The position numbers and the translations under genes are program-made. 55,190 bases of DNA. It comes from Campylobacteraceae bacterium. GTDB lineage: Bacteria > Campylobacterota > Campylobacteria > Campylobacterales > Arcobacteraceae. The DNA is taken from NCBI GenBank assembly GCA_013215945.1, contig JABSOM010000018.1:1-55190 (forward strand). The letters run 5' to 3'. Below, one piece after another: positions 1-55,190 of the stretch. The stretch's first letter is position 1, and the number at the start of each line of letters is the position of its first letter. A model generated the notes under the pieces. That model was not told the origin of the DNA, did no database searches, and saw only the letters and a list, made by a program, of their open reading frames with translations.

Positions 1-30
1 CCTTGTCGGAAACGTAGGCCGTTGCCAGAT
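1..30 (+). rRNA. rrf: 5S ribosomal RNA, 3' end (partial)
   Basis: The first ~30 bases match the conserved 3' end of 5S rRNA: the GGAAACGTAGG segment followed by GTTGCCAG, equivalent to the GAGAGTAGG...CTGCCAGG ending of other bacteria. The stretch is much richer in G+C than its surroundings, as expected for rRNA, and is followed at once by a strong rho-independent terminator. The rest of the rRNA operon must lie upstream of the window on the + strand. The exact 3' end is uncertain by a few bases. Two short open frames run through it but have no support as protein. Confidence 0.8.
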
Positions 31-43
31 TTAAGTATTTTAT

Positions 44-94
44 AAAGCTTATATGAATTTCAACTTTAGTTGTTTTTCATATAAGCTTTTTTTT
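44..94 (+). terminator. Rho-independent terminator of the rRNA operon
   Basis: A perfect 14-bp stem (44-57 with 76-89, AAAGCTTATATGAA and its complement) closes an 18-nt loop and runs into a T tract ending at 94. It sits directly after the 5S rRNA end. Confidence 0.85.
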
Positions 95-114
95 AATTTA
101 AAATTCTATTTAAT

Positions 115-190
115 GCTTGCATAGCTCTAACGGTAGAGCAAGTCCATGGTAAGGACGAGGTTCCAGGTTCAAATCCCGGTGTGAGCACCA
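115..190 (+). tRNA. tRNA-Thr (GGT), with unusual pairing
   Basis: A 76-nt cloverleaf with encoded CCA: acceptor GCTTGCA/TGTGAGC, D stem GCTC/GAGC, anticodon loop ATGGTAA (anticodon GGT, Thr), T loop TTCAAAT. Several positions are abnormal: two T-G wobbles in the acceptor, an A-G mismatch at the top of the anticodon stem (27-43), an A-C mismatch in the T stem (51-63), T instead of the near-invariant A14, and A at position 32 where a pyrimidine is usual. It may be a working but divergent tRNA-Thr or a decaying copy downstream of the rRNA operon. Its own promoter is not obvious, and the terminator at 44-94 lies between it and 5S. Confidence 0.7.
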
Positions 191-299
191 CTTTAAATAT
201 GATTTCCCTACACATGTAACAATTAACCTTTTAACTAAATATATTCATATTGAGTTATATTACAATTTTAACGTATTCCTTCAAAAGAGATTTTATAGA

Positions 300-710
300 T
301 TATTTTTTGTAATTATTACAATTATTTTGAATACCCTCTAATTCAATATTTAAAGCAATTGAAGATATAGAAATTTCTATCATTGTAATTATTAATGAAA
401 TACACATAGCTAATAAAGATAAAACAAAAACTATTTTTCCATAATAATCGTATTGGAAAAATAAAAAAAACATTGAAAAAGTGCATAATAATAAAGAAAA
501 TGCACCAAAAAGTTGCATCCATTTTATTAGTTCAATTCTATTTTTTAAATTAAAAATTTGTCTTGTAACTTGTTCTATTTTACCTTTATTTGAATTCTTT
601 GTTAAGCCTCTAATTAATTGCCCTGTTGTTAAAAATCTGTTGGTATAGGCTAATAATAGTAAAGAAATTGCGGGAAACAACAACGCTGGTGTTGAAATAT
701 CTAATATCAT
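300..710 (-). CDS. DUF2721 family membrane protein
   Basis: 136 aa. The N-terminus (ISTPALLFPAISLLLLAYTN) is the hallmark of DUF2721, a family of small bacterial inner-membrane proteins of unknown function. Three hydrophobic segments are visible at about residues 6-24, 62-84 and 92-115, with a basic cytoplasmic stretch between the first two. A Shine-Dalgarno AAGGA lies 6 nt before the ATG. The start is only 21 nt after the stop of the diguanylate cyclase gene on the same strand, so the two are probably cotranscribed. No catalytic motif can be seen, and no function is proposed. Confidence 0.8.
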   Translation of the reverse strand: MILDISTPALLFPAISLLLLAYTNRFLTTGQLIRGLTKNSNKGKIEQVTRQIFNLKNRIELIKWMQLFGAFSLLLCTFSMFFLFFQYDYYGKIVFVLSLLAMCISLIITMIEISISSIALNIELEGIQNNCNNYKK

Positions 711-731
711 AAAAAATCCTTATATAGTATA

Positions 732-2042
732 TTATTGTTGAAAAACTCTATAGGTATTCCTACCCGCTTCTTTTGCTTGATATAAGGCAATATCAGCTTT
801 ATCCAAGAGGGTAGAAAGACTTTTATCTTCTTTATTCATTGATACTAAACCTAAACTAATAGTACAATGTATCTTGAGTGTTGACGTAGTATAGAGATGT
901 GAATCAATATTAAATCTAATTTTTTCAGCCAATTCTTTTGCTCCATTAATATTGGTATCTTTAAGTATGATGGCAAATTCTTCTCCTCCAATTCTTGCTA
1001 GTACATCTGTATCTCTTATAGTATTTTGAATAGTAAGTGAAATAAATTTTAAAACTTCATCCCCAATATTATGTCCATGATTATCGTTAATTTTCTTGAA
1101 AAAATCAATATCAATTGCAATAAGGCAAAAAGAAGTGTTGTGTCGTTTAGATAATTTGAAAAGTTTGTCACCTAATTCAAAAAAATATCTTCTGTTAGAA
1201 ATTTTTGTTAAATAATCTATTGTAGAAATTTTAATGAGTTTTGCATTAGATGTTTTTAACTTTTTACTTGTAAGTTCCAGTTTTTTGGTTCTTTCCTTAA
1301 CTTTGTATTCTAAGTTTTGATTTAATTTTTCAATGATATATTGTCTTTTATTTATTATTTTTAAAAAATAGAAGGCTATAAAGCCAAAAACAATAGCTAT
1401 TAAAAGAGTAATACCATATAAAATATTAGATTTATTTTTTATTTCATTTACATTTTCTAAATAAGATTGAATAGGTATACTAACTCTTAAGCCTCCAATT
1501 ACGTCATTTAATTTATATTCCTGAGCTTCGTGGCAGGATATGCAAGAACTTTTTACTTTAAGTGATCCTAAAAAATTATATTTGTCTTTCGCAATTTCAG
1601 TGTAGTACTTTTCACTTTTTTTATCTTTTAAATAAAGCAAAGCTCTTTTTTCAAAGCCATCAGGACTATTATCTGGGTTAAGTGGTCTTAGACTAGTTAT
1701 TCTAAAAAAATAATCACCATGTTTATTTGCTAATTCAGATATTTGTCTGGTCATCCACGCTGGATTGATTTTAATTAATACTTTATTTTCTTTAGTATAG
1801 AGAATATTGTCTTCTAAATAAGGATTGGGTTTTATATTGTCGTGCTGTATAACATAAACAGATTTATGATCAGAATTCCATTGTCTGGTATAAGTCATAG
1901 ATTTAAAGTTAGATAATGCTTCTTGAAATAACATTTCTTTTGACATTGTAAGATAGGATAATTGACTGTAATTAATATAATAAAACATCAATGATACTAG
2001 CGTGGATATGCTTATTAAGATAAATAGAATATATTTTTTCAT
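732..2042 (-). CDS. Diguanylate cyclase with DUF3365/Tll0287-like CxxCH sensor domain
   Basis: 436 aa, predicted to make cyclic di-GMP from two GTP. An N-terminal membrane segment (about 3-22) is followed by a periplasmic domain of the DUF3365 (Tll0287-like) type carrying a covalent-heme motif C167-I-S-C170-H171. A second membrane segment (about 208-228), a coiled coil and a C-terminal GGDEF domain (about 270-436) follow. The active site reads GGEEF (352-356) and is preceded at the canonical 5-residue spacing by RDTD, an intact RxxD inhibitory I-site, so a catalytically competent, feedback-inhibited enzyme is expected. The heme motif suggests redox, NO or O2 sensing, which is inference. Shine-Dalgarno is weak. 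Upstream of and probably cotranscribed with the DUF2721 gene. Confidence 0.88.
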   Translation of the reverse strand: MKKYILFILISISTLVSLMFYYINYSQLSYLTMSKEMLFQEALSNFKSMTYTRQWNSDHKSVYVIQHDNIKPNPYLEDNILYTKENKVLIKINPAWMTRQISELANKHGDYFFRITSLRPLNPDNSPDGFEKRALLYLKDKKSEKYYTEIAKDKYNFLGSLKVKSSCISCHEAQEYKLNDVIGGLRVSIPIQSYLENVNEIKNKSNILYGITLLIAIVFGFIAFYFLKIINKRQYIIEKLNQNLEYKVKERTKKLELTSKKLKTSNAKLIKISTIDYLTKISNRRYFFELGDKLFKLSKRHNTSFCLIAIDIDFFKKINDNHGHNIGDEVLKFISLTIQNTIRDTDVLARIGGEEFAIILKDTNINGAKELAEKIRFNIDSHLYTTSTLKIHCTISLGLVSMNKEDKSLSTLLDKADIALYQAKEAGRNTYRVFQQ

Positions 2043-2095
2043 TTTTTTACTTTATATATCTTTTATCTTAATAATAGCACAAATAAGATTGTAAC

Positions 2096-2302
2096 TTATC
2101 TGCTCTTTTTTAGTTTGGATTTTTTCTTAACTTTTTTCTTTTTTAAAACTTTTCTTTTTTCAAAGGCTTTTTTATCTGCAATTTTTGCTAATTTTTTTTT
2201 GCTTGGTTTTGCATTTTTATCAAGTATTTTTCTTGGTTTTTTTGTATAAACTTTTTTTTCTTCTTTTACTGGTGTTTCCGTTATTTCTACTTCTTCAATC
2301 AT
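2096..2302 (-). CDS. Small lysine-rich basic protein, unknown
   Basis: 68 aa. The first ~15 residues are acidic; the rest is almost entirely Lys/Arg with Ala and Leu, ending in KKKKVKKKSKLKKSR. I recognise no family. A Shine-Dalgarno AAAGG lies 6 nt before the ATG, which supports a real gene. The composition suggests binding to nucleic acid or ribosomes, but low-complexity A-rich DNA can also give such ORFs by chance. It lies between the diguanylate cyclase and the zinc-ribbon gene on the same strand. Confidence 0.55.
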   Translation of the reverse strand: MIEEVEITETPVKEEKKVYTKKPRKILDKNAKPSKKKLAKIADKKAFEKRKVLKKKKVKKKSKLKKSR

Positions 2303-2373
2303 TGTATGCCTTTATATTTGCACAATTATAGCTAATTTTATTATATAAAGTACAATATGCAACTTATTTAAGA

Positions 2374-2775
2374 TTATTCTTCTTTACAATCAATATCAAA
2401 TAAAATACTGGCACCATATTCATAATCTAAAGCAATGTATTTTTTGTATTTTATTTTTTTAAAAACACTTTTATTGTTTTCGTAAAATACTTTTTTTGAT
2501 GAAAGTTCTACTATTGTATCCTCTTCATTTAATATTGAACGCACATCTTTATGTTTTAACCAGTAACCATATCTTGAAAAAGTATTTTGCCAAAGCCTAA
2601 AAGAGCAGGTCGAATCTTTTGTAAGTTCGAAAACTTCGCCATCATCTTCTGTATACCAATTAGCATTTGAACAAGCATATAGTTCGACTTTTTTACCTCT
2701 TATTTCTTTTTTTCTTATTTCAATATTTCCAACTTTACATGAGGGGCAAATGCCTAGAGTTTTAATAAATGACAT
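2374..2775 (-). CDS. Topoisomerase-type zinc-ribbon protein, function unknown
   Basis: 133 aa. Four cysteines (CPSC at 10-13, C35 in YACSN, C57 in STCSFRLW) are spaced like the zinc ribbons at the C-terminus of type IA topoisomerases, including the CSF-x-xW ending. The protein is too short to be a topoisomerase; this is a stand-alone ribbon with a ~70-residue C-terminal part I do not recognise. Shine-Dalgarno AAGGA is 5-6 nt before the ATG. DNA or RNA binding is a reasonable guess from the fold only. Confidence 0.65.
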   Translation of the reverse strand: MSFIKTLGICPSCKVGNIEIRKKEIRGKKVELYACSNANWYTEDDGEVFELTKDSTCSFRLWQNTFSRYGYWLKHKDVRSILNEEDTIVELSSKKVFYENNKSVFKKIKYKKYIALDYEYGASILFDIDCKEE

Positions 2776-2998
2776 ATTAGTCCTTTTCTTTTTTTAATTA
2801 TAGGAAAGAAAGAAAGATATAATCAAATATATGACAAATTGTAATAATTTATCATAAAATATAAATAATTATAAGTGTTTGTTTTTATAAAGAACGGGTG
2901 CAATTATTGTGCTATAAGGTAAGCTTAATACTAATGTAATATTATATATCACTTAAAAATAATTTTAATTTTTGATTTGTATTTAAAGAAAGGCAAAA

Positions 2999-4804
2999 AT
3001 GAAAAAAACAAACTCCATAACTTTTAAGCTTAGTACTGTTTTTATTAGTATTCTTTTACTCTCTTTTGTCATTATTATGTCTTATAACTATTATAAATCT
3101 TCTTTGCATTCATATGCGTATATTAATAAAGTTACGGATGAGTTGGCTTTAAAAACTATTTCACGCACAAGTGCTTATTTAAATGATGCAAATACGCCTT
3201 TGAGGGTAATCTCAAGCATCACTCCTTCTGAAATTTTTTCTAATTATGAAAATACTTTATCTGTAATGAATGAGTATATTCATACCAATAAACATTTAGC
3301 AAGTATTTTTATTGGAGACAAAAATGGGAATTTTTTTCAAGTTAGAAGAGAACCTGCTTTTGCACTTAGAATTATAAAAAAACAAGATGATGTGTTTATG
3401 GATACTTGGACATATGATAATAATAAAATTGTAAAAAAACTAGCTACTTATGATGCAAGAACACGTACTTGGTATAAAGATGCAAAAAAGAATAAAATTT
3501 CTATATCTGAACCTTATTTATTTTCTTCGACGGGCAAACTTGGAATTACTGTTTATTATGCTTTTTATGAGAATGAAAAAAAATCATATGTGGTCGCAAG
3601 CGATATTTCATTGAGCTCTTTAAGCTCTTTTATTAAAAATGAGGCCAATAGTATTGGAGGGGTGATTTCTTTAATTAGTTCAATAGGCGATATTATAGTT
3701 TCTTCTGAGGACGTTATTAATAAAAACTCTTTATTAAAAAATATAAATAAACTTGATTTTAATAATGTAACTATTCAAAGTGCAAAAGCTTATTTAAATG
3801 GGAATAAAACAGGTCGTTTTAAAGATAAAGAAGGCGATACCTATGTATATATTGGAAAAAACTTTAATCCCAGTGAAAATTTATCCTGGAATATTGTTAT
3901 TTCAGTTCCAGAGGGTAAAATCTTAGAAGGTGTAAATAATACTTTTTTTGAAACACTTATTATTTCTTTTATTATCTTAATTTTATTTTTATTAATCGCT
4001 TTAAAAATATCTCAGGGTTTATCAAAACCAATAATACGTTTATCTGAAGATATTAAAAACCTAGAACAACTGGATTTAGATATCTTAATTGATAACAGTT
4101 CTACCATTACAGAGATTAATACTGCACAGAATTCTCTTATTTCTTTACGACTTGGTTTAAAATCATTTTCAAAATATATGCCTTCGGATTTGGTAAAAAT
4201 TCTAATTAAAAGTAAAAAAGAGATTAAAATTGGTGGAAGTGAAAAAAACTTAGCCATTATGTTTACTGATATTGAAAGTTTTACAACAATATCTGAAAAA
4301 CTGCTAACAAAAGATTTGACGCAGTATTTATCAGAATATTTTGATGTAATGGAAAAAGTCATCTCAAGTCACGAAGGTACTATTGATAAATATATTGGTG
4401 ATGCTGTTATGGCTTTTTGGGGTGCACCTCTTGATATTGAAGATCCTATTGAAAAAGCAGTAAGATCATCTCTTATTTTACAAGAAAAACTTTTAGTTTT
4501 TAATGATGAATTATTTAAAAAAGTAGGAGTTAGGTTTAATACCAGAATTGGTGTTCATTATGGTAAAACACTTGTTGGTAATATTGGAAGTAATGACAGA
4601 ATGAATTATACAATAATAGGTGACAACGTAAATATAGCAGCAAGACTTGAGAATATAAATAAAGTCTATAAAACTAAAATTATAATTTCCAATGAAGTTT
4701 ATGAAAAAATTGCTTCAAATTTTGATATTGTTTATTTGGATGAGTTGGCGTTGAAAGGCAAAAGCATTTCAACAAAAATTTATGAAGTAAGAGGTCTTTT
4801 ATAA
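2999..4804 (+). CDS. Cache-domain class III adenylate/guanylate cyclase (first of tandem pair)
   Basis: 601 aa membrane-bound nucleotidyl cyclase. TM1 (about 10-30), a periplasmic dCache-type sensor (about 35-300, with the RTRTWYKDA motif near 154-162), TM2 (about 318-336), a HAMP-like linker and a class III catalytic domain (about 400-600). Catalytic residues all look present: metal-binding D424 (FTDIE) and D468 (KYIGD), purine-selecting K464 and T538 (NYTIIGD), transition-state N545 and R549 (VNIAAR). The Lys/Thr pair suggests class IIIb adenylate cyclase. Shine-Dalgarno AAAGG sits 7 nt before the ATG. The next gene is a paralogue starting on the base after this stop codon, so the two form one transcript. 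The sensed ligand is unknown. Confidence 0.9.
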   Translation: MKKTNSITFKLSTVFISILLLSFVIIMSYNYYKSSLHSYAYINKVTDELALKTISRTSAYLNDANTPLRVISSITPSEIFSNYENTLSVMNEYIHTNKHLASIFIGDKNGNFFQVRREPAFALRIIKKQDDVFMDTWTYDNNKIVKKLATYDARTRTWYKDAKKNKISISEPYLFSSTGKLGITVYYAFYENEKKSYVVASDISLSSLSSFIKNEANSIGGVISLISSIGDIIVSSEDVINKNSLLKNINKLDFNNVTIQSAKAYLNGNKTGRFKDKEGDTYVYIGKNFNPSENLSWNIVISVPEGKILEGVNNTFFETLIISFIILILFLLIALKISQGLSKPIIRLSEDIKNLEQLDLDILIDNSSTITEINTAQNSLISLRLGLKSFSKYMPSDLVKILIKSKKEIKIGGSEKNLAIMFTDIESFTTISEKLLTKDLTQYLSEYFDVMEKVISSHEGTIDKYIGDAVMAFWGAPLDIEDPIEKAVRSSLILQEKLLVFNDELFKKVGVRFNTRIGVHYGKTLVGNIGSNDRMNYTIIGDNVNIAARLENINKVYKTKIIISNEVYEKIASNFDIVYLDELALKGKSISTKIYEVRGLL

Positions 4805-6625
4805 TTGAAAACTAACAATAATAAAAGACCCTTGATAGTTATTTTAAGCCTTGTTTTTGGAAGTTTAATATTCTTGTCTTTTATTATTATAATGTCCTAC
4901 AATTATTACAAAACATCAAAACAATCACATTCTTATATAAATAATGTACAAAATGACTTAGCCTCTAAAACAATTTTTAAAGTAATGGATTATTTAAATG
5001 AAGGGAACAGTGCTTTAAAAATTATTTCAGGGCTTACCCCTTCTTTAATGTTTGATAATTATGAAAATATACATAAAGTAATGGAAGAATATATTAAAGA
5101 TAAAAAACATTTATCAAGTATTTTTATTGCAGATGAAAAAGCGAACTTTATACAAGTCAGAAAAGAACCACATTTTGAAACACGGATTATTAAAAAAATT
5201 AATAATGTCCGCTATGAAACATGGATACGTGATAATAAGGCTAGTTTAAAGGAGCTAAGTAAATACAATCCAACTCTTAGACCCTGGTATAAAAAAGCAC
5301 TAAAAAATCAATTTATTATTTCAAAACCTTATATCTTTGAATCAACCAAAAAACTGGGAATTACTGTTTCTTATGCAAAATATGAAAATAAGAAAAAAGT
5401 ATTAGTAAGCGCTGTTGATATTTCTTTGAATAATTTACTTATTTTTGTAAAAAAAGAAGCCCAAAAGATTAAGGGTATTGTATTAATTATGTCTTCAAGT
5501 GGAGATATTATTGTTTCTTCACAAAATCAAGGAAAAAAAAACACTTCTTTAAATACTATTTATGACTTAGAGAAGAATAATATTGTTGCACTTAGTGCTA
5601 AAGCATATCTAAGAAACAATACTACTATTTTAGATAAGGAAGGTGAAAAATATATTTATGTAGGGAAACAATTCTCTCCTAGTAAAAATTTGTCTTGGAA
5701 TATTCTTATTATTGTTCCTGAAGGTATTGTTTTAAAAGGTATTAAAGAATCCTTTTTTGAAGGTTTGTTTATCTCTATTTTTATGCTTTTATTGTTTATT
5801 CTTATATTAAAAAAGTTTTTAAACAGTATTTCTTTGCCTATAACAAAACTTACTAAAGATATAGAAAGATTAGTTGATTTAGATTTAAAACATGCTATTG
5901 ATAATAATTCAAATATATACGAAATAAAAGTCGCACAAGATGCTTTGATAGCTCTAAAAATTGGACTAAACTCTTTTTCAAAATATGTTCCTAATAATTT
6001 GGTGAAAATTCTTGTAAAAAGCAAAAAAGAAATTAAGATAGGTGGAGAAGAAAAACAATTGGCAATTATGTTTACTGATATAGAAGGTTTTACCTCTATT
6101 AGTGAAGAAATATCCAATCAAGATTTAACCAAATATTTATCGCAATATTTTCACTTAATGCAAGAAATAATTTCACGCAATGAAGGAACTATTGATAAAT
6201 ATATAGGTGATGCCGTAATGGCTTTTTGGGGAGCACCCCTTGATATTAAAAATCCAATACATAAAGCAGTTTTATCTGCTCTTGAAATACAAAAAGTATT
6301 AGAAATTTTTAATACTAACTTATTTAAGAATTTTGGTTTTTCTTTTAAAACCAGAATAGGGCTTCATTATGGAAAAACAATTGTTGGAAACATTGGCTCT
6401 AGTAAAAGAATGAATTATACAATAATTGGTGACAGTGTTAATGTGGCTGCTAGGCTTGAAAATATTAATAAGGTATACCAAACTAAGATTATTGTTTCTT
6501 CGCAGGTTTTTGAAGCGATTAAAGATGATTTCACTTGTAAATACTTGGACAGTATAGAATTAAAAGGAAAATCTGTTGCAACTAAAATATATGAAGTAAA
6601 ATCTTTGAACACTGCGTTAAACTAA
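4805..6625 (+). CDS. Cache-domain class III adenylate/guanylate cyclase (second of tandem pair)
   Basis: 606 aa, same architecture as the upstream gene: TM1 (about 9-31), dCache-type sensor with LRPWYKKA near 159-166, TM2 (about 318-338), HAMP-like linker, class III cyclase domain. Metal ligands D425 and D469, K465 and the NYTIIGDSVNVAARLE segment are conserved, so it should be active, probably as adenylate cyclase. By eye the catalytic halves are much more alike than the sensor halves, which fits duplication followed by change of ligand. The start is TTG immediately after the previous TAA, about 10 nt after an AGAGG; later ATG codons fall inside TM1. Ends in a bidirectional terminator. Confidence 0.88.
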   Translation: MKTNNNKRPLIVILSLVFGSLIFLSFIIIMSYNYYKTSKQSHSYINNVQNDLASKTIFKVMDYLNEGNSALKIISGLTPSLMFDNYENIHKVMEEYIKDKKHLSSIFIADEKANFIQVRKEPHFETRIIKKINNVRYETWIRDNKASLKELSKYNPTLRPWYKKALKNQFIISKPYIFESTKKLGITVSYAKYENKKKVLVSAVDISLNNLLIFVKKEAQKIKGIVLIMSSSGDIIVSSQNQGKKNTSLNTIYDLEKNNIVALSAKAYLRNNTTILDKEGEKYIYVGKQFSPSKNLSWNILIIVPEGIVLKGIKESFFEGLFISIFMLLLFILILKKFLNSISLPITKLTKDIERLVDLDLKHAIDNNSNIYEIKVAQDALIALKIGLNSFSKYVPNNLVKILVKSKKEIKIGGEEKQLAIMFTDIEGFTSISEEISNQDLTKYLSQYFHLMQEIISRNEGTIDKYIGDAVMAFWGAPLDIKNPIHKAVLSALEIQKVLEIFNTNLFKNFGFSFKTRIGLHYGKTIVGNIGSSKRMNYTIIGDSVNVAARLENINKVYQTKIIVSSQVFEAIKDDFTCKYLDSIELKGKSVATKIYEVKSLNTALN

Positions 6626-6655
6626 GTTACTAAATCTTATTTAGTAACTTTTAAA
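6624..6655. terminator. Bidirectional terminator between convergent genes
   Basis: A perfect 12-bp stem (6624-6635 with 6639-6650, AAGTTACTAAAT) with a 3-nt loop and T-rich flanks. It contains the stop codons of both the second cyclase (+) and the MotB-like gene (-). Confidence 0.8.
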
Positions 6656-7965
6656 ATAGCTTCTATTTCTTTTATTGCTTCTTCATTTTTTAGTGAGAAC
6701 TTTATTTCAATTCGTCTTGAAGCTTCTTTATCTTCTATATTGTTTTTATAAACTGGATCTAAATAAGAACGCCCACTTGAAATTACTAAATGTCTTAGTT
6801 TGTCTTTTCTCTTAAAGTCTTGTGCAAAAATAAAATCCATCACAGCAAAGGCTCTTTTTTGTGAAAGATTTAAGTTGTATAAAAAACTACCAACAGAGTT
6901 AGTATGCCCTTCAATAATGATTTTATCAATGTGTTTATTAATGTCATCATTTTCTAAAATGGTATTAAAATAATTGTAAACCGCTTTTTTTAATGCTTTT
7001 TTAGCCTCTGGTTTTAACTGTGATTTTCCTTGTTCAAACAAAACATTAGAAGAAAGAATGATTTTCCCACTTTGTGCATCAATTTTAATATCACTGCCCA
7101 AAGATTTTTTTAATAAAGAAATGACTTTTACTTTCATTCCTGTAAAGTTCTTGATTTTATTTTTAGTAATAACTAAGTCTTGGGCAACAGCTGCAAATTT
7201 ATCTTCTTTTTCTTGTATTCGTATTTTTAATAAACGAATTTCATCATCTAAAGAATCACTGTTTTGTTTAAAGTCTTCTAAAAGAACCTTTTTTTCTAAG
7301 ATTGTTTTTAGAAGTTCTTGCAGGTTTTGGTTTTTTTCATCTATTACAATATAAGAAGAATTTAGACTCTCTAATAATAAATCATTCTTTTTAGAAATAT
7401 TCTTAAGTTCTTTGTCTTTATTGTTGTTTGTTGTTAAGAGTTTTTTAATATTTTCATCTAAAGAAATGATTAAAATTTTATTTTTCAATAAATCTTGTTC
7501 TTTATTTTTTAATAAAACACTGGTATTTGAAAGTATTTGACTTTGATCTTTAAACTCTTTATCTTTAAGGCTTAAATATATTTTTAAATCATCTTTTTCT
7601 TTTATTAAATCAAGTAAAATAATTTCTTTATTTTTTAGGAGTTCATTTTTTTCATCAAGCGTTTTTGTACTTTTTACAAGGTTTTGTGTATTTACTTTTA
7701 ATGCAGCAGATGTTTGTTTTAATTCTTTAAGTGTTAAAGAGATTTTTTCATTTTTTTCATTTATAAGTTTTTTTGCCTGTATTAATGCAGAACTTTCAGT
7801 ATTTAAAGAATCCTGTAATAATTCAGACTTTTTCTCCAAAAATGAATACTTAACAATAATTGCACCAATAAGTAAGATAAATACAAACAATAATCCTGCC
7901 ATTAAATCTGCATAAGAAATCCAGAAGTTGGTATTATTATTGTTGTTATTATTATTTCTTTTCAT
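6637..7965 (-). CDS. MotB/OmpA-domain protein with long coiled coil, ZorB-like
   Basis: 442 aa from the ATG at 7965; a GTG at 7968 is an alternative start. Order: a run of eight Asn (4-11), one TM (about 15-37) with the MotB-type proton-carrying Asp in SYADLMAG (D20), a long periplasmic coiled coil (about 40-270), and an OmpA-like peptidoglycan-binding domain (about 300-430, with IIIEGHTNSVG and EASRRIEIKF). It should form the rotor/stator partner of the MotA/ExbB-like protein whose gene overlaps its start by 14-17 nt. The pair resembles ZorA/ZorB of the Zorya defence system and similar orphan stator pairs. The real role is unknown; MotB itself is shorter and lacks this coiled coil. Confidence 0.82.
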   Translation of the reverse strand: MKRNNNNNNNNTNFWISYADLMAGLLFVFILLIGAIIVKYSFLEKKSELLQDSLNTESSALIQAKKLINEKNEKISLTLKELKQTSAALKVNTQNLVKSTKTLDEKNELLKNKEIILLDLIKEKDDLKIYLSLKDKEFKDQSQILSNTSVLLKNKEQDLLKNKILIISLDENIKKLLTTNNNKDKELKNISKKNDLLLESLNSSYIVIDEKNQNLQELLKTILEKKVLLEDFKQNSDSLDDEIRLLKIRIQEKEDKFAAVAQDLVITKNKIKNFTGMKVKVISLLKKSLGSDIKIDAQSGKIILSSNVLFEQGKSQLKPEAKKALKKAVYNYFNTILENDDINKHIDKIIIEGHTNSVGSFLYNLNLSQKRAFAVMDFIFAQDFKRKDKLRHLVISSGRSYLDPVYKNNIEDKEASRRIEIKFSLKNEEAIKEIEAILKVTK

Positions 7966-9028
7966 CACTTATACTTTTCGCAATTAATTGTTCCCCTAAA
8001 TTTTTCAAATCTCCTGATATTAATTCAAAAGAAGAAAGAACAGAGTATATTTCTGCTTTTAATGCTTTTGAATGTTTGTTTTGTTCTTCAATACTTAAAA
8101 CCAAAGATGAATTGGTACTTTGTACAGACTTTTCTAAGGTATTTAAATTGTTTTGAATACTTGTTTCTGTTTTTGAAGACTCTGCTAATAAATCTTCCAG
8201 ATGTTTGTATTTATTTAATAAGAGTTGATGCACATTTTGATGCTCAAGATTGAGGTTTTTTATTTCTTCTAATTTACTTTTTGCAATTTCTTCTATTCTT
8301 GTAACATAAGAAGGAGAAATTAAATGCTGTATATTGTTTAATAAAGTATCATTGTTTTTTTTATTTTGAATAAGACTTAAAATTTCTATTTCTTCTTTAT
8401 TCCAAACCTTATTTTCATATTTTTCTTCTAAGTTATAAATAATAGTTTCAATCTTAGACAAACCCCTTTTTTCAAAAAAAGTCCACCAAAGAGACAAAAA
8501 TATCCCATATATAGAAGCATAAAAAGCTGTACCTACACCTGCTAAGAGCGAAGAGATTTCTTTATCTAATGCTTCTTGTGAAGAAGAAGTAAAATCTGGC
8601 ATAGATATAGCAATAGCTACAAATGTACCTAATATTCCTAATGTTGGAAAGATAGATGCTGCTATAGAAGAAAAGTGGTCATTTCTAATTTCTCTTAAAT
8701 CATCATCAAAAAAATGCTCCAAAGAAGAGAGTGATTTTTTTTTGCCAGATATAATAATTTCATTTTCTTTAATATATTCTTCAATACCTGCTGTTTTTTT
8801 AGTAAAAGTTGTTTTAAATTTTTCTAGGGAATACCAGGCATTGTGTTGAATAAAAGAAATAAAAATCAATAAAATTAAAGCATTGGTAATAAGGGTATGC
8901 ATCTCTACTTGTAGAGGCACATAACCCAAAAATGCTAAGAATAAAAAACTGTAAAGTATGAAAGGTATACTAAGTACTATTATAAATCGCCCAAGGTAAA
9001 AACTAAGGCTTTGTTTTGTATTGTTCAT
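7952..9028 (-). CDS. MotA/TolQ/ExbB-family proton channel protein, ZorA-like
   Basis: 358 aa. Two N-terminal TMs (about 12-35 and 41-60), a cytoplasmic stretch, then the MotA_ExbB core with TM3 (FPTLGILGTFVAIAISM, about 126-142) and TM4 (AGVGTAFYASIYGIFLSLWW, about 163-182). A C-terminal coiled-coil tail of ~150 residues extends into the cytoplasm. The family forms pentameric proton-driven channels around a MotB-like dimer. The stop lies inside the start of the MotB-like gene, so translation is coupled. Longer than ExbB/TolQ because of the tail, as in ZorA, though shorter than many ZorA proteins. Shine-Dalgarno AAGGAG is close before the ATG. Confidence 0.85.
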   Translation of the reverse strand: MNNTKQSLSFYLGRFIIVLSIPFILYSFLFLAFLGYVPLQVEMHTLITNALILLIFISFIQHNAWYSLEKFKTTFTKKTAGIEEYIKENEIIISGKKKSLSSLEHFFDDDLREIRNDHFSSIAASIFPTLGILGTFVAIAISMPDFTSSSQEALDKEISSLLAGVGTAFYASIYGIFLSLWWTFFEKRGLSKIETIIYNLEEKYENKVWNKEEIEILSLIQNKKNNDTLLNNIQHLISPSYVTRIEEIAKSKLEEIKNLNLEHQNVHQLLLNKYKHLEDLLAESSKTETSIQNNLNTLEKSVQSTNSSLVLSIEEQNKHSKALKAEIYSVLSSFELISGDLKNLGEQLIAKSISDEKK

Positions 9029-9129
9029 AAAAACTCCTTGCTCAAATATTCTAACTAATAATACATAAAACTCTTTTCATTTTTTTGTAATTATTGTTTT
9101 TAGTCTTCAATTTATTAATCTAGATTGGA

Positions 9130-9135
9130 TATAAT
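9130..9135 (+). promoter_or_regulatory. -10 box for the exonuclease gene
   Basis: TATAAT preceded by TTGGA, with Shine-Dalgarno AAAGGA downstream and the ATG at 9157. No clear -35 box. Confidence 0.6.
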
Positions 9136-9156
9136 TCTTTTTTTAAAGGATTAAAA

Positions 9157-9681
9157 ATGATTATCTTAGACTTTGAAACAAATAGTACTAATGAACATGA
9201 TGTAATTGAAGTAGCCGCTGTTAAACTTGAACTACGTGATAATAGCTATGAAGTAATAGAACAGTTTCACAGGTATTATCTCTCTAGGTGGGGTGTTAAT
9301 CCTTATTCCTATGCAGTACACAAATTAACACCTGAAAAAATATTAAAACACCGAGCAGATTCTTCTTACAGTTCTTATTTTAGTGAAGATGAAGATTTTG
9401 TCAATTTTTGTAAAAATACACAAGTACTTATTGCTCATAATATAAGTTTTGAGTTAAGACATTTAAAAAACATTGTTTCTTTTGAAAAACATTTTTGTAC
9501 AATGAAAGAAAACAAGCATATAGTAAAAGCTTTAAATAAGAACGGAAGGATTAAAAATCCTAAACTTGATGAAACCTGTTTACATTATGGCATCCCTTTT
9601 GATCCAGACTCTTATCACAGTGCAACCTATGATGTAAGTAAAACTTATGAGATATTAAAACAAATGAAAATCATAATATAA
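9157..9681 (+). CDS. DnaQ-like DEDDh 3'-5' exonuclease
   Basis: 174 aa, a single RNase H-fold exonuclease domain. Motif I is D5-F-E7 (LDFETN), motif II is AHNISFELRHL (93-103), and motif III is H154-SATY-D159. In motif II the metal-binding Asp normally found after the aromatic residue is Glu (E99), a conservative but uncommon change. No BRCT or polymerase domain, so it is a stand-alone proofreading or RNA-trimming type enzyme; the substrate cannot be told from sequence. Shine-Dalgarno AAAGGA is 6 nt before the ATG. Tex starts 10 bases after its stop. Confidence 0.85.
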   Translation: MIILDFETNSTNEHDVIEVAAVKLELRDNSYEVIEQFHRYYLSRWGVNPYSYAVHKLTPEKILKHRADSSYSSYFSEDEDFVNFCKNTQVLIAHNISFELRHLKNIVSFEKHFCTMKENKHIVKALNKNGRIKNPKLDETCLHYGIPFDPDSYHSATYDVSKTYEILKQMKIII

Positions 9682-9690
9682 AGAATATAC

Positions 9691-11796
9691 ATGCAAAACA
9701 TAATAGAAATTTTAAAAAATAAAACCACAATATCTGAAAAACATATAAACAATATTATTGTTTTATTAGAAGAAGGATGTACTATTGCATTTATTGCAAG
9801 GTATAGAAAAGACAGTACTGGAAATACTAGCGATGAAGAACTCTTAGTTTTCCAAGAGATATATGAATATGCACTTAAACTTGAAAAGAGAAAAGAAGAG
9901 ATTCTTAAGATATTAAAAGAAAAAGGTGAGTTAAATGAAAGTATTGCAAAAACAATAGAGCAAGCGAATACAAAAACACTCTTAGAAGATATATATGAAC
10001 CCTTTAAAGGCACTAAAAGCACCAGAGCAGACTTTGCCCTAGATAATAAGCAAGAAGGCTTAGCAAAGCTTATTTTATGTATGAAGTATAGTAAAGAAGA
10101 AATACAAAATAAAGCAAAGGCTTTTTTAAATAAAAATATTCAAGATGTAGATACAGCAATAAACTGCGCTAAAGATATAATTGCTTTATATTATTCCCAA
10201 GAGATAAGAACAAAAGAAGCTTTACGAAAAAATATAATAAACCATGCTTTATTAAAAACAAAAAAAACAAAAACATTTCAAGAAGATGGTTTATATAAAA
10301 ACCTAGGGGCTGTTAGTACTAAGGGCTATTTATTAAAAGAACACCGACTATTAGCCATATTGAGAGCGGTAAATGAAAAAGAAATAAGTTTAAAAGTGGA
10401 TGTTGATGAGCAGTATTTAATTGAAGGTATTAAAAAGTTCCGTATACCAGCATATGCCAAATCTTCCTCTTTGTATGTACTAGAAGCGTATACGGATTCT
10501 TTAAAACGTTTGTTATTGCCAAGTTTAAAACGAGAGTACTTAAATGCGTTAAAAGACAAAGCAAGCAAACATGCAATAAATCTTTTTGGTAAAAATCTTA
10601 ATGAGCTCTTATTAACACCCCCTTTAATGAAACAAGTTATTTTAGGAATGGATCCTGGTTTTATTAGTGGGTGTAAACTAGCAATTATTGATGAAAACGG
10701 GGCATATTTAGCGCACAAGGTTATTTATTTATTAAGCAAAAAACAAGAAGATGAAGCCAAAAAGACTGTGCTTGCATTAGTACAAAAATATAAAATCACT
10801 TGTATAGCAATTGGAAATGGAACAGGGTCAAAAGAAACAGCTGCTTTTGTATCTGCTTTAATAAAAGAAAACAACTTAAGTCTTAAATATGCAGTAGTTA
10901 GTGAAATAGGTGCTTCTGTTTATTCTGCTTCAAAAATTGCACAAGAAGAGTATCCTTCTTTAGATGTAACAATAAGAGGTGCTATTTCAATTGCACAACG
11001 CTTAAGAGATCCTATGTCTGCATTGGTGAAAATTGATCCTAAATCTTTAGGAATTGGACAATACCAGCATGATGTGAATCAAAATGACTTAAGTAAAAAA
11101 CTAAATGATGTAACTTCTTCTTTGGTTAATAAAGTAGGAGTAGATTTAAATTCATCTTCTTATAAACTTTTATCTTTTATTTCTGGAATTTCTGAAAAAA
11201 TGGCTAAAAACATTGTTGAGTATAGAACTGCTAATAAGTCTTTTTCACATAAAGCACAATTATTAGAAGTAAAAGGTTTGGGAAAGAAAATTTATGAACA
11301 ATGTGTGGGTTTTTTACGAATAAAAGAAACAAAGAATTTTTTAGATAATTCTGGAATTCATCCTGAAAACTATGCTTTGGCAAAAAACTTAAAAGAACAC
11401 TATGTGTTAAATGAAATAAGTGCTGAGGTAAAAAATACTTTATGTATAAAATTCAATTGTGGAATACAAAGTTTAAATGATGTGATAATGGAGTTAGAGA
11501 AACCAGGTTTTGATATTAGAGATGAATTAGAAGAAATATCTTTTTGCGAAGAAATTAAGAGTTTTGATGAATTAGAAGAGAATGATTTAATAAATGGTGT
11601 TGTACGTAATATTACTGATTTTGGTGCATTTATTGACATTGGTTTGAAAAATGATGCTCTTTTACATATATCACAAGTTTCAAATAAACGCGTTTCACAT
11701 GTAATGGATGTATTATCAATTAATCAACAATTAAAAAATATTAGAATTTTGAGTATAGATAAAGAAAAACAAAAAATTTCTTTGTCTTTGAAATAA
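9691..11796 (+). CDS. tex: Tex RNA-binding protein
   Basis: 701 aa, a full Tex/YhgF protein, somewhat shorter than the ~770 aa E. coli form. The N-terminus carries the typical FIARYRKD-TGN motif near residues 30-45; then come the YqgF RNase H-like domain (about 315-440, ILGMDPGF), a helix-hairpin-helix region (about 480-560) and a C-terminal S1 domain (about 630-701, GVVRNITDFGAFIDIGLKND). Tex is a conserved nucleic-acid-binding factor tied to transcription and RNA turnover. Only a weak Shine-Dalgarno precedes the ATG; the short gap to the exonuclease gene suggests cotranscription. Confidence 0.95.
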   Translation: MQNIIEILKNKTTISEKHINNIIVLLEEGCTIAFIARYRKDSTGNTSDEELLVFQEIYEYALKLEKRKEEILKILKEKGELNESIAKTIEQANTKTLLEDIYEPFKGTKSTRADFALDNKQEGLAKLILCMKYSKEEIQNKAKAFLNKNIQDVDTAINCAKDIIALYYSQEIRTKEALRKNIINHALLKTKKTKTFQEDGLYKNLGAVSTKGYLLKEHRLLAILRAVNEKEISLKVDVDEQYLIEGIKKFRIPAYAKSSSLYVLEAYTDSLKRLLLPSLKREYLNALKDKASKHAINLFGKNLNELLLTPPLMKQVILGMDPGFISGCKLAIIDENGAYLAHKVIYLLSKKQEDEAKKTVLALVQKYKITCIAIGNGTGSKETAAFVSALIKENNLSLKYAVVSEIGASVYSASKIAQEEYPSLDVTIRGAISIAQRLRDPMSALVKIDPKSLGIGQYQHDVNQNDLSKKLNDVTSSLVNKVGVDLNSSSYKLLSFISGISEKMAKNIVEYRTANKSFSHKAQLLEVKGLGKKIYEQCVGFLRIKETKNFLDNSGIHPENYALAKNLKEHYVLNEISAEVKNTLCIKFNCGIQSLNDVIMELEKPGFDIRDELEEISFCEEIKSFDELEENDLINGVVRNITDFGAFIDIGLKNDALLHISQVSNKRVSHVMDVLSINQQLKNIRILSIDKEKQKISLSLK

Positions 11797-11867
11797 TATG
11801 AGCTCTTATTTAACAAGACTTTTATTGAAAATAATATAAACTTAAGTAGACTTAGTTAGGAAAAAAT

Positions 11868-12233
11868 ATGATAATAAAAAATATAAGCCAAGATGAAGCC
11901 TATGGAATTGGCGCTTCTTTAAACATTAACTGGAATGTAATTGATATTAATCAGTTCAGACGAGGCCTTGAAGTAGAGTTAGAACATGGAATTATTGATA
12001 GTAATACAGACGTTACGCATAATGATATGCTTTTAACAGGAAAAATAGCACTGGCTCATTTAAATGAACTGGGGGATTATTATTCACGTTTAGAAATAAT
12101 TGAAAATGTAAAACTAAATGTCTCCAATAATTCGCTAGGTGAAAATAAATTTAATTCTTCTTTGTATACAGGTTTATTAGTAGGTGCAGGATTAATGTTG
12201 TTTGGAAAGTATTTGAAAAATAAAAAGTCTTAA
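11868..12233 (+). CDS. DUF5661 protein with C-terminal membrane anchor
   Basis: 121 aa. Residues ~8-80 match DUF5661 (pattern FRRGLEVELEHG...T-DVTHND-LLTGKIALAHL-E..DYY-RL), a family seen in many bacteria and phages without assigned function. The last ~25 residues form a hydrophobic segment (LYTGLLVGAGLMLFGKYL) ending in KNKKS, like a tail anchor, which is not usual for the family as I know it. Shine-Dalgarno AGGA is 6 nt before the ATG. The stop codon lies inside a palindromic terminator shared with the helicase gene. Confidence 0.75.
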   Translation: MIIKNISQDEAYGIGASLNINWNVIDINQFRRGLEVELEHGIIDSNTDVTHNDMLLTGKIALAHLNELGDYYSRLEIIENVKLNVSNNSLGENKFNSSLYTGLLVGAGLMLFGKYLKNKKS

Positions 12234-12250
12234 GACTTTTTATTTTTTTC
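12219..12250. terminator. Perfect palindromic bidirectional terminator
   Basis: A 26-bp perfect palindrome (12219-12244, half-site AATAAAAAGTCTT) followed by T runs in both directions. The stop codons of the DUF5661 gene (+) and the helicase gene (-) are both inside it. Confidence 0.85.
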
Positions 12251-13523
12251 TAAATGTTCTGTTTGCATCTCTTTTTGTAGTTTTCTTAGTTTTGCTGACC
12301 TTTTTTTCATAAGGGTTTTTTACTTTTCTCAAACCTTTTTTCTCACTTAAAGACAGACGTTTAAAACGAGCTACTCTGTGTTCTTTTTGTGTTAATTCAA
12401 AACCTTCTAACTGCTCTTTTTGAGTATCTAGTTTTAAATCTTTTTGAATTTGTGCATATAGTTTATATTCTTTTACACATAATAAAGAAATTTCACAGCC
12501 CTTGTTTCCAGCTCGTCCTGTTCTTCCAATTCTGTGAGTAAAATCATCTGTTGTTTCAGGAAGAGAATAATTAACTACTATAGGCAGTTGCTCTATATCT
12601 ATTCCACGTGCTGCTATATCTGTAGCAATTAATACTCTGATTTCACCTGCTTTAAATTTCCTTAGTGCTCTTGCACGTGCGGGTTGTTTAATATCTCCAT
12701 GAATACATAAAGAATTTAAACCATCTAAGTTTAAATGTTCTGTTAGGGTATCTGCCATCTTTTTTGTATTTACAAATACTAAAAGTTGTTGATAATTTTT
12801 AGAACCAATTAAATACGATAACATTTCTTTTTTTTGATCGCTGTCAACACTGTAAGCTAAATGATCAATTAACGCAACCGTTTCTCTTCTGTTTGTTATT
12901 TCAACAACAGTAGGTGTTCGCAAAAATTTTTTCGCAAGTTGTTTTACATTTTGTGAAATCGTTGCTGAGAACATCATGATTTGTCTTTGAGGGGATACAA
13001 GTGATAAAACTTCTTCTATATCTTTTAAGAAACCAAGTTCAAGCATAGTATCCGCTTCATCAACAACAATCATATTCACACTGGATAAATTTAAACCATT
13101 ATTCGTAATATGATCTTTTAGTCTTCCTGTGGTTGCAACGATTATATCTACACCTTTATTTAGTTTTGTTTCTTGTATTTTATTAGAAACACCACCAAAA
13201 ATCTCTGCATACTTAATATTTAGATGTCTTGAATAATGCGATACCGCTTTTGAAATTTGTTTTGCTAATTCTCTTGTTGGTACTAAAATTACACATCTAA
13301 GAACTTTTGGTTCATTGTTTTGTGTTTTTTTAAGTTTTTCTAAAATAGGTAAAACAAAAGCAGCAGTTTTACCTGTACCACTTTTTGCAGCACCTATTAA
13401 ATCAGAACCTTTTAACAGTACTGGAATTGTTTTTGTCTGTATTTCTGTTGGGGTTTCGTACCCTTCTTCTTCTAATGCTTTTAAAATCTCATCACATAGT
13501 ATTATTGAACCAAATGTTTTGAT
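12240..13523 (-). CDS. DEAD-box RNA helicase, apparent AUC start codon
   Basis: 427 aa if started at ATC 13523-13521. Motifs: Q motif GYETPTEIQ (21-29), Walker A AAKSGTGKT (45-53), Ia PTREL (82-86), Ib TTGRL, II DEAD (155-158), III SAT, and VI HRIGRTGRAG, then a basic tail. This is a complete RhlE/DbpA-type helicase. The first ordinary start codon in frame is a GTG at codon 149 (13079), after motif Ib, which would remove the ATPase half. Upstream the frame is open to a stop at 13592-13590 with no ATG, GTG or TTG. The ATC is 6 nt after AAAAGGA (13536-13530) and gives the usual helicase N-terminus (about 20 residues before the Q motif). The out-of-frame ATG at 13570 lies inside the -10 box. Mutated or non-canonical start, or a base error, are all possible. 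Confidence 0.85.
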   Translation of the reverse strand: MKTFGSIILCDEILKALEEEGYETPTEIQTKTIPVLLKGSDLIGAAKSGTGKTAAFVLPILEKLKKTQNNEPKVLRCVILVPTRELAKQISKAVSHYSRHLNIKYAEIFGGVSNKIQETKLNKGVDIIVATTGRLKDHITNNGLNLSSVNMIVVDEADTMLELGFLKDIEEVLSLVSPQRQIMMFSATISQNVKQLAKKFLRTPTVVEITNRRETVALIDHLAYSVDSDQKKEMLSYLIGSKNYQQLLVFVNTKKMADTLTEHLNLDGLNSLCIHGDIKQPARARALRKFKAGEIRVLIATDIAARGIDIEQLPIVVNYSLPETTDDFTHRIGRTGRAGNKGCEISLLCVKEYKLYAQIQKDLKLDTQKEQLEGFELTQKEHRVARFKRLSLSEKKGLRKVKNPYEKKVSKTKKTTKRDANRTFRKK

Positions 13524-13568
13524 AGTTTTTCCTTTTACGCCAATATTATATTCTTGGTATTTTTTTGC

Positions 13569-13574
13569 ATTATA
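13569..13574 (-). promoter_or_regulatory. -10 box for the helicase gene
   Basis: TATAAT in the extended context TATGCTATAAT on the minus strand. It places transcription start near 13562 and rules out the overlapping ATG (13570-13568) as a start codon. Confidence 0.65.
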
Positions 13575-13626
13575 GCATAAAGTTAAGAGCTACGATTTAT
13601 TATGATTATATTTTCAAAAGAAAGGC

Positions 13627-13632
13627 TATAAT
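13627..13632 (+). promoter_or_regulatory. -10 box for the small lipoprotein gene
   Basis: GGCTATAAT, 14 nt before the Shine-Dalgarno AAGGA at 13646-13650. No clear -35 box. Confidence 0.6.
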
Positions 13633-13656
13633 ACTTTTTTAATTCAAGGAATAAAT

Positions 13657-13845
13657 ATTAAAACAGTTACATTATATATACTATGTTTATTAATTTCTAT
13701 AAGCTTTAATGCTTGTATTGTGGGGGATGTAGTTGCTTTACCTTTTAGAGTTACTGGGGCTGTAATAAATACTGTAGCTCCAGATATTGTAGGTGATAGT
13801 ATAAGTGGCGTGGGTGAAACATTAGATACAATAATTCCTTTTTAG
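13657..13845 (+). CDS. NF038104-type small lipoprotein, apparent AUU start
   Basis: 62 aa. Residues 20-62 (C-I-V-G-D-V-V-A-L-P-F onward, through VTGAVINTVAPDIVGDSISG to a terminal IIPF) match the small lipoprotein family NF038104 as I remember it. A hydrophobic signal peptide (about 4-18) ends at C20, the presumed lipidated Cys, although the lipobox (SFNAC) is poor at -3. No ATG, GTG or TTG precedes the signal peptide in frame; ATT at 13657 is 6 nt after AAGGA and gives an M-K-T start. Expected in the periplasm, attached to a membrane. Function unknown. A promoter and terminator frame it as a single-gene unit. Confidence 0.8.
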   Translation: MKTVTLYILCLLISISFNACIVGDVVALPFRVTGAVINTVAPDIVGDSISGVGETLDTIIPF

Positions 13846-13859
13846 GGAATTATTGTTTT
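13831..13859 (+). terminator. Terminator after the lipoprotein gene
   Basis: An 8-bp stem (13831-13838 ATAATTCC with 13846-13853 GGAATTAT), a 7-nt loop, then TGTTTTA. It covers the last codons of the lipoprotein gene. Confidence 0.6.
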
Positions 13860-14172
13860 AACCCAGTTCATCGTTTAAATAATCATCAATAATTTGAACC
13901 AAAGTGTCAAATTTTTTCTCACCATCTTTATTGAAAAGAACAATTTCTTCTCCATGATCGTCTTGAATAAAATGTTCATTTTGTTTTATTTTTAAATACA
14001 ATTCTTGAATATCTTCTGGAGAATCATCTTTGTTAAATAAAAACCAATTAACAGTTGTTTCTTCAAAACGTAATAAGCCATATGTTTTTTCTTCATCAAT
14101 ATAATCTTGAATGGTTCCATTTTCAAACCTGGCACCTATAACTATATCATCATCGTTCATTAACATTTCCAT
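13858..14172 (-). CDS. Small acidic protein, unknown
   Basis: 104 aa from the ATG at 14172, chosen because AAAAGG lies 6 nt before it; a TTG at 14178 would add two residues. Soluble, strongly acidic, no membrane segment and no cysteine motif. I do not recognise a family. It stands alone on the minus strand between the lipoprotein and radical SAM genes, and uses an ordinary ATG, unlike those two neighbours. Confidence 0.7.
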   Translation of the reverse strand: MEMLMNDDDIVIGARFENGTIQDYIDEEKTYGLLRFEETTVNWFLFNKDDSPEDIQELYLKIKQNEHFIQDDHGEEIVLFNKDGEKKFDTLVQIIDDYLNDELG

Positions 14173-14247
14173 TTTCAACCTTTTCTTAGCACATAGTTTT
14201 GCTCTTTGTATCTTTGCAATAATAACAATTTTTCCTTAAAAATCAGC

Positions 14248-14253
14248 TATAAT
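14248..14253 (+). promoter_or_regulatory. -10 box for the radical SAM gene
   Basis: CAGCTATAAT on the + strand, about 20 nt before the Shine-Dalgarno AAGAAGG (14270-14275 region) of the radical SAM gene. Confidence 0.6.
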
Positions 14254-14281
14254 CGCATTTATCATAAAAAGAAGGTTTGAT

Positions 14282-15154
14282 ATTAAAAAGTTTAAAAAAA
14301 TACATGTAGAAATCACCAATATATGCAATCTTAAATGCAGTTTTTGTCCTCCTCCCACGCTGCCCAGTTTAAGTATGAAACTTGAAGAATTTGAGAAAAT
14401 TAATGAAGACGCACGAAAATACACTAAAGAATTGGCATACCATGTTTTAGGTGATCCTTTGGTTCTTAGTAATTTAAAACAGTATTTAGATATCTCTTTT
14501 AGACATGACCTTAAAATTAATATTACAACGACTGCCATTAATATTAAAGAAAAAAACTATGAAGCTTTAATGCATGAAACATTAAAACAAGTTAATTTTT
14601 CTATTAATTCATACAATGCTAATTCTCACAAAAAAACCTTGGATGAGTACTTAGACCCTATTTTTGATTTTATATTATATGCGGTAAAACATAAACAAAA
14701 TCATTTTATTAATTTACGTATTTGGAATTTAGATGATACTCAAAGTGCTAGAGATTTTAATCAAAAAGTATTTGATAAAGCGAATAAAGTTTTTGCCTGT
14801 AATATCTCTTTAGATGATATTTATTTAAATACTCCTAAAAATATACGAATAGCGCCTAAGGTATTTTTTAATTTTGATGAGTATTTTGATTGGCCTTCTT
14901 TAAAGAATGATTTTGTAAGTACTAAGGGCTTTTGTTACGGTTTGGATTCTCACTTTTCTATTTTAAGTTCAGGGGTAGTTACTCCTTGTTGTTTAGATAA
15001 AGATGGCGTTATTAATTTAGGAAATATTAAAAATGAGTCTTTGGAAAATATTTTAGCTACAAGCAGGGTGAAAAATATTCAAAAAGGTTTTAGAGAAAAA
15101 AATGTGGTTGAAGAGTTATGCCAAAAATGCTCTTATCGTACACGTTTTGATTAA
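14282..15154 (+). CDS. Radical SAM/SPASM domain protein, apparent AUU start
   Basis: 290 aa if started at ATT 14282. The radical SAM cluster motif C15-x3-C19-x2-C22 (ICNLKCSFCPP) lies in the first 25 residues, and a SPASM-type Cys set closes the protein (FCYG, TPCCLD, ELCQKC). The family binds one SAM-cleaving and usually one auxiliary 4Fe-4S cluster; such proteins modify peptides, proteins or small molecules. The first ATG in frame (14375) lies after the CxxxCxxC motif and would destroy the enzyme. ATT is 6 nt after AAGAAGG and yields M-K-K-F-K-K, a normal N-terminus. No precursor peptide gene is seen beside it, so the substrate is unknown. Confidence 0.85.
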   Translation: MKKFKKIHVEITNICNLKCSFCPPPTLPSLSMKLEEFEKINEDARKYTKELAYHVLGDPLVLSNLKQYLDISFRHDLKINITTTAINIKEKNYEALMHETLKQVNFSINSYNANSHKKTLDEYLDPIFDFILYAVKHKQNHFINLRIWNLDDTQSARDFNQKVFDKANKVFACNISLDDIYLNTPKNIRIAPKVFFNFDEYFDWPSLKNDFVSTKGFCYGLDSHFSILSSGVVTPCCLDKDGVINLGNIKNESLENILATSRVKNIQKGFREKNVVEELCQKCSYRTRFD

Positions 15155-15179
15155 TACACAAATTTTATCTATATTTTAA

Positions 15180-15185
15180 TATAAT
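15180..15185 (+). promoter_or_regulatory. -10 box for the EI24-family gene
   Basis: TTTTAATATAAT, 25 nt before the TTG start and upstream of AAGGA at 15199-15203. Confidence 0.5.
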
Positions 15186-15209
15186 ACAAAAAATTATTAA
15201 GGATATTTT

Positions 15210-16046
15210 TTGAACGAACTTTCTCTTATTTTTAGAAGTATTAATGACTTCTTTTCAAAACCCATGCTGAAAATTGCTTTTATTCCTTTATTTATTGTGC
15301 TTATTTGCATGTATGTACTTTTTTTTATAGCTGCTGATTTTGGTTTTTCTGCTTTAAGTGAGATAATGACACAGGCACAAAATGGTGAAGAAGTATTTAT
15401 AAGTGCTGATGCTCCTTTTTATTTTGTATGGTTAAGCTCTGCTATTATATTTTTATTTCAATATTCTATCACTTCTTGGATTGTTGGATTTTTATTCTAT
15501 ACGGTGGGTTCTTTATTTATATTAATGTTTTCTGTTTTTATTACTTTAATTATTGTAGGCTTTTTAACACCTCTTATTTTAAAGATTTTACATAAAAAAC
15601 ATTATTCTCATCTTAGATATTATGAGCATGGAAATTTAAGCACTATTCTTTTTGTTTTAATAAAAACGATATTTATAATGTTATTTTTATTTATTTTGTT
15701 TATTCCCTTATATTTCATACCTTTAATTAATATTATTGCTTTTAATTTGCCTTTTTATTATCTCTTTCATAAACTTATTAATTTTGACGTTTCTTCTTCT
15801 ATGTTAAAAAAAGAAGAGTATGAAGTTATTAGTGCTAAAAGTTCAGGTGGATTTAGAGCAAGAACCTTGTTTTTGTATTTTATATCTATGATTCCTTTTA
15901 TTACTTTGTTTACTTCTGTTTTTTATATCATTTATATTGGAAATGCATATTTCCTTGCTTTAGAAAAATTACGAAAAAAAGAAGATTCAAATAATATAGG
16001 TAAAAATTCTTTGGAAAATCAAAAGAGGAAAATTACTTTAAATTAA
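15210..16046 (+). CDS. EI24/CysZ-family membrane protein
   Basis: 278 aa, hydrophobic, with membrane segments at about 18-42, 70-90, 92-125, 145-180 and 220-248. The N-terminal pattern (FRSINDFFSKPMLKIAFIPL) and overall hydropathy match the EI24 domain family, which includes the sulfate transporter CysZ; the Campylobacterota members have no proven substrate. The start is TTG, 6 nt after AAGGA, and a later ATG would remove part of TM1. The C-terminal ~25 residues are polar. It converges with the response regulator gene. Confidence 0.7.
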   Translation: MNELSLIFRSINDFFSKPMLKIAFIPLFIVLICMYVLFFIAADFGFSALSEIMTQAQNGEEVFISADAPFYFVWLSSAIIFLFQYSITSWIVGFLFYTVGSLFILMFSVFITLIIVGFLTPLILKILHKKHYSHLRYYEHGNLSTILFVLIKTIFIMLFLFILFIPLYFIPLINIIAFNLPFYYLFHKLINFDVSSSMLKKEEYEVISAKSSGGFRARTLFLYFISMIPFITLFTSVFYIIYIGNAYFLALEKLRKKEDSNNIGKNSLENQKRKITLN

Positions 16047-16050
16047 ATAC

Positions 16051-16734
16051 TTAATTAAGTAATTGATAGCCTGTGCCTTGAATATTTTTTAGTAAGTCTT
16101 TTGGAAGTTTTTTTCTGAAATTTTTTATAAAAAGTCTTAGTGCATTTTGGGTCATAATTTGATTTTCATCCCAAAGAATATTTTCAATTTCAACATAAGT
16201 GATAATTCTATTTTTTTGCAAAAGCAGTTTAAAAAATATATTTTCTTTTTTTGTTAATAAATATTCTTCTGAAGGCCCTGTAACAAGGGATTTACTCTCA
16301 TCGTATATCCAAGAAGGAATGATATTAAAAATGGAGCTTCCTTCAAAACTTTTGATAAAACTCTCTAATGCAAGGCTTAAGTTTTCTTCTGTAATAGGTT
16401 TTACTATGTATTTAACCAAATGTAACTCTGTTGCTTCAAGCATATACTCTAAATCAGTAAAAGCAGAGGTAATAATAACTCTTGTTTTACTGTCTCTTAA
16501 ACGTATTTTTTTAATAAGTTCAATTCCCGTCATTTTAGGCATTTGAATATCGGTAATAATTAAGTCTGGTTTTTTTTCTTCATAGAGTTTAAAGGCTTCT
16601 TCTCCATTAGATGCTACAGAAATATCTTTAAACATGCATTCAAGAATTTCATAAATATTATTCCTAATACCTACTTCATCTTCTACATATAACAAAGTGA
16701 AACTTTTTAATTTATTAATTAATTGAGATGTCAT
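16051..16734 (-). CDS. OmpR-type two-component response regulator
   Basis: 227 aa. A receiver domain (about 12-125) with acidic pocket E18-D19-E20, phospho-acceptor D62 (ITDIQMPKMTG), ITSAF switch residues and the conserved Lys in VKPI, then a C-terminal winged-helix DNA-binding domain (about 150-227, NALRLFIKNFRKKLP). Start-to-start it is 59 nt from the divergently transcribed Cache histidine kinase, its obvious partner. The nearby DctPQM operon makes it a candidate regulator of C4-dicarboxylate uptake, by analogy with DctS/DctR systems; that link is inference. Confidence 0.88.
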   Translation of the reverse strand: MTSQLINKLKSFTLLYVEDEVGIRNNIYEILECMFKDISVASNGEEAFKLYEEKKPDLIITDIQMPKMTGIELIKKIRLRDSKTRVIITSAFTDLEYMLEATELHLVKYIVKPITEENLSLALESFIKSFEGSSIFNIIPSWIYDESKSLVTGPSEEYLLTKKENIFFKLLLQKNRIITYVEIENILWDENQIMTQNALRLFIKNFRKKLPKDLLKNIQGTGYQLLN

Positions 16735-16793
16735 AGAAAACCTTATTTAAACATTTATGCTATGATAACAAAAAATTCATTATAGGCCAAGAT

Positions 16794-18362
16794 GTGAACT
16801 TTATAACAGAAAAAAATATTTCAAAAGTCATTATTTATTTATTTGTATTTATACTCTCTTCTATGATTTTTTTGATTTCGTATTTTTATGTCAAAAATAC
16901 GAATGAAGATTTTGATGCTTCAATGAAAGACTTTGTTCATACTCATTATAAAGAACAGAAAATTCTTCTAAAAAAAGAAATTGATATTATTATTGATGTT
17001 ATTACCTATAATGCTTCTACTTCTTCTTTAGAGTTAGCTGAGTTAAAAGAGCATACTATTGGTTTGTTAAATAATATTCGTTTTGAAGAAAAACGAAGCA
17101 ATTATATTTTTGTATATGATATTTTAAAAATGCAAGGTGGAGATGATTTTGCAGAACTCTTAGTTAACCCCAATCGTCCTGATTTAGTAGGTACTAAACT
17201 ATCTACCAATTATAAGGATGTTGATGGTAAAAAGTTTAGAGAAGACTTTTTGAAAGATATAAGAAATAAGGGTGAATCCTACACTCAATATGCCTATACA
17301 AAAATAAGCTCTGGAAAAATCAATCAAAAACTTTCTTATTTTAAATATTATGAGCCTTGGAACTGGGTTATTAGTGTTGGAATTTATCTGGATGACATTG
17401 AATACGATATAGGACTTAAAAAGAAAGAATTAAATGAGCAGGTTAAAAAACAAATAGTTCAAACCATACTTTTATTCTTTTTGTTTTTATCTTTTGGTAT
17501 TTTTGTGACGATTATTGTGAGTGATAGAATGGATGAATTTTTTAAAGAGTATAGAAAGAGTGTAAAAAATAAATCTAAAGCACTTGAAGAATTAAATGAG
17601 ACTTTGGAAAAAAGAGTAGAGTTAGAGCTGGAAAAAAACAGAGAAAAAGAACAAGTTTTAATTGAAAAATCTCGCTTTATTTCTATGGGAGAAATGATTT
17701 CTAATATTGCTCATCAGTGGAGACAACCTTTATCTGAATTGTCTTCAATATTAATGAGTATAAAGTTTAAACATAATATTCAAAAATTAGATGATGTAAC
17801 AATGAACAAAAAAGCCAAAGAAGCAGAACTTATTATTGATTATATGTCTCATACTATTGATGATTTTAGAAACTTTTTTATGCCAAAAAAAGAGAAACAA
17901 GACTTTCTTTTATCAAATGCTTTACAATCCGTTAGAACAATTATCAAAAGCACGCTTAAAAACTATAATATTGCTCTTATCATTGATATTAATGAGAAGA
18001 TTGCACTTAATACCTATTTGAATGAATTTGAGCAGGTTGTGCTTAATATTATCTCCAATGCGAAAGATGTTTTGATTGAGAAAAATATTGTCCAACCTTA
18101 TATTAAAATTACAGCTTTAAATGAAGAAGATTATGTTGTTTTATATATAGAAGATAATGGGGGAGGAGTTCATGTTGAACCTAAGGGGAAAATATTTGAT
18201 CCGTATTTTACTACTAAAAAAGACAGTGAAGGTACAGGTATTGGTTTGTATATGAGTAAGATTATTGTAGATAAAAATATGAACGGGCGTTTGCGAGTTA
18301 GAAATACCAACGTAGGTGCGAAATTTTCTATTCATATGCCCAAAGAGGCTAAAAAGGATTGA
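16794..18362 (+). CDS. Cache-domain sensor histidine kinase
   Basis: 522 aa. TM1 (about 10-32), a periplasmic single-Cache-type sensor (about 40-215, with NPNRPDLVGTKL and WNWVISVGIYLDD), TM2 (about 221-243), a coiled coil, then the kinase core: phospho-acceptor H307 in SNIAHQWRQPL, N box NIISNAKD, DNGGG, and GTGIGLYMSK. It should autophosphorylate and pass phosphate to the divergent response regulator. Cache sensors of this shape often bind organic acids, which fits the neighbouring TRAP transporter, but the ligand is unproven. The start is GTG at 16794, only a few nt after GGCCAAG with poor Shine-Dalgarno pairing. Confidence 0.88.
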   Translation: MNFITEKNISKVIIYLFVFILSSMIFLISYFYVKNTNEDFDASMKDFVHTHYKEQKILLKKEIDIIIDVITYNASTSSLELAELKEHTIGLLNNIRFEEKRSNYIFVYDILKMQGGDDFAELLVNPNRPDLVGTKLSTNYKDVDGKKFREDFLKDIRNKGESYTQYAYTKISSGKINQKLSYFKYYEPWNWVISVGIYLDDIEYDIGLKKKELNEQVKKQIVQTILLFFLFLSFGIFVTIIVSDRMDEFFKEYRKSVKNKSKALEELNETLEKRVELELEKNREKEQVLIEKSRFISMGEMISNIAHQWRQPLSELSSILMSIKFKHNIQKLDDVTMNKKAKEAELIIDYMSHTIDDFRNFFMPKKEKQDFLLSNALQSVRTIIKSTLKNYNIALIIDINEKIALNTYLNEFEQVVLNIISNAKDVLIEKNIVQPYIKITALNEEDYVVLYIEDNGGGVHVEPKGKIFDPYFTTKKDSEGTGIGLYMSKIIVDKNMNGRLRVRNTNVGAKFSIHMPKEAKKD

Positions 18363-18382
18363 TTTTATACGTCCTTTTTTTC
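18351..18382 (+). terminator. Probable terminator after the histidine kinase
   Basis: Stem AAAAAGGA (18351-18358) with TCCTTTTT (18372-18379), a 13-nt loop and a T run. It overlaps the last codons of the kinase. Confidence 0.5.
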
Positions 18383-18490
18383 TTCATTTTTTAAAAACTG
18401 CTCTTGTTTTTTCTTTGTTAAATAAGCCAACATAAATACTACGGCAGAAACTAAAGCAAAACCTATTAATTCATTGTATAAATCATTCAT
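18365..18490 (-). CDS. 41-residue single-TM protein
   Basis: 41 aa, with an in-frame ATG at 18505 that would add five residues. One hydrophobic helix (about 8-25, ELIGFALVSAVVFMLAYL) is followed by a charged tail (KKKQEQFLKNEEKKDV), the shape of a small inner-membrane protein with a cytoplasmic C-terminus. No strong Shine-Dalgarno. It lies beyond the terminator of the TRAP operon and is convergent with the kinase gene. I do not recognise a family; a role with the transporter or kinase would be a guess. Confidence 0.5.
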   Translation of the reverse strand: MNDLYNELIGFALVSAVVFMLAYLTKKKQEQFLKNEEKKDV

Positions 18491-18564
18491 AAAGAATTGT
18501 ATCATAAGCTTTATTGTATTAACTTATAGGTATTTTTTCTCTTCTTCTAAATAATAAAGCAAAA

Positions 18565-18591
18565 AAAAGCAAGCATTTCTGCTTGCTTTTT
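18565..18591. terminator. Terminator of the dctPQM operon
   Basis: Perfect 11-bp stem (18565-18575 with 18580-18590, AAAAGCAAGCA), a 4-nt loop, and A/T runs on both sides, so it can act on either strand. It is 17 nt past the dctM stop. Confidence 0.85.
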
Positions 18592-18607
18592 AAAATATTA
18601 TGACATC

Positions 18608-19888
18608 CTATCCATAAACAAGATTTGGAAGCCATAAAGCAATTGCTGGAATATACGTTACTAGTATAAGTCCTACAAAAATAGTTAGTGTCCAAGGAAA
18701 AGCTGCAACAATTACATCTTTCATTGACATTCCTGTTAACCCTGAGGTTACAAAGAGGTTAAGACCTACAGGAGGGGATACCATTCCTAATTCCATATTA
18801 ATAGTAATTACTATTCCAAAGTGAATAGGATCAATTCCAAGTGCCATTGCAACTGGAAGTAATAAAGGTACCATAATCATAATAATAGCACTTGGTTCCA
18901 TAAAAGAACCAGCAACTATTAATAATACATTAACAAACAATAAGAACATATATTTATCAACATTTGCTTCAATTAATGTTTCTGTTATTCCTTGTGGAAT
19001 ATTTTCAATGGTTAGAAAATGAGCAAAAAGCATGGCATTGGTAATAATGAACATAATCATAGCTGTTGTTTTTGCTGAATCTAAAGATACATTATAAAAT
19101 TCTTTAAAAGTTATGTCTTTATAAATAAATACAGATACAATAAAGGCCCAAACAGCGGCTACTGCAGCAGCTTCAGTAGGAGTAAAAATTCCTCCATAAA
19201 TACCACCAATAACAATAACAATGGTCATTAATCCCCAAGAAGCATCTTTCATTTTCTCAAGTCTGTATTTCCAAGGTTTTGGTTCGCTTCGTTTAAATCC
19301 TAAACGAACAGCTCCAATATACGTAACAACCATCATCATAATACCTAGCATAATACCAGGAACTACTCCTGCCATAAACAGTCTTCCAATAGAAACTTCC
19401 GCTGTAACCCCATATACAATTAAAACAATTGAAGGTGGAATTAAAATTCCTAAAGAACCAGCTGTTGCAATAGTACCAACAGCATATTTTTTAGGATAAC
19501 CTGCTTGCATAATAGCCCCAAACATAATAGAACCAATAGCTACAACAGTTGCTGGTGAGCTTCCTGAAACCGCTGCAAAAATAATAGATGCAAAAATAGC
19601 AGAAATAGGTAAACCACCAGGTAAATGTCCTACAATAGATTTAGCAAATTCAATAATTCTTTGCGCCGCACTTCCTTTTGATAATAAATTACCAGCAAGA
19701 ATAAACATAGGAATTGCCATAAGTGAATAATGCTCAATTTTATCAAACATTAATCCACCAATTTCAATAGGTGAAATATCTGTGAATAACATTAATGTTG
19801 TAAATGTAGCTGCACCTAAACAGATAGAAATGGGGGTACCTAAAATAATTAGGGTGAAGAAAATACCAAAAAGTACTGCTACACTCAT
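18608..19888 (-). CDS. dctM: TRAP dicarboxylate transporter, large membrane subunit DctM
   Basis: 426 aa, highly hydrophobic, about 12 TM segments, full length for DctM. Family features include LGTPISICLGAATF near the N-terminus, MLAGNLLSKG-type loops (MFILAGNLLSKG), and NMELGMVSPPVGLNLFVTSG near 365-385. It forms the ion-coupled translocation channel with DctQ, driven by the Na+ or H+ gradient, taking substrate from DctP. The ATG overlaps the dctQ stop by 4 nt, so the two are translationally coupled. Last gene of the operon, followed by a strong terminator. Confidence 0.93.
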   Translation of the reverse strand: MSVAVLFGIFFTLIILGTPISICLGAATFTTLMLFTDISPIEIGGLMFDKIEHYSLMAIPMFILAGNLLSKGSAAQRIIEFAKSIVGHLPGGLPISAIFASIIFAAVSGSSPATVVAIGSIMFGAIMQAGYPKKYAVGTIATAGSLGILIPPSIVLIVYGVTAEVSIGRLFMAGVVPGIMLGIMMMVVTYIGAVRLGFKRSEPKPWKYRLEKMKDASWGLMTIVIVIGGIYGGIFTPTEAAAVAAVWAFIVSVFIYKDITFKEFYNVSLDSAKTTAMIMFIITNAMLFAHFLTIENIPQGITETLIEANVDKYMFLLFVNVLLIVAGSFMEPSAIIMIMVPLLLPVAMALGIDPIHFGIVITINMELGMVSPPVGLNLFVTSGLTGMSMKDVIVAAFPWTLTIFVGLILVTYIPAIALWLPNLVYG

Positions 19889-20487
19889 AACATACCTCCT
19901 GTTTTTTTCTCAGCTTCTTTTACAATCTCATTTAATTTGATTGCATCTTTACTTGTAATTCCTGCTTCCGTTAGCACTACTTGTCCTTCATTTTCTTCTA
20001 CAATTTTATCATGTGGAGTTCTTATAAGAACTATAATTCTTTCTGCAACTCTGTAAGCACCAAAAGCAAAAGAAATAGGAATAACAGCATAAACGTATTC
20101 CATTGGTAAATCCCATAAATCAATGGACTTTTCTTCTAACTCTTGTATTAACAGTGTATATTGATATCCATAATAAGATATTGTAATTAAAAATATAAAA
20201 GAAATAAAACTAGAAGTAACTAACATTATTTTTGCAATTTTTGAGGGAACAATATCTACAATAACAGTAACAGCAATATGTGCATTCTTTTTAAAACAGT
20301 AAGCAGCTCCAAAAAAAACTGACCACAAGAATAAAAAAATTGTAAGTTCGGTCGCCCAAACTAAAGACGCATCAAACGCATATCTTGCAACAACATTCGT
20401 GAAAGCAACAGCAACTCCGGCGGAAATGCCGAAGGCTGCTATTTTTTGGTTTATATGACCAATAATTATACTAATAATATTAAACAT
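19885..20487 (-). CDS. dctQ: TRAP transporter small membrane subunit DctQ
   Basis: 200 aa with four TM segments (about 15-33, 44-65, 83-108, 127-150) and the DctQ signature around NVVARYAFDASLVWATELTIF. A C-terminal polar extension of ~45 residues (from about 155) is longer than in the minimal family members. DctQ pairs with DctM in the membrane. The gene starts 2 nt after the dctP stop with no clear Shine-Dalgarno, which suggests coupling to dctP translation. Confidence 0.9.
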   Translation of the reverse strand: MFNIISIIIGHINQKIAAFGISAGVAVAFTNVVARYAFDASLVWATELTIFLFLWSVFFGAAYCFKKNAHIAVTVIVDIVPSKIAKIMLVTSSFISFIFLITISYYGYQYTLLIQELEEKSIDLWDLPMEYVYAVIPISFAFGAYRVAERIIVLIRTPHDKIVEENEGQVVLTEAGITSKDAIKLNEIVKEAEKKTGGML

Positions 20488-20489
20488 AA

Positions 20490-21512
20490 TTATTTCGTAT
20501 TTAATGCCGCTTTAATTAGATCTTCTCCAATTAGCTTTTTATCATAAAACTTAGGATAAATAACACTTACAGCAGATTTCCAAGCATTTTTTTGCTCAGC
20601 TGTCAATGTAAATATTTCTAATTTCCCCGTTTTTGCAGCATATTCTTTGATTAGTTCTAATTGTGAATTATTTAATTCTTCTGCATATTCTCTTTCTTTA
20701 TCCGTAGCATCATTCATAGCTTGTGTAACATTCGCTTGTAAATCAGCAGGTAAAGAATTCCAGAATTTTTTACTCATAATTACTAAATAACCTAAATAAC
20801 CGTGGTTAGTAATTGTTAAGTATTTTTGAACTTCATGGAATTTTTTAGTATAGATGTTAGAAATTGTATTTTCTTGTCCATCAATTACACCTTGTTGTAA
20901 ACCTGAGTATACTTCAGAAAAAGGCATCATTTGTGGATTTGCTCCTACAGAATGAAATTGTGCTTCAAGTACTTTTGAAGACATAATTCTAAATTTTTGA
21001 CCTTTTGCATCAGCAGGTACAATTAGTGCTTTTTTAGCAGATGATAATTGTTTAAAGTGATTGTCCCAGAAGTTTAAAGCAACAAAACCTTTTTTATTAA
21101 CCATTGCTTTTAAATCTGCACCAACACTACCATCTTGAACTCTGTGTAATTGGTCAATATCTTTAAACAAAAATGGTAAATCAAATAAAGCTAATTGAGG
21201 TACAATTTTACCAAATTTAGAAAAACTTGGTGCTGCCATTTGAACTGAGTTTAGTTTAATAGCTTTTAAAACTGCATTGTCTTTATATAACTGTGAAGAT
21301 GGGTAAATTTGTACATCAATTTTACCTTTAGATAATTCTTCTAATCTTTTTTCAAAATATACAGCTGCTTTACCTTTTGGTGTGTTTGCACTAACAACGT
21401 GTGAAAATTTTAAGACATATTCAGCCTCTGCTGCTTGTACTTCATTACCTGATAATAATACCAATGCTGCAACTGCAACACTAGACATCAAACCTTTAAT
21501 TTTTGTAGTCAT
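20490..21512 (-). CDS. dctP: TRAP transporter periplasmic binding protein DctP
   Basis: 340 aa. An N-terminal signal peptide (hydrophobic 8-21, cleavage near the VQAAEA segment at 25-30) is followed by a DctP-family solute-binding protein. The conserved Arg that binds the substrate carboxylate is in QKFRIMSS, and the FSEVYSGLQQGVIDGQEN motif is typical of C4-dicarboxylate binding members. Likely substrates are malate, fumarate or succinate, but related carboxylates are possible. Strong Shine-Dalgarno AAAGGAG is 5 nt before the ATG. First gene of the operon, separated from divergent gltB by 351 bp. Confidence 0.93.
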   Translation of the reverse strand: MTTKIKGLMSSVAVAALVLLSGNEVQAAEAEYVLKFSHVVSANTPKGKAAVYFEKRLEELSKGKIDVQIYPSSQLYKDNAVLKAIKLNSVQMAAPSFSKFGKIVPQLALFDLPFLFKDIDQLHRVQDGSVGADLKAMVNKKGFVALNFWDNHFKQLSSAKKALIVPADAKGQKFRIMSSKVLEAQFHSVGANPQMMPFSEVYSGLQQGVIDGQENTISNIYTKKFHEVQKYLTITNHGYLGYLVIMSKKFWNSLPADLQANVTQAMNDATDKEREYAEELNNSQLELIKEYAAKTGKLEIFTLTAEQKNAWKSAVSVIYPKFYDKKLIGEDLIKAALNTK

Positions 21513-21863
21513 ATTAACTCCTTTAATGTTAAGTGTGAAAAGTATAATAAAAACTTATGTATATATTGTGTCTTTTTTTATTTTTTTGAACATATTCTAA
21601 GGGCAATAATTTTATTAAACAAAGATAGGTATATTAAATAATACTTTGGGTTATTTAATAATATAAGTAAAAATAGACAAGTAGTTTTTTCTTTAAAGGA
21701 AACTACAAGTTTTCCTCCTTAATACCTTGTTTTAGGGCTTTAATGAGAGTTGTTATTATTTTAGAAATGAACCCTGCGTGACATTTTATTCTATTTTAAC
21801 CAATCTTTAAAGAAAACTTAGTTATCCTATTTACACTTAGGGAATAAAAATTAAAGGATAAAG
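21513..21863. other. 351-bp divergent intergenic region between dctP and gltB
   Basis: No gene found. It must hold the promoters of dctP (-) and gltB (+). On the dctP side TATACT is visible about 20 nt before the Shine-Dalgarno; I could not find a sigma-54 type GG-N10-GC element on either strand. At 21681-21706 and 21697-21716 lie two overlapping, mutually exclusive hairpins, the second ending in TTCCTCCTT. A short ACAAG/CTTGT pair (21677-21681 with 21726-21730) could enclose both. Confidence 0.4.
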
Positions 21864-24800
21864 ATGGGTAACAATGTAAAATTACTTACTTCATTTAAAG
21901 ATAATTGTGGTTTTGGGTTAATGGCTGATTTAAAAAACAGACCAAGCCATAATAACTTAGAAGATGCGATTACATCACTAGAGAGAATGATGCACAGAGG
22001 TGCTGTTGCTGCTGATGGAAAAACAGGTGATGGTTCTGGATTATTAATGTCAATACCGGAAAAATTCATGAGAAAAATTACTTCTGAAGAAGGTATTGAT
22101 TTACCTGAAAACTACGGTATTGCTATGATATTTACTGAAGATTTAAGCGATATAGAAATCTTCAAAGGCATTTGTGAAAACAACGATTTAAAAATATTAT
22201 ACACACGAGAAGTACCTATTAATAAAGATGCATTAGGGGCACAAGCATTAGCCTGTTTACCCTATATCATACAAGTATTTGTAGCTGCAAATTCATTAAT
22301 GTCATCAAAAAGACTTGATGCTATGTTGTATTTAACAAGAAAAGAATGTGAACATCAATTATTAGGAAAAGAAGAATTTTATATTCCCTCATTTTCTTCT
22401 AGAGTAATATCCTATAAAGGTTTGATAATGCCTACGCATATCAAACAGTTTTATGTTGATTTTAATGATGAAGATTTTGCTATTACTTTTGCATTATTTC
22501 ATCAAAGATTCTCAACCAATACACTTCCTCAATGGAGATTAGCTCAACCTTTTAGAACTATTGCTCATAATGGAGAAATAAATTCTGTAGAAGCTAATAG
22601 AGTAAATGTACGTATTAAATCAGAAAAAATAGAATCTGAAGTATTTACACAAGCAGAGTTAAACAGACTATTCCCGATTCTTCAAGAAGGCGGATCTGAT
22701 TCTGCGTCTTTGGATAATATGTTTGAATTTTTATTAGTAAATGGTTGTGATTTTTTTAAAGCAGCACGTTCATTAATACCTGCTCCTTGGCAAAATGCAC
22801 CACATATGGATCCTGAGTTAAGAGCTTTTTATGAGTATACATCAACTGCAATGGAAGCTTGGGATGGACCTGCAGCTGTTTCCTTAACAGATGGTAGATA
22901 TATTGGTTGTTTAATTGACAGAAATGGCTTAAGACCTTCTAAATATGTAATAACTAAAGATCATAAAATCTATATTACTTCTGAGTATGGAACTATTGAT
23001 TTTGAAGAAGAAAATATAAAAGAAAGAGGACGATTACAATCAGGGGAAATGATTGGTTTGGATTTAAAACATGGTGTTGTTTTAAAAGAAAATGATATCA
23101 ATGATTATTTGAAATCTTCTCAAAACTATTCTAAATGGTTAAACAATGATATGGAATATTTACAAGAATACATTGATGAGTCTTTTTTAGATATTAGTGA
23201 TTATACTTTTGATGATTTAGAAAACAGACAAAAATTCTATAATATTACCTATGAAGCTATTGATCAAATGATTGAGCCTATGAGTAAAGATGGAAAAGAA
23301 CCTGTAGGTTCTATGGGAGATGATACACCTTTAGCCTGTTTTTCAGAGGTTAATAGAAATTTTACAGATTTTTTCAGACAAAAATTTGCACAAGTAACGA
23401 ATCCTCCTATTGATCCATACCGAGAAAAAGTTGTAATGTCGCTGGAAACAGGATTTGGACAAATTCATAATATCTTAGATGAAAAATCTTCTTATGCAAA
23501 AAGATTGAAAGTTACTTCTCCTATTTTGATGCAAGAAAAATACAATGTATTGGTATCCTTTGGAGAAAAAAGTTCACCAAGATATGACAAATATTATAAA
23601 AATCAGCGTTTTTCAACAACATTTAAAACGGGATTAAAAGAAGCCTTAGAAAACCTTGCGAAAGAAGTAATTTATTCTATTGTAAACAATGATGTTTATA
23701 TTATTCTTTTAGATGATAGAGCGGTATCAAAAGATAATAAAATTATTCCTATGGCTATGGTTGTTGGATATTTAAATCAAGCTTTATTAAAAGCCAAAAT
23801 TAGACACAGCGCATCTTTTATTGCAGTATCTGGGGAAGTATATGATCCTCATATGGCTGCTGTTTTATTAGCTTATGGAGTTACAGCAATTTATCCATAC
23901 ATGATGTATGCATCTACTGTTGCTTTACATGAAAGACGCCTTACTAATAAATACGACATGCAAAAGAAACTTAAAAATACGCAAAAAGCCTTAAATGGTG
24001 GTTTATTAAAAATCATGTCAAAAATGGGTATTTGTACAATTGCATCTTATAGAAACTCTGCTTTATTTGATTTAATTGGTTTAAGTGATGAAATTCTAGA
24101 AGACTGTTTTGATGGAAGTTTTTCTGATTTAGCTGGTTTAGGTTATGAAGACATAGAAAAAAGAATAGAAAAATCTCATTTTAATGCCTATTATGATGAT
24201 TCTCATATGTTTCCTTTAGATTTAGGTGGTTTTTATAAGTATATTGATGGCGGAGAATACCATGATTATGGTCCGAATACACTTATGGCAATGCATAATA
24301 AAAAAGCAAAAATTAAAGAAGATATAACTGATTTTGACGCGTTAAGAGAACTGGTTGAAAAACGAGACAAAAAATTTATTAGAGATTTTTTTGAATTTAA
24401 TTCTGATAAAAAAGCTATACCTTTAGAAAAAGTTGAATCTTTAGATGAAATCTTTAAACGTTTTGCATCTGCTGCTATGTCACTTGGTTCAATATCACCA
24501 GAAGCGCATGAAGCAATGGCAATTACAATGAATACTATTGGTGGAATGTCAAATTCAGGTGAGGGTGGAGAAGATCCTAAACGATTTGGAACACTTAAAA
24601 ACTCAAAAATTAAACAAGTTGCCTCAGGTAGATTTGGTGTTACTCCTGGATATTTACGCTCAGCTGAAGAAATACAAATTAAAGTTGCACAAGGTGCAAA
24701 ACCTGGAGAAGGTGGACAATTAGCAGGGCATAAAGTTACTGCTTATATTGCTGGTTTACGTCATACAGTTGAAGGTGTTACGTTAATTTCACCTCCTCCT

Positions 24801-26300
24801 CATCATGATATTTATTCTATTGAAGATTTATCTCAACTGATTTTTGATTTAAAACAAATCAATCCAGAAGCTAAGATTACAGTTAAATTGGTATCAACTG
24901 TTGGTGTTGGAACAATTGCAGCAGGAGTTGCAAAAGCGTATGCTGATAGAATTGTAATTTCTGGGGCTGATGGAGGAACAGGAGCTGCTCCTTTAACTTC
25001 ATTAAAACATACAGGAAATCCCTGGGAAATGGGACTTACTGAAGCACATAATGCACTAAAAGCCAATCATTTAAGAGGATCTGTTCATTTACAAACAGAT
25101 GGTGGATTAAAAACAGGCTTAGATGTAATAAAAGCTGCTATGTTAGGTGCTGAGTCTTATGCATTTGGTACGGCTGCTTTAACACTTCTTGGTTGTAAAA
25201 TATTAAGAATCTGTCACACAAATAAGTGCTCCGTAGGAGTTGCTACTCAAGATGAAGATTTAAGAACGTATTTTACAGGTACCGTTGAGCGATTAATTTC
25301 ATATTTTAGCTTTATCGCAAGTGATGTGAGAGATATTTTAGCAAAACTTGGATATTCAAGCATAGAAGAAATTGTAGGAAGAAGTGATTTATTAAAAGTT
25401 ATTGATGATAAAATGGCCCAAAAATTTGATTTCTCAAATATTTTACGAAGAATTGATGGAGTTGATACCTGTCAAAAAGAAAGAAATGTACCTTATGATA
25501 AAAATAAATTTGAAAAAGAACTCTTAAAAAAAGTTCATAGAACAATTGAAAATCCTTCTTCTGCAATTAAAATAAAAGTTAATATTTGTAATACAAACAG
25601 ATCTTTTGGAACACTAATCTCAGGTGAGATTGCTAAATATTATGGAGATAAGGGTTTACCTGATAATTCTATTAATATTCATTTAAAAGGAACAGCTGGT
25701 CAGAGTTTTGGAGCATTTTTATCTAAAGGAATGAATCTTTTCTTAGATGGTCCGGCGAATGATTATATTGGTAAGGGAATGAATGGTGGTAAAATCATTA
25801 TTAATCCTTTTCATCAAGGTGAAGAGTTTGCCGCTGGTGGAAATACTTGTTTATATGGAGCTACTGGTGGTAAATTATATATCAGAGCTTGTGTAGGGGA
25901 GAGATTTGCTGTAAGAAACTCAGGAGCGGTATCAGTAGTTGAAGGAACAGGGGATAATGCTTGTGAATATATGACAGGTGGGATAGTTGTAACGCTTGGA
26001 AATACTGGAATTAATTTTGGTGCTGGAATGACAGGTGGATTGGCATTTATTTACGATCCTGAAAAATCTTTTGTTGATAAAATGAATCAAGAATTAGTAG
26101 AAGCTTTACGAATTGATACCGATGATACCGAACGTGAGCGCTTGTATTTAAAACGTTTATTATTGGATTATATTAATGAAACTGAAAGTTTAAAAGCGCA
26201 AGATATTCTAGAAAACTACAGAGCTGAAATTAGAAACTTCTGGATGGTTAAACCAAAAAATATGACGGTTTTACCATTAGATCCAGACGAAGGAGATTAG
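21864..26300 (+). CDS. gltB: Glutamate synthase large subunit
   Basis: 1478 aa, full length for GltB. It makes glutamate from glutamine and 2-oxoglutarate. Order: a 14-residue propeptide, then the N-terminal glutamine amidotransferase domain with C15 (DNCGFG) as nucleophile, a central domain, the FMN-binding synthase domain (about 830-1190, with GGMSNSGEGGEDP and GADGGTGAAPL), the 3Fe-4S ligands in LGCKILRICHTNKCSVG, and the C-terminal GXGXG beta-helix domain. Shine-Dalgarno AAAGGA is 6 nt before the ATG. The Shine-Dalgarno of gltD overlaps its stop. Confidence 0.97.
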   Translation: MGNNVKLLTSFKDNCGFGLMADLKNRPSHNNLEDAITSLERMMHRGAVAADGKTGDGSGLLMSIPEKFMRKITSEEGIDLPENYGIAMIFTEDLSDIEIFKGICENNDLKILYTREVPINKDALGAQALACLPYIIQVFVAANSLMSSKRLDAMLYLTRKECEHQLLGKEEFYIPSFSSRVISYKGLIMPTHIKQFYVDFNDEDFAITFALFHQRFSTNTLPQWRLAQPFRTIAHNGEINSVEANRVNVRIKSEKIESEVFTQAELNRLFPILQEGGSDSASLDNMFEFLLVNGCDFFKAARSLIPAPWQNAPHMDPELRAFYEYTSTAMEAWDGPAAVSLTDGRYIGCLIDRNGLRPSKYVITKDHKIYITSEYGTIDFEEENIKERGRLQSGEMIGLDLKHGVVLKENDINDYLKSSQNYSKWLNNDMEYLQEYIDESFLDISDYTFDDLENRQKFYNITYEAIDQMIEPMSKDGKEPVGSMGDDTPLACFSEVNRNFTDFFRQKFAQVTNPPIDPYREKVVMSLETGFGQIHNILDEKSSYAKRLKVTSPILMQEKYNVLVSFGEKSSPRYDKYYKNQRFSTTFKTGLKEALENLAKEVIYSIVNNDVYIILLDDRAVSKDNKIIPMAMVVGYLNQALLKAKIRHSASFIAVSGEVYDPHMAAVLLAYGVTAIYPYMMYASTVALHERRLTNKYDMQKKLKNTQKALNGGLLKIMSKMGICTIASYRNSALFDLIGLSDEILEDCFDGSFSDLAGLGYEDIEKRIEKSHFNAYYDDSHMFPLDLGGFYKYIDGGEYHDYGPNTLMAMHNKKAKIKEDITDFDALRELVEKRDKKFIRDFFEFNSDKKAIPLEKVESLDEIFKRFASAAMSLGSISPEAHEAMAITMNTIGGMSNSGEGGEDPKRFGTLKNSKIKQVASGRFGVTPGYLRSAEEIQIKVAQGAKPGEGGQLAGHKVTAYIAGLRHTVEGVTLISPPPHHDIYSIEDLSQLIFDLKQINPEAKITVKLVSTVGVGTIAAGVAKAYADRIVISGADGGTGAAPLTSLKHTGNPWEMGLTEAHNALKANHLRGSVHLQTDGGLKTGLDVIKAAMLGAESYAFGTAALTLLGCKILRICHTNKCSVGVATQDEDLRTYFTGTVERLISYFSFIASDVRDILAKLGYSSIEEIVGRSDLLKVIDDKMAQKFDFSNILRRIDGVDTCQKERNVPYDKNKFEKELLKKVHRTIENPSSAIKIKVNICNTNRSFGTLISGEIAKYYGDKGLPDNSINIHLKGTAGQSFGAFLSKGMNLFLDGPANDYIGKGMNGGKIIINPFHQGEEFAAGGNTCLYGATGGKLYIRACVGERFAVRNSGAVSVVEGTGDNACEYMTGGIVVTLGNTGINFGAGMTGGLAFIYDPEKSFVDKMNQELVEALRIDTDDTERERLYLKRLLLDYINETESLKAQDILENYRAEIRNFWMVKPKNMTVLPLDPDEGD

Positions 26301-26301
26301 A

Positions 26302-27678
26302 ATGATAAATTTTACTAAATTTGAGAGAATAAATCCTGAAAAAAGAGATGTCCTTCAACGTTTAAAAGATTATGACGAAGTATATGAAGTATTTGAAAAA
26401 CAAAGAGCAAAAGAACAATCTGATAGATGTATGCAGTGTGGAATTCCTTATTGTCACACAGGCTGCCCTTTGCATAACTTTATTCCTTCATGGTTAAAAC
26501 AAACAGCTACAAAAAATCCTGATTTGGCTTTTGCATTATCTAATGAAACGTCTCCTTTTCCAGAAATTCTGGGGCGTATTTGTCCTCAAGATGTTTTATG
26601 TGAAGGAGCCTGTTCGTTAAATACAGGACATGGAGCTATTTCTATTGGGGCTGTTGAAACACATATTTCAGAAGAAGCATTTGCCAGAGGTTTAAAACCT
26701 AAGTTCCCAGGAATTACAAGTACTAAAAAAGTAGCTGTAATTGGCTCTGGGCCTTCTGGAATTTCTGCTGCTACTTTTCTTTTAAGAAAAGGTATTGGCG
26801 TTACTATGTATGAAAGAGATGATATTGCTGGTGGTTTATTAACTTACGGTATTCCAGGTTTTAAATTAGACAAAGCAGTAGTTAGAAGAAGATTTGACTG
26901 GTTATTGGAAGCGGGTATGAAATTAGAGCTTAATTGTGAAATTGGGAAAGATGTCCAAATAAAAGAATTAGAAGAAAACTTTGATTCAATTTATTTAGCA
27001 ATTGGGGCAACTAAAGGAAGAAAATCAAACCTAGAAGGCGAAGAATCTTCTAATGTATATATGGCAATTGATTTTCTAAAAATCATTCAAAAACGAAACT
27101 TTAATGGTACTAGTGAAGCAACTCTAAATGTTAAAGATAAAAAAGTAGTAGTAATTGGAGGAGGGGATACGGCAATGGATTGTCTTAGAACTTCTGTACG
27201 AGAAGGTGCTACAAGCGTTAAATGTCTTTATCGAAGAGATGAAGCAAATATGCCTGGTTCAAGAAAAGAAGTGGTTAACTCAAAAGAAGAAGGGGTTGAG
27301 TTTGTATTTAATGTAAGCCCAGTAAAAATTCTTTCTAAAGATAATTTAGCTTCAGCTGTTGAATTAGAAAAAACACAATTGAGTGACGCAAAAGAAGGTG
27401 GACGACAAAAAATTGAAATTATTCCTGATTCTTCTTATCTAGAAGATGCAGATATTATTGTTCTTGCTTTGGGATTTTCTTGTGAAGAACCTAAGTTTTT
27501 AGATGAATTAAATATTTCAAGAGATGAATGGGGTTGTGTTGAAACAACACTGTTTAAAACTTCTAATGCAAAAGTATACTCAGGTGGAGATTGCCAACGA
27601 GGTGCTCACTTAGCTGTTACGGCAGCTGCAGATGGAAGAGATGCTGCAAAACTAATGGTAAAAGAACTTTTAGCTTAG
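26302..27678 (+). CDS. gltD: Glutamate synthase small subunit
   Basis: 458 aa, the FAD/NAD(P)H-binding subunit that feeds electrons to GltB. N-terminal Cys cluster region binds two 4Fe-4S clusters (CMQCGIPYCHTGCP near 41-54 and C-P-QDVLCEGACSL near 92-106), then FAD GxGxxG (VIGSGPSG, about 147-154) and a second Rossmann motif (VVIGGGDTAMDC, about 285-296). Starts one base after gltB, with Shine-Dalgarno AAGGAG inside the gltB end, so expression is tightly coupled. Confidence 0.96.
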   Translation: MINFTKFERINPEKRDVLQRLKDYDEVYEVFEKQRAKEQSDRCMQCGIPYCHTGCPLHNFIPSWLKQTATKNPDLAFALSNETSPFPEILGRICPQDVLCEGACSLNTGHGAISIGAVETHISEEAFARGLKPKFPGITSTKKVAVIGSGPSGISAATFLLRKGIGVTMYERDDIAGGLLTYGIPGFKLDKAVVRRRFDWLLEAGMKLELNCEIGKDVQIKELEENFDSIYLAIGATKGRKSNLEGEESSNVYMAIDFLKIIQKRNFNGTSEATLNVKDKKVVVIGGGDTAMDCLRTSVREGATSVKCLYRRDEANMPGSRKEVVNSKEEGVEFVFNVSPVKILSKDNLASAVELEKTQLSDAKEGGRQKIEIIPDSSYLEDADIIVLALGFSCEEPKFLDELNISRDEWGCVETTLFKTSNAKVYSGGDCQRGAHLAVTAAADGRDAAKLMVKELLA

Positions 27679-28413
27679 ATGAAAAAATTCCTTGATGCTT
27701 GCATCAAAGCCAACCAAGAGATATATGAATATTTAAATACTTCATTATCTCTTGATGATTATTCGTATACCCAAACTATTGGGGCGGGTGGAGATAAAAG
27801 TCTTAAAATCGATATTATTTGCGAAAATATTTTTATTAAACACTTAAGTATTTTTGGAGATATATATTCAGAAGAAATCGGTTATTTAAAAACGTCAAAA
27901 AACTTCAAAGAACAATACATAATTACAATTGACCCCCTAGATGGAAGTTCTAACTTTATAAGTAATATTCCTTATTATGGTACGAGTGTAGCTATTGAAG
28001 TAAATGGAAAAGTATTTGCTTCTTGTATTTGTAATTTAAATGAGGCCTCTTTAGTGTATAAACTTGATGAAAAAGTACACAGAGTTGATCTTTTTACTTT
28101 AGAAAACAGAGTTTATCTTGAGGAAACAACAACAAATATTGGTATTTTTGAAAGAGCTTATAAACGAAGTGATATTTGTGGTGTTTTTTTTGAAAAGAAT
28201 ATCAAATATCGTTCTTTAGGAGCCATTGCTTTATCTTTATGTATGGCGCATAGCTGCAAGTTTGTTATGTTTGCTGGAAAAATAAGAGACTTTGATGTAA
28301 AAGCTGCTTTGCATATTTGTGAGGATTTACATATAAGTATTTCACCTGAATTCTTAATTGTAAGTAAGAGTTCTACTATGTTAGAACAGATTAAAGAAAT
28401 TATTAATGAATAA
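27679..28413 (+). CDS. Inositol monophosphatase-family phosphatase
   Basis: 244 aa. Metal and phosphate motifs of the IMPase/FBPase superfamily are present: SEEIG (64-68), IDPLDGSSNF (84-93) and RDFDVKAA near 203-210. These use Mg2+ to hydrolyse sugar phosphates; known members act on inositol phosphate, fructose-1,6-bisphosphate or PAP, and the sequence does not decide between them. In Campylobacterota such proteins may supply the FBPase step of gluconeogenesis (inference). ATG follows the gltD stop directly without its own Shine-Dalgarno, so it depends on gltD translation. Confidence 0.85.
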   Translation: MKKFLDACIKANQEIYEYLNTSLSLDDYSYTQTIGAGGDKSLKIDIICENIFIKHLSIFGDIYSEEIGYLKTSKNFKEQYIITIDPLDGSSNFISNIPYYGTSVAIEVNGKVFASCICNLNEASLVYKLDEKVHRVDLFTLENRVYLEETTTNIGIFERAYKRSDICGVFFEKNIKYRSLGAIALSLCMAHSCKFVMFAGKIRDFDVKAALHICEDLHISISPEFLIVSKSSTMLEQIKEIINE

Positions 28414-28453
28414 TTGGTTATAACTGCTGTAATTAAAAGAAATAGGAAAATAA

Positions 28454-28702
28454 ATGTCATTAATAATTATGGATGAATGTATTGCGTGCGATGCTTGTAG
28501 AGAAGAATGCCCTAATACAGCTATTGAAGAAGGCGATCCAATATATGTAATTGAATCAGATAGATGTACTGAATGTGTAGGTTCTTATGATGAACCTTCC
28601 TGTGTAGAAGTTTGTCCCGTTGATTGTATTATCTTGGATAAAAACATTGTAGAAACAAGTGCGGAATTACAATTTAAATTTGATAATTTAGAAGAAATAT
28701 AA
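28454..28702 (+). CDS. YfhL-type 2[4Fe-4S] ferredoxin
   Basis: 82 aa. Nine cysteines in the YfhL arrangement: C9-x2-C12-x2-C15-x3-C19-P and C38-x2-C41-x8-C50-x3-C54-P with C58. The eight-residue insertion between the second and third Cys of the second cluster marks the low-potential Allochromatium/YfhL type. It carries electrons in the cytoplasm; the partner is unknown. Shine-Dalgarno AGGA is 6-7 nt before the ATG; Ppx/GppA starts 2 bases after its stop. Confidence 0.9.
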   Translation: MSLIIMDECIACDACREECPNTAIEEGDPIYVIESDRCTECVGSYDEPSCVEVCPVDCIILDKNIVETSAELQFKFDNLEEI

Positions 28703-28703
28703 T

Positions 28704-30176
28704 ATGGCTAAAATAACAACTGTTATAGATATTGGGTCCAACTCAATGAGGATGGTTGTCCTGGAAAAAAGTTCACGATATGCATTTCATTTGATTAATG
28801 AAACCAAAGCAAGAGTGAAAATTTCTGAAGGTTCTTATGAAAATAATGGTAATTTACAAGAATTACCAATGAAACGTGCTTTTGATTCTCTTAAATCTTT
28901 TTTAAATATTGCAAAAGCACTAAAATCGAGAAAAGTATTATGTGTTGCTACTTCTGCTTTAAGAGATGCTCCTAATTCAAATGTTTTTTTAAACAAAGTT
29001 AAAAATGAACTGTCTTTAAATATTAAAATAATTGAAGGTGAAAAAGAAGCCTATTATGGAGGAATTGCAGCTTTGAATCTTTTAGATAAAAAAGATTTTA
29101 TTACTATGGATATTGGTGGGGGTTCTACTGAGTTTGCTCTTGTAAAAGAGGGAATTATTCAAAAATGTATTTCTTTAAACATAGGAACCGTTCGTATGAA
29201 CGAATTGTTTTTTTCAAAAAACGATATTGCTGGTGCTAAAGAATATATAATAAAACAATTGGATGAAATTAAAAATGCTGATTTTGATATTTCTTCCTGC
29301 GTTGTTGGTATTGGTGGAACAATAAGAACTTTAAGTAAAATCATTCTTAAAAAAGAAGAATATCCTTTGGATGTAATTCATGGTTTTTCCTATGATGTTA
29401 GTAAATATAAATATATTTTTGATGCTATTCTTGATGCTTCTAGTAAAGAAGAGCTAAAAAATCTTGGTGTAAAAAAAGACAGGTTTGATACAATTAAAGA
29501 AGGTACTTTTATTTTTAAAACAGTCTTAGATGAACTTAAGATAAAAGATGTTTTGAGTTCAGGAACTGGGGTTAGAGAAGGTGTTTTTTTACATGATTTA
29601 TTAAGAAACTCTAATTATAAATTTCCTAGTAATTATAATGTAAGTGTTAGGTCTTTACTTGATAGATTTAATGTAGATTCTAAACAAAGTTCTTATTTAG
29701 GTTCCAATGCTGGAAAAATATTTGAAGTATTAAAACCTCTGCATAATTTAGATGATAAATATAAAACACTTTTAGTAATTGCCTCAAAACTTCACTCTAT
29801 TGGTATTTCTTTAAACTTTTATAAAGCCAATGATAATACATTTGATTTTATACTCAATGGTTTAAATTACGATATTTGTCATGAAGCTAGAATTGTTATT
29901 GCATTTATTATTAAATTCTCTAAAAAATCCTTGATTAAAGAAAAAGACATGTTTGAGTATGAAGACTTACTCCCAAGTTGTGAAACCATGCAATATTTAT
30001 CTTTTATGATTAGCATTAACTTATGTGTAAATCGAGATTTCTCTTGTCCTAAAGTTACCTACATTTTAGATGATAACAAACTAAAATTGGCTTTCGAAGA
30101 AGAAATGTATTTGGTAAAATATGAAGTAGATAAATTAGAAAGTCCAAAGGGCTGCAAAGTAAAAGTTGTTTTATGA
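28704..30176 (+). CDS. Ppx/GppA family exopolyphosphatase / pppGpp phosphatase
   Basis: 490 aa. The ASKHA-fold N-terminal half shows DIGSNSMRM (about 9-17), the phosphate loop IDIGGGSTEF near 137-146, and GIGGTIRTLSK near 205-215; the C-terminal half (about 310-490) is the HD-like helical domain. It may degrade polyphosphate, pppGpp or both; sequence alone does not separate Ppx from GppA. Its TGA overlaps the waaC start (ATGA), linking stringent-response or phosphate metabolism to the LPS operon on one transcript. Confidence 0.9.
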   Translation: MAKITTVIDIGSNSMRMVVLEKSSRYAFHLINETKARVKISEGSYENNGNLQELPMKRAFDSLKSFLNIAKALKSRKVLCVATSALRDAPNSNVFLNKVKNELSLNIKIIEGEKEAYYGGIAALNLLDKKDFITMDIGGGSTEFALVKEGIIQKCISLNIGTVRMNELFFSKNDIAGAKEYIIKQLDEIKNADFDISSCVVGIGGTIRTLSKIILKKEEYPLDVIHGFSYDVSKYKYIFDAILDASSKEELKNLGVKKDRFDTIKEGTFIFKTVLDELKIKDVLSSGTGVREGVFLHDLLRNSNYKFPSNYNVSVRSLLDRFNVDSKQSSYLGSNAGKIFEVLKPLHNLDDKYKTLLVIASKLHSIGISLNFYKANDNTFDFILNGLNYDICHEARIVIAFIIKFSKKSLIKEKDMFEYEDLLPSCETMQYLSFMISINLCVNRDFSCPKVTYILDDNKLKLAFEEEMYLVKYEVDKLESPKGCKVKVVL

Positions 30177-31168
30177 AAATAGCCATTATTAAACTCTCTG
30201 CTATGGGGGATATTATTCATGCCATGGTAGCGTTGCAGTATATTAAAAAATACAATAAAGATATTAAAATTGATTGGTTTGTAGAAAAAGTATTTGCACC
30301 TATACTTGAATATAACCCTGATATAAATAATATTATTGAAGTAAGTTTAAAAAAAATAAAAAAAGACAAAGCATCTTTTTTTAAAGAAATTAAAACAATA
30401 AAAAAATACAAAAATAACAACTATGATTTAGTAATTGATGCCCAAGGTTTGATAAAATCAGCCATTGTTTCAAAACTCATAGGAAAAAACATTGCAGGAT
30501 TTTCAAAAAAATCAATAAGAGAAGGTTTCGCTTCTTTTTTTTACAAGATAAAAGTTGATATTGCTTATGAAGAGAATACAATAGATAGAAATGCAAAAGT
30601 ACTCTCATCACCATTAAATTTTTCAATAACAAAAGAAGATATATTAAATAAAAAAATTTTTCTTTTTTACAAGAATGAAGACAATATAATATATGATTAC
30701 CTTAGTGAAAGTAAAAAAAATATCATTTTTGTTATTTCCTCAACTTGGGAAAGTAGGAACTATCCAAAAGAAAAATTTGCTAAAATTGCTAATGATTTAA
30801 AAGAGAATATTTTAGTCATTTGGGCAAACGAGGAAGAAAAAGAAAAAGCCAATTTTATTGCAAAAGAAAGTAAATATGCAAAAGTGCTTCCTAGAATGAG
30901 CCTAAACACATTAAAAGCTCTTATACATAAAGCAGACTTATTAATAGGAAATGATACAGGCCCTACACATATGGCTTGGGCACTATCTCGTCCTTCTATA
31001 ACTATTTTTGGACCAACACCTGTTAATCGTGTATATGAAACAAAAATTAACAAAACAGTTAAATCTTTATCAAAAGTAAATCATTATAAACTAAATAAAA
31101 ATGATTTTTCAATCAATGAAATAAAAGTTGAAGATATAGTAAGATTGTCAAAGGAATTACTTGTTTGA
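30173..31168 (+). CDS. waaC: LPS heptosyltransferase I
   Basis: 331 aa GT9 enzyme. N-terminal IIKLSAMGDIIHAM and the C-terminal DTGPTHMAWALSRP motif (about 263-276) are characteristic of WaaC, which adds the first L-glycero-D-manno-heptose to Kdo in the LPS inner core, using ADP-heptose at the cytoplasmic face of the inner membrane. VIDAQGLIKSAIVSKL (about 87-102) is another family landmark. First gene of the LPS locus, translationally coupled to the Ppx/GppA gene (4-nt overlap). Confidence 0.92.
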   Translation: MKIAIIKLSAMGDIIHAMVALQYIKKYNKDIKIDWFVEKVFAPILEYNPDINNIIEVSLKKIKKDKASFFKEIKTIKKYKNNNYDLVIDAQGLIKSAIVSKLIGKNIAGFSKKSIREGFASFFYKIKVDIAYEENTIDRNAKVLSSPLNFSITKEDILNKKIFLFYKNEDNIIYDYLSESKKNIIFVISSTWESRNYPKEKFAKIANDLKENILVIWANEEEKEKANFIAKESKYAKVLPRMSLNTLKALIHKADLLIGNDTGPTHMAWALSRPSITIFGPTPVNRVYETKINKTVKSLSKVNHYKLNKNDFSINEIKVEDIVRLSKELLV

Positions 31169-32045
31169 TTATTTCGTATTTATTATATACAAAGTTATTG
31201 TTTCAATTTTTAGGTTTACTCCTAGATTTTTAATTAAGTATGTTTTAGATGGACTAGCATTTTTTATCTTTATAGTAAACAAAAAACATAAAAAGATTGC
31301 AGATATAAATTTAGACTTCGCTTTTCACAATACAAAATCAAAAGAAGAGAAAATCCATATTATTAAAGAATCGTATAAAAGTTTTATTTACAATATGTAT
31401 GAATTTATTGATAATCAATATGCTAAAAAAGAAGACATATTTAAAAAATCTGATATTGTTAATGAACAATATATTATTGAAGCTATAAAGGAAAATAAAC
31501 TTATTATTTTTGTTACTGCACATTATGGTGCGTGGGAACAATGCCTTCCTGCCATTTCTTTAAAATATGGTACAACTAATATTGTTAATAGAAGAATGAA
31601 TAATAAATACATTAACGAAGAATATATAAAAGCAAGAGATAAAAATAATATTGTAATGATTGAAAAAAAATCAGCAGCAAAAGGTATGATTAAAGCACTA
31701 AAAAAGAAAGAACATCTGGCTGTTGTGATTGATCAAAACACAGCATATGGTGTAGACATAAAATTTTTCTCTCAAAAAGCGAGAGCAACGGATAGTACGT
31801 CACGATTAGCAGTTAAATTTGATGCTTTAATCATTCCTATTTTATGTGTTATGAATGAATTTGGATCATATACGATTATTTGTAAAAAACCAATTGATCA
31901 TAAAAAATTAAAAGAAGAAAATAAAATTCAAGTATTAACACAAATGCAAGCAGATGTATTTGAAGAACAAATACAAAAACTTCCCGAACAATGGTTCTGG
32001 CAACATAAGCGTTGGAAGTACCACTATCCCGATATGTATAAATAA
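31161..32045 (+). CDS. Lipid A late acyltransferase (LpxL/HtrB family)
   Basis: 294 aa. The catalytic HX4E dyad is H121-YGAW-E126, followed by DQNTAYGVDIKFF (about 193-205), both typical of Kdo2-lipid A acyltransferases. A membrane anchor lies at about 5-38. It transfers a secondary fatty acid to lipid A at the inner membrane. TTG start overlaps waaC by 8 nt; no better start exists before the anchor. Confidence 0.88.
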   Translation: MFDYFVFIIYKVIVSIFRFTPRFLIKYVLDGLAFFIFIVNKKHKKIADINLDFAFHNTKSKEEKIHIIKESYKSFIYNMYEFIDNQYAKKEDIFKKSDIVNEQYIIEAIKENKLIIFVTAHYGAWEQCLPAISLKYGTTNIVNRRMNNKYINEEYIKARDKNNIVMIEKKSAAKGMIKALKKKEHLAVVIDQNTAYGVDIKFFSQKARATDSTSRLAVKFDALIIPILCVMNEFGSYTIICKKPIDHKKLKEENKIQVLTQMQADVFEEQIQKLPEQWFWQHKRWKYHYPDMYK

Positions 32046-32125
32046 ATATTTAGTAAAAATTTGATAGAATATAACTTTAATGCAAGAAATGGATAAAACT
32101 TGAATAGAAATAATAAAAAAAAGAT

Positions 32126-33109
32126 ATGCAAATGAATATTATAATTAAAACTCCTGGTTTTATAGGAGATACTATTATGATGTTTCCTGCTTTAGAGTTA
32201 GTGAAAAATGAATACCCTAATGCAAACATAACAATAGTTTGTAAGGCACACTGCAAAGACTTATTTCGCGATAAGGGCATCTCGAAAATTATAATTGACA
32301 ATACTAAAGGTAAAAATAGAGTAGCAAAAACATTCTCATTAATAACTAAGATAAGAGAAAAAGAATATGACTTAGGTATTCTCTTCCATAATACATTTAT
32401 TGATGCTTTGATATTTAAACTATCAAAGATAAATAAAATCATTGGATACGACAAAGAAAGTAGAAAAGTATTACTCGATTTTCATTTAGGCATAGATCGA
32501 ACACGACATTATGTGAATCATTATGCAAATTTAGTAAATAAATATTTTGGTGATAAATATTCTATTTTACCAAAAATGAAATTAGAATTTAAAAAATGTA
32601 ACTTAGTAGAAAAAAAAGAGAAGTATTTACTTGGTTTTGTACTTGGAGGAGATAATAAAGATACAAGAAGATACCCTCCTTCTTTATCTTTAGAATTAAT
32701 GGCTTTACTGAATACAAATAATATTCAAGTAGTTTTGTTAGGAGATCCTTCAGACACAGCAAATAACAATTTATATGAAAATGAATTAAATAAATCCAAA
32801 AAGGATTGTATCAATTTATCAGGAAAAACATCAGTTTCAGAATTTATTGATCTTATTGCAAACTTGGATCTTTTAGTTACTATTGATTCTTCTGCTATGC
32901 ACATTGCAGCAGCTGTTAATACTGAATTTATAGTTTTAATTGGAAAAGGAAGCAGTGCTTTTGATACGGTATATCCAAAAGTTGAATTTGGCCATAAAAT
33001 ATTTCAAGGAAAAGACTGTATTAAAGATGAAGATCTCATTGCTCAAATTACTGCAAAAAATATTAATACAAAAATAAACCAAATACTAGGATTAGATAAT
33101 AATGCCTGA
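32126..33109 (+). CDS. GT9 heptosyltransferase-like glycosyltransferase
   Basis: 327 aa. Glycosyltransferase family 9 features: KTPGFIGDTIMMFPALELV at the N-terminus and DSSAMHIAAAVNTEFIVL (about 253-270), a divergent form of the D-S/T-GP-MH-A motif lacking the usual Gly-Pro. It probably adds heptose or a related sugar to the core. Poor Shine-Dalgarno; an ATG two codons later is equally possible. It overlaps the O-antigen ligase gene by 8 nt. Confidence 0.85.
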   Translation: MQMNIIIKTPGFIGDTIMMFPALELVKNEYPNANITIVCKAHCKDLFRDKGISKIIIDNTKGKNRVAKTFSLITKIREKEYDLGILFHNTFIDALIFKLSKINKIIGYDKESRKVLLDFHLGIDRTRHYVNHYANLVNKYFGDKYSILPKMKLEFKKCNLVEKKEKYLLGFVLGGDNKDTRRYPPSLSLELMALLNTNNIQVVLLGDPSDTANNNLYENELNKSKKDCINLSGKTSVSEFIDLIANLDLLVTIDSSAMHIAAAVNTEFIVLIGKGSSAFDTVYPKVEFGHKIFQGKDCIKDEDLIAQITAKNINTKINQILGLDNNA

Positions 33110-34325
33110 GAAACTTAAAAAGTCAACTTTATATTTAAATTATGCATTCATTTTATACGCTTTTTGTATTCCTCTTTCAAGAGCAGGTATCGTTTTTTCA
33201 AGCATTCTAATTATTGTACTATGGATAATTGAAGGAAACTTTAAAAGTAAATTTAAAATTTTAAAAGATATCAAATTTATACTTTTTTCAATCATTCTTA
33301 CATGTTATTTATTATTAAGTGTTTTTTGGTCGGATAGTAGCTCTTATAACTATCATGATTTTGATAAATTTTGGTATTATTTGACCTTTTTTGCCATTAC
33401 TACTTCATTAAAAAAGAAATTCCTTCCGTATCTACTGTATAGTTTTATATTTGCAATGAGTATTGATATAATACTTTCATATGGCATGTTTTTGGAATTT
33501 TGGTCATTAAAACATGGGACGGCAATAAATCCTACTCCTTTTATGAATCATTTAGAATATAGCATTTTACTAGCTGTTGTTTCACTTGTATTTTTTAATA
33601 AACTAATACTTACAAAATCAGTATCAGTTCTAAAAATAACTTATTTAATCATGTTTATTATTAGTACAATAAACTTATTTTTGATACAAGGTAGAATTGG
33701 ACAGTTGTCTTTTTTCTTATCGATATTTATTCTAATTATTTTTTATTTTAAAAATAAATTTAAAGCTTTTTTTTACAGCATTACGTTAATATCAATAATT
33801 CTTTTTTCAAGCTACCACTTATCTGATAGTTTTAAATATAGATTAAATCAAACAATTGCAGATGTTAAAAATGTGATTGAAAAAAAAGATTTCAGTGGTT
33901 CTTGGGGAATACGTGCTAGTGCATGGGTAGTTACATATAACATTTTAAAAGACAATATTCTTTTTGGTACAGGAATAGCTGATTTAGATTTGGATTACAA
34001 AAGAATTATTGAAATAGAAAAAGTTGTGCAAGTAAATGACACATCTGCTATGTATAATGGTGGATATCATAATGAGTTTCTGGAATTAACTGCTGCAGGT
34101 GGTCTTATTTCTTTTTTGTTATTTATTATAATTTTTTATTATTTATCAAAAATAGAAATAAAAGATTTAGAAATACGGAACATCAAAATATTTTTATTAG
34201 TTGTTTTACTTTTCTCCTTATTAGGGGATAATTTTTTAAGATTGCAATTTACAATGAATTTATTTTCTTTGTTTATTGGAATTATACTTGCTCAAGAAAA
34301 ATTAGAGAAAAGTTTTCAAGTTTAA
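33102..34325 (+). CDS. waaL: O-antigen ligase (Wzy/WaaL family)
   Basis: 407 aa integral membrane protein with roughly 11-12 TM segments and a large periplasmic loop at about 240-330 carrying YHNEFLELTAAGG, the HNxxLE-type motif of O-antigen ligases. It would join lipid-linked polysaccharide to the lipid A core on the periplasmic side. Wzy polymerases look similar; the position among core genes favours ligase. Start overlaps the upstream GT9 gene. Confidence 0.78.
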   Translation: MPEKLKKSTLYLNYAFILYAFCIPLSRAGIVFSSILIIVLWIIEGNFKSKFKILKDIKFILFSIILTCYLLLSVFWSDSSSYNYHDFDKFWYYLTFFAITTSLKKKFLPYLLYSFIFAMSIDIILSYGMFLEFWSLKHGTAINPTPFMNHLEYSILLAVVSLVFFNKLILTKSVSVLKITYLIMFIISTINLFLIQGRIGQLSFFLSIFILIIFYFKNKFKAFFYSITLISIILFSSYHLSDSFKYRLNQTIADVKNVIEKKDFSGSWGIRASAWVVTYNILKDNILFGTGIADLDLDYKRIIEIEKVVQVNDTSAMYNGGYHNEFLELTAAGGLISFLLFIIIFYYLSKIEIKDLEIRNIKIFLLVVLLFSLLGDNFLRLQFTMNLFSLFIGIILAQEKLEKSFQV

Positions 34326-34355
34326 ACTAGATAATTAGAAATAAAAGGAAAAGAA

Positions 34356-35231
34356 ATGAAAGGGATAATTTTAGCCGGAGGCTCAGGAACAAGGCTTTAT
34401 CCAATAACAAAAGGTGTCTCAAAACAGTTATTGCCAATTTATGATAAACCAATGATTTATTACCCCTTATCGGTTTTAATGTTAGCAGGAATTAAAGAAG
34501 TACTTATTATTTCTACTCGTGATGATTTACCAAACTTTGAAAAGCTTTTAGGAAATGGAAAAGATATTGGAATGAATTTTGAATATATAGTTCAACCAAG
34601 TCCAGATGGCTTAGCTCAAGCTTTTATTCTAGGGGAAGAATTTATTGGAGATGATGATGTATGTTTAGTTTTAGGTGATAATATCTTTTATGGACATGGC
34701 CTAACTGCTCTTTTATCACAGTCAATAAAAAATATTAAAGATGAAAATAAAGCTACAGTATTTGGATATTATGTAAAAGATCCAGAACGATATGGAGTTG
34801 CTTCTTTTGATAAAAATGGAAATGTAATTTCTATTGAAGAAAAACCAGAAGTTCCAGCTTCTAATTATGCTGTAGTTGGTTTATACTTTTATCCAAATGA
34901 TGTGGTTAATAAAGCCAAGGAAGTAAAACCCTCACACCGAGGAGAATTAGAAATTACTACATTGAATCAAGATTATTTGAAAGAAGAGAGATTAAAAGTA
35001 GAATTAATGGGAAGAGGGTATGCTTGGCTTGATACAGGTACACATGAATCTTTATTAGAAGCTTCAATGTTTATTCAAACAATAGAAAAGAGACAAGGGC
35101 TAAAAGTTGCATGTTTAGAAGAAATTGCCTATGAAATGGCTTATATTTCAAAGGAAAAGTTATTAGAGTTATCAAAACCCTTAATGAAAAATGAATATGG
35201 GCAATATTTATTTAATATTGCAAATAAATAA
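34356..35231 (+). CDS. rmlA: Glucose-1-phosphate thymidylyltransferase
   Basis: 291 aa, full length. N-terminal [13 protein letters not shown]...[12 protein letters not shown] is the nucleotidyltransferase signature, and VLGDNIFYG (about 109-117) and [12 protein letters not shown] (about 225-236) complete RmlA. It makes dTDP-glucose, the first step to dTDP-L-rhamnose. Shine-Dalgarno AAGGA is 6 nt before the ATG. First of the rmlACDB cluster. Confidence 0.96.
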
Positions 35232-35242
35232 AAAGATATAAA

Positions 35243-35824
35243 ATGAATTTTATAAGAACAGATATAAAAGATGTAATAATTATTGAACCTCAAGTTCACG
35301 GTGATGATAGAGGATATTTTGTAGAAACTTTTAGACAGGATAAATTAGATGACTTCTTGGGCTACAATATTAACTTTTGTCAAGACAATGAATCAAAATC
35401 TTCAAAAGGAGTTCTTCGAGGTTTACATTACCAGTTAGCTCCTCATGCACAAACTAAACTTGTACGTGTAATTCAAGGTAGAGTTTTAGATGTAGCAGTA
35501 GATATTAGAAAAAACTCTCCAACATATGGTACTCATATAGCAGTAGAATTATCAGCAAGTAATAAAAAACAATTACTTGTTCCTCGTGGTTTTGCCCATG
35601 GTTTTTTGGTACTTGAAGACGATACTGTGTTTGCATATAAAGTTGATAATTATTATTCACCCCAGTGCGATAGAGGAATTGCCTTTGATGATAAAGATTT
35701 AAAGATTGATTGGAAAATTGATATAAAAGATTTAAAGTTATCAGAAAAAGATAAAGTTCAAAAAAATTTAAAAGATGTTGATGGCAAAGATGTTTTTGAT
35801 TATAAAGTAGATTATTATGCCTAA
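35243..35824 (+). CDS. rmlC: dTDP-4-dehydrorhamnose 3,5-epimerase
   Basis: 193 aa cupin enzyme. RGYFVETFR, GVLRGLHYQ (catalytic His) and VPRGFAHGFLVLED are the RmlC landmarks. It epimerises C3 and C5 of the dTDP-4-keto-6-deoxy sugar. The last 8 bases overlap the rmlD start. Confidence 0.95.
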   Translation: MNFIRTDIKDVIIIEPQVHGDDRGYFVETFRQDKLDDFLGYNINFCQDNESKSSKGVLRGLHYQLAPHAQTKLVRVIQGRVLDVAVDIRKNSPTYGTHIAVELSASNKKQLLVPRGFAHGFLVLEDDTVFAYKVDNYYSPQCDRGIAFDDKDLKIDWKIDIKDLKLSEKDKVQKNLKDVDGKDVFDYKVDYYA

Positions 35825-36692
35825 AGCTTTAAATGTATTAGTAACTGGAACAAGTGGACAAGTTGGAAGTGAGCTTAAAAAATTATCATTAGAATATCCA
35901 TATAATTTTTTTTTTACAACAAAAAAAGATTTAGATATCTCTATTGAAGAAAATATTCAATCTTTTATAAATAAGTGTAGCATTAATGTGATTATTAATT
36001 GTGCTGCTTACACAGCAGTCGATAAAGCAGAAGAAGATGAAGAATTAGCGGATGAAATTAATAGAAAAGCTGTTAAAAAACTAGCAAAACTTTCAAAAGA
36101 GAATAATATTAAATTAATTCATATTTCAACTGATTATGTATTCGATGGTAAAAACTTCAAACCATATACGGAAGAAAATCAAACTAATCCCAAATCAGTT
36201 TATGGTAAAACAAAACTTGAAGGTGAAATTGAAATGATAAAAATAAATCCAGAAAATTCTATTATTATTAGAACTTCTTGGGTTTATTCATCATTTGGTA
36301 ATAATTTTGTTAAAACAATGTTAAAACTTGGTAAATTAAAAGATGAACTAGGTGTTATATTTGATCAAATAGGAACTCCAACTTATGCATATGACTTAGC
36401 AAAAGCTATTTTAGATATATTACCTAATATTAAAAATAAAAAGATAGAAATATATAATTATACAAATGAAGGAGTTTTGTCTTGGTATGACTTCTCAAAA
36501 GAGATTATGCAGATGGCTAAGATTACATGTAAAATTAATCCTATTGAATCCTATGAATATCCAACTCCAGCCAATCGACCTCATTATTCATTATTAAATA
36601 AATCAAAAATAAAAAAAGAATTTAATATTAGCATTCCTTTTTGGAAAGACTCATTATCTAGATGCTTAAAAGTTTTAGGAGAAAGAAAATAA
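35817..36692 (+). CDS. rmlD: dTDP-4-dehydrorhamnose reductase
   Basis: 291 aa short-chain dehydrogenase-type reductase. NAD(P)-binding VTGTSGQVGSEL (about 8-19), ISTDYVFDG (about 102-110) and catalytic Y-x3-K in SVYGKTKLEGE (about 127-137). Final step to dTDP-L-rhamnose. Overlaps rmlC by 8 nt and rmlB by one base. Confidence 0.95.
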   Translation: MPKALNVLVTGTSGQVGSELKKLSLEYPYNFFFTTKKDLDISIEENIQSFINKCSINVIINCAAYTAVDKAEEDEELADEINRKAVKKLAKLSKENNIKLIHISTDYVFDGKNFKPYTEENQTNPKSVYGKTKLEGEIEMIKINPENSIIIRTSWVYSSFGNNFVKTMLKLGKLKDELGVIFDQIGTPTYAYDLAKAILDILPNIKNKKIEIYNYTNEGVLSWYDFSKEIMQMAKITCKINPIESYEYPTPANRPHYSLLNKSKIKKEFNISIPFWKDSLSRCLKVLGERK

Positions 36693-37720
36693 TGTTAGAA
36701 AACAAAAGAAATATTTTATTAACAGGAACAGCTGGTTTTATAGGTTCAAACTTTGTACCATATTTTTTAGAAAAATATCCAGAGTATAATTTAATTAATT
36801 TAGATTTATTAACCTATGCTGGAAATATAGTAAATCTTATAAAATGTGAAACTAATCCCCGATATAAATTTATTAAAGGTGATATCTGTAACAGAGAATT
36901 AGTTGAATTTATATTTTCTGAATACAATATTCAAGGTGTGATTCACTTTGCAGCAGAATCCCATGTAGATAATTCTATTAAAGACCCAGGAGTATTTATC
37001 GAAACCAATGTAAATGGCACATATACTCTTGTTGATGTCGCAAAAAATTATTGGATGAATAACCCTTTTGAGTATAAAGACGATTACAATAATTGTAGAT
37101 TCCATCATATCTCAACAGATGAAGTTTATGGAACATTAAATGAAACAGATTTATTTACTGAATCTACGCCTTATTCTCCAAATTCACCATACTCAGCTTC
37201 AAAAGCAAGTTCTGATATGATAATAAGAGCGTATAGTGAAACCTTTGGATTAAATGCAGTTATTACAAACTGTTCAAATAATTATGGCCCAAAACAACAT
37301 GATGAAAAATTAATTCCTACAATAATAAGAAAAGCTTTAAATAATGAAGCCATTCCTATTTATGGAGATGGTAAAAATATCAGAGATTGGTTATATGTAC
37401 TTGATCATTGTATTGGAATTGATTTGGTGTATCACAAAGGTATTTCCTCCCACACATATAATATTGGAGGAAGAAATGAAAGAACAAATCTTCAAATTGT
37501 AGATAAAATTTGTTCTATACTTGATTCCAAAGTAGCAAAGAAAAATGGAAAATCGTATAAAGAATTAATTACCTTTGTAAAAGACAGAGCTGGACATGAT
37601 AGACGATATGCGATTGATGCAAAAAAAATCGAAGATGAACTTGGGTGGAAAGCAAGTGAGAACTTTGATTCTGGTATTATTAAAACTATTGAGTGGTATT
37701 TGAAAAAATATAAAGTTTAA
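36692..37720 (+). CDS. rmlB: dTDP-glucose 4,6-dehydratase
   Basis: 342 aa from ATG 36692 (TAATG junction with rmlD), preferred because AGGAG precedes it; an in-frame ATG at 36662 would add ten basic residues not expected in the family. Rossmann motif TGTAGFIGSNF, HFAAESHVDNSI and catalytic YSASKASSD are all present. Second step of the rhamnose pathway. Last gene of the rml block; no strong terminator follows. Confidence 0.95.
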   Translation: MLENKRNILLTGTAGFIGSNFVPYFLEKYPEYNLINLDLLTYAGNIVNLIKCETNPRYKFIKGDICNRELVEFIFSEYNIQGVIHFAAESHVDNSIKDPGVFIETNVNGTYTLVDVAKNYWMNNPFEYKDDYNNCRFHHISTDEVYGTLNETDLFTESTPYSPNSPYSASKASSDMIIRAYSETFGLNAVITNCSNNYGPKQHDEKLIPTIIRKALNNEAIPIYGDGKNIRDWLYVLDHCIGIDLVYHKGISSHTYNIGGRNERTNLQIVDKICSILDSKVAKKNGKSYKELITFVKDRAGHDRRYAIDAKKIEDELGWKASENFDSGIIKTIEWYLKKYKV

Positions 37721-37859
37721 ATTGGCAATCCTTTTAATTTTGAGTATTTGTTTTATTGTAAATTTAGCATTAAGAGGTTAGAATAATTTTTTAGCGAAAT
37801 ACTTTTTAAATATTAAATATCTTCAAGTTTGCTACTAATCTACTTATAAAGTTAAAATT

Positions 37860-38591
37860 ATGAAACAAATTATAAATTCAGACTACACATCATTCGTTAC
37901 AAATATAAAAAAATATTTTATTGAAAGCCATTCAAGTATACATAAAGCTAGAAATGAAATTAAAATTGTAGAATACAATTCGAAAAAGTATGTTGTTAAA
38001 TCCTTTAAAGTACCAAATCTTGCAAATAAGATAATATACTCTTTTGTAAAAAAATCAAAAGCTCAGAAATCATATATCAACTCTCTTAAAATAATAAAAT
38101 TTGTTCCTGAACCAATTGCTTTTGTAGAATTTAGAAAGAATGGATTAATACATGACAGTTATTTTATAAGTGAATATTTTGACTATAATTTTACGATAAG
38201 AGATGCTTTAACAAAAGATAATGTAGCAGATAAAGATCTTTTATTTAAAGAGTTTGCAAAGTTCACTTTTAATTTACACGAAAATCAAATTTTACATAAT
38301 GATTATTCTCCAGGAAATATACTAATTAAAAAAATTACGAATACTTTTCTTTTTAAAATTGTAGATATAAATAGAATGTCTTTTTATTCTTTAAGTATAG
38401 ATATGAGAATGAAAAACTTTTCAAAGTTATGGGCAAAAGATAAAGATTTAAAAATAATTGTTGAAGAATATGCAAAAATAGCAAAGATTGATAAAGTAGA
38501 AGCAATTAGAAAAGCAATATATTATTCTCAGAAGCATAAAGATAAAATTAATATGAAAAAAAGACTTAGAGGTGTTCCTGTCGTGGATTAA
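37860..38591 (+). CDS. InaA/WaaP-type lipopolysaccharide kinase
   Basis: 243 aa, small protein-kinase fold. Catalytic loop ILHNDYSPGNILI with D148 and N153, Mg-binding D169 in VDINRM, and candidate ATP-binding Lys in KYVVKSF (K47). Proteins of this type phosphorylate Kdo or heptose in the LPS inner core. Poor Shine-Dalgarno. It is 139 bp from rmlB and its stop overlaps the stop of the convergent GT2 gene in a shared TTAA. Confidence 0.78.
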   Translation: MKQIINSDYTSFVTNIKKYFIESHSSIHKARNEIKIVEYNSKKYVVKSFKVPNLANKIIYSFVKKSKAQKSYINSLKIIKFVPEPIAFVEFRKNGLIHDSYFISEYFDYNFTIRDALTKDNVADKDLLFKEFAKFTFNLHENQILHNDYSPGNILIKKITNTFLFKIVDINRMSFYSLSIDMRMKNFSKLWAKDKDLKIIVEEYAKIAKIDKVEAIRKAIYYSQKHKDKINMKKRLRGVPVVD

Positions 38592-39412
38592 CTAAAATTA
38601 ATTAATCCTTTTTTGCATTTAAAAATATTATTTTTTTGATTATTCTCCATATCTTTTGTTATTCCTCTTTCATAATCTTCTATTTTACGTTTATGATATA
38701 AATGAAATTGATTTGTTATATATTTAGATGATCTTGTTTTATATCCTTTTCCTTTAAATCTCCATTCTATGTCCGTGTCTCCTGCAAATGCCGAATTCCC
38801 TAATCCTTCATCAAAACCATTAATTTCAAACATTGCATCTTTATAACATGAAAAATTACAACCAAGTAAAGAAAGTTCTTTTTTTCTATAGTCTAATATT
38901 TTGTGAATTAAACCAAAAGGTTTAATTAAAAAACCTTGCTCTGTATGTTTTTCACTCTTAGCATCTTTTGCAATATCAAAGTATTTTTTTACAAAAATAT
39001 TTTCTAATTCGCATGAACTTAAAGATTCTTTTCTAAGTAGAGTTGAATATTTTGGGCCTAAATTAACTCTTCTACCTGATATAATAAGCTTTTGGCTTGA
39101 AAGTAAGACATGATTTCTGATAAAATCTTTATATAAAATACAATCCCCATCAATAAAAATCAAGTAATCGCCTGCGGCAATTTTAATTGCATTATTTTGT
39201 GATTTTGATTTTTGAACACCATTGTCTTTTTGATACGTATGTTTTATTTCTAAGCTTTTAACTGTGGATATAAAGGAAACCATTCTAGAATCATTATTAT
39301 CTTCTGCAATAATTACTTCAAAATTTGTATATGATTGTTTTTCCAAACTTTTTAATATTAAACTTAATGCTTCAATATCTTTATAAACTGCGATGATAAT
39401 ACTTACTTTCAC
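38588..39412 (-). CDS. Family 2 glycosyltransferase
   Basis: 274 aa GT-A fold. ISIIIAVYKDIEALSLILKS at the N-terminus, the acidic pair AEDNND near 36-41 and the metal site FIDGDC (about 91-96); FAGDTDIEWRFKGKGYKT near 222-240 is the acceptor-side motif. Sugar and linkage unknown. GTG start right after the stop of the GT4 gene, 9 nt after GGAG. With that gene it forms a minus-strand pair inside an otherwise + strand locus. Confidence 0.85.
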   Translation of the reverse strand: MKVSIIIAVYKDIEALSLILKSLEKQSYTNFEVIIAEDNNDSRMVSFISTVKSLEIKHTYQKDNGVQKSKSQNNAIKIAAGDYLIFIDGDCILYKDFIRNHVLLSSQKLIISGRRVNLGPKYSTLLRKESLSSCELENIFVKKYFDIAKDAKSEKHTEQGFLIKPFGLIHKILDYRKKELSLLGCNFSCYKDAMFEINGFDEGLGNSAFAGDTDIEWRFKGKGYKTRSSKYITNQFHLYHKRKIEDYERGITKDMENNQKNNIFKCKKGLINFS

Positions 39413-40516
39413 TTATATTTTCTCCAGTATTTTGTATATTTCTGCAAATTGTACTAAATCGTTAAATTTTTCTTCTGCTTTTTTTTGACCTTGTTTTGCT
39501 AAAATATTTTTTTCATTTTTGTTGTTATATAAATAATTTATTTTGGCTGTTAAATCCTCAATATCCATACTTTTGAAAAGTAAACCATCTACTTTATCGT
39601 CTATTATTTCAGTAGGTCCACCTTTATTACTTGCTAAAACTGCAATACCTGCTTGCATAGCTTCTATTAAAACTAAACCAAAAGTTTCTTTATTTGTGGC
39701 AAGAACAACTAAATCGCAAATTTGCATAATGTTTTGAACTTCATTGGTAAAACCAGTAAAAACAATTTTATCTTGAAGTTCAAATTTTTTAATATATTCT
39801 TTTAATTCGTTTAAATATTCTTCGCTCATTGCATGTCCAACAATTAATACTTTAATATTAAGCTTATTTGCTCTTAGCTTTTCTATGGCTTCAATTAAAA
39901 GGTATTGTCCCTTTTCTTTTTCAATTCTGCCAAAAATACCTATCGTAAAATTGTTTTCGATAATATATTTTTTGGACAATTCACTGTGTTTTTCTAAGTC
40001 GATTTTATTTATCTTTTCAGCACCAATATACGAACGTATTGTCTTTGGTCTAAATTCATTGGTAATGTACTTAGAAATTTGATCTTTTACTTCATCTGTT
40101 ACAGCAATGATTGTATCAATATTTTTGTAGAGAAACTTATGATAAAAATCATTTTTAAAGCGTGTCATTGCCATGTGCCGTGTTTGAACTAACTTGGGTT
40201 TTCTTTTTGATAATAATCTTGATAGTACGGCTAAAGGGATGTCTTTTGTCCAATGTATATGAATAATATCAATTTTATTGTTATCAATAATTTTTGCAAT
40301 TTTTTTTGCTTTAAATAGTACACCCAATGTTGATTTTCTTTCAAAATCATAATATTCAATATTACTACTAGTTAGTCTATCAATAATATCGCTTTTTTTG
40401 TTAACTATCATAGTGACTTTTGTTTTTGAGTTTAAGTATTTAGAGAGTCTATAGAAATAGAGTTCTAGTCCACCTAAATTGGGGGATAAACAAAATTGCA
40501 TTATCCTTTTTTCCAC
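39413..40516 (-). CDS. Family 4 glycosyltransferase
   Basis: 367 aa GT-B enzyme. N-terminal GGLELYFYRLSKYL, HIHWTKD (about 82-88), and C-terminal IGIFGRIEKEKGQYLLIEAI and ETFGLVLIEAMQAG with the E-x7-E nucleotide-sugar motif (about 280-305). It adds a sugar to LPS core or O-chain from an activated donor at the cytoplasmic membrane face. GTG start is 6 nt after AAGGA; the next ATG is too close to a Shine-Dalgarno. It starts 147 bp from the divergent deacetylase gene. Confidence 0.88.
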   Translation of the reverse strand: MEKRIMQFCLSPNLGGLELYFYRLSKYLNSKTKVTMIVNKKSDIIDRLTSSNIEYYDFERKSTLGVLFKAKKIAKIIDNNKIDIIHIHWTKDIPLAVLSRLLSKRKPKLVQTRHMAMTRFKNDFYHKFLYKNIDTIIAVTDEVKDQISKYITNEFRPKTIRSYIGAEKINKIDLEKHSELSKKYIIENNFTIGIFGRIEKEKGQYLLIEAIEKLRANKLNIKVLIVGHAMSEEYLNELKEYIKKFELQDKIVFTGFTNEVQNIMQICDLVVLATNKETFGLVLIEAMQAGIAVLASNKGGPTEIIDDKVDGLLFKSMDIEDLTAKINYLYNNKNEKNILAKQGQKKAEEKFNDLVQFAEIYKILEKI

Positions 40517-40625
40517 ATTAAATCCTTTTTTTCTTATTGAATAAAATTATATTTAAAACATATTAATATAAGGTAAATTCATAGATAGAAGTATTTTTTA
40601 AAACTAAGAATTAGCAATAATTAGC

Positions 40626-40631
40626 TATAAT
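40626..40631 (+). promoter_or_regulatory. -10 box for the deacetylase-waaF operon
   Basis: TTAGCTATAAT, about 30 nt before the GTG at 40663. Confidence 0.55.
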
Positions 40632-40662
40632 CCAAATAAAAAAAGAGATATAAGGGTTCAAA

Positions 40663-41379
40663 GTGTTGATTAGTATTATGTATCACCATATTAATAGTGA
40701 TAGGTGCAGTAATAAACTTGACGTCTTTGATAAGCATCTAAAGTATATTTCAGAAAACTATAAAAGTGCTTTTCCTCTAGATACAATTCAAAAAAATAGC
40801 ATTTGTTTGACATTTGATGATGCTTATGCAGATTTTTATTATTATGTATTCCCTTTGTTAAAAAAGTATAATTTAAAAGCTTTATTGGGTGTTCCAACAA
40901 AGTATATTTTGGATGATACCCAAGAAGAAAAAGAAAAACGTTTAAAATATGAGCACAACGATTTGTTTTTACATTACAAAGATGCAACGTTTTGTACCTA
41001 TAAGGAATTAGAAGAAATGCAGAAAAGTGGATTGGTGCAAATGGCTTCACATTCACATTCTCATAAAAACTTATTGGATGAAAATGTCAATTTAAAAGAA
41101 GAATTACTTTTATCAAAAGAACTCTTGGAGAATAAATTGAATATTAAAGTAGAATCTTTTATCTTTCCTTTTGGAAAATTCAATGATGACATTGCAAAAG
41201 AAACACTAAAGTATTATCCTTATGTATTTAGAATTGGAAATGCAATACAAAAAGATTTTTCTGGTATTAGGAAGATTATTTACCGTATTGATGGGGATAA
41301 TTTAATAGATGAAAAAGATATCTTTAGTGTAAAAAACATGTTAAAGTACAAATGTAAAGCATTTATAAAATCTTTTTAG
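40663..41379 (+). CDS. Polysaccharide deacetylase (NodB family)
   Basis: 238 aa. NodB motifs: CLTFDDAYAD (catalytic D52, D53) and zinc-binding ASHSHSH (H130, H134), plus FIFPFGKFND. It would remove an acetyl group from a sugar in the LPS or a carbohydrate precursor. No signal peptide, so it acts in the cytoplasm, as do related enzymes of LPS loci. GTG start is 6 nt after AAGGG. First gene of a + strand run to 46194. Confidence 0.85.
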   Translation: MLISIMYHHINSDRCSNKLDVFDKHLKYISENYKSAFPLDTIQKNSICLTFDDAYADFYYYVFPLLKKYNLKALLGVPTKYILDDTQEEKEKRLKYEHNDLFLHYKDATFCTYKELEEMQKSGLVQMASHSHSHKNLLDENVNLKEELLLSKELLENKLNIKVESFIFPFGKFNDDIAKETLKYYPYVFRIGNAIQKDFSGIRKIIYRIDGDNLIDEKDIFSVKNMLKYKCKAFIKSF

Positions 41380-41386
41380 GAAAAAA

Positions 41387-42136
41387 ATGAATATATCAGC
41401 AGTAATTATAGTTAAGAATGCAGTACGTACAATTAAGAAGACACTTGAAAGTCTTACTGATTTTGATGATGTCATTGTATATGATAATGGCTCAGATGAT
41501 GGAACCCAAGGTATTGTAAGAGAATTTTCAAATGCCACTTTGATTGAAGGTGATTTTTTTGGTTTTGGACCTACCAAAAATAAAGCAGCCTCATATGCAA
41601 GACATGAGTGGATTTTGATTGTAGATAGTGATGAAGTTGTTGATTTGGAATTAATTAATACCTTGAAAACTAAAAAATTAAATAACAATACTGTATATAT
41701 ATTAAATTTTTTGGCATTTTATAAAAATATTCAAATTAAATATTCGGGATGGAATAATCAAAAAATCAAACGATTGTACAATAAAAGTAAAACTTCTTTT
41801 AATGAAAATCAAGTGCATGAAAATATTATTGATGAAAATTTCAGTACAGTGGAATTAAGCGGAAATATTGAGCACTACAGTTACAGCAGTATAAGTGAGT
41901 TCATAATAAAAGCAGATAGGTACTCAACACTATTTGCAAACGATAATGCTGGAAGAAAAAAATCTTCACCTCTAAAAGCTTTTATGAATGGTATATATTC
42001 TTTTATTAAAACTTATATTTTCAAGCGTGGATTTTTGGATGGTTATCCAGGTCTACTAATCGCATTTTCTCATATGGCAACAAATTTTTATAAATATTTA
42101 AAATTATATGAAAAGAATAAAGAGCTGAAAAAATGA
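41387..42136 (+). CDS. WaaE/KdtX-like family 2 glycosyltransferase
   Basis: 249 aa. ISAVIIVKNAVRTIKKTLES and YDNGSDDGT with the metal motif VDSDEVV (about 82-88), and a C-terminal region (WNNQKIKRLYNK, ENQVHENI) matching WaaE/KdtX-like beta-1,4-glucosyltransferases of the inner core. Overlaps the following GT9 gene by 4 nt (ATGA). Confidence 0.82.
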   Translation: MNISAVIIVKNAVRTIKKTLESLTDFDDVIVYDNGSDDGTQGIVREFSNATLIEGDFFGFGPTKNKAASYARHEWILIVDSDEVVDLELINTLKTKKLNNNTVYILNFLAFYKNIQIKYSGWNNQKIKRLYNKSKTSFNENQVHENIIDENFSTVELSGNIEHYSYSSISEFIIKADRYSTLFANDNAGRKKSSPLKAFMNGIYSFIKTYIFKRGFLDGYPGLLIAFSHMATNFYKYLKLYEKNKELKK

Positions 42137-43104
42137 ATATTTTAGTTACAAGACATGACAAAATAGGCGATTTCATGTTATCTTTACCTATGTTTAAGGT
42201 TTTAAAAACACAAAAAAAAGATATTAAAACCTTTGCTTTGGTATCTAAAATCAATTATTCTTTTGCAAAAGAAATTTCTTTTATTGATGAAGTAATTTTA
42301 TATGATATTAATAATTTACATAAAACACTAAAAGATATAAAAAAAGCAAAAATTGATATAAGTATTTCTGCTTTTATAGATGGCTCTTTAGGATATTTAT
42401 TATTTAAAGCTGGTATTAAAACAAGAATTTCTCCTGCTACAAAATTAGCACAAATCTTTTTTAATAAAAGGTTAAAACAAAAAAGGTCTAAGGTCGAAAA
42501 AAAAGAATTTGAATACAACTTAGATTTGTTGAAAAAATTTGACGATACTTTAGAATTAAAATATGATTATCCTCTTCTAAATGTTGAAAAAAAGACAAAA
42601 GATGACGTTTTAAATACATTTAAAAATGAATATAACATAAAAAGTGAAGAAAAAATTATAGCTTTTCACCCTGGTTTTGGTGGTAGTAGCGATGGGAACT
42701 TAAGTTTCGATGATTATATTAGACTTGCCCAATCCATTTCAAAAATAGAAAATACAAGAATTGTATTTACTTTTGGTCCAGATGATTTAGATTCTTTAGA
42801 ATATATTCACAAAAATATTAAGGTGGATGTGATTTTATATCAATCTTCTTTATCTTTAATGCATTTTTGTGCACTTCTTTCAAACTTTGAAGTTTTTGTT
42901 AGTACTTCAACTGGTCCTATGCATTTAGCAGGTGCTGTGAATATTAAAACACTTTCTTTTTTTGGATCTTCTTTATTTGCAAGTTCAAAACGATGGGCTA
43001 CAATAAGCGAAGAAAAACAACAGCATAACTTCATGCTTTCAAAAGAGTATACTAATAAAAATTATTTAAATATTGAAAATACTTTAAAAAATTTACTTTC
43101 ATAA
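42133..43104 (+). CDS. GT9 heptosyltransferase-family protein
   Basis: 323 aa. N-terminal ILVTRHDKIGDFMLSLPMF and C-terminal STSTGPMHLAGAVNIKTLSFFG (about 258-279) are GT9/WaaF-WaaQ features. The third of four GT9 members in this locus. Probably a heptosyltransferase; acceptor unknown. Confidence 0.87.
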   Translation: MNILVTRHDKIGDFMLSLPMFKVLKTQKKDIKTFALVSKINYSFAKEISFIDEVILYDINNLHKTLKDIKKAKIDISISAFIDGSLGYLLFKAGIKTRISPATKLAQIFFNKRLKQKRSKVEKKEFEYNLDLLKKFDDTLELKYDYPLLNVEKKTKDDVLNTFKNEYNIKSEEKIIAFHPGFGGSSDGNLSFDDYIRLAQSISKIENTRIVFTFGPDDLDSLEYIHKNIKVDVILYQSSLSLMHFCALLSNFEVFVSTSTGPMHLAGAVNIKTLSFFGSSLFASSKRWATISEEKQQHNFMLSKEYTNKNYLNIENTLKNLLS

Positions 43105-43134
43105 AATTGAATGATGATAAAAGAAGATTCTAAG

Positions 43135-44070
43135 ATGAAAATATTTATTGAAATACCTACATGGTTAGGGGATGCTATTATGACAACTCCTGCTATTGAA
43201 AGTATTATTAAGAAGTATCCAAAAGCGCAATTGACACTTTTTGGTTCTTTTGTTTCTACTACAGCTTTAAAAGAACATCCTAATGTTAAAGAAGTGCTTC
43301 TTGATACTAGTAAAAAAGTAGGGAATAGGTTTTTTAATTTGATTAAAATAGCTAGGTCCTTGCCTAAATTTGATTTGGCTATTTCTTTTAGACGTACCTT
43401 TACTTCAAAGTTTTTACTGTTTTTTATAAGTGCTTCTAAAAAGTATTCTTATAAGCGATTAAGTAAAAATGAAATACATCAAACTATTCGCTATAACGAT
43501 TTTATTAACCTAAGTATTCAATCATCTTATGAAACAGGTGACTTAAAACTTTATCAAGATAAGTTTGTATATCCTAAAGAAACTTTGGGTCTTAATCCAG
43601 GTGCTACTTATGGCTCTGCTAAACGTTGGTATCCCCAAGAGTTTGCAAAAATTGCTATTAGATTAGCAAAAGACTTTGATATCGTTATTTTTGGAGGCCC
43701 TGGGGAGACAGAAATCGCTGGTGATATTGCTAAACTATTAGATGAAGCAGGAATTAAAAACTATAATAATCTTGCAGGAAAAACGACTATTCCTGAGCTT
43801 ATAAAAAAAGTGGGAGCTTTAGATTTATTTATTACAAATGATTCTGGGCCTATGCACATAGCAGCTGCTTATAAAGTAAAAACAATTACAATTTTTGGAC
43901 CTACTAAATTCACTGAGACAAATCAGTGGCATAATCCCACAGGAGAAATAATTACAAAACAATTGTCCTGTTCTCCCTGTATGAAAAGAGTTTGTCCTCT
44001 TAAACACCACAATTGTATGAAAGAAATAAAAGCACATGATGTACTTAAAATGTTAGGATATGATGAATAA
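43135..44070 (+). CDS. waaF: LPS heptosyltransferase II
   Basis: 311 aa from ATG 43135; an ATG at 43111 would add eight residues but has no Shine-Dalgarno. Classic WaaF: IEIPTWLGDAIMTTPAIES, LNPGATYGSAKRWYPQEFA, TNDSGPMHIAAAYKVKTI and the C-terminal Cys-containing CSPCMKRVCPLKHHNCMK. It adds the second heptose of the inner core. The next gene starts 11 bases before its end. Confidence 0.92.
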   Translation: MKIFIEIPTWLGDAIMTTPAIESIIKKYPKAQLTLFGSFVSTTALKEHPNVKEVLLDTSKKVGNRFFNLIKIARSLPKFDLAISFRRTFTSKFLLFFISASKKYSYKRLSKNEIHQTIRYNDFINLSIQSSYETGDLKLYQDKFVYPKETLGLNPGATYGSAKRWYPQEFAKIAIRLAKDFDIVIFGGPGETEIAGDIAKLLDEAGIKNYNNLAGKTTIPELIKKVGALDLFITNDSGPMHIAAAYKVKTITIFGPTKFTETNQWHNPTGEIITKQLSCSPCMKRVCPLKHHNCMKEIKAHDVLKMLGYDE

Positions 44071-45325
44071 TATTAATGAAAAATTCCCTTGGGATAAACA
44101 CTCCGATCAACCTTATCCCCTGCGAGATAAAAAATATAAAACAAGTATGCGTAAAAAGAATGTTAAGGATTATATTCCTTTGATTTTTTACAATCTTATT
44201 ATTTTTCCTTTGGCTTTGTTTTTTTCTTTTGTTTTTAAATCTAAACAAAAAACATTTCCTGATTTTTTTGCTCTTTGTGTTAATTTAGATAAGGGTGAAG
44301 AACAAGTAACTTTAGTAGAAGAATTGAAGTGTAAAAACTTGCAAATACGAATGCCTTTGTGTGAAATACATCGTTTAGATGAATATGTTTCTTTTGTAAA
44401 AAAGTTTAAAAACAAAAATATCTTATTAAGCATTTTACAAGACAGAGAACATATTGAAGACAAGGTCTTACTACGAAAAGATATTACTTTAATTTTCTCT
44501 GCTTTTAAAGGATTAATCACACAATTCCAAATTGGAAATGCTATTAATAGATCTAAGTGGGGTTTCTTTTCTATTGGAGAGTATTTAGAATTTTATAAAG
44601 TTGTTCAAAATATAAGAGATGAAGATTTTTCTTCTTATTCTTTAGTGGGCCCTTCTGTAATTGATTTTGAATTTCATTTTACTATCCGTGCTTTATTTAA
44701 TAAACATGATGTTAAGTATGATAAGTTAGGTGCTTTGTTATATGTTGATAGACGCGGAAAACCAGAAAATACGCAAATGAGCATTTTTGATACGAGTAAA
44801 AAAATTAGTTTTTTACATGCTTTGGGAAAATTAAGTCTTAAATCATCAAGTGATATCCTTCTTACTGAAACAAACTGGCCTATATCAAATACAGCACCTT
44901 ACGCCCCTACAAGTGAAAAAGAGTGTGTGAGCCTTGAAGATTATACAAATTATATGCTCAGATACTATTTTTTGGCATTAGGGAGTAAAAAAGTACAAAG
45001 TGTTTATTGGCACCAGTTAATTGCCCCTGGTTATGGCTTAGTAGATAATAGAGACGGCCTTAAAAAACGTATAGCTTTTGATGCTTATAAAACTATGCTT
45101 CATTTTGTGCAAGGTGCAAGTATTGAAAACTACAGTGTTTCAAAAGATTTACATGTGTTAACCTGCAAAAAAGATAAAAAGAGTTTTGATATTATTTGGT
45201 CTTCAAGTGATAGAAATATTGAGCTTGAAGAACTTGATCTTGTTTATGATAAATTAGGCAAGGAAATAAAAGAAAATGTGAAAATATCACAAAGTCCAAT
45301 ATACGCTTTTCATAAAGTAAAATAG
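44060..45325 (+). CDS. Glycosidase-like TIM-barrel protein of the LPS locus
   Basis: 421 aa; ATG 44063 is an equally good start. A polar N-terminus (1-37) leads to one membrane segment (about 40-59), so the rest is probably anchored. The body (about 68-400) looks like a clan-A glycoside hydrolase barrel: QIGNAINRSKWGFF near 157-170 sits where clan-A enzymes have the acid/base N-E pair, and LLTETNWP (E270) where they have the nucleophile. Here the acid/base position is Ala (A161), so ordinary hydrolysis looks impaired. I do not know a function; it could be a transglycosidase with another base, a binding protein, or a heptose or Kdo-related trimming enzyme. Overlaps waaF by 11 nt and the next gene by 1. 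Confidence 0.6.
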   Translation: MMNNINEKFPWDKHSDQPYPLRDKKYKTSMRKKNVKDYIPLIFYNLIIFPLALFFSFVFKSKQKTFPDFFALCVNLDKGEEQVTLVEELKCKNLQIRMPLCEIHRLDEYVSFVKKFKNKNILLSILQDREHIEDKVLLRKDITLIFSAFKGLITQFQIGNAINRSKWGFFSIGEYLEFYKVVQNIRDEDFSSYSLVGPSVIDFEFHFTIRALFNKHDVKYDKLGALLYVDRRGKPENTQMSIFDTSKKISFLHALGKLSLKSSSDILLTETNWPISNTAPYAPTSEKECVSLEDYTNYMLRYYFLALGSKKVQSVYWHQLIAPGYGLVDNRDGLKKRIAFDAYKTMLHFVQGASIENYSVSKDLHVLTCKKDKKSFDIIWSSSDRNIELEELDLVYDKLGKEIKENVKISQSPIYAFHKVK

Positions 45326-46194
45326 TGATTTTTATTGATTATAAAAATGAAACATCATTAATAAAAAGTTTATTAAAAGATGAAAAGATTGAAAAAATTA
45401 AAACAAAAAGTTTTTTGAATAAATTAATTAAAAAAGATATAAAAAAATCTGATGTTTATTTTCATTATGGCGTTTTTGATAAAAGCAGCATAAAACATAT
45501 AAATACATCAAAAAAAGTTATTGTTTCTTCTTTATTCTTAAAAAAAGAATTATTAAAACACTTAGCTACTTTTGATGAAAAAAACATTGATGTTCTTTAT
45601 CCCAGTATAAATGAAAGTGCATTAGACAAAGAATCATGCAAAAATACATTAGCTAAAGCTTATAATTTTTCTCCCAGCGCCAAAATCATATTATTTACTG
45701 CCAAAAACTTTAAAAAGAATGGTATAAAAGATTTTTTAGACATTACAGCTTCTTTGAAATACAAGAATAAACAAATAATAATTGAAGGTTCCCAAGAAGA
45801 AATAAGAATATTAAAAAGTATAAGCAGAAAAAAACAATATCTTGAAAATGTTTTGTTTTTGGAAGATTATAAAAACATGGGGTTTTTATATGCTGCAAGT
45901 GATATATTTTTATTGCCAACAACATTAAGGGTATTTTCAAGAAATGTATTAAAAGCTATGTATCATAAATGTGCAGTATTTGTTTGCAAAATCTCAAGCA
46001 CCTGTGAAATATTAGATGTTTTTTCAAGCTTGTCAAATGGAGCAGATGCTGCGACTTCTTTTAAAATGGATGCTATCTTAAACAGTGAAGAAGAACTGTT
46101 GTTTATCCAAAATAATAATCATAAAACTTCAATAGAATTTCTAGAAAAAAAACAAATATTAAAAGCAAAAACAATTCTTTTTGAAAAAGAATAA
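45325..46194 (+). CDS. Short family 4-like glycosyltransferase
   Basis: 289 aa. The C-terminal half shows GT4 donor-binding features (KIILFTAKNFKKNGIKDFL, FLYAASDIFLLPTTLRVFSR), but the usual E-x7-E motif is weak (VLKAMYHKCAVF) and the N-terminal acceptor half is ~90 residues shorter than in typical GT4 enzymes. GTG start overlaps the previous TAG. Last gene of the LPS locus. Either a compact or a decaying transferase. Confidence 0.65.
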   Translation: MIFIDYKNETSLIKSLLKDEKIEKIKTKSFLNKLIKKDIKKSDVYFHYGVFDKSSIKHINTSKKVIVSSLFLKKELLKHLATFDEKNIDVLYPSINESALDKESCKNTLAKAYNFSPSAKIILFTAKNFKKNGIKDFLDITASLKYKNKQIIIEGSQEEIRILKSISRKKQYLENVLFLEDYKNMGFLYAASDIFLLPTTLRVFSRNVLKAMYHKCAVFVCKISSTCEILDVFSSLSNGADAATSFKMDAILNSEEELLFIQNNNHKTSIEFLEKKQILKAKTILFEKE

Positions 46195-46244
46195 GTATCT
46201 TAGCTCCTAAGGCCTAATTTAACTAAAGCTTAAGATAAATAAGG

Positions 46245-46250
46245 TACAAT
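46245..46250 (+). promoter_or_regulatory. -10 box for rpmB
   Basis: AAGGTACAAT, 30 nt before the rpmB ATG; Shine-Dalgarno AAGGA follows at 46270-46274. Confidence 0.5.
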
Positions 46251-46280
46251 ACGCGAATATATTAGATTTAAGGAATTATT

Positions 46281-46469
46281 ATGTCAAGAACATGCGCAAT
46301 ATCTGGAAAAAGCCCTATGGCTGGAAACAACGTAAGTCACGCGAAAAACAGAACAAAAAGAAGATTTTTACCTAACTTAAGAACTGTAAGAGTTACTTTA
46401 GATGATGGTACTACAAAAAAGATCAAAATTTGTGCTAAAGAGTTAAGAACTCTTAAAAAGAATTCATAG
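46281..46469 (+). CDS. rpmB: Ribosomal protein bL28
   Basis: 62 aa, full length. N-terminal [20 protein letters not shown] and [12 protein letters not shown] are the L28 signature. Zn-binding Cys pairs of some L28 forms are only partly present (C5 and C56). Shine-Dalgarno AAGGA is 6 nt before the ATG. Confidence 0.97.
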
Positions 46470-46488
46470 AAGCGCTTAGAGTGCCTCT

Positions 46489-47613
46489 ATGAGATTTTTT
46501 ATTAAACTCAAAAAAGCCCTACGATGGGAAATTAGATCAGTCAAACCAGAATATGATTTAAGCCCTTTAATTTACTCACAACTAAAACCTTTTCGATTAC
46601 CCCTAGTACTAGTACAAATTATAATGATGGTTGGAACCTTAGGTTATATCATAATTGATGATTTTGAAATACTAGATGCAATATACCAAACAGGAATTAC
46701 TTTTACTACCGTTGGTTTTGGAGAAATAGCTCCAATCTCTGCTGCAGGAAGAATATTTACCATTACACTTATTATTTTTGGTTTTGCAATTTTTACACTT
46801 TCTACTGCCATTTTAATTGATTCTGTTATTAAAGGTCGATTATTTGATTTATACAAGGAGCGAAACATGCTTTATAAAATAGCACGCCTTAGACGTCACT
46901 TTGTGATTTTTTATCACAATGAATATACCTCCCAACTGGCTAAACAATTTAGAATAAACCATATTCCTTTTGTTGTAGTTGATCCAAGAGAAGACATGGA
47001 AGAAATTGCAAAAAAGAATAAATATCCTTATTATATTAAAGACGAGCCTTATCAAGAATCTGCATTTTTAAAATCACACTTGAGTTCTGCTAAAGGTGCT
47101 ATTTCTTTATCAAAAAATATTTCAGACAATATTACTATCATTGCTTCTGTTCGTTTATATGAAAAAGAACTAGGACGTAGTCCTTTGTTAATTATCTCAA
47201 ATGCAGAAACACAAAATGACAAAGTACGACTTATTAAACTGGGAGCGGATAAAGTAGTTGCTCCTCCTTCTTTAATGGCAAAAAGAGTTTCTGCTATGGC
47301 AATACGACCTGATATGGAAAATGTATTGGATGAGTTTTTATACAGACCAGATACTCCTATAGATATGGAACAAATAATTGTAAATGAAAATTCTTGGTTG
47401 GTAAACAATGAATTGAGAGATGTTCATTTAAGAGACAGAATGAAAGTCTCTGTAATTGGAATTACGGAAGCTAAGGGTAAGTTTATTCAAATGCCAAGAG
47501 GAAATGTAATTATAAAAGCCAATTGTAAACTTTTGTTAGTGGGTAGCCAAAAAGCTATTGCTAAAGCGAAACATTTAATTAATGATATAAATAAACCAAA
47601 GGAATGTTCTTAA
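46489..47613 (+). CDS. Two-TM potassium channel with TrkA-N/C (RCK) domain
   Basis: 374 aa. TM1 (about 38-56), pore loop with selectivity filter TVGFGE (74-79), TM2 (about 89-111), then an RCK/TrkA-N Rossmann domain (about 130-260) and a TrkA-C domain (about 290-370). The architecture matches MthK/Kch-type ligand-gated K+ channels of the inner membrane. The filter has F rather than Y in the middle, common in bacterial channels. The usual GxGxxG nucleotide site of TrkA-N is not evident. Starts 19 nt after rpmB; its stop overlaps the argJ ATG. Confidence 0.88.
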   Translation: MRFFIKLKKALRWEIRSVKPEYDLSPLIYSQLKPFRLPLVLVQIIMMVGTLGYIIIDDFEILDAIYQTGITFTTVGFGEIAPISAAGRIFTITLIIFGFAIFTLSTAILIDSVIKGRLFDLYKERNMLYKIARLRRHFVIFYHNEYTSQLAKQFRINHIPFVVVDPREDMEEIAKKNKYPYYIKDEPYQESAFLKSHLSSAKGAISLSKNISDNITIIASVRLYEKELGRSPLLIISNAETQNDKVRLIKLGADKVVAPPSLMAKRVSAMAIRPDMENVLDEFLYRPDTPIDMEQIIVNENSWLVNNELRDVHLRDRMKVSVIGITEAKGKFIQMPRGNVIIKANCKLLLVGSQKAIAKAKHLINDINKPKECS

Positions 47614-48794
47614 TGTTTAGTATTTTCCCAATAAAAGGATATATGGACCAAATTGATGGTTTTTATTTTGATGGAGTTCATGCTGGTTTAAAAAAAGATG
47701 ATGCGTTTGATATGGGTTTTATTTATTCTGATACTTTGTGTGAAGTTGAAGCACTTTTTACCAATAATAAGTTTCAAGCGGCACCTTTAAAACATTATGC
47801 TTTGTATGAAAAAGGTTTTAAAAGCAATTTTGTATTAATTAATGCAAAAAATGCCAATGCCCTTACTGGCAAAAAAGGGATAGAAGATATAAATGATATT
47901 TTTTCTTCTTTAACACATGATCTAATAAATCCAATTATGAGCTCAACAGGTGTAATAGGTTCTCGTTTACCAAAAGATAAAATCATAAAAGCAGCAAACT
48001 CTTTTGATTTAAACAGTAAAAATTCAAAAAAATTAAGTGAAGCTATTATGACTACTGATGCATATGCAAAGCACTGTATGTATGAAGTGAAACTTGAAGA
48101 TGGCTCTTCTTTTAAAATAGGAGCTATTGCTAAAGGTGCTGGAATGATTAATCCTAACCTTGCAACTATGTTGTGTTTTGTTTGTACTGATGCTGCTGTT
48201 CCTAAAGAGCATATGAGTGAAGCTTTAAAAAAGGCAAGTATTAATAGCTTTAATGCAATTTCTGTTGATGGGGATACCTCTACGAATGATACGGTTTTAT
48301 TATTAAGCAATCAAAAATCAAATTCATATAATAAAGAAGCATTTTTTGAAGCACTTGCTTTGGTTATGCATGATATGGCAATGTTAATGGTAAGTGATGG
48401 AGAAGGGGCTAAAAAAATGGCTGCATTTGAAGTTATTAATGCTTATAGTTTTGAAGAAGCACAGCTTGCTGCAAAAGCATTATCGAATTCTTTATTGGTC
48501 AAAACAGCTCTTTTTGGAGAAGATCCTAATTTTGGTCGTATTGCTTCTACTATTGGAGCTTCCCGAATCACTTGTGATGAAGAAACATTAAAAATTTATT
48601 ACAATGATATTTTGGTATATTCTTGTGGTGAAATATTTTTTGATGAAATCAATGAAAAAAAAGCTACAAATGTTCTTGCTTTGGATACGTATAAAATCAC
48701 TTGTGATATTGGACAAGGAAAAGAATCTTTTACTGCTTATGGCTGTGATTTAGGATATAAATACGTTGAAATTAACGCAGACTATAGAACATAA
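47613..48794 (+). CDS. argJ: Bifunctional ornithine acetyltransferase / N-acetylglutamate synthase
   Basis: 393 aa from ATG 47613, preferred because AAAGGA is 9 nt before it, while the ATG at 47604 touches that Shine-Dalgarno. ArgJ self-cleaves before the nucleophile T185 in PNLATMLCF; STGVIG (about 111-116) and FGEDPNFGRI near the C-terminal half are conserved. It recycles the acetyl group in arginine synthesis. The ATG overlaps the channel stop (TAATG). Confidence 0.95.
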   Translation: MFSIFPIKGYMDQIDGFYFDGVHAGLKKDDAFDMGFIYSDTLCEVEALFTNNKFQAAPLKHYALYEKGFKSNFVLINAKNANALTGKKGIEDINDIFSSLTHDLINPIMSSTGVIGSRLPKDKIIKAANSFDLNSKNSKKLSEAIMTTDAYAKHCMYEVKLEDGSSFKIGAIAKGAGMINPNLATMLCFVCTDAAVPKEHMSEALKKASINSFNAISVDGDTSTNDTVLLLSNQKSNSYNKEAFFEALALVMHDMAMLMVSDGEGAKKMAAFEVINAYSFEEAQLAAKALSNSLLVKTALFGEDPNFGRIASTIGASRITCDEETLKIYYNDILVYSCGEIFFDEINEKKATNVLALDTYKITCDIGQGKESFTAYGCDLGYKYVEINADYRT

Positions 48795-48854
48795 AAACAA
48801 AATTTTCTATCAATAAAAAGTATTTTTATCTTTATTTTATAAGTTTAGGGTGGA

Positions 48855-48860
48855 TATAAT
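48855..48860 (+). promoter_or_regulatory. -10 box for the YdcH-like gene
   Basis: TGGATATAAT, with Shine-Dalgarno AAAGGA (48868-48873) and the ATG at 48880. Confidence 0.6.
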
Positions 48861-48879
48861 TAAGTATAAAGGATTAATT

Positions 48880-49095
48880 ATGTTTCATGAACACAGAGAA
48901 GTTGTAAGTATTATGAAAAATGAAGATAAGTATTTTTTGAAGTTATTCAATAAACACAATGCCTTAGATGAAGAAATAATAGAAGCGGTTAAAGTACTGG
49001 CTGATCAGTTTAAAATAGAAGGCCTAAAAAAAGAAAAACTTAAATTAAAAGATGAAATATTCTCTATGATTTTATCGTATAAAAAAGTAAATTAA
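48880..49095 (+). CDS. YdcH/DUF465 small protein
   Basis: 71 aa from ATG 48880, 6-7 nt after AAAGGA. FHEHREVVSIMK...F-KLFNKHNALDEEI...GLKKEKLKLKDEIFSMI is the DUF465 (YdcH) pattern, a short helical hairpin of unknown function. An upstream in-frame start would overlap the promoter. Confidence 0.85.
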   Translation: MFHEHREVVSIMKNEDKYFLKLFNKHNALDEEIIEAVKVLADQFKIEGLKKEKLKLKDEIFSMILSYKKVN

Positions 49096-49110
49096 GACTT
49101 AAGCTATCTA

Positions 49111-49140
49111 AAAAAAGAAGAACTTTCTTCTTTTTTCTTT
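49111..49140 (+). terminator. Terminator after the YdcH-like gene
   Basis: 11-bp stem (49111-49121 with 49126-49136, AAAAAAGAAGA), 4-nt loop, T-rich end. Confidence 0.7.
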
Positions 49141-49253
49141 CAACAAAAACCTTTTTAGTATTGCTTAAAAAAAATAAGCTCAAAAATCCTATGAAATCTT
49201 ATTTATTAATGAATAAACAAGCCCATTACACCTAGTCCTAAGCACTATTTTGC

Positions 49254-49259
49254 TAAAAT
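49254..49259 (+). promoter_or_regulatory. Possible -10 box for gyrA
   Basis: TTGCTAAAAT about 30 nt before the gyrA ATG; Shine-Dalgarno AAAAGG at 49275-49280. Confidence 0.4.
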
Positions 49260-49289
49260 AATCACAATTTAGACAAAAGGTATTATTTA

Positions 49290-51881
49290 ATGGAAAATCT
49301 TTTTAATAGTCAAGATATTATAGATATAAATATTGAAGATTCAGTAAAAGCTTCATATTTAGATTATTCGATGAGTGTTATAATTGGGCGTGCACTTCCC
49401 GATGCACGAGATGGATTAAAACCTGTTCATAGAAGAATTTTATACGCTATGCATGATTTAAATATGACTGCACGTGCTCCTTATAAAAAATCGGCAAGAA
49501 TTGTCGGTGATGTTATTGGTAAGTACCATCCACATGGAGATACTTCAGTTTATGATGCATTAGTAAGAATGGCACAGAGTTTCTCTATGAGAGAGCCTTT
49601 AATTGATGGTCAAGGTAACTTTGGTTCTGTAGATGGTGATAATGCAGCTGCTATGAGATATACAGAGTCACGTTTTACTAAAATTGCAGAAGAGATTTTA
49701 AAAGATTTGGATAAAGATACGGTTAACTTTAATCCAAATTATGATGATACGCTGAAAGAACCTACGGTTTTTCCTACACGTGTGCCTACTTTATTAATGA
49801 ACGGGTCTGAAGGTATTGCTGTTGGAATGGCTACAAAAATTCCACCACATAACTTGGGTGAATTATTAGATGCTATTTTACATACTATTGAAAACCCAGA
49901 AGCTACAGCTGATGAATTAATGGAATTTATAAAAGGTCCAGATTTTCCTACTGGTGGAACTATTTTTGGACGACGTGGAATTATTGATGCTTATAATACA
50001 GGAAGAGGTCGTGTAAAAATAAGAGCAAAACATCATATTGAAACAAAAGGTAGAAAAGAAGTTATTGTAATTGATGAACTTCCTTACCAAGTAAATAAAT
50101 CAAGACTAATTGAACAAATTGCAAATCTTGCAAAAGACAAAGTAATTGAAGGGATTTCTGAAGTAAGAGATGAATCTGATAGAGATGGTATTAGAGTTGT
50201 AATTGAACTTAAAAAAGATGCAATGGCAGAAATTTTAATGAACAATCTTTACAAATCAACACCCTTAGAAACTACTTTTGGAATTATTATGTTGGCGGTT
50301 TTAAATAAAGAACCAAAAGTATTTAAATTACCAGAAGTATTAGCAGTATTTTTATCGCACAGAAAAACAGTAATTATTAGAAGAACTATTTTTGATTTGG
50401 AAAAAGCAAAAGCAAGAGCACATATTTTAGAAGGTTTAAAAATCGCTTTAGACAATATTGATGAAGTAGTTCAAATTGTAAAAAGTTCATCAAATGATGC
50501 AGATGCTAGAGAAAAACTTCAAGAAAGATTTTCTTTATCTGCAATTCAATCTCAAGCTATTTTAGATATGAGATTAGGAAGATTAACTGGTCTTCAAAGA
50601 GATAAACTAGAGGCTGAATATCAAGAATTATTGGCAATAATTGCAGAATTAGAATCAATTTTAAAATCTGAGAGCAGATTAAATGAAATAATTACAGAAG
50701 AATTACTTGAAATCAAAGAAAAGTATTCTACTCCTAGATTAACAGATATTGAAGATTCATATGAAGAAATTGATATTGAAGATTTAATTCCAAATGAACC
50801 AATGGTTGTTACGATTACACATAATGGTTATGTTAAAAGAGTGCCTATTAAATTGTATGAAAAACAACGAAGAGGTGGTAAGGGTAAAGTTGCTGTTACT
50901 ACTCATGATGATGATTTTATTGAAAGATTCTTTGTTTCTAATACTCATGATACCTTGATGTTTGTAACAAACCTTGGACAATTATACTGGTTAAAAGTAT
51001 ATAGAATTCCTGAAGGTAGCAGAATTGCTAAAGGAAAAGCGGTTGTTAACTTGATTAACTTAAAAGCTGGCGAAAAAATAATGGAAATAATTCCTACGAC
51101 TGATTTTGATGAAACTAAATCTTTAGCATTCTTTACTAGAAATGGTATTGTAAAAAGAACATCTTTAAGTGAATTCTCTAATATCAGATCAAATGGTGTA
51201 AGAGCTATTGTTTTAGATGAGGGTGATGAAATTGTTACTGCTAAAATCACTTTACCAGAATCACAAAACCTTATGGTATTTACTTCTTTGGGTCAATGTA
51301 TTAGATTTGATATAAGTAAAACAAGAGAACAAGGTAGAAGTACAAGAGGGGTAAGAGGTATCAAATTCAAACATGACAATGATTATGTTGTTGATGCAGA
51401 TGTTATAGAAAATACTGAACAAGAATTATTATGTGTATCTGAAAAAGGTATTGGGAAACGAACTATTGTTTCTGAATACAGAGAAACAAACAGAGCTGGT
51501 TCTGGTGTTATATCAATGAAATTATCGAATAAAACAGGTAATGTAATTGGAGAAGTTCTTGTAGATGAAGAACAAGATTTAATGATTTTAACTTCTATTG
51601 GTAAGATGATTAGAGTAGATATGCAAAGTATTAGAAAAGCAGGAAGAAATACATCTGGTGTTATTATTGTTAGTGTTGAAAAAGGCGATAAGGTTGTTTC
51701 TATTGCTAAGTGTCCAAAAGAAGATAAAGAATTGGATGACGAGAATTTAGATGAAAATGGTGAAGTAGTTAAAAACGAAGAAAATTCTGAAGCGAACAAT
51801 GAAAGTGTAAACGAAGAAAATTCAAATGAAGAAACTACTAATAATGAAAAAACAGAAGATAATAATGGAGAAAATGAATAA
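49290..51881 (+). CDS. gyrA: DNA gyrase subunit A
   Basis: 863 aa. Catalytic Y124 in [10 protein letters not shown], and the CTD carries the GyrA box QRRGGKG (near 530), which identifies gyrase rather than topoisomerase IV. The quinolone region reads [13 protein letters not shown] with T85 (E. coli S83, Campylobacter T86 equivalent) and D89, the wild-type state for this phylum. The last ~45 residues are an Asn/Glu-rich acidic tail. Its TAA overlaps the asd ATG by one base. Confidence 0.97.
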
Positions 51882-52918
51882 TGAGAAAATATAATGTAGC
51901 AGTTGTTGGTGCAACTGGTGCAGTTGGAGAAGAATTATTTAGAGTAATGGATGAGTTAAATTTTCCTGTTGATAATATAGTTCCTCTTGCAAGTGCAAAA
52001 AGTGTTGGAACAAATATAGAATATAAAAGTAAAGAATATGCGGTTATTGAATTAACTGAAACATCTTTTAAAGAAAATAAAGTTGATATTGCTTTCTTTT
52101 CTGCTGGTGGAAATATTTCTGCTAAATATGCTAAATATGCAGTTGAAGCAGGAGCTGTTGTAATTGATAATACAAGCCATTTTAGAATGGATGAAAATAC
52201 ACCTTTAGTAGTTCCTGAAGTAAATCCAGAAGATATTGAATTGTGGAAAAACACAGGGGTTATTGCTAATCCAAATTGTTCAACCATTCAAATGGTATTA
52301 TCATTAAAACCTTTGGATGAATTATATGGTATTAAAAGAGTAGATGTATCTACGTATCAAGCTGTTTCAGGTGCTGGAAAAGCGGGGATGGAAGAACTAT
52401 TTCATCAAATGCAAGATTTATTAAACTTCCAATTAGGTGAAAGTAAAAAAGAAGCTTTTGTTCATCAAATTGTAAACAATGTTATTCCTCAAGTAGATGT
52501 AGCTATGGATAATTCGTTTACAAAAGAAGAAATGAAAATGATTAATGAAACACAAAAAATTCTTCACAAAGATATAGCTATTGCAGCAACATGTGTAAGA
52601 GTTCCAGTATTAAGATCTCACAGTGAATCTATTACTATTACTTTTGAAGATGATGTTGATGTTAATATTGATGAAGTAAGAGAAGCGTTAGAGCGTTTTC
52701 CTAATGTTGAAGTTATTGATGATTTAGAAAATAATGCATATCCTATGCCAATTATTTCTACTGATACTGATATTACTTATGTAGGAAGATTAAGAAAAGA
52801 TTTATATGCTAAGAATATGTTGCATTATTTTAATGTGGCAGATCAAGTAAGAGTGGGTGCTGCTACTAATTCTATTCGAATTGCTTTAAAGTGGATAGAC
52901 TTAGAAGAAAATAAATAG
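51881..52918 (+). CDS. asd: Aspartate-semialdehyde dehydrogenase
   Basis: 345 aa. NADP-binding GATGAVGEEL (10-19), catalytic C133 in NPNCSTIQMV and H246 in LRSHSES. It makes aspartate semialdehyde for lysine/diaminopimelate, threonine and methionine. Coupled to gyrA by a one-base overlap; Shine-Dalgarno GGAGA lies in the gyrA end. Confidence 0.96.
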   Translation: MRKYNVAVVGATGAVGEELFRVMDELNFPVDNIVPLASAKSVGTNIEYKSKEYAVIELTETSFKENKVDIAFFSAGGNISAKYAKYAVEAGAVVIDNTSHFRMDENTPLVVPEVNPEDIELWKNTGVIANPNCSTIQMVLSLKPLDELYGIKRVDVSTYQAVSGAGKAGMEELFHQMQDLLNFQLGESKKEAFVHQIVNNVIPQVDVAMDNSFTKEEMKMINETQKILHKDIAIAATCVRVPVLRSHSESITITFEDDVDVNIDEVREALERFPNVEVIDDLENNAYPMPIISTDTDITYVGRLRKDLYAKNMLHYFNVADQVRVGAATNSIRIALKWIDLEENK

Positions 52919-52947
52919 ATTTTCTTCTAAAGAAATAATTCTTGATT

Positions 52948-52977
52948 AAAAACAGTGCTTTTGCGCTGTTTTTTTTT
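52948..52977 (+). terminator. Terminator after asd
   Basis: 11-bp stem (52948-52958 with 52963-52973, one T-G wobble), TTTT loop and a run of T. Confidence 0.85.
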
Positions 52978-53041
52978 GTAGAATTTATTATAAAAAATAT
53001 CTTAAAAAAGATATTTTCTAAAATTAATAAAAGGTTTATTG

Positions 53042-54073
53042 ATGTCAAAAATTTTTGTTGATGCGTGTTTGGGAAAAAAAACTCCTTATTCTCCTGTCTG
53101 GATGATGAGACAAGCAGGTCGTTATTTACCACAGTATTTAAAAGTAAGAGCAGAAGCTGGAGATTTTTTAAACTTATGCCATAATCCTAAAAAAGCCTGT
53201 GAAGTTACTTTACAACCTATGGATATAGTTGGTGTTGATGCAGCTATTTTATTTTCTGATATTTTAGTCATTCCACATGAAATGGGAATGCATTTAGAAT
53301 TTGTAAAAGGAGAAGGTCCTTTATTTAAAGACCCTATTACAAATGAAGCAGATGTAGATGCTCTTTTGGGTGGAAAAGAAGCTGCTGAAAAACTTACTTA
53401 TGTGTATGAAACTATTTCTTTAATACAAAAAGAATTAGCGCCTGATAAAGCTCTGATTGGATTTACAGGAGCACCTTGGACTTTGGTTACGTATATGATT
53501 GAAGGTAAAGGAACAAAAACATACAATTTATGTAAAAAACTTCTTTATACTCAACCTGAACTTATGCACAAATTATTAGCAAAAGTAACCCAAGTGGTTA
53601 AGTATTATATGGAAAAACAAATTGAAGCAGGTATTGATGTTGTTCAAATATTTGATTCATGGGCAGCTGCATTGGAAGAAGATGAATATTTTGAATTTTC
53701 TTGGAAATACATGATTGAAATATCGGATTATTTAAAAGAAAAATATCCTAATATTCCTATTATTATGTTTCCAAAAGGAATAGGGCAGTATCTTGATAGA
53801 ATTGAGGGTAATTTTGATGTTTTCGGAGTAGATTGGTCAACTCCAATGGAACTTGCAAAAGAAAAACTTGGAGATAAATATGTGCTTCAAGGGAATATGG
53901 AGCCTTGTAGATTATATTCTAAAGAACAAACAACAAAGAGTATTGAAAAAATAAACAATGTTATGCAAGGTAAACGACATATCTTTAATTTAGGACATGG
54001 TATTTTACCCGATGTTCCTGTTGAACATGCAAAACATTTTGTAAGTGAATGTCAACGAATTTCAAAAAATTAA
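53042..54073 (+). CDS. hemE: Uroporphyrinogen decarboxylase
   Basis: 343 aa from ATG 53042, 7 nt after AAAGG; a TTG at 53039 is possible. [40 protein letters not shown] and [12 protein letters not shown] are conserved HemE motifs. It converts uroporphyrinogen III to coproporphyrinogen III in heme synthesis. Single-gene unit flanked by terminators. Confidence 0.97.
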
Positions 54074-54077
54074 CAAG

Positions 54078-54104
54078 AAAAGAAAGTTTAGGCTTTCTTT
54101 TTTT
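54078..54104 (+). terminator. Terminator after hemE
   Basis: 9-bp stem (54078-54086 AAAAGAAAG with 54093-54101), 6-nt loop, T tract. Confidence 0.8.
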
Positions 54105-54245
54105 AATTTCTTAAAAAAATATTAAATTCTTTGTGATAATTAATCATAAATGCTAGTTATTTTCCTCAAGTTAAAAGCCAATATTAAGCTTCAAAATACA
54201 AAGAGTAAAAAAACATAAAGATTTAAATATTTAAGCAAAAAAGCC

Positions 54246-54274
54246 TTGACAAAACAATGCGTTTTTACTATACT
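54246..54274 (+). promoter_or_regulatory. Consensus promoter of tRNA-Asn
   Basis: Perfect -35 TTGACA (54246-54251), 17-nt spacer, -10 TATACT (54269-54274). It is the only full two-box promoter I see in the window. Transcription start is expected near 54281. Confidence 0.85.
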
Positions 54275-54303
54275 TCGACTCCAATTAAGCAAAGAACAAC
54301 GAT

Positions 54304-54378
54304 TCCGGCATAGCTCAGTGGTAGAGTAGATGACTGTTAATCATTTGGTCCCAGGTTCGAATCCTGGTGCCGGAGCCA
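54304..54378 (+). tRNA. tRNA-Asn (GTT)
   Basis: 75 nt with encoded CCA. Acceptor TCCGGCA/TGCCGGA, D arm GCTC-AGTGGTA-GAGT, anticodon loop CTGTTAA (GTT), T arm CCAGG-TTCGAAT-CCTGG; all stems well paired. Preceded by a consensus promoter and followed by a terminator. Confidence 0.95.
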
Positions 54379-54380
54379 TT

Positions 54381-54433
54381 AAAAGCTTTTAGATATTTGA
54401 ACTTTGGTTCTTTTATCTAGAAGCTTTTTTTTT
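54381..54433 (+). terminator. Terminator of tRNA-Asn
   Basis: 15-bp stem (54381-54395 with 54414-54428, one G-T wobble) and a run of T. Confidence 0.85.
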
Positions 54434-54589
54434 GCCTAAAATTAATTTTATTTCTCCCCTTCAAGTTAAAAAGTGCAACACTAATCTTAAAGCTATAACT
54501 AATAATAATTTGTAATTACTATGAAGATATAAAATTATAGAAACAATTTTACATATACTTTAATGTAAATTAACAAATAATTGAAGCGT

Positions 54590-54736
54590 TTAATCTATTC
54601 CAAACGTTTTTTTAATATTTTGAATGTAGGGGTGTTTTACTTTTTTATTAGCCAAGGAACTAGTATATTCATTTTGAAAATATCCAATGAACCCTAGTAT
54701 AAGTAATGCAATTATACTATATATAGTTAGCTTCAT
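54590..54736 (-). CDS. 48-residue single-TM protein
   Basis: 48 aa from ATG 54736, chosen because AAGGAG lies 6 nt before it; reading further upstream adds residues without a Shine-Dalgarno. One hydrophobic N-terminal helix (about 4-20, IYSIIALLILGFIGYF), then a polar basic tail. It could be a signal anchor or a signal peptide. No family recognised. Confidence 0.6.
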   Translation of the reverse strand: MKLTIYSIIALLILGFIGYFQNEYTSSLANKKVKHPYIQNIKKTFGID

Positions 54737-54843
54737 TTTAATCTCCTTAATATTATATAAATTATACCTCAAATATTGTTTGTTTCGACACCAAAAGAAC
54801 ACTAAATCGAGTTATCATATTACTATCAAATAAGGATAGCACT

Positions 54844-55128
54844 ATGACCACAATATCTGCACAATCAAATATTAGCTTTAATACTTATACTCCAGCAATT
54901 AATTCCACAAATTTAAGCACTAAGCTTAATAATAATGAAAATGTGGAGGAAACACCTGAAAACTTGATGCCAATCCAATTGAATGAAAAAGAACAATGGT
55001 CAAATCAAGAAGTTGCAGCTATTTATTTTAACCGGCAAGCAAGTCAACTTACGAAAGATTTGATTACTATTTATGCAGATGCAAAAAAAGAAACAACATT
55101 AAGAGATATTAATGAGTTGCCACCTTAA
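54844..55128 (+). CDS. Hypothetical protein, unknown
   Basis: 94 aa, soluble, Asn/Thr-rich N-terminal half (about 1-35), then a more ordered part with KEQWSNQEVAAIYFNRQASQL. Shine-Dalgarno AAGGA is 7 nt before the ATG. No family recognised. Not membrane bound and without Cys. The remaining 62 bases of the window hold nothing I can assign. Confidence 0.6.
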   Translation: MTTISAQSNISFNTYTPAINSTNLSTKLNNNENVEETPENLMPIQLNEKEQWSNQEVAAIYFNRQASQLTKDLITIYADAKKETTLRDINELPP

Positions 55129-55190
55129 AATCTAATAAAGTATTTACTATTTTAAAAAGAAATTTTATCTTTTATTCACATCGAACCTTT

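What the first reader, a model, noticed from the sequence alone, without database searches (positions are those of the whole stretch)
13521..14284. Three AUC/AUU starts within 0.8 kb: a local cluster
Finding three genes in a row that lack AUG at the exact third base (AUC, AUU, AUU), each with intact promoter and Shine-Dalgarno, is far above what is expected; the gene lying between them (13858-14172) uses ATG. Options: local polishing errors, a shared expression-lowering adaptation, or relaxed IF3 discrimination in this lineage (GUG and UUG starts are also frequent in the window).
Basis: inference. Interest (0 to 1): 0.6.

Follow-up and report, generated by a model that had tools for sequence, protein, structure and literature searches.

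The report
Conserved non-AUG start codons in Arcobacteraceae
Two neighbouring genes, an RNA helicase and a radical SAM enzyme, start at AUU, AUC or AUA instead of AUG across dozens of species of this bacterial family, so the odd starts are not sequencing errors but look like a conserved translational brake.

Summary
A DEAD-box helicase (ATC, 13523 -), a DUF6726 lipoprotein (ATT, 13657 +) and a radical SAM/SPASM enzyme (ATT, 14282 +) have a Shine-Dalgarno, a TATAAT box and no usable ATG/GTG/TTG. The helicase has none for 148 codons downstream; the next ATG in the radical SAM gene lies beyond its CxxxCxxC motif. Polishing errors are excluded. The helicase start is AUH (AUU/AUC/AUA) in all 46 relatives read without presupposing a codon, with an almost invariant SD and at least 7 third-base changes, none to G. 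The radical SAM start is AUH in 52 of 52 genomes found with the start codon left free; a few basal genera use ATG or GTG. The lipoprotein ATT is confined to this genus. Genome-wide, AUH starts are rare (roughly 0.5-1% of genes) and IF3 looks ordinary, so IF3 discrimination is not relaxed. In 403 orthologue pairs only these two genes and a YhiN-like FAD enzyme share AUH starts with an SD in both genomes. The best reading is a conserved, gene-specific translational throttle of the infC/pcnB/ccpN kind, probably IF3-sensitive. The "cluster" is partly an inherited neighbourhood. Translation itself was not tested.

The parts
12240..13523 (-). DEAD-box RNA helicase (RhlE-like, 427 aa), start codon ATC
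   Evidence: PF00270 and PF00271; best NCBIfam model is RhlE (428 bits, below its cut-off of 743); ATC start conserved as AUH in all readable orthologues
13521..13523 (-). AUC start codon of the helicase
   Evidence: no canonical in-frame codon upstream to the stop, next one 148 codons downstream
13530..13534 (-). Shine-Dalgarno AAGGA of the helicase, 6 nt before ATC
   Evidence: almost invariant in 42 orthologues at the same spacing
13545..13574 (-). two TATAAT boxes (13545-13550, 13569-13574) upstream of the helicase
   Evidence: a TATAAT-like box lies about 36 nt before the start in most orthologues
13657..13845 (+). DUF6726 small lipoprotein (62 aa), start codon ATT (13657-13659)
   Evidence: PF20487; ATT in this genome and in G001 only, ATG or TTG in more distant relatives; TATAAT 13627-13632, AAGGA 13646-13650
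13858..14172 (-). small gene with an ordinary ATG start, between the AUH genes
   Evidence: no family match
14248..14253 (+). TATAAT box of the radical SAM gene
14272..14275 (+). Shine-Dalgarno core AAGG of the radical SAM gene, 6 nt before ATT
14282..15154 (+). radical SAM/SPASM protein (290 aa), start codon ATT (14282-14284)
   Evidence: PF04055 and PF13186; AUH in 52 of 52 family genomes found with the start codon left free

Best explanation
In Arcobacteraceae the RhlE-like helicase gene and the radical SAM gene carry an ancient translational throttle: a well-placed Shine-Dalgarno (SD) in a short 5' UTR recruits the 30S subunit, but the start codon is AUU, AUC or AUA, a triplet lacking the 3'-G that IF3 accepts. 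Initiation by fMet-tRNA is therefore inefficient and should depend on the IF3 level and on 30S quality. Shown here: conserved AUH start, SD, spacing, a TATAAT box at a fairly fixed distance, and absence of any other usable start. Inferred: translation really begins at AUH with fMet, yield is low, and IF3 sets it. What is under selection looks like the property 'not NUG', because the third base moves among U, C and A but never becomes G. The lipoprotein acquired the same kind of start later, in this genus.
For: Helicase: ATT 15, ATA 15, ATC 12 and no ATG/GTG/TTG in 42 loci; 39 of 42 have no canonical in-frame codon back to the upstream stop, and in five only one codon separates that stop from AUH. 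A further genome and three MAG loci agree. At least 7 third-base changes on the tree. SD AAGGA near-invariant, base -1 always T or C against 41-50% at ATG starts. DEAD-box paralogues in the same genomes use ATG/TTG with an SD. Radical SAM: 52/52 AUH with the start codon unspecified. Genome-wide: only 3 of 403 orthologue pairs are AUH/AUH with an SD in both; among genes with no canonical start before coding sequence, 11 of 27 SD-supported codons are AUH against about 11% expected (p about 1.5e-4). Mechanism known elsewhere: IF3 discriminates against triplets without 3'-G (PMC4611024); conserved AUU/AUA starts with strong SDs in S. aureus give about 10-30% of AUG yield (PMC13009471).
Against: No expression, ribosome profiling or N-terminal proteomics was available. 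Base -1 and SD conservation could partly reflect shared ancestry. Some basal genera use ATG or GTG for the radical SAM gene, and the YhiN-like gene has ATG in several genera, so for those genes the throttle is dispensable. Sensitivity to IF3 is extrapolated from E. coli and S. aureus. In about half of the radical SAM genes the preceding codon is also AUH, so the exact start may be one codon earlier there.
Confidence: 0.8

Rival explanations
1. IF3/ribosome-state sensor (a stronger form of the best explanation): the AUH starts do not just lower expression but couple it to ribosome supply. When IF3 is short relative to 30S, or immature 30S with poor start-codon discrimination accumulate, AUH genes are translated more, making helicase (and a YhiN-like rRNA enzyme) that help ribosome maturation: a feedback loop like infC but moved to maturation factors.
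For: IF3 sensitivity of non-3'-G triplets is established (PMC4611024). The helicase is closest to RhlE, and RhlE is found in 50S precursors in E. coli (PMC11194073). The third gene with a shared AUH start is the paralogue nearest E. coli YhiN; that YhiN is RdsA, the 23S rRNA D2449 synthase, is from memory (RdsA itself: PMC12501074). rnpA also seems to start at ATT. infC itself uses UUG.
Against: The radical SAM/SPASM protein has no known ribosome role and the lipoprotein none at all; the gene set is tiny, so the functional theme may be chance; RhlE membership is by similarity only, below the NCBIfam cut-off.
Confidence: 0.25
2. Static low-dose starts (a weaker form of the best explanation): AUH is simply a very weak start fixed where little protein is needed, without any regulatory input.
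For: Genus-specific AUH in a small lipoprotein and scattered AUH candidates in unrelated genes fit simple weak starts; pcnB of E. coli is a known case of expression limited by AUU (PMC1780047).
Against: GUG or UUG, also weaker than AUG and common here, never replace AUH in the helicase; the SD stays strong, odd if only a low dose were wanted.
Confidence: 0.5
3. Sequencing or polishing errors at three ATG codons.
For: Three rare events close together in one contig.
Against: The same starts occur in independent assemblies of dozens of species, in three different codons.
Confidence: 0.01
4. The AUH codon is an internal Ile codon and translation starts upstream at a canonical codon.
For: Three of 42 helicase loci have a canonical codon 12-16 codons upstream.
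Against: 39 of 42 have none before the in-frame stop, five have a single codon between stop and AUH; the SD sits directly before AUH; ATC is far commoner at this site (12/42) than among Ile codons (6-9%).
Confidence: 0.02

Closest known systems
infC of E. coli (AUU) and S. aureus (AUA)
   Same: AUH start behind an SD, IF3-discriminated class of codons
   Different: infC codes for IF3 itself; here infC uses UUG across the order and the AUH genes are a helicase and a radical SAM enzyme
pcnB of E. coli (AUU)
   Same: AUH start limits expression of an RNA-metabolism gene
   Different: unrelated gene (poly(A) polymerase); here all three AUH codons interchange across a family
ccpN (AUA) and cvfC1 (AUU) of Staphylococcus (PMC13009471)
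   Same: AUH start plus strong SD, conserved across species; about 10% of AUG yield, up to 30% for ccpN in rich medium
   Different: different genes and phylum; experimentally shown there, only inferred here
AUU-started lepA of Borrelia burgdorferi and Bacillus licheniformis (PMC1780047)
   Same: full-length protein only if AUU is the start
   Different: isolated cases, no family-wide conservation reported in the passage read

Membership tests
Genes with a conserved AUH (AUU/AUC/AUA) start as translational attenuator | No usable ATG/GTG/TTG; AUH at the start of the conserved protein | tested here: met
Genes with a conserved AUH (AUU/AUC/AUA) start as translational attenuator | SD at initiation distance from AUH | tested here: met
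Genes with a conserved AUH (AUU/AUC/AUA) start as translational attenuator | Non-canonical start conserved across species | tested here: met
   helicase 46/46 unbiased reads, radical SAM 52/52 of pattern matches; lipoprotein only within the genus
Genes with a conserved AUH (AUU/AUC/AUA) start as translational attenuator | AUH lowers protein yield relative to AUG | not testable with these tools
   needs a reporter
IF3-autoregulated infC-type control | The controlled gene encodes IF3 | tested here: not met
   the genes are a helicase, a radical SAM enzyme and a lipoprotein; infC starts with TTG
IF3-autoregulated infC-type control | Expression responds to IF3 level | not testable with these tools
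   needs a reporter at several IF3 levels
RhlE RNA helicase | NCBIfam RhlE model above curated cut-off | tested here: not met
   428 bits against 743; RhlE-like only
Lineage with relaxed start-codon discrimination | AUH starts common genome-wide | tested here: not met
   AUH is a small minority; ATG, TTG and GTG account for about 94% (G000) and 90% (G013) of fitted starts, the rest spread over many codons as noise

The most novel reading that the evidence does not exclude
An IF3-sensing regulon moved off infC: a small set of AUH-started genes (RhlE-like helicase, YhiN-like rRNA enzyme, rnpA, radical SAM enzyme) raises its output when IF3 is limiting or 30S subunits are immature, giving feedback control of ribosome/RNA maturation through the start codon alone, helped by a conserved pyrimidine at -1.
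Probability: 0.15. Interest if true: 0.85.

Novelty: new member of a known kind. Interest (0 to 1): 0.55.

Why it matters
Very few bacterial genes are known to start at AUU, AUC or AUA by conserved design. Here two genes keep such starts across dozens of species while the third base drifts among U, C and A, which points to the codon class that IF3 rejects as the thing under selection. That makes the evolutionary use of IF3 discrimination testable outside infC. It also matters for annotation: a gene caller limited to ATG/GTG/TTG would cut 148 codons off this helicase and the catalytic motif off the radical SAM enzyme.

Tried and rejected
Assembly error (refuted by relatives). Upstream canonical start or internal Ile codon (refuted by in-frame stops). 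Genome-wide relaxed initiation (AUH rare, IF3 ordinary). infC with AUU in this lineage (it is TTG). An initiator tRNA matching AUH: only ordinary CAU tRNA-Met was found in the stretches held, but the tRNA search covered about 40-60% of two genomes, and use of all three AUH codons argues against a single matching tRNA. A structured 5' UTR was not tested by folding; where the TATAAT box lies about 36 nt before the start, the implied UTR is only about 24 nt. The single-protein genome-contig scan returned few distant relatives. My first codon-only EM listing missed both the helicase and the radical SAM gene of this genome because hexamer scores are weak at N-termini; the orthologue test recovered both. 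The annotated start codons of relatives could not be checked (genomes unnamed).

Full report
OBSERVATION. The window is one whole contig (G000:C18) of a low-GC Arcobacteraceae genome (28 contigs; its nearest named relative in the scans is Arcobacter sp. NORP36). The three starts are as reported: ATC at 13523 on the minus strand, ATT at 13657 and ATT at 14282 on the plus strand. In each gene no ATG, GTG or TTG lies in frame between the upstream stop and the proposed start. The next canonical codon would remove 148, 21 or 31 codons: in the helicase the Q, Walker A and DEAD-box motifs, in the lipoprotein the signal peptide and lipobox cysteine, in the radical SAM protein CNLKCSFC. The helicase segment upstream of its first canonical codon has very strong coding signal (log-likelihood 71). 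TATAAT boxes and SDs are present. The fourth gene, between them (13858-14172), starts with ATG.

IDENTITY. The helicase matches DEAD (PF00270) and Helicase_C (PF00271), and RhlE best among NCBIfam models but below its cut-off. The 290-aa protein matches Radical_SAM and SPASM without a named family. The 62-aa protein matches DUF6726.

NOT AN ERROR. Orthologues were fetched and their starts read without presupposing the codon. Helicase: 42 loci give ATT 15, ATA 15, ATC 12 and no canonical start; 39 of 42 have no canonical in-frame codon upstream before the stop, and five have one codon only between the stop and AUH. A 43rd genome and three MAG loci (L216-L218) also have AUH. A scan that presupposed AUH adds 13 further genomes; these do not count as unbiased. 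The equivalent scan with ATG/GTG/TTG finds what look, from the matched N-termini, like paralogous DEAD-box helicases, which act as a control. Radical SAM: a scan leaving the start codon free found 52 genomes in 10 genera, and all 52 have AUH (ATA 31, ATT 19, ATC 2). Outside that group G004 has ATC, while G006 and G009 use ATG and G016 GTG. Lipoprotein: ATT in G000 and G001; ATG or TTG elsewhere.

HOW RARE. Fitted start codons in 1.255 Mb of this genome are about 81% ATG, 8% TTG and 5% GTG; in 1.2 Mb of G013 about 74%, 12% and 4%. In 403 reciprocal orthologue pairs, three have AUH/AUH with an SD in both genomes: helicase, radical SAM and a TIGR00275/HI0933 FAD enzyme. A strict test for genes lacking any canonical start before coding sequence found 27 genes with an SD-supported codon; 11 are AUH where about 3 are expected (p about 1.5e-4). 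I count about nine AUH candidates in 1,163 genes of G000; by a rough calculation of mine, three within five genes would be expected about 0.003 times by chance, but this is post hoc.

THE CLUSTER. Helicase and radical SAM genes are old neighbours: divergent and about 0.1 kb apart in G017, G061 and G062, 2.3 kb apart in G012, 5.7 kb in genus g13, 0.76 kb here; in other genera they are far apart and both still have AUH. So the cluster is an inherited neighbourhood of two AUH genes plus one genus-specific event, not one local cause.

ANATOMY. Across 42 helicase loci only a few features are strongly conserved before the start: AAGGA at -11 to -7, and a pyrimidine at -1 (T 36, C 6; background 41-50%). 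Most loci have a TATAAT-like box about 36 nt before the start, which implies (by inference) a 5' UTR of about 24 nt. There are at least seven changes of the third base on the protein tree, none to G. ATC is 12 of 42 here but 6-9% of Ile codons, which argues against an ordinary internal Ile codon. Base -1 is T in 42 of 52 radical SAM genes. A possible reason, from general knowledge and untested, is pairing of U(-1) with A37 of the initiator tRNA, compensating for the lost third pair.

MECHANISM. IF3 treats triplets ending in G as canonical and discriminates against AUU, AUC and AUA (PMC4611024). E. coli uses AUU for infC and pcnB (PMC9410913, PMC1780047). In S. aureus, infC (AUA), cvfC1 (AUU) and ccpN (AUA) have strong SDs; reporters for cvfC1, ccpN and citZ give about 10% of AUG yield, up to 30% for ccpN in rich medium (PMC13009471). 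The Arcobacteraceae genes match this layout, so I infer a translational throttle, probably IF3-sensitive. Whether it is merely a weak start or a sensor of ribosome state cannot be told from sequence. The functional lean towards RNA and ribosome maturation is suggestive only: RhlE occurs in 50S precursors (PMC11194073); the AUH-started FAD enzyme is the paralogue nearest E. coli YhiN (226 bits against 161 and 145), which I recall, without having found it in the library, to be RdsA, the D2449 synthase (RdsA: PMC12501074); and rnpA seems to start at ATT inside the end of rpmH.

RELAXED DISCRIMINATION. Not supported: AUH starts are rare, IF3 aligns normally with solved bacterial IF3s, and infC starts with TTG across the order.

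LITERATURE. The open library holds nothing found on AUH starts in Arcobacter or on a bacterial RNA helicase with AUU. The A. butzleri genome paper predicted ORFs with ATG, GTG and TTG only (PMC2147049). Subscription papers are not covered.

VERDICT. A real, conserved and rare feature; new genes and a new lineage for a known kind of control; mechanism plausible, untested here.

Noticed in passing
G000:C7:11712 (L223:1501), G013:C1:660320 (L234:1501): YhiN-like FAD enzyme (TIGR00275) starts at AUH in about eight family genomes (ATA/ATT/ATC behind an SD) but at ATG in several other genera.
   Followed up: partly
G000:C1 minus strand and G013:C1 near 689277 (rpmH-rnpA junction): rnpA has no canonical start near its N-terminus; the best candidate is ATT inside the last codons of rpmH, where ATG would put a stop (TGA) into the rpmH frame.
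   Followed up: partly
infC loci L083-L112: infC starts with TTG in nearly all genomes of the order, so the classical AUU autocontrol of IF3 does not seem to exist here.
   Followed up: yes
helicase orthologues, base before the start codon: Base -1 is always T or C (42 of 42) and T in 42 of 52 radical SAM genes, against 31-47% T at ATG starts; possible extra pairing with the initiator tRNA.
   Followed up: partly
G013:C1:144216 (-), G000:C3:44104 (-), G000:C5:6433 (+), G000:C2:102826 (+): Further single-genome AUH candidates with good SDs (a lipoprotein, a 180-aa protein, an efflux-type membrane protein, a flavodoxin-fold-like protein).
   Followed up: no
window 2999-4804 and 4805-6625: Two adjacent, similar membrane sensor/cyclase genes, apparently a tandem duplication; the second starts with TTG directly after the first ends.
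   Followed up: no
G000:C14:28369-29601 and G001:C17:28896-30110: A paralogous DEAD-box helicase whose match contains one in-frame TAA in both genomes of this genus; pseudogene or match overrunning the gene end.
   Followed up: no
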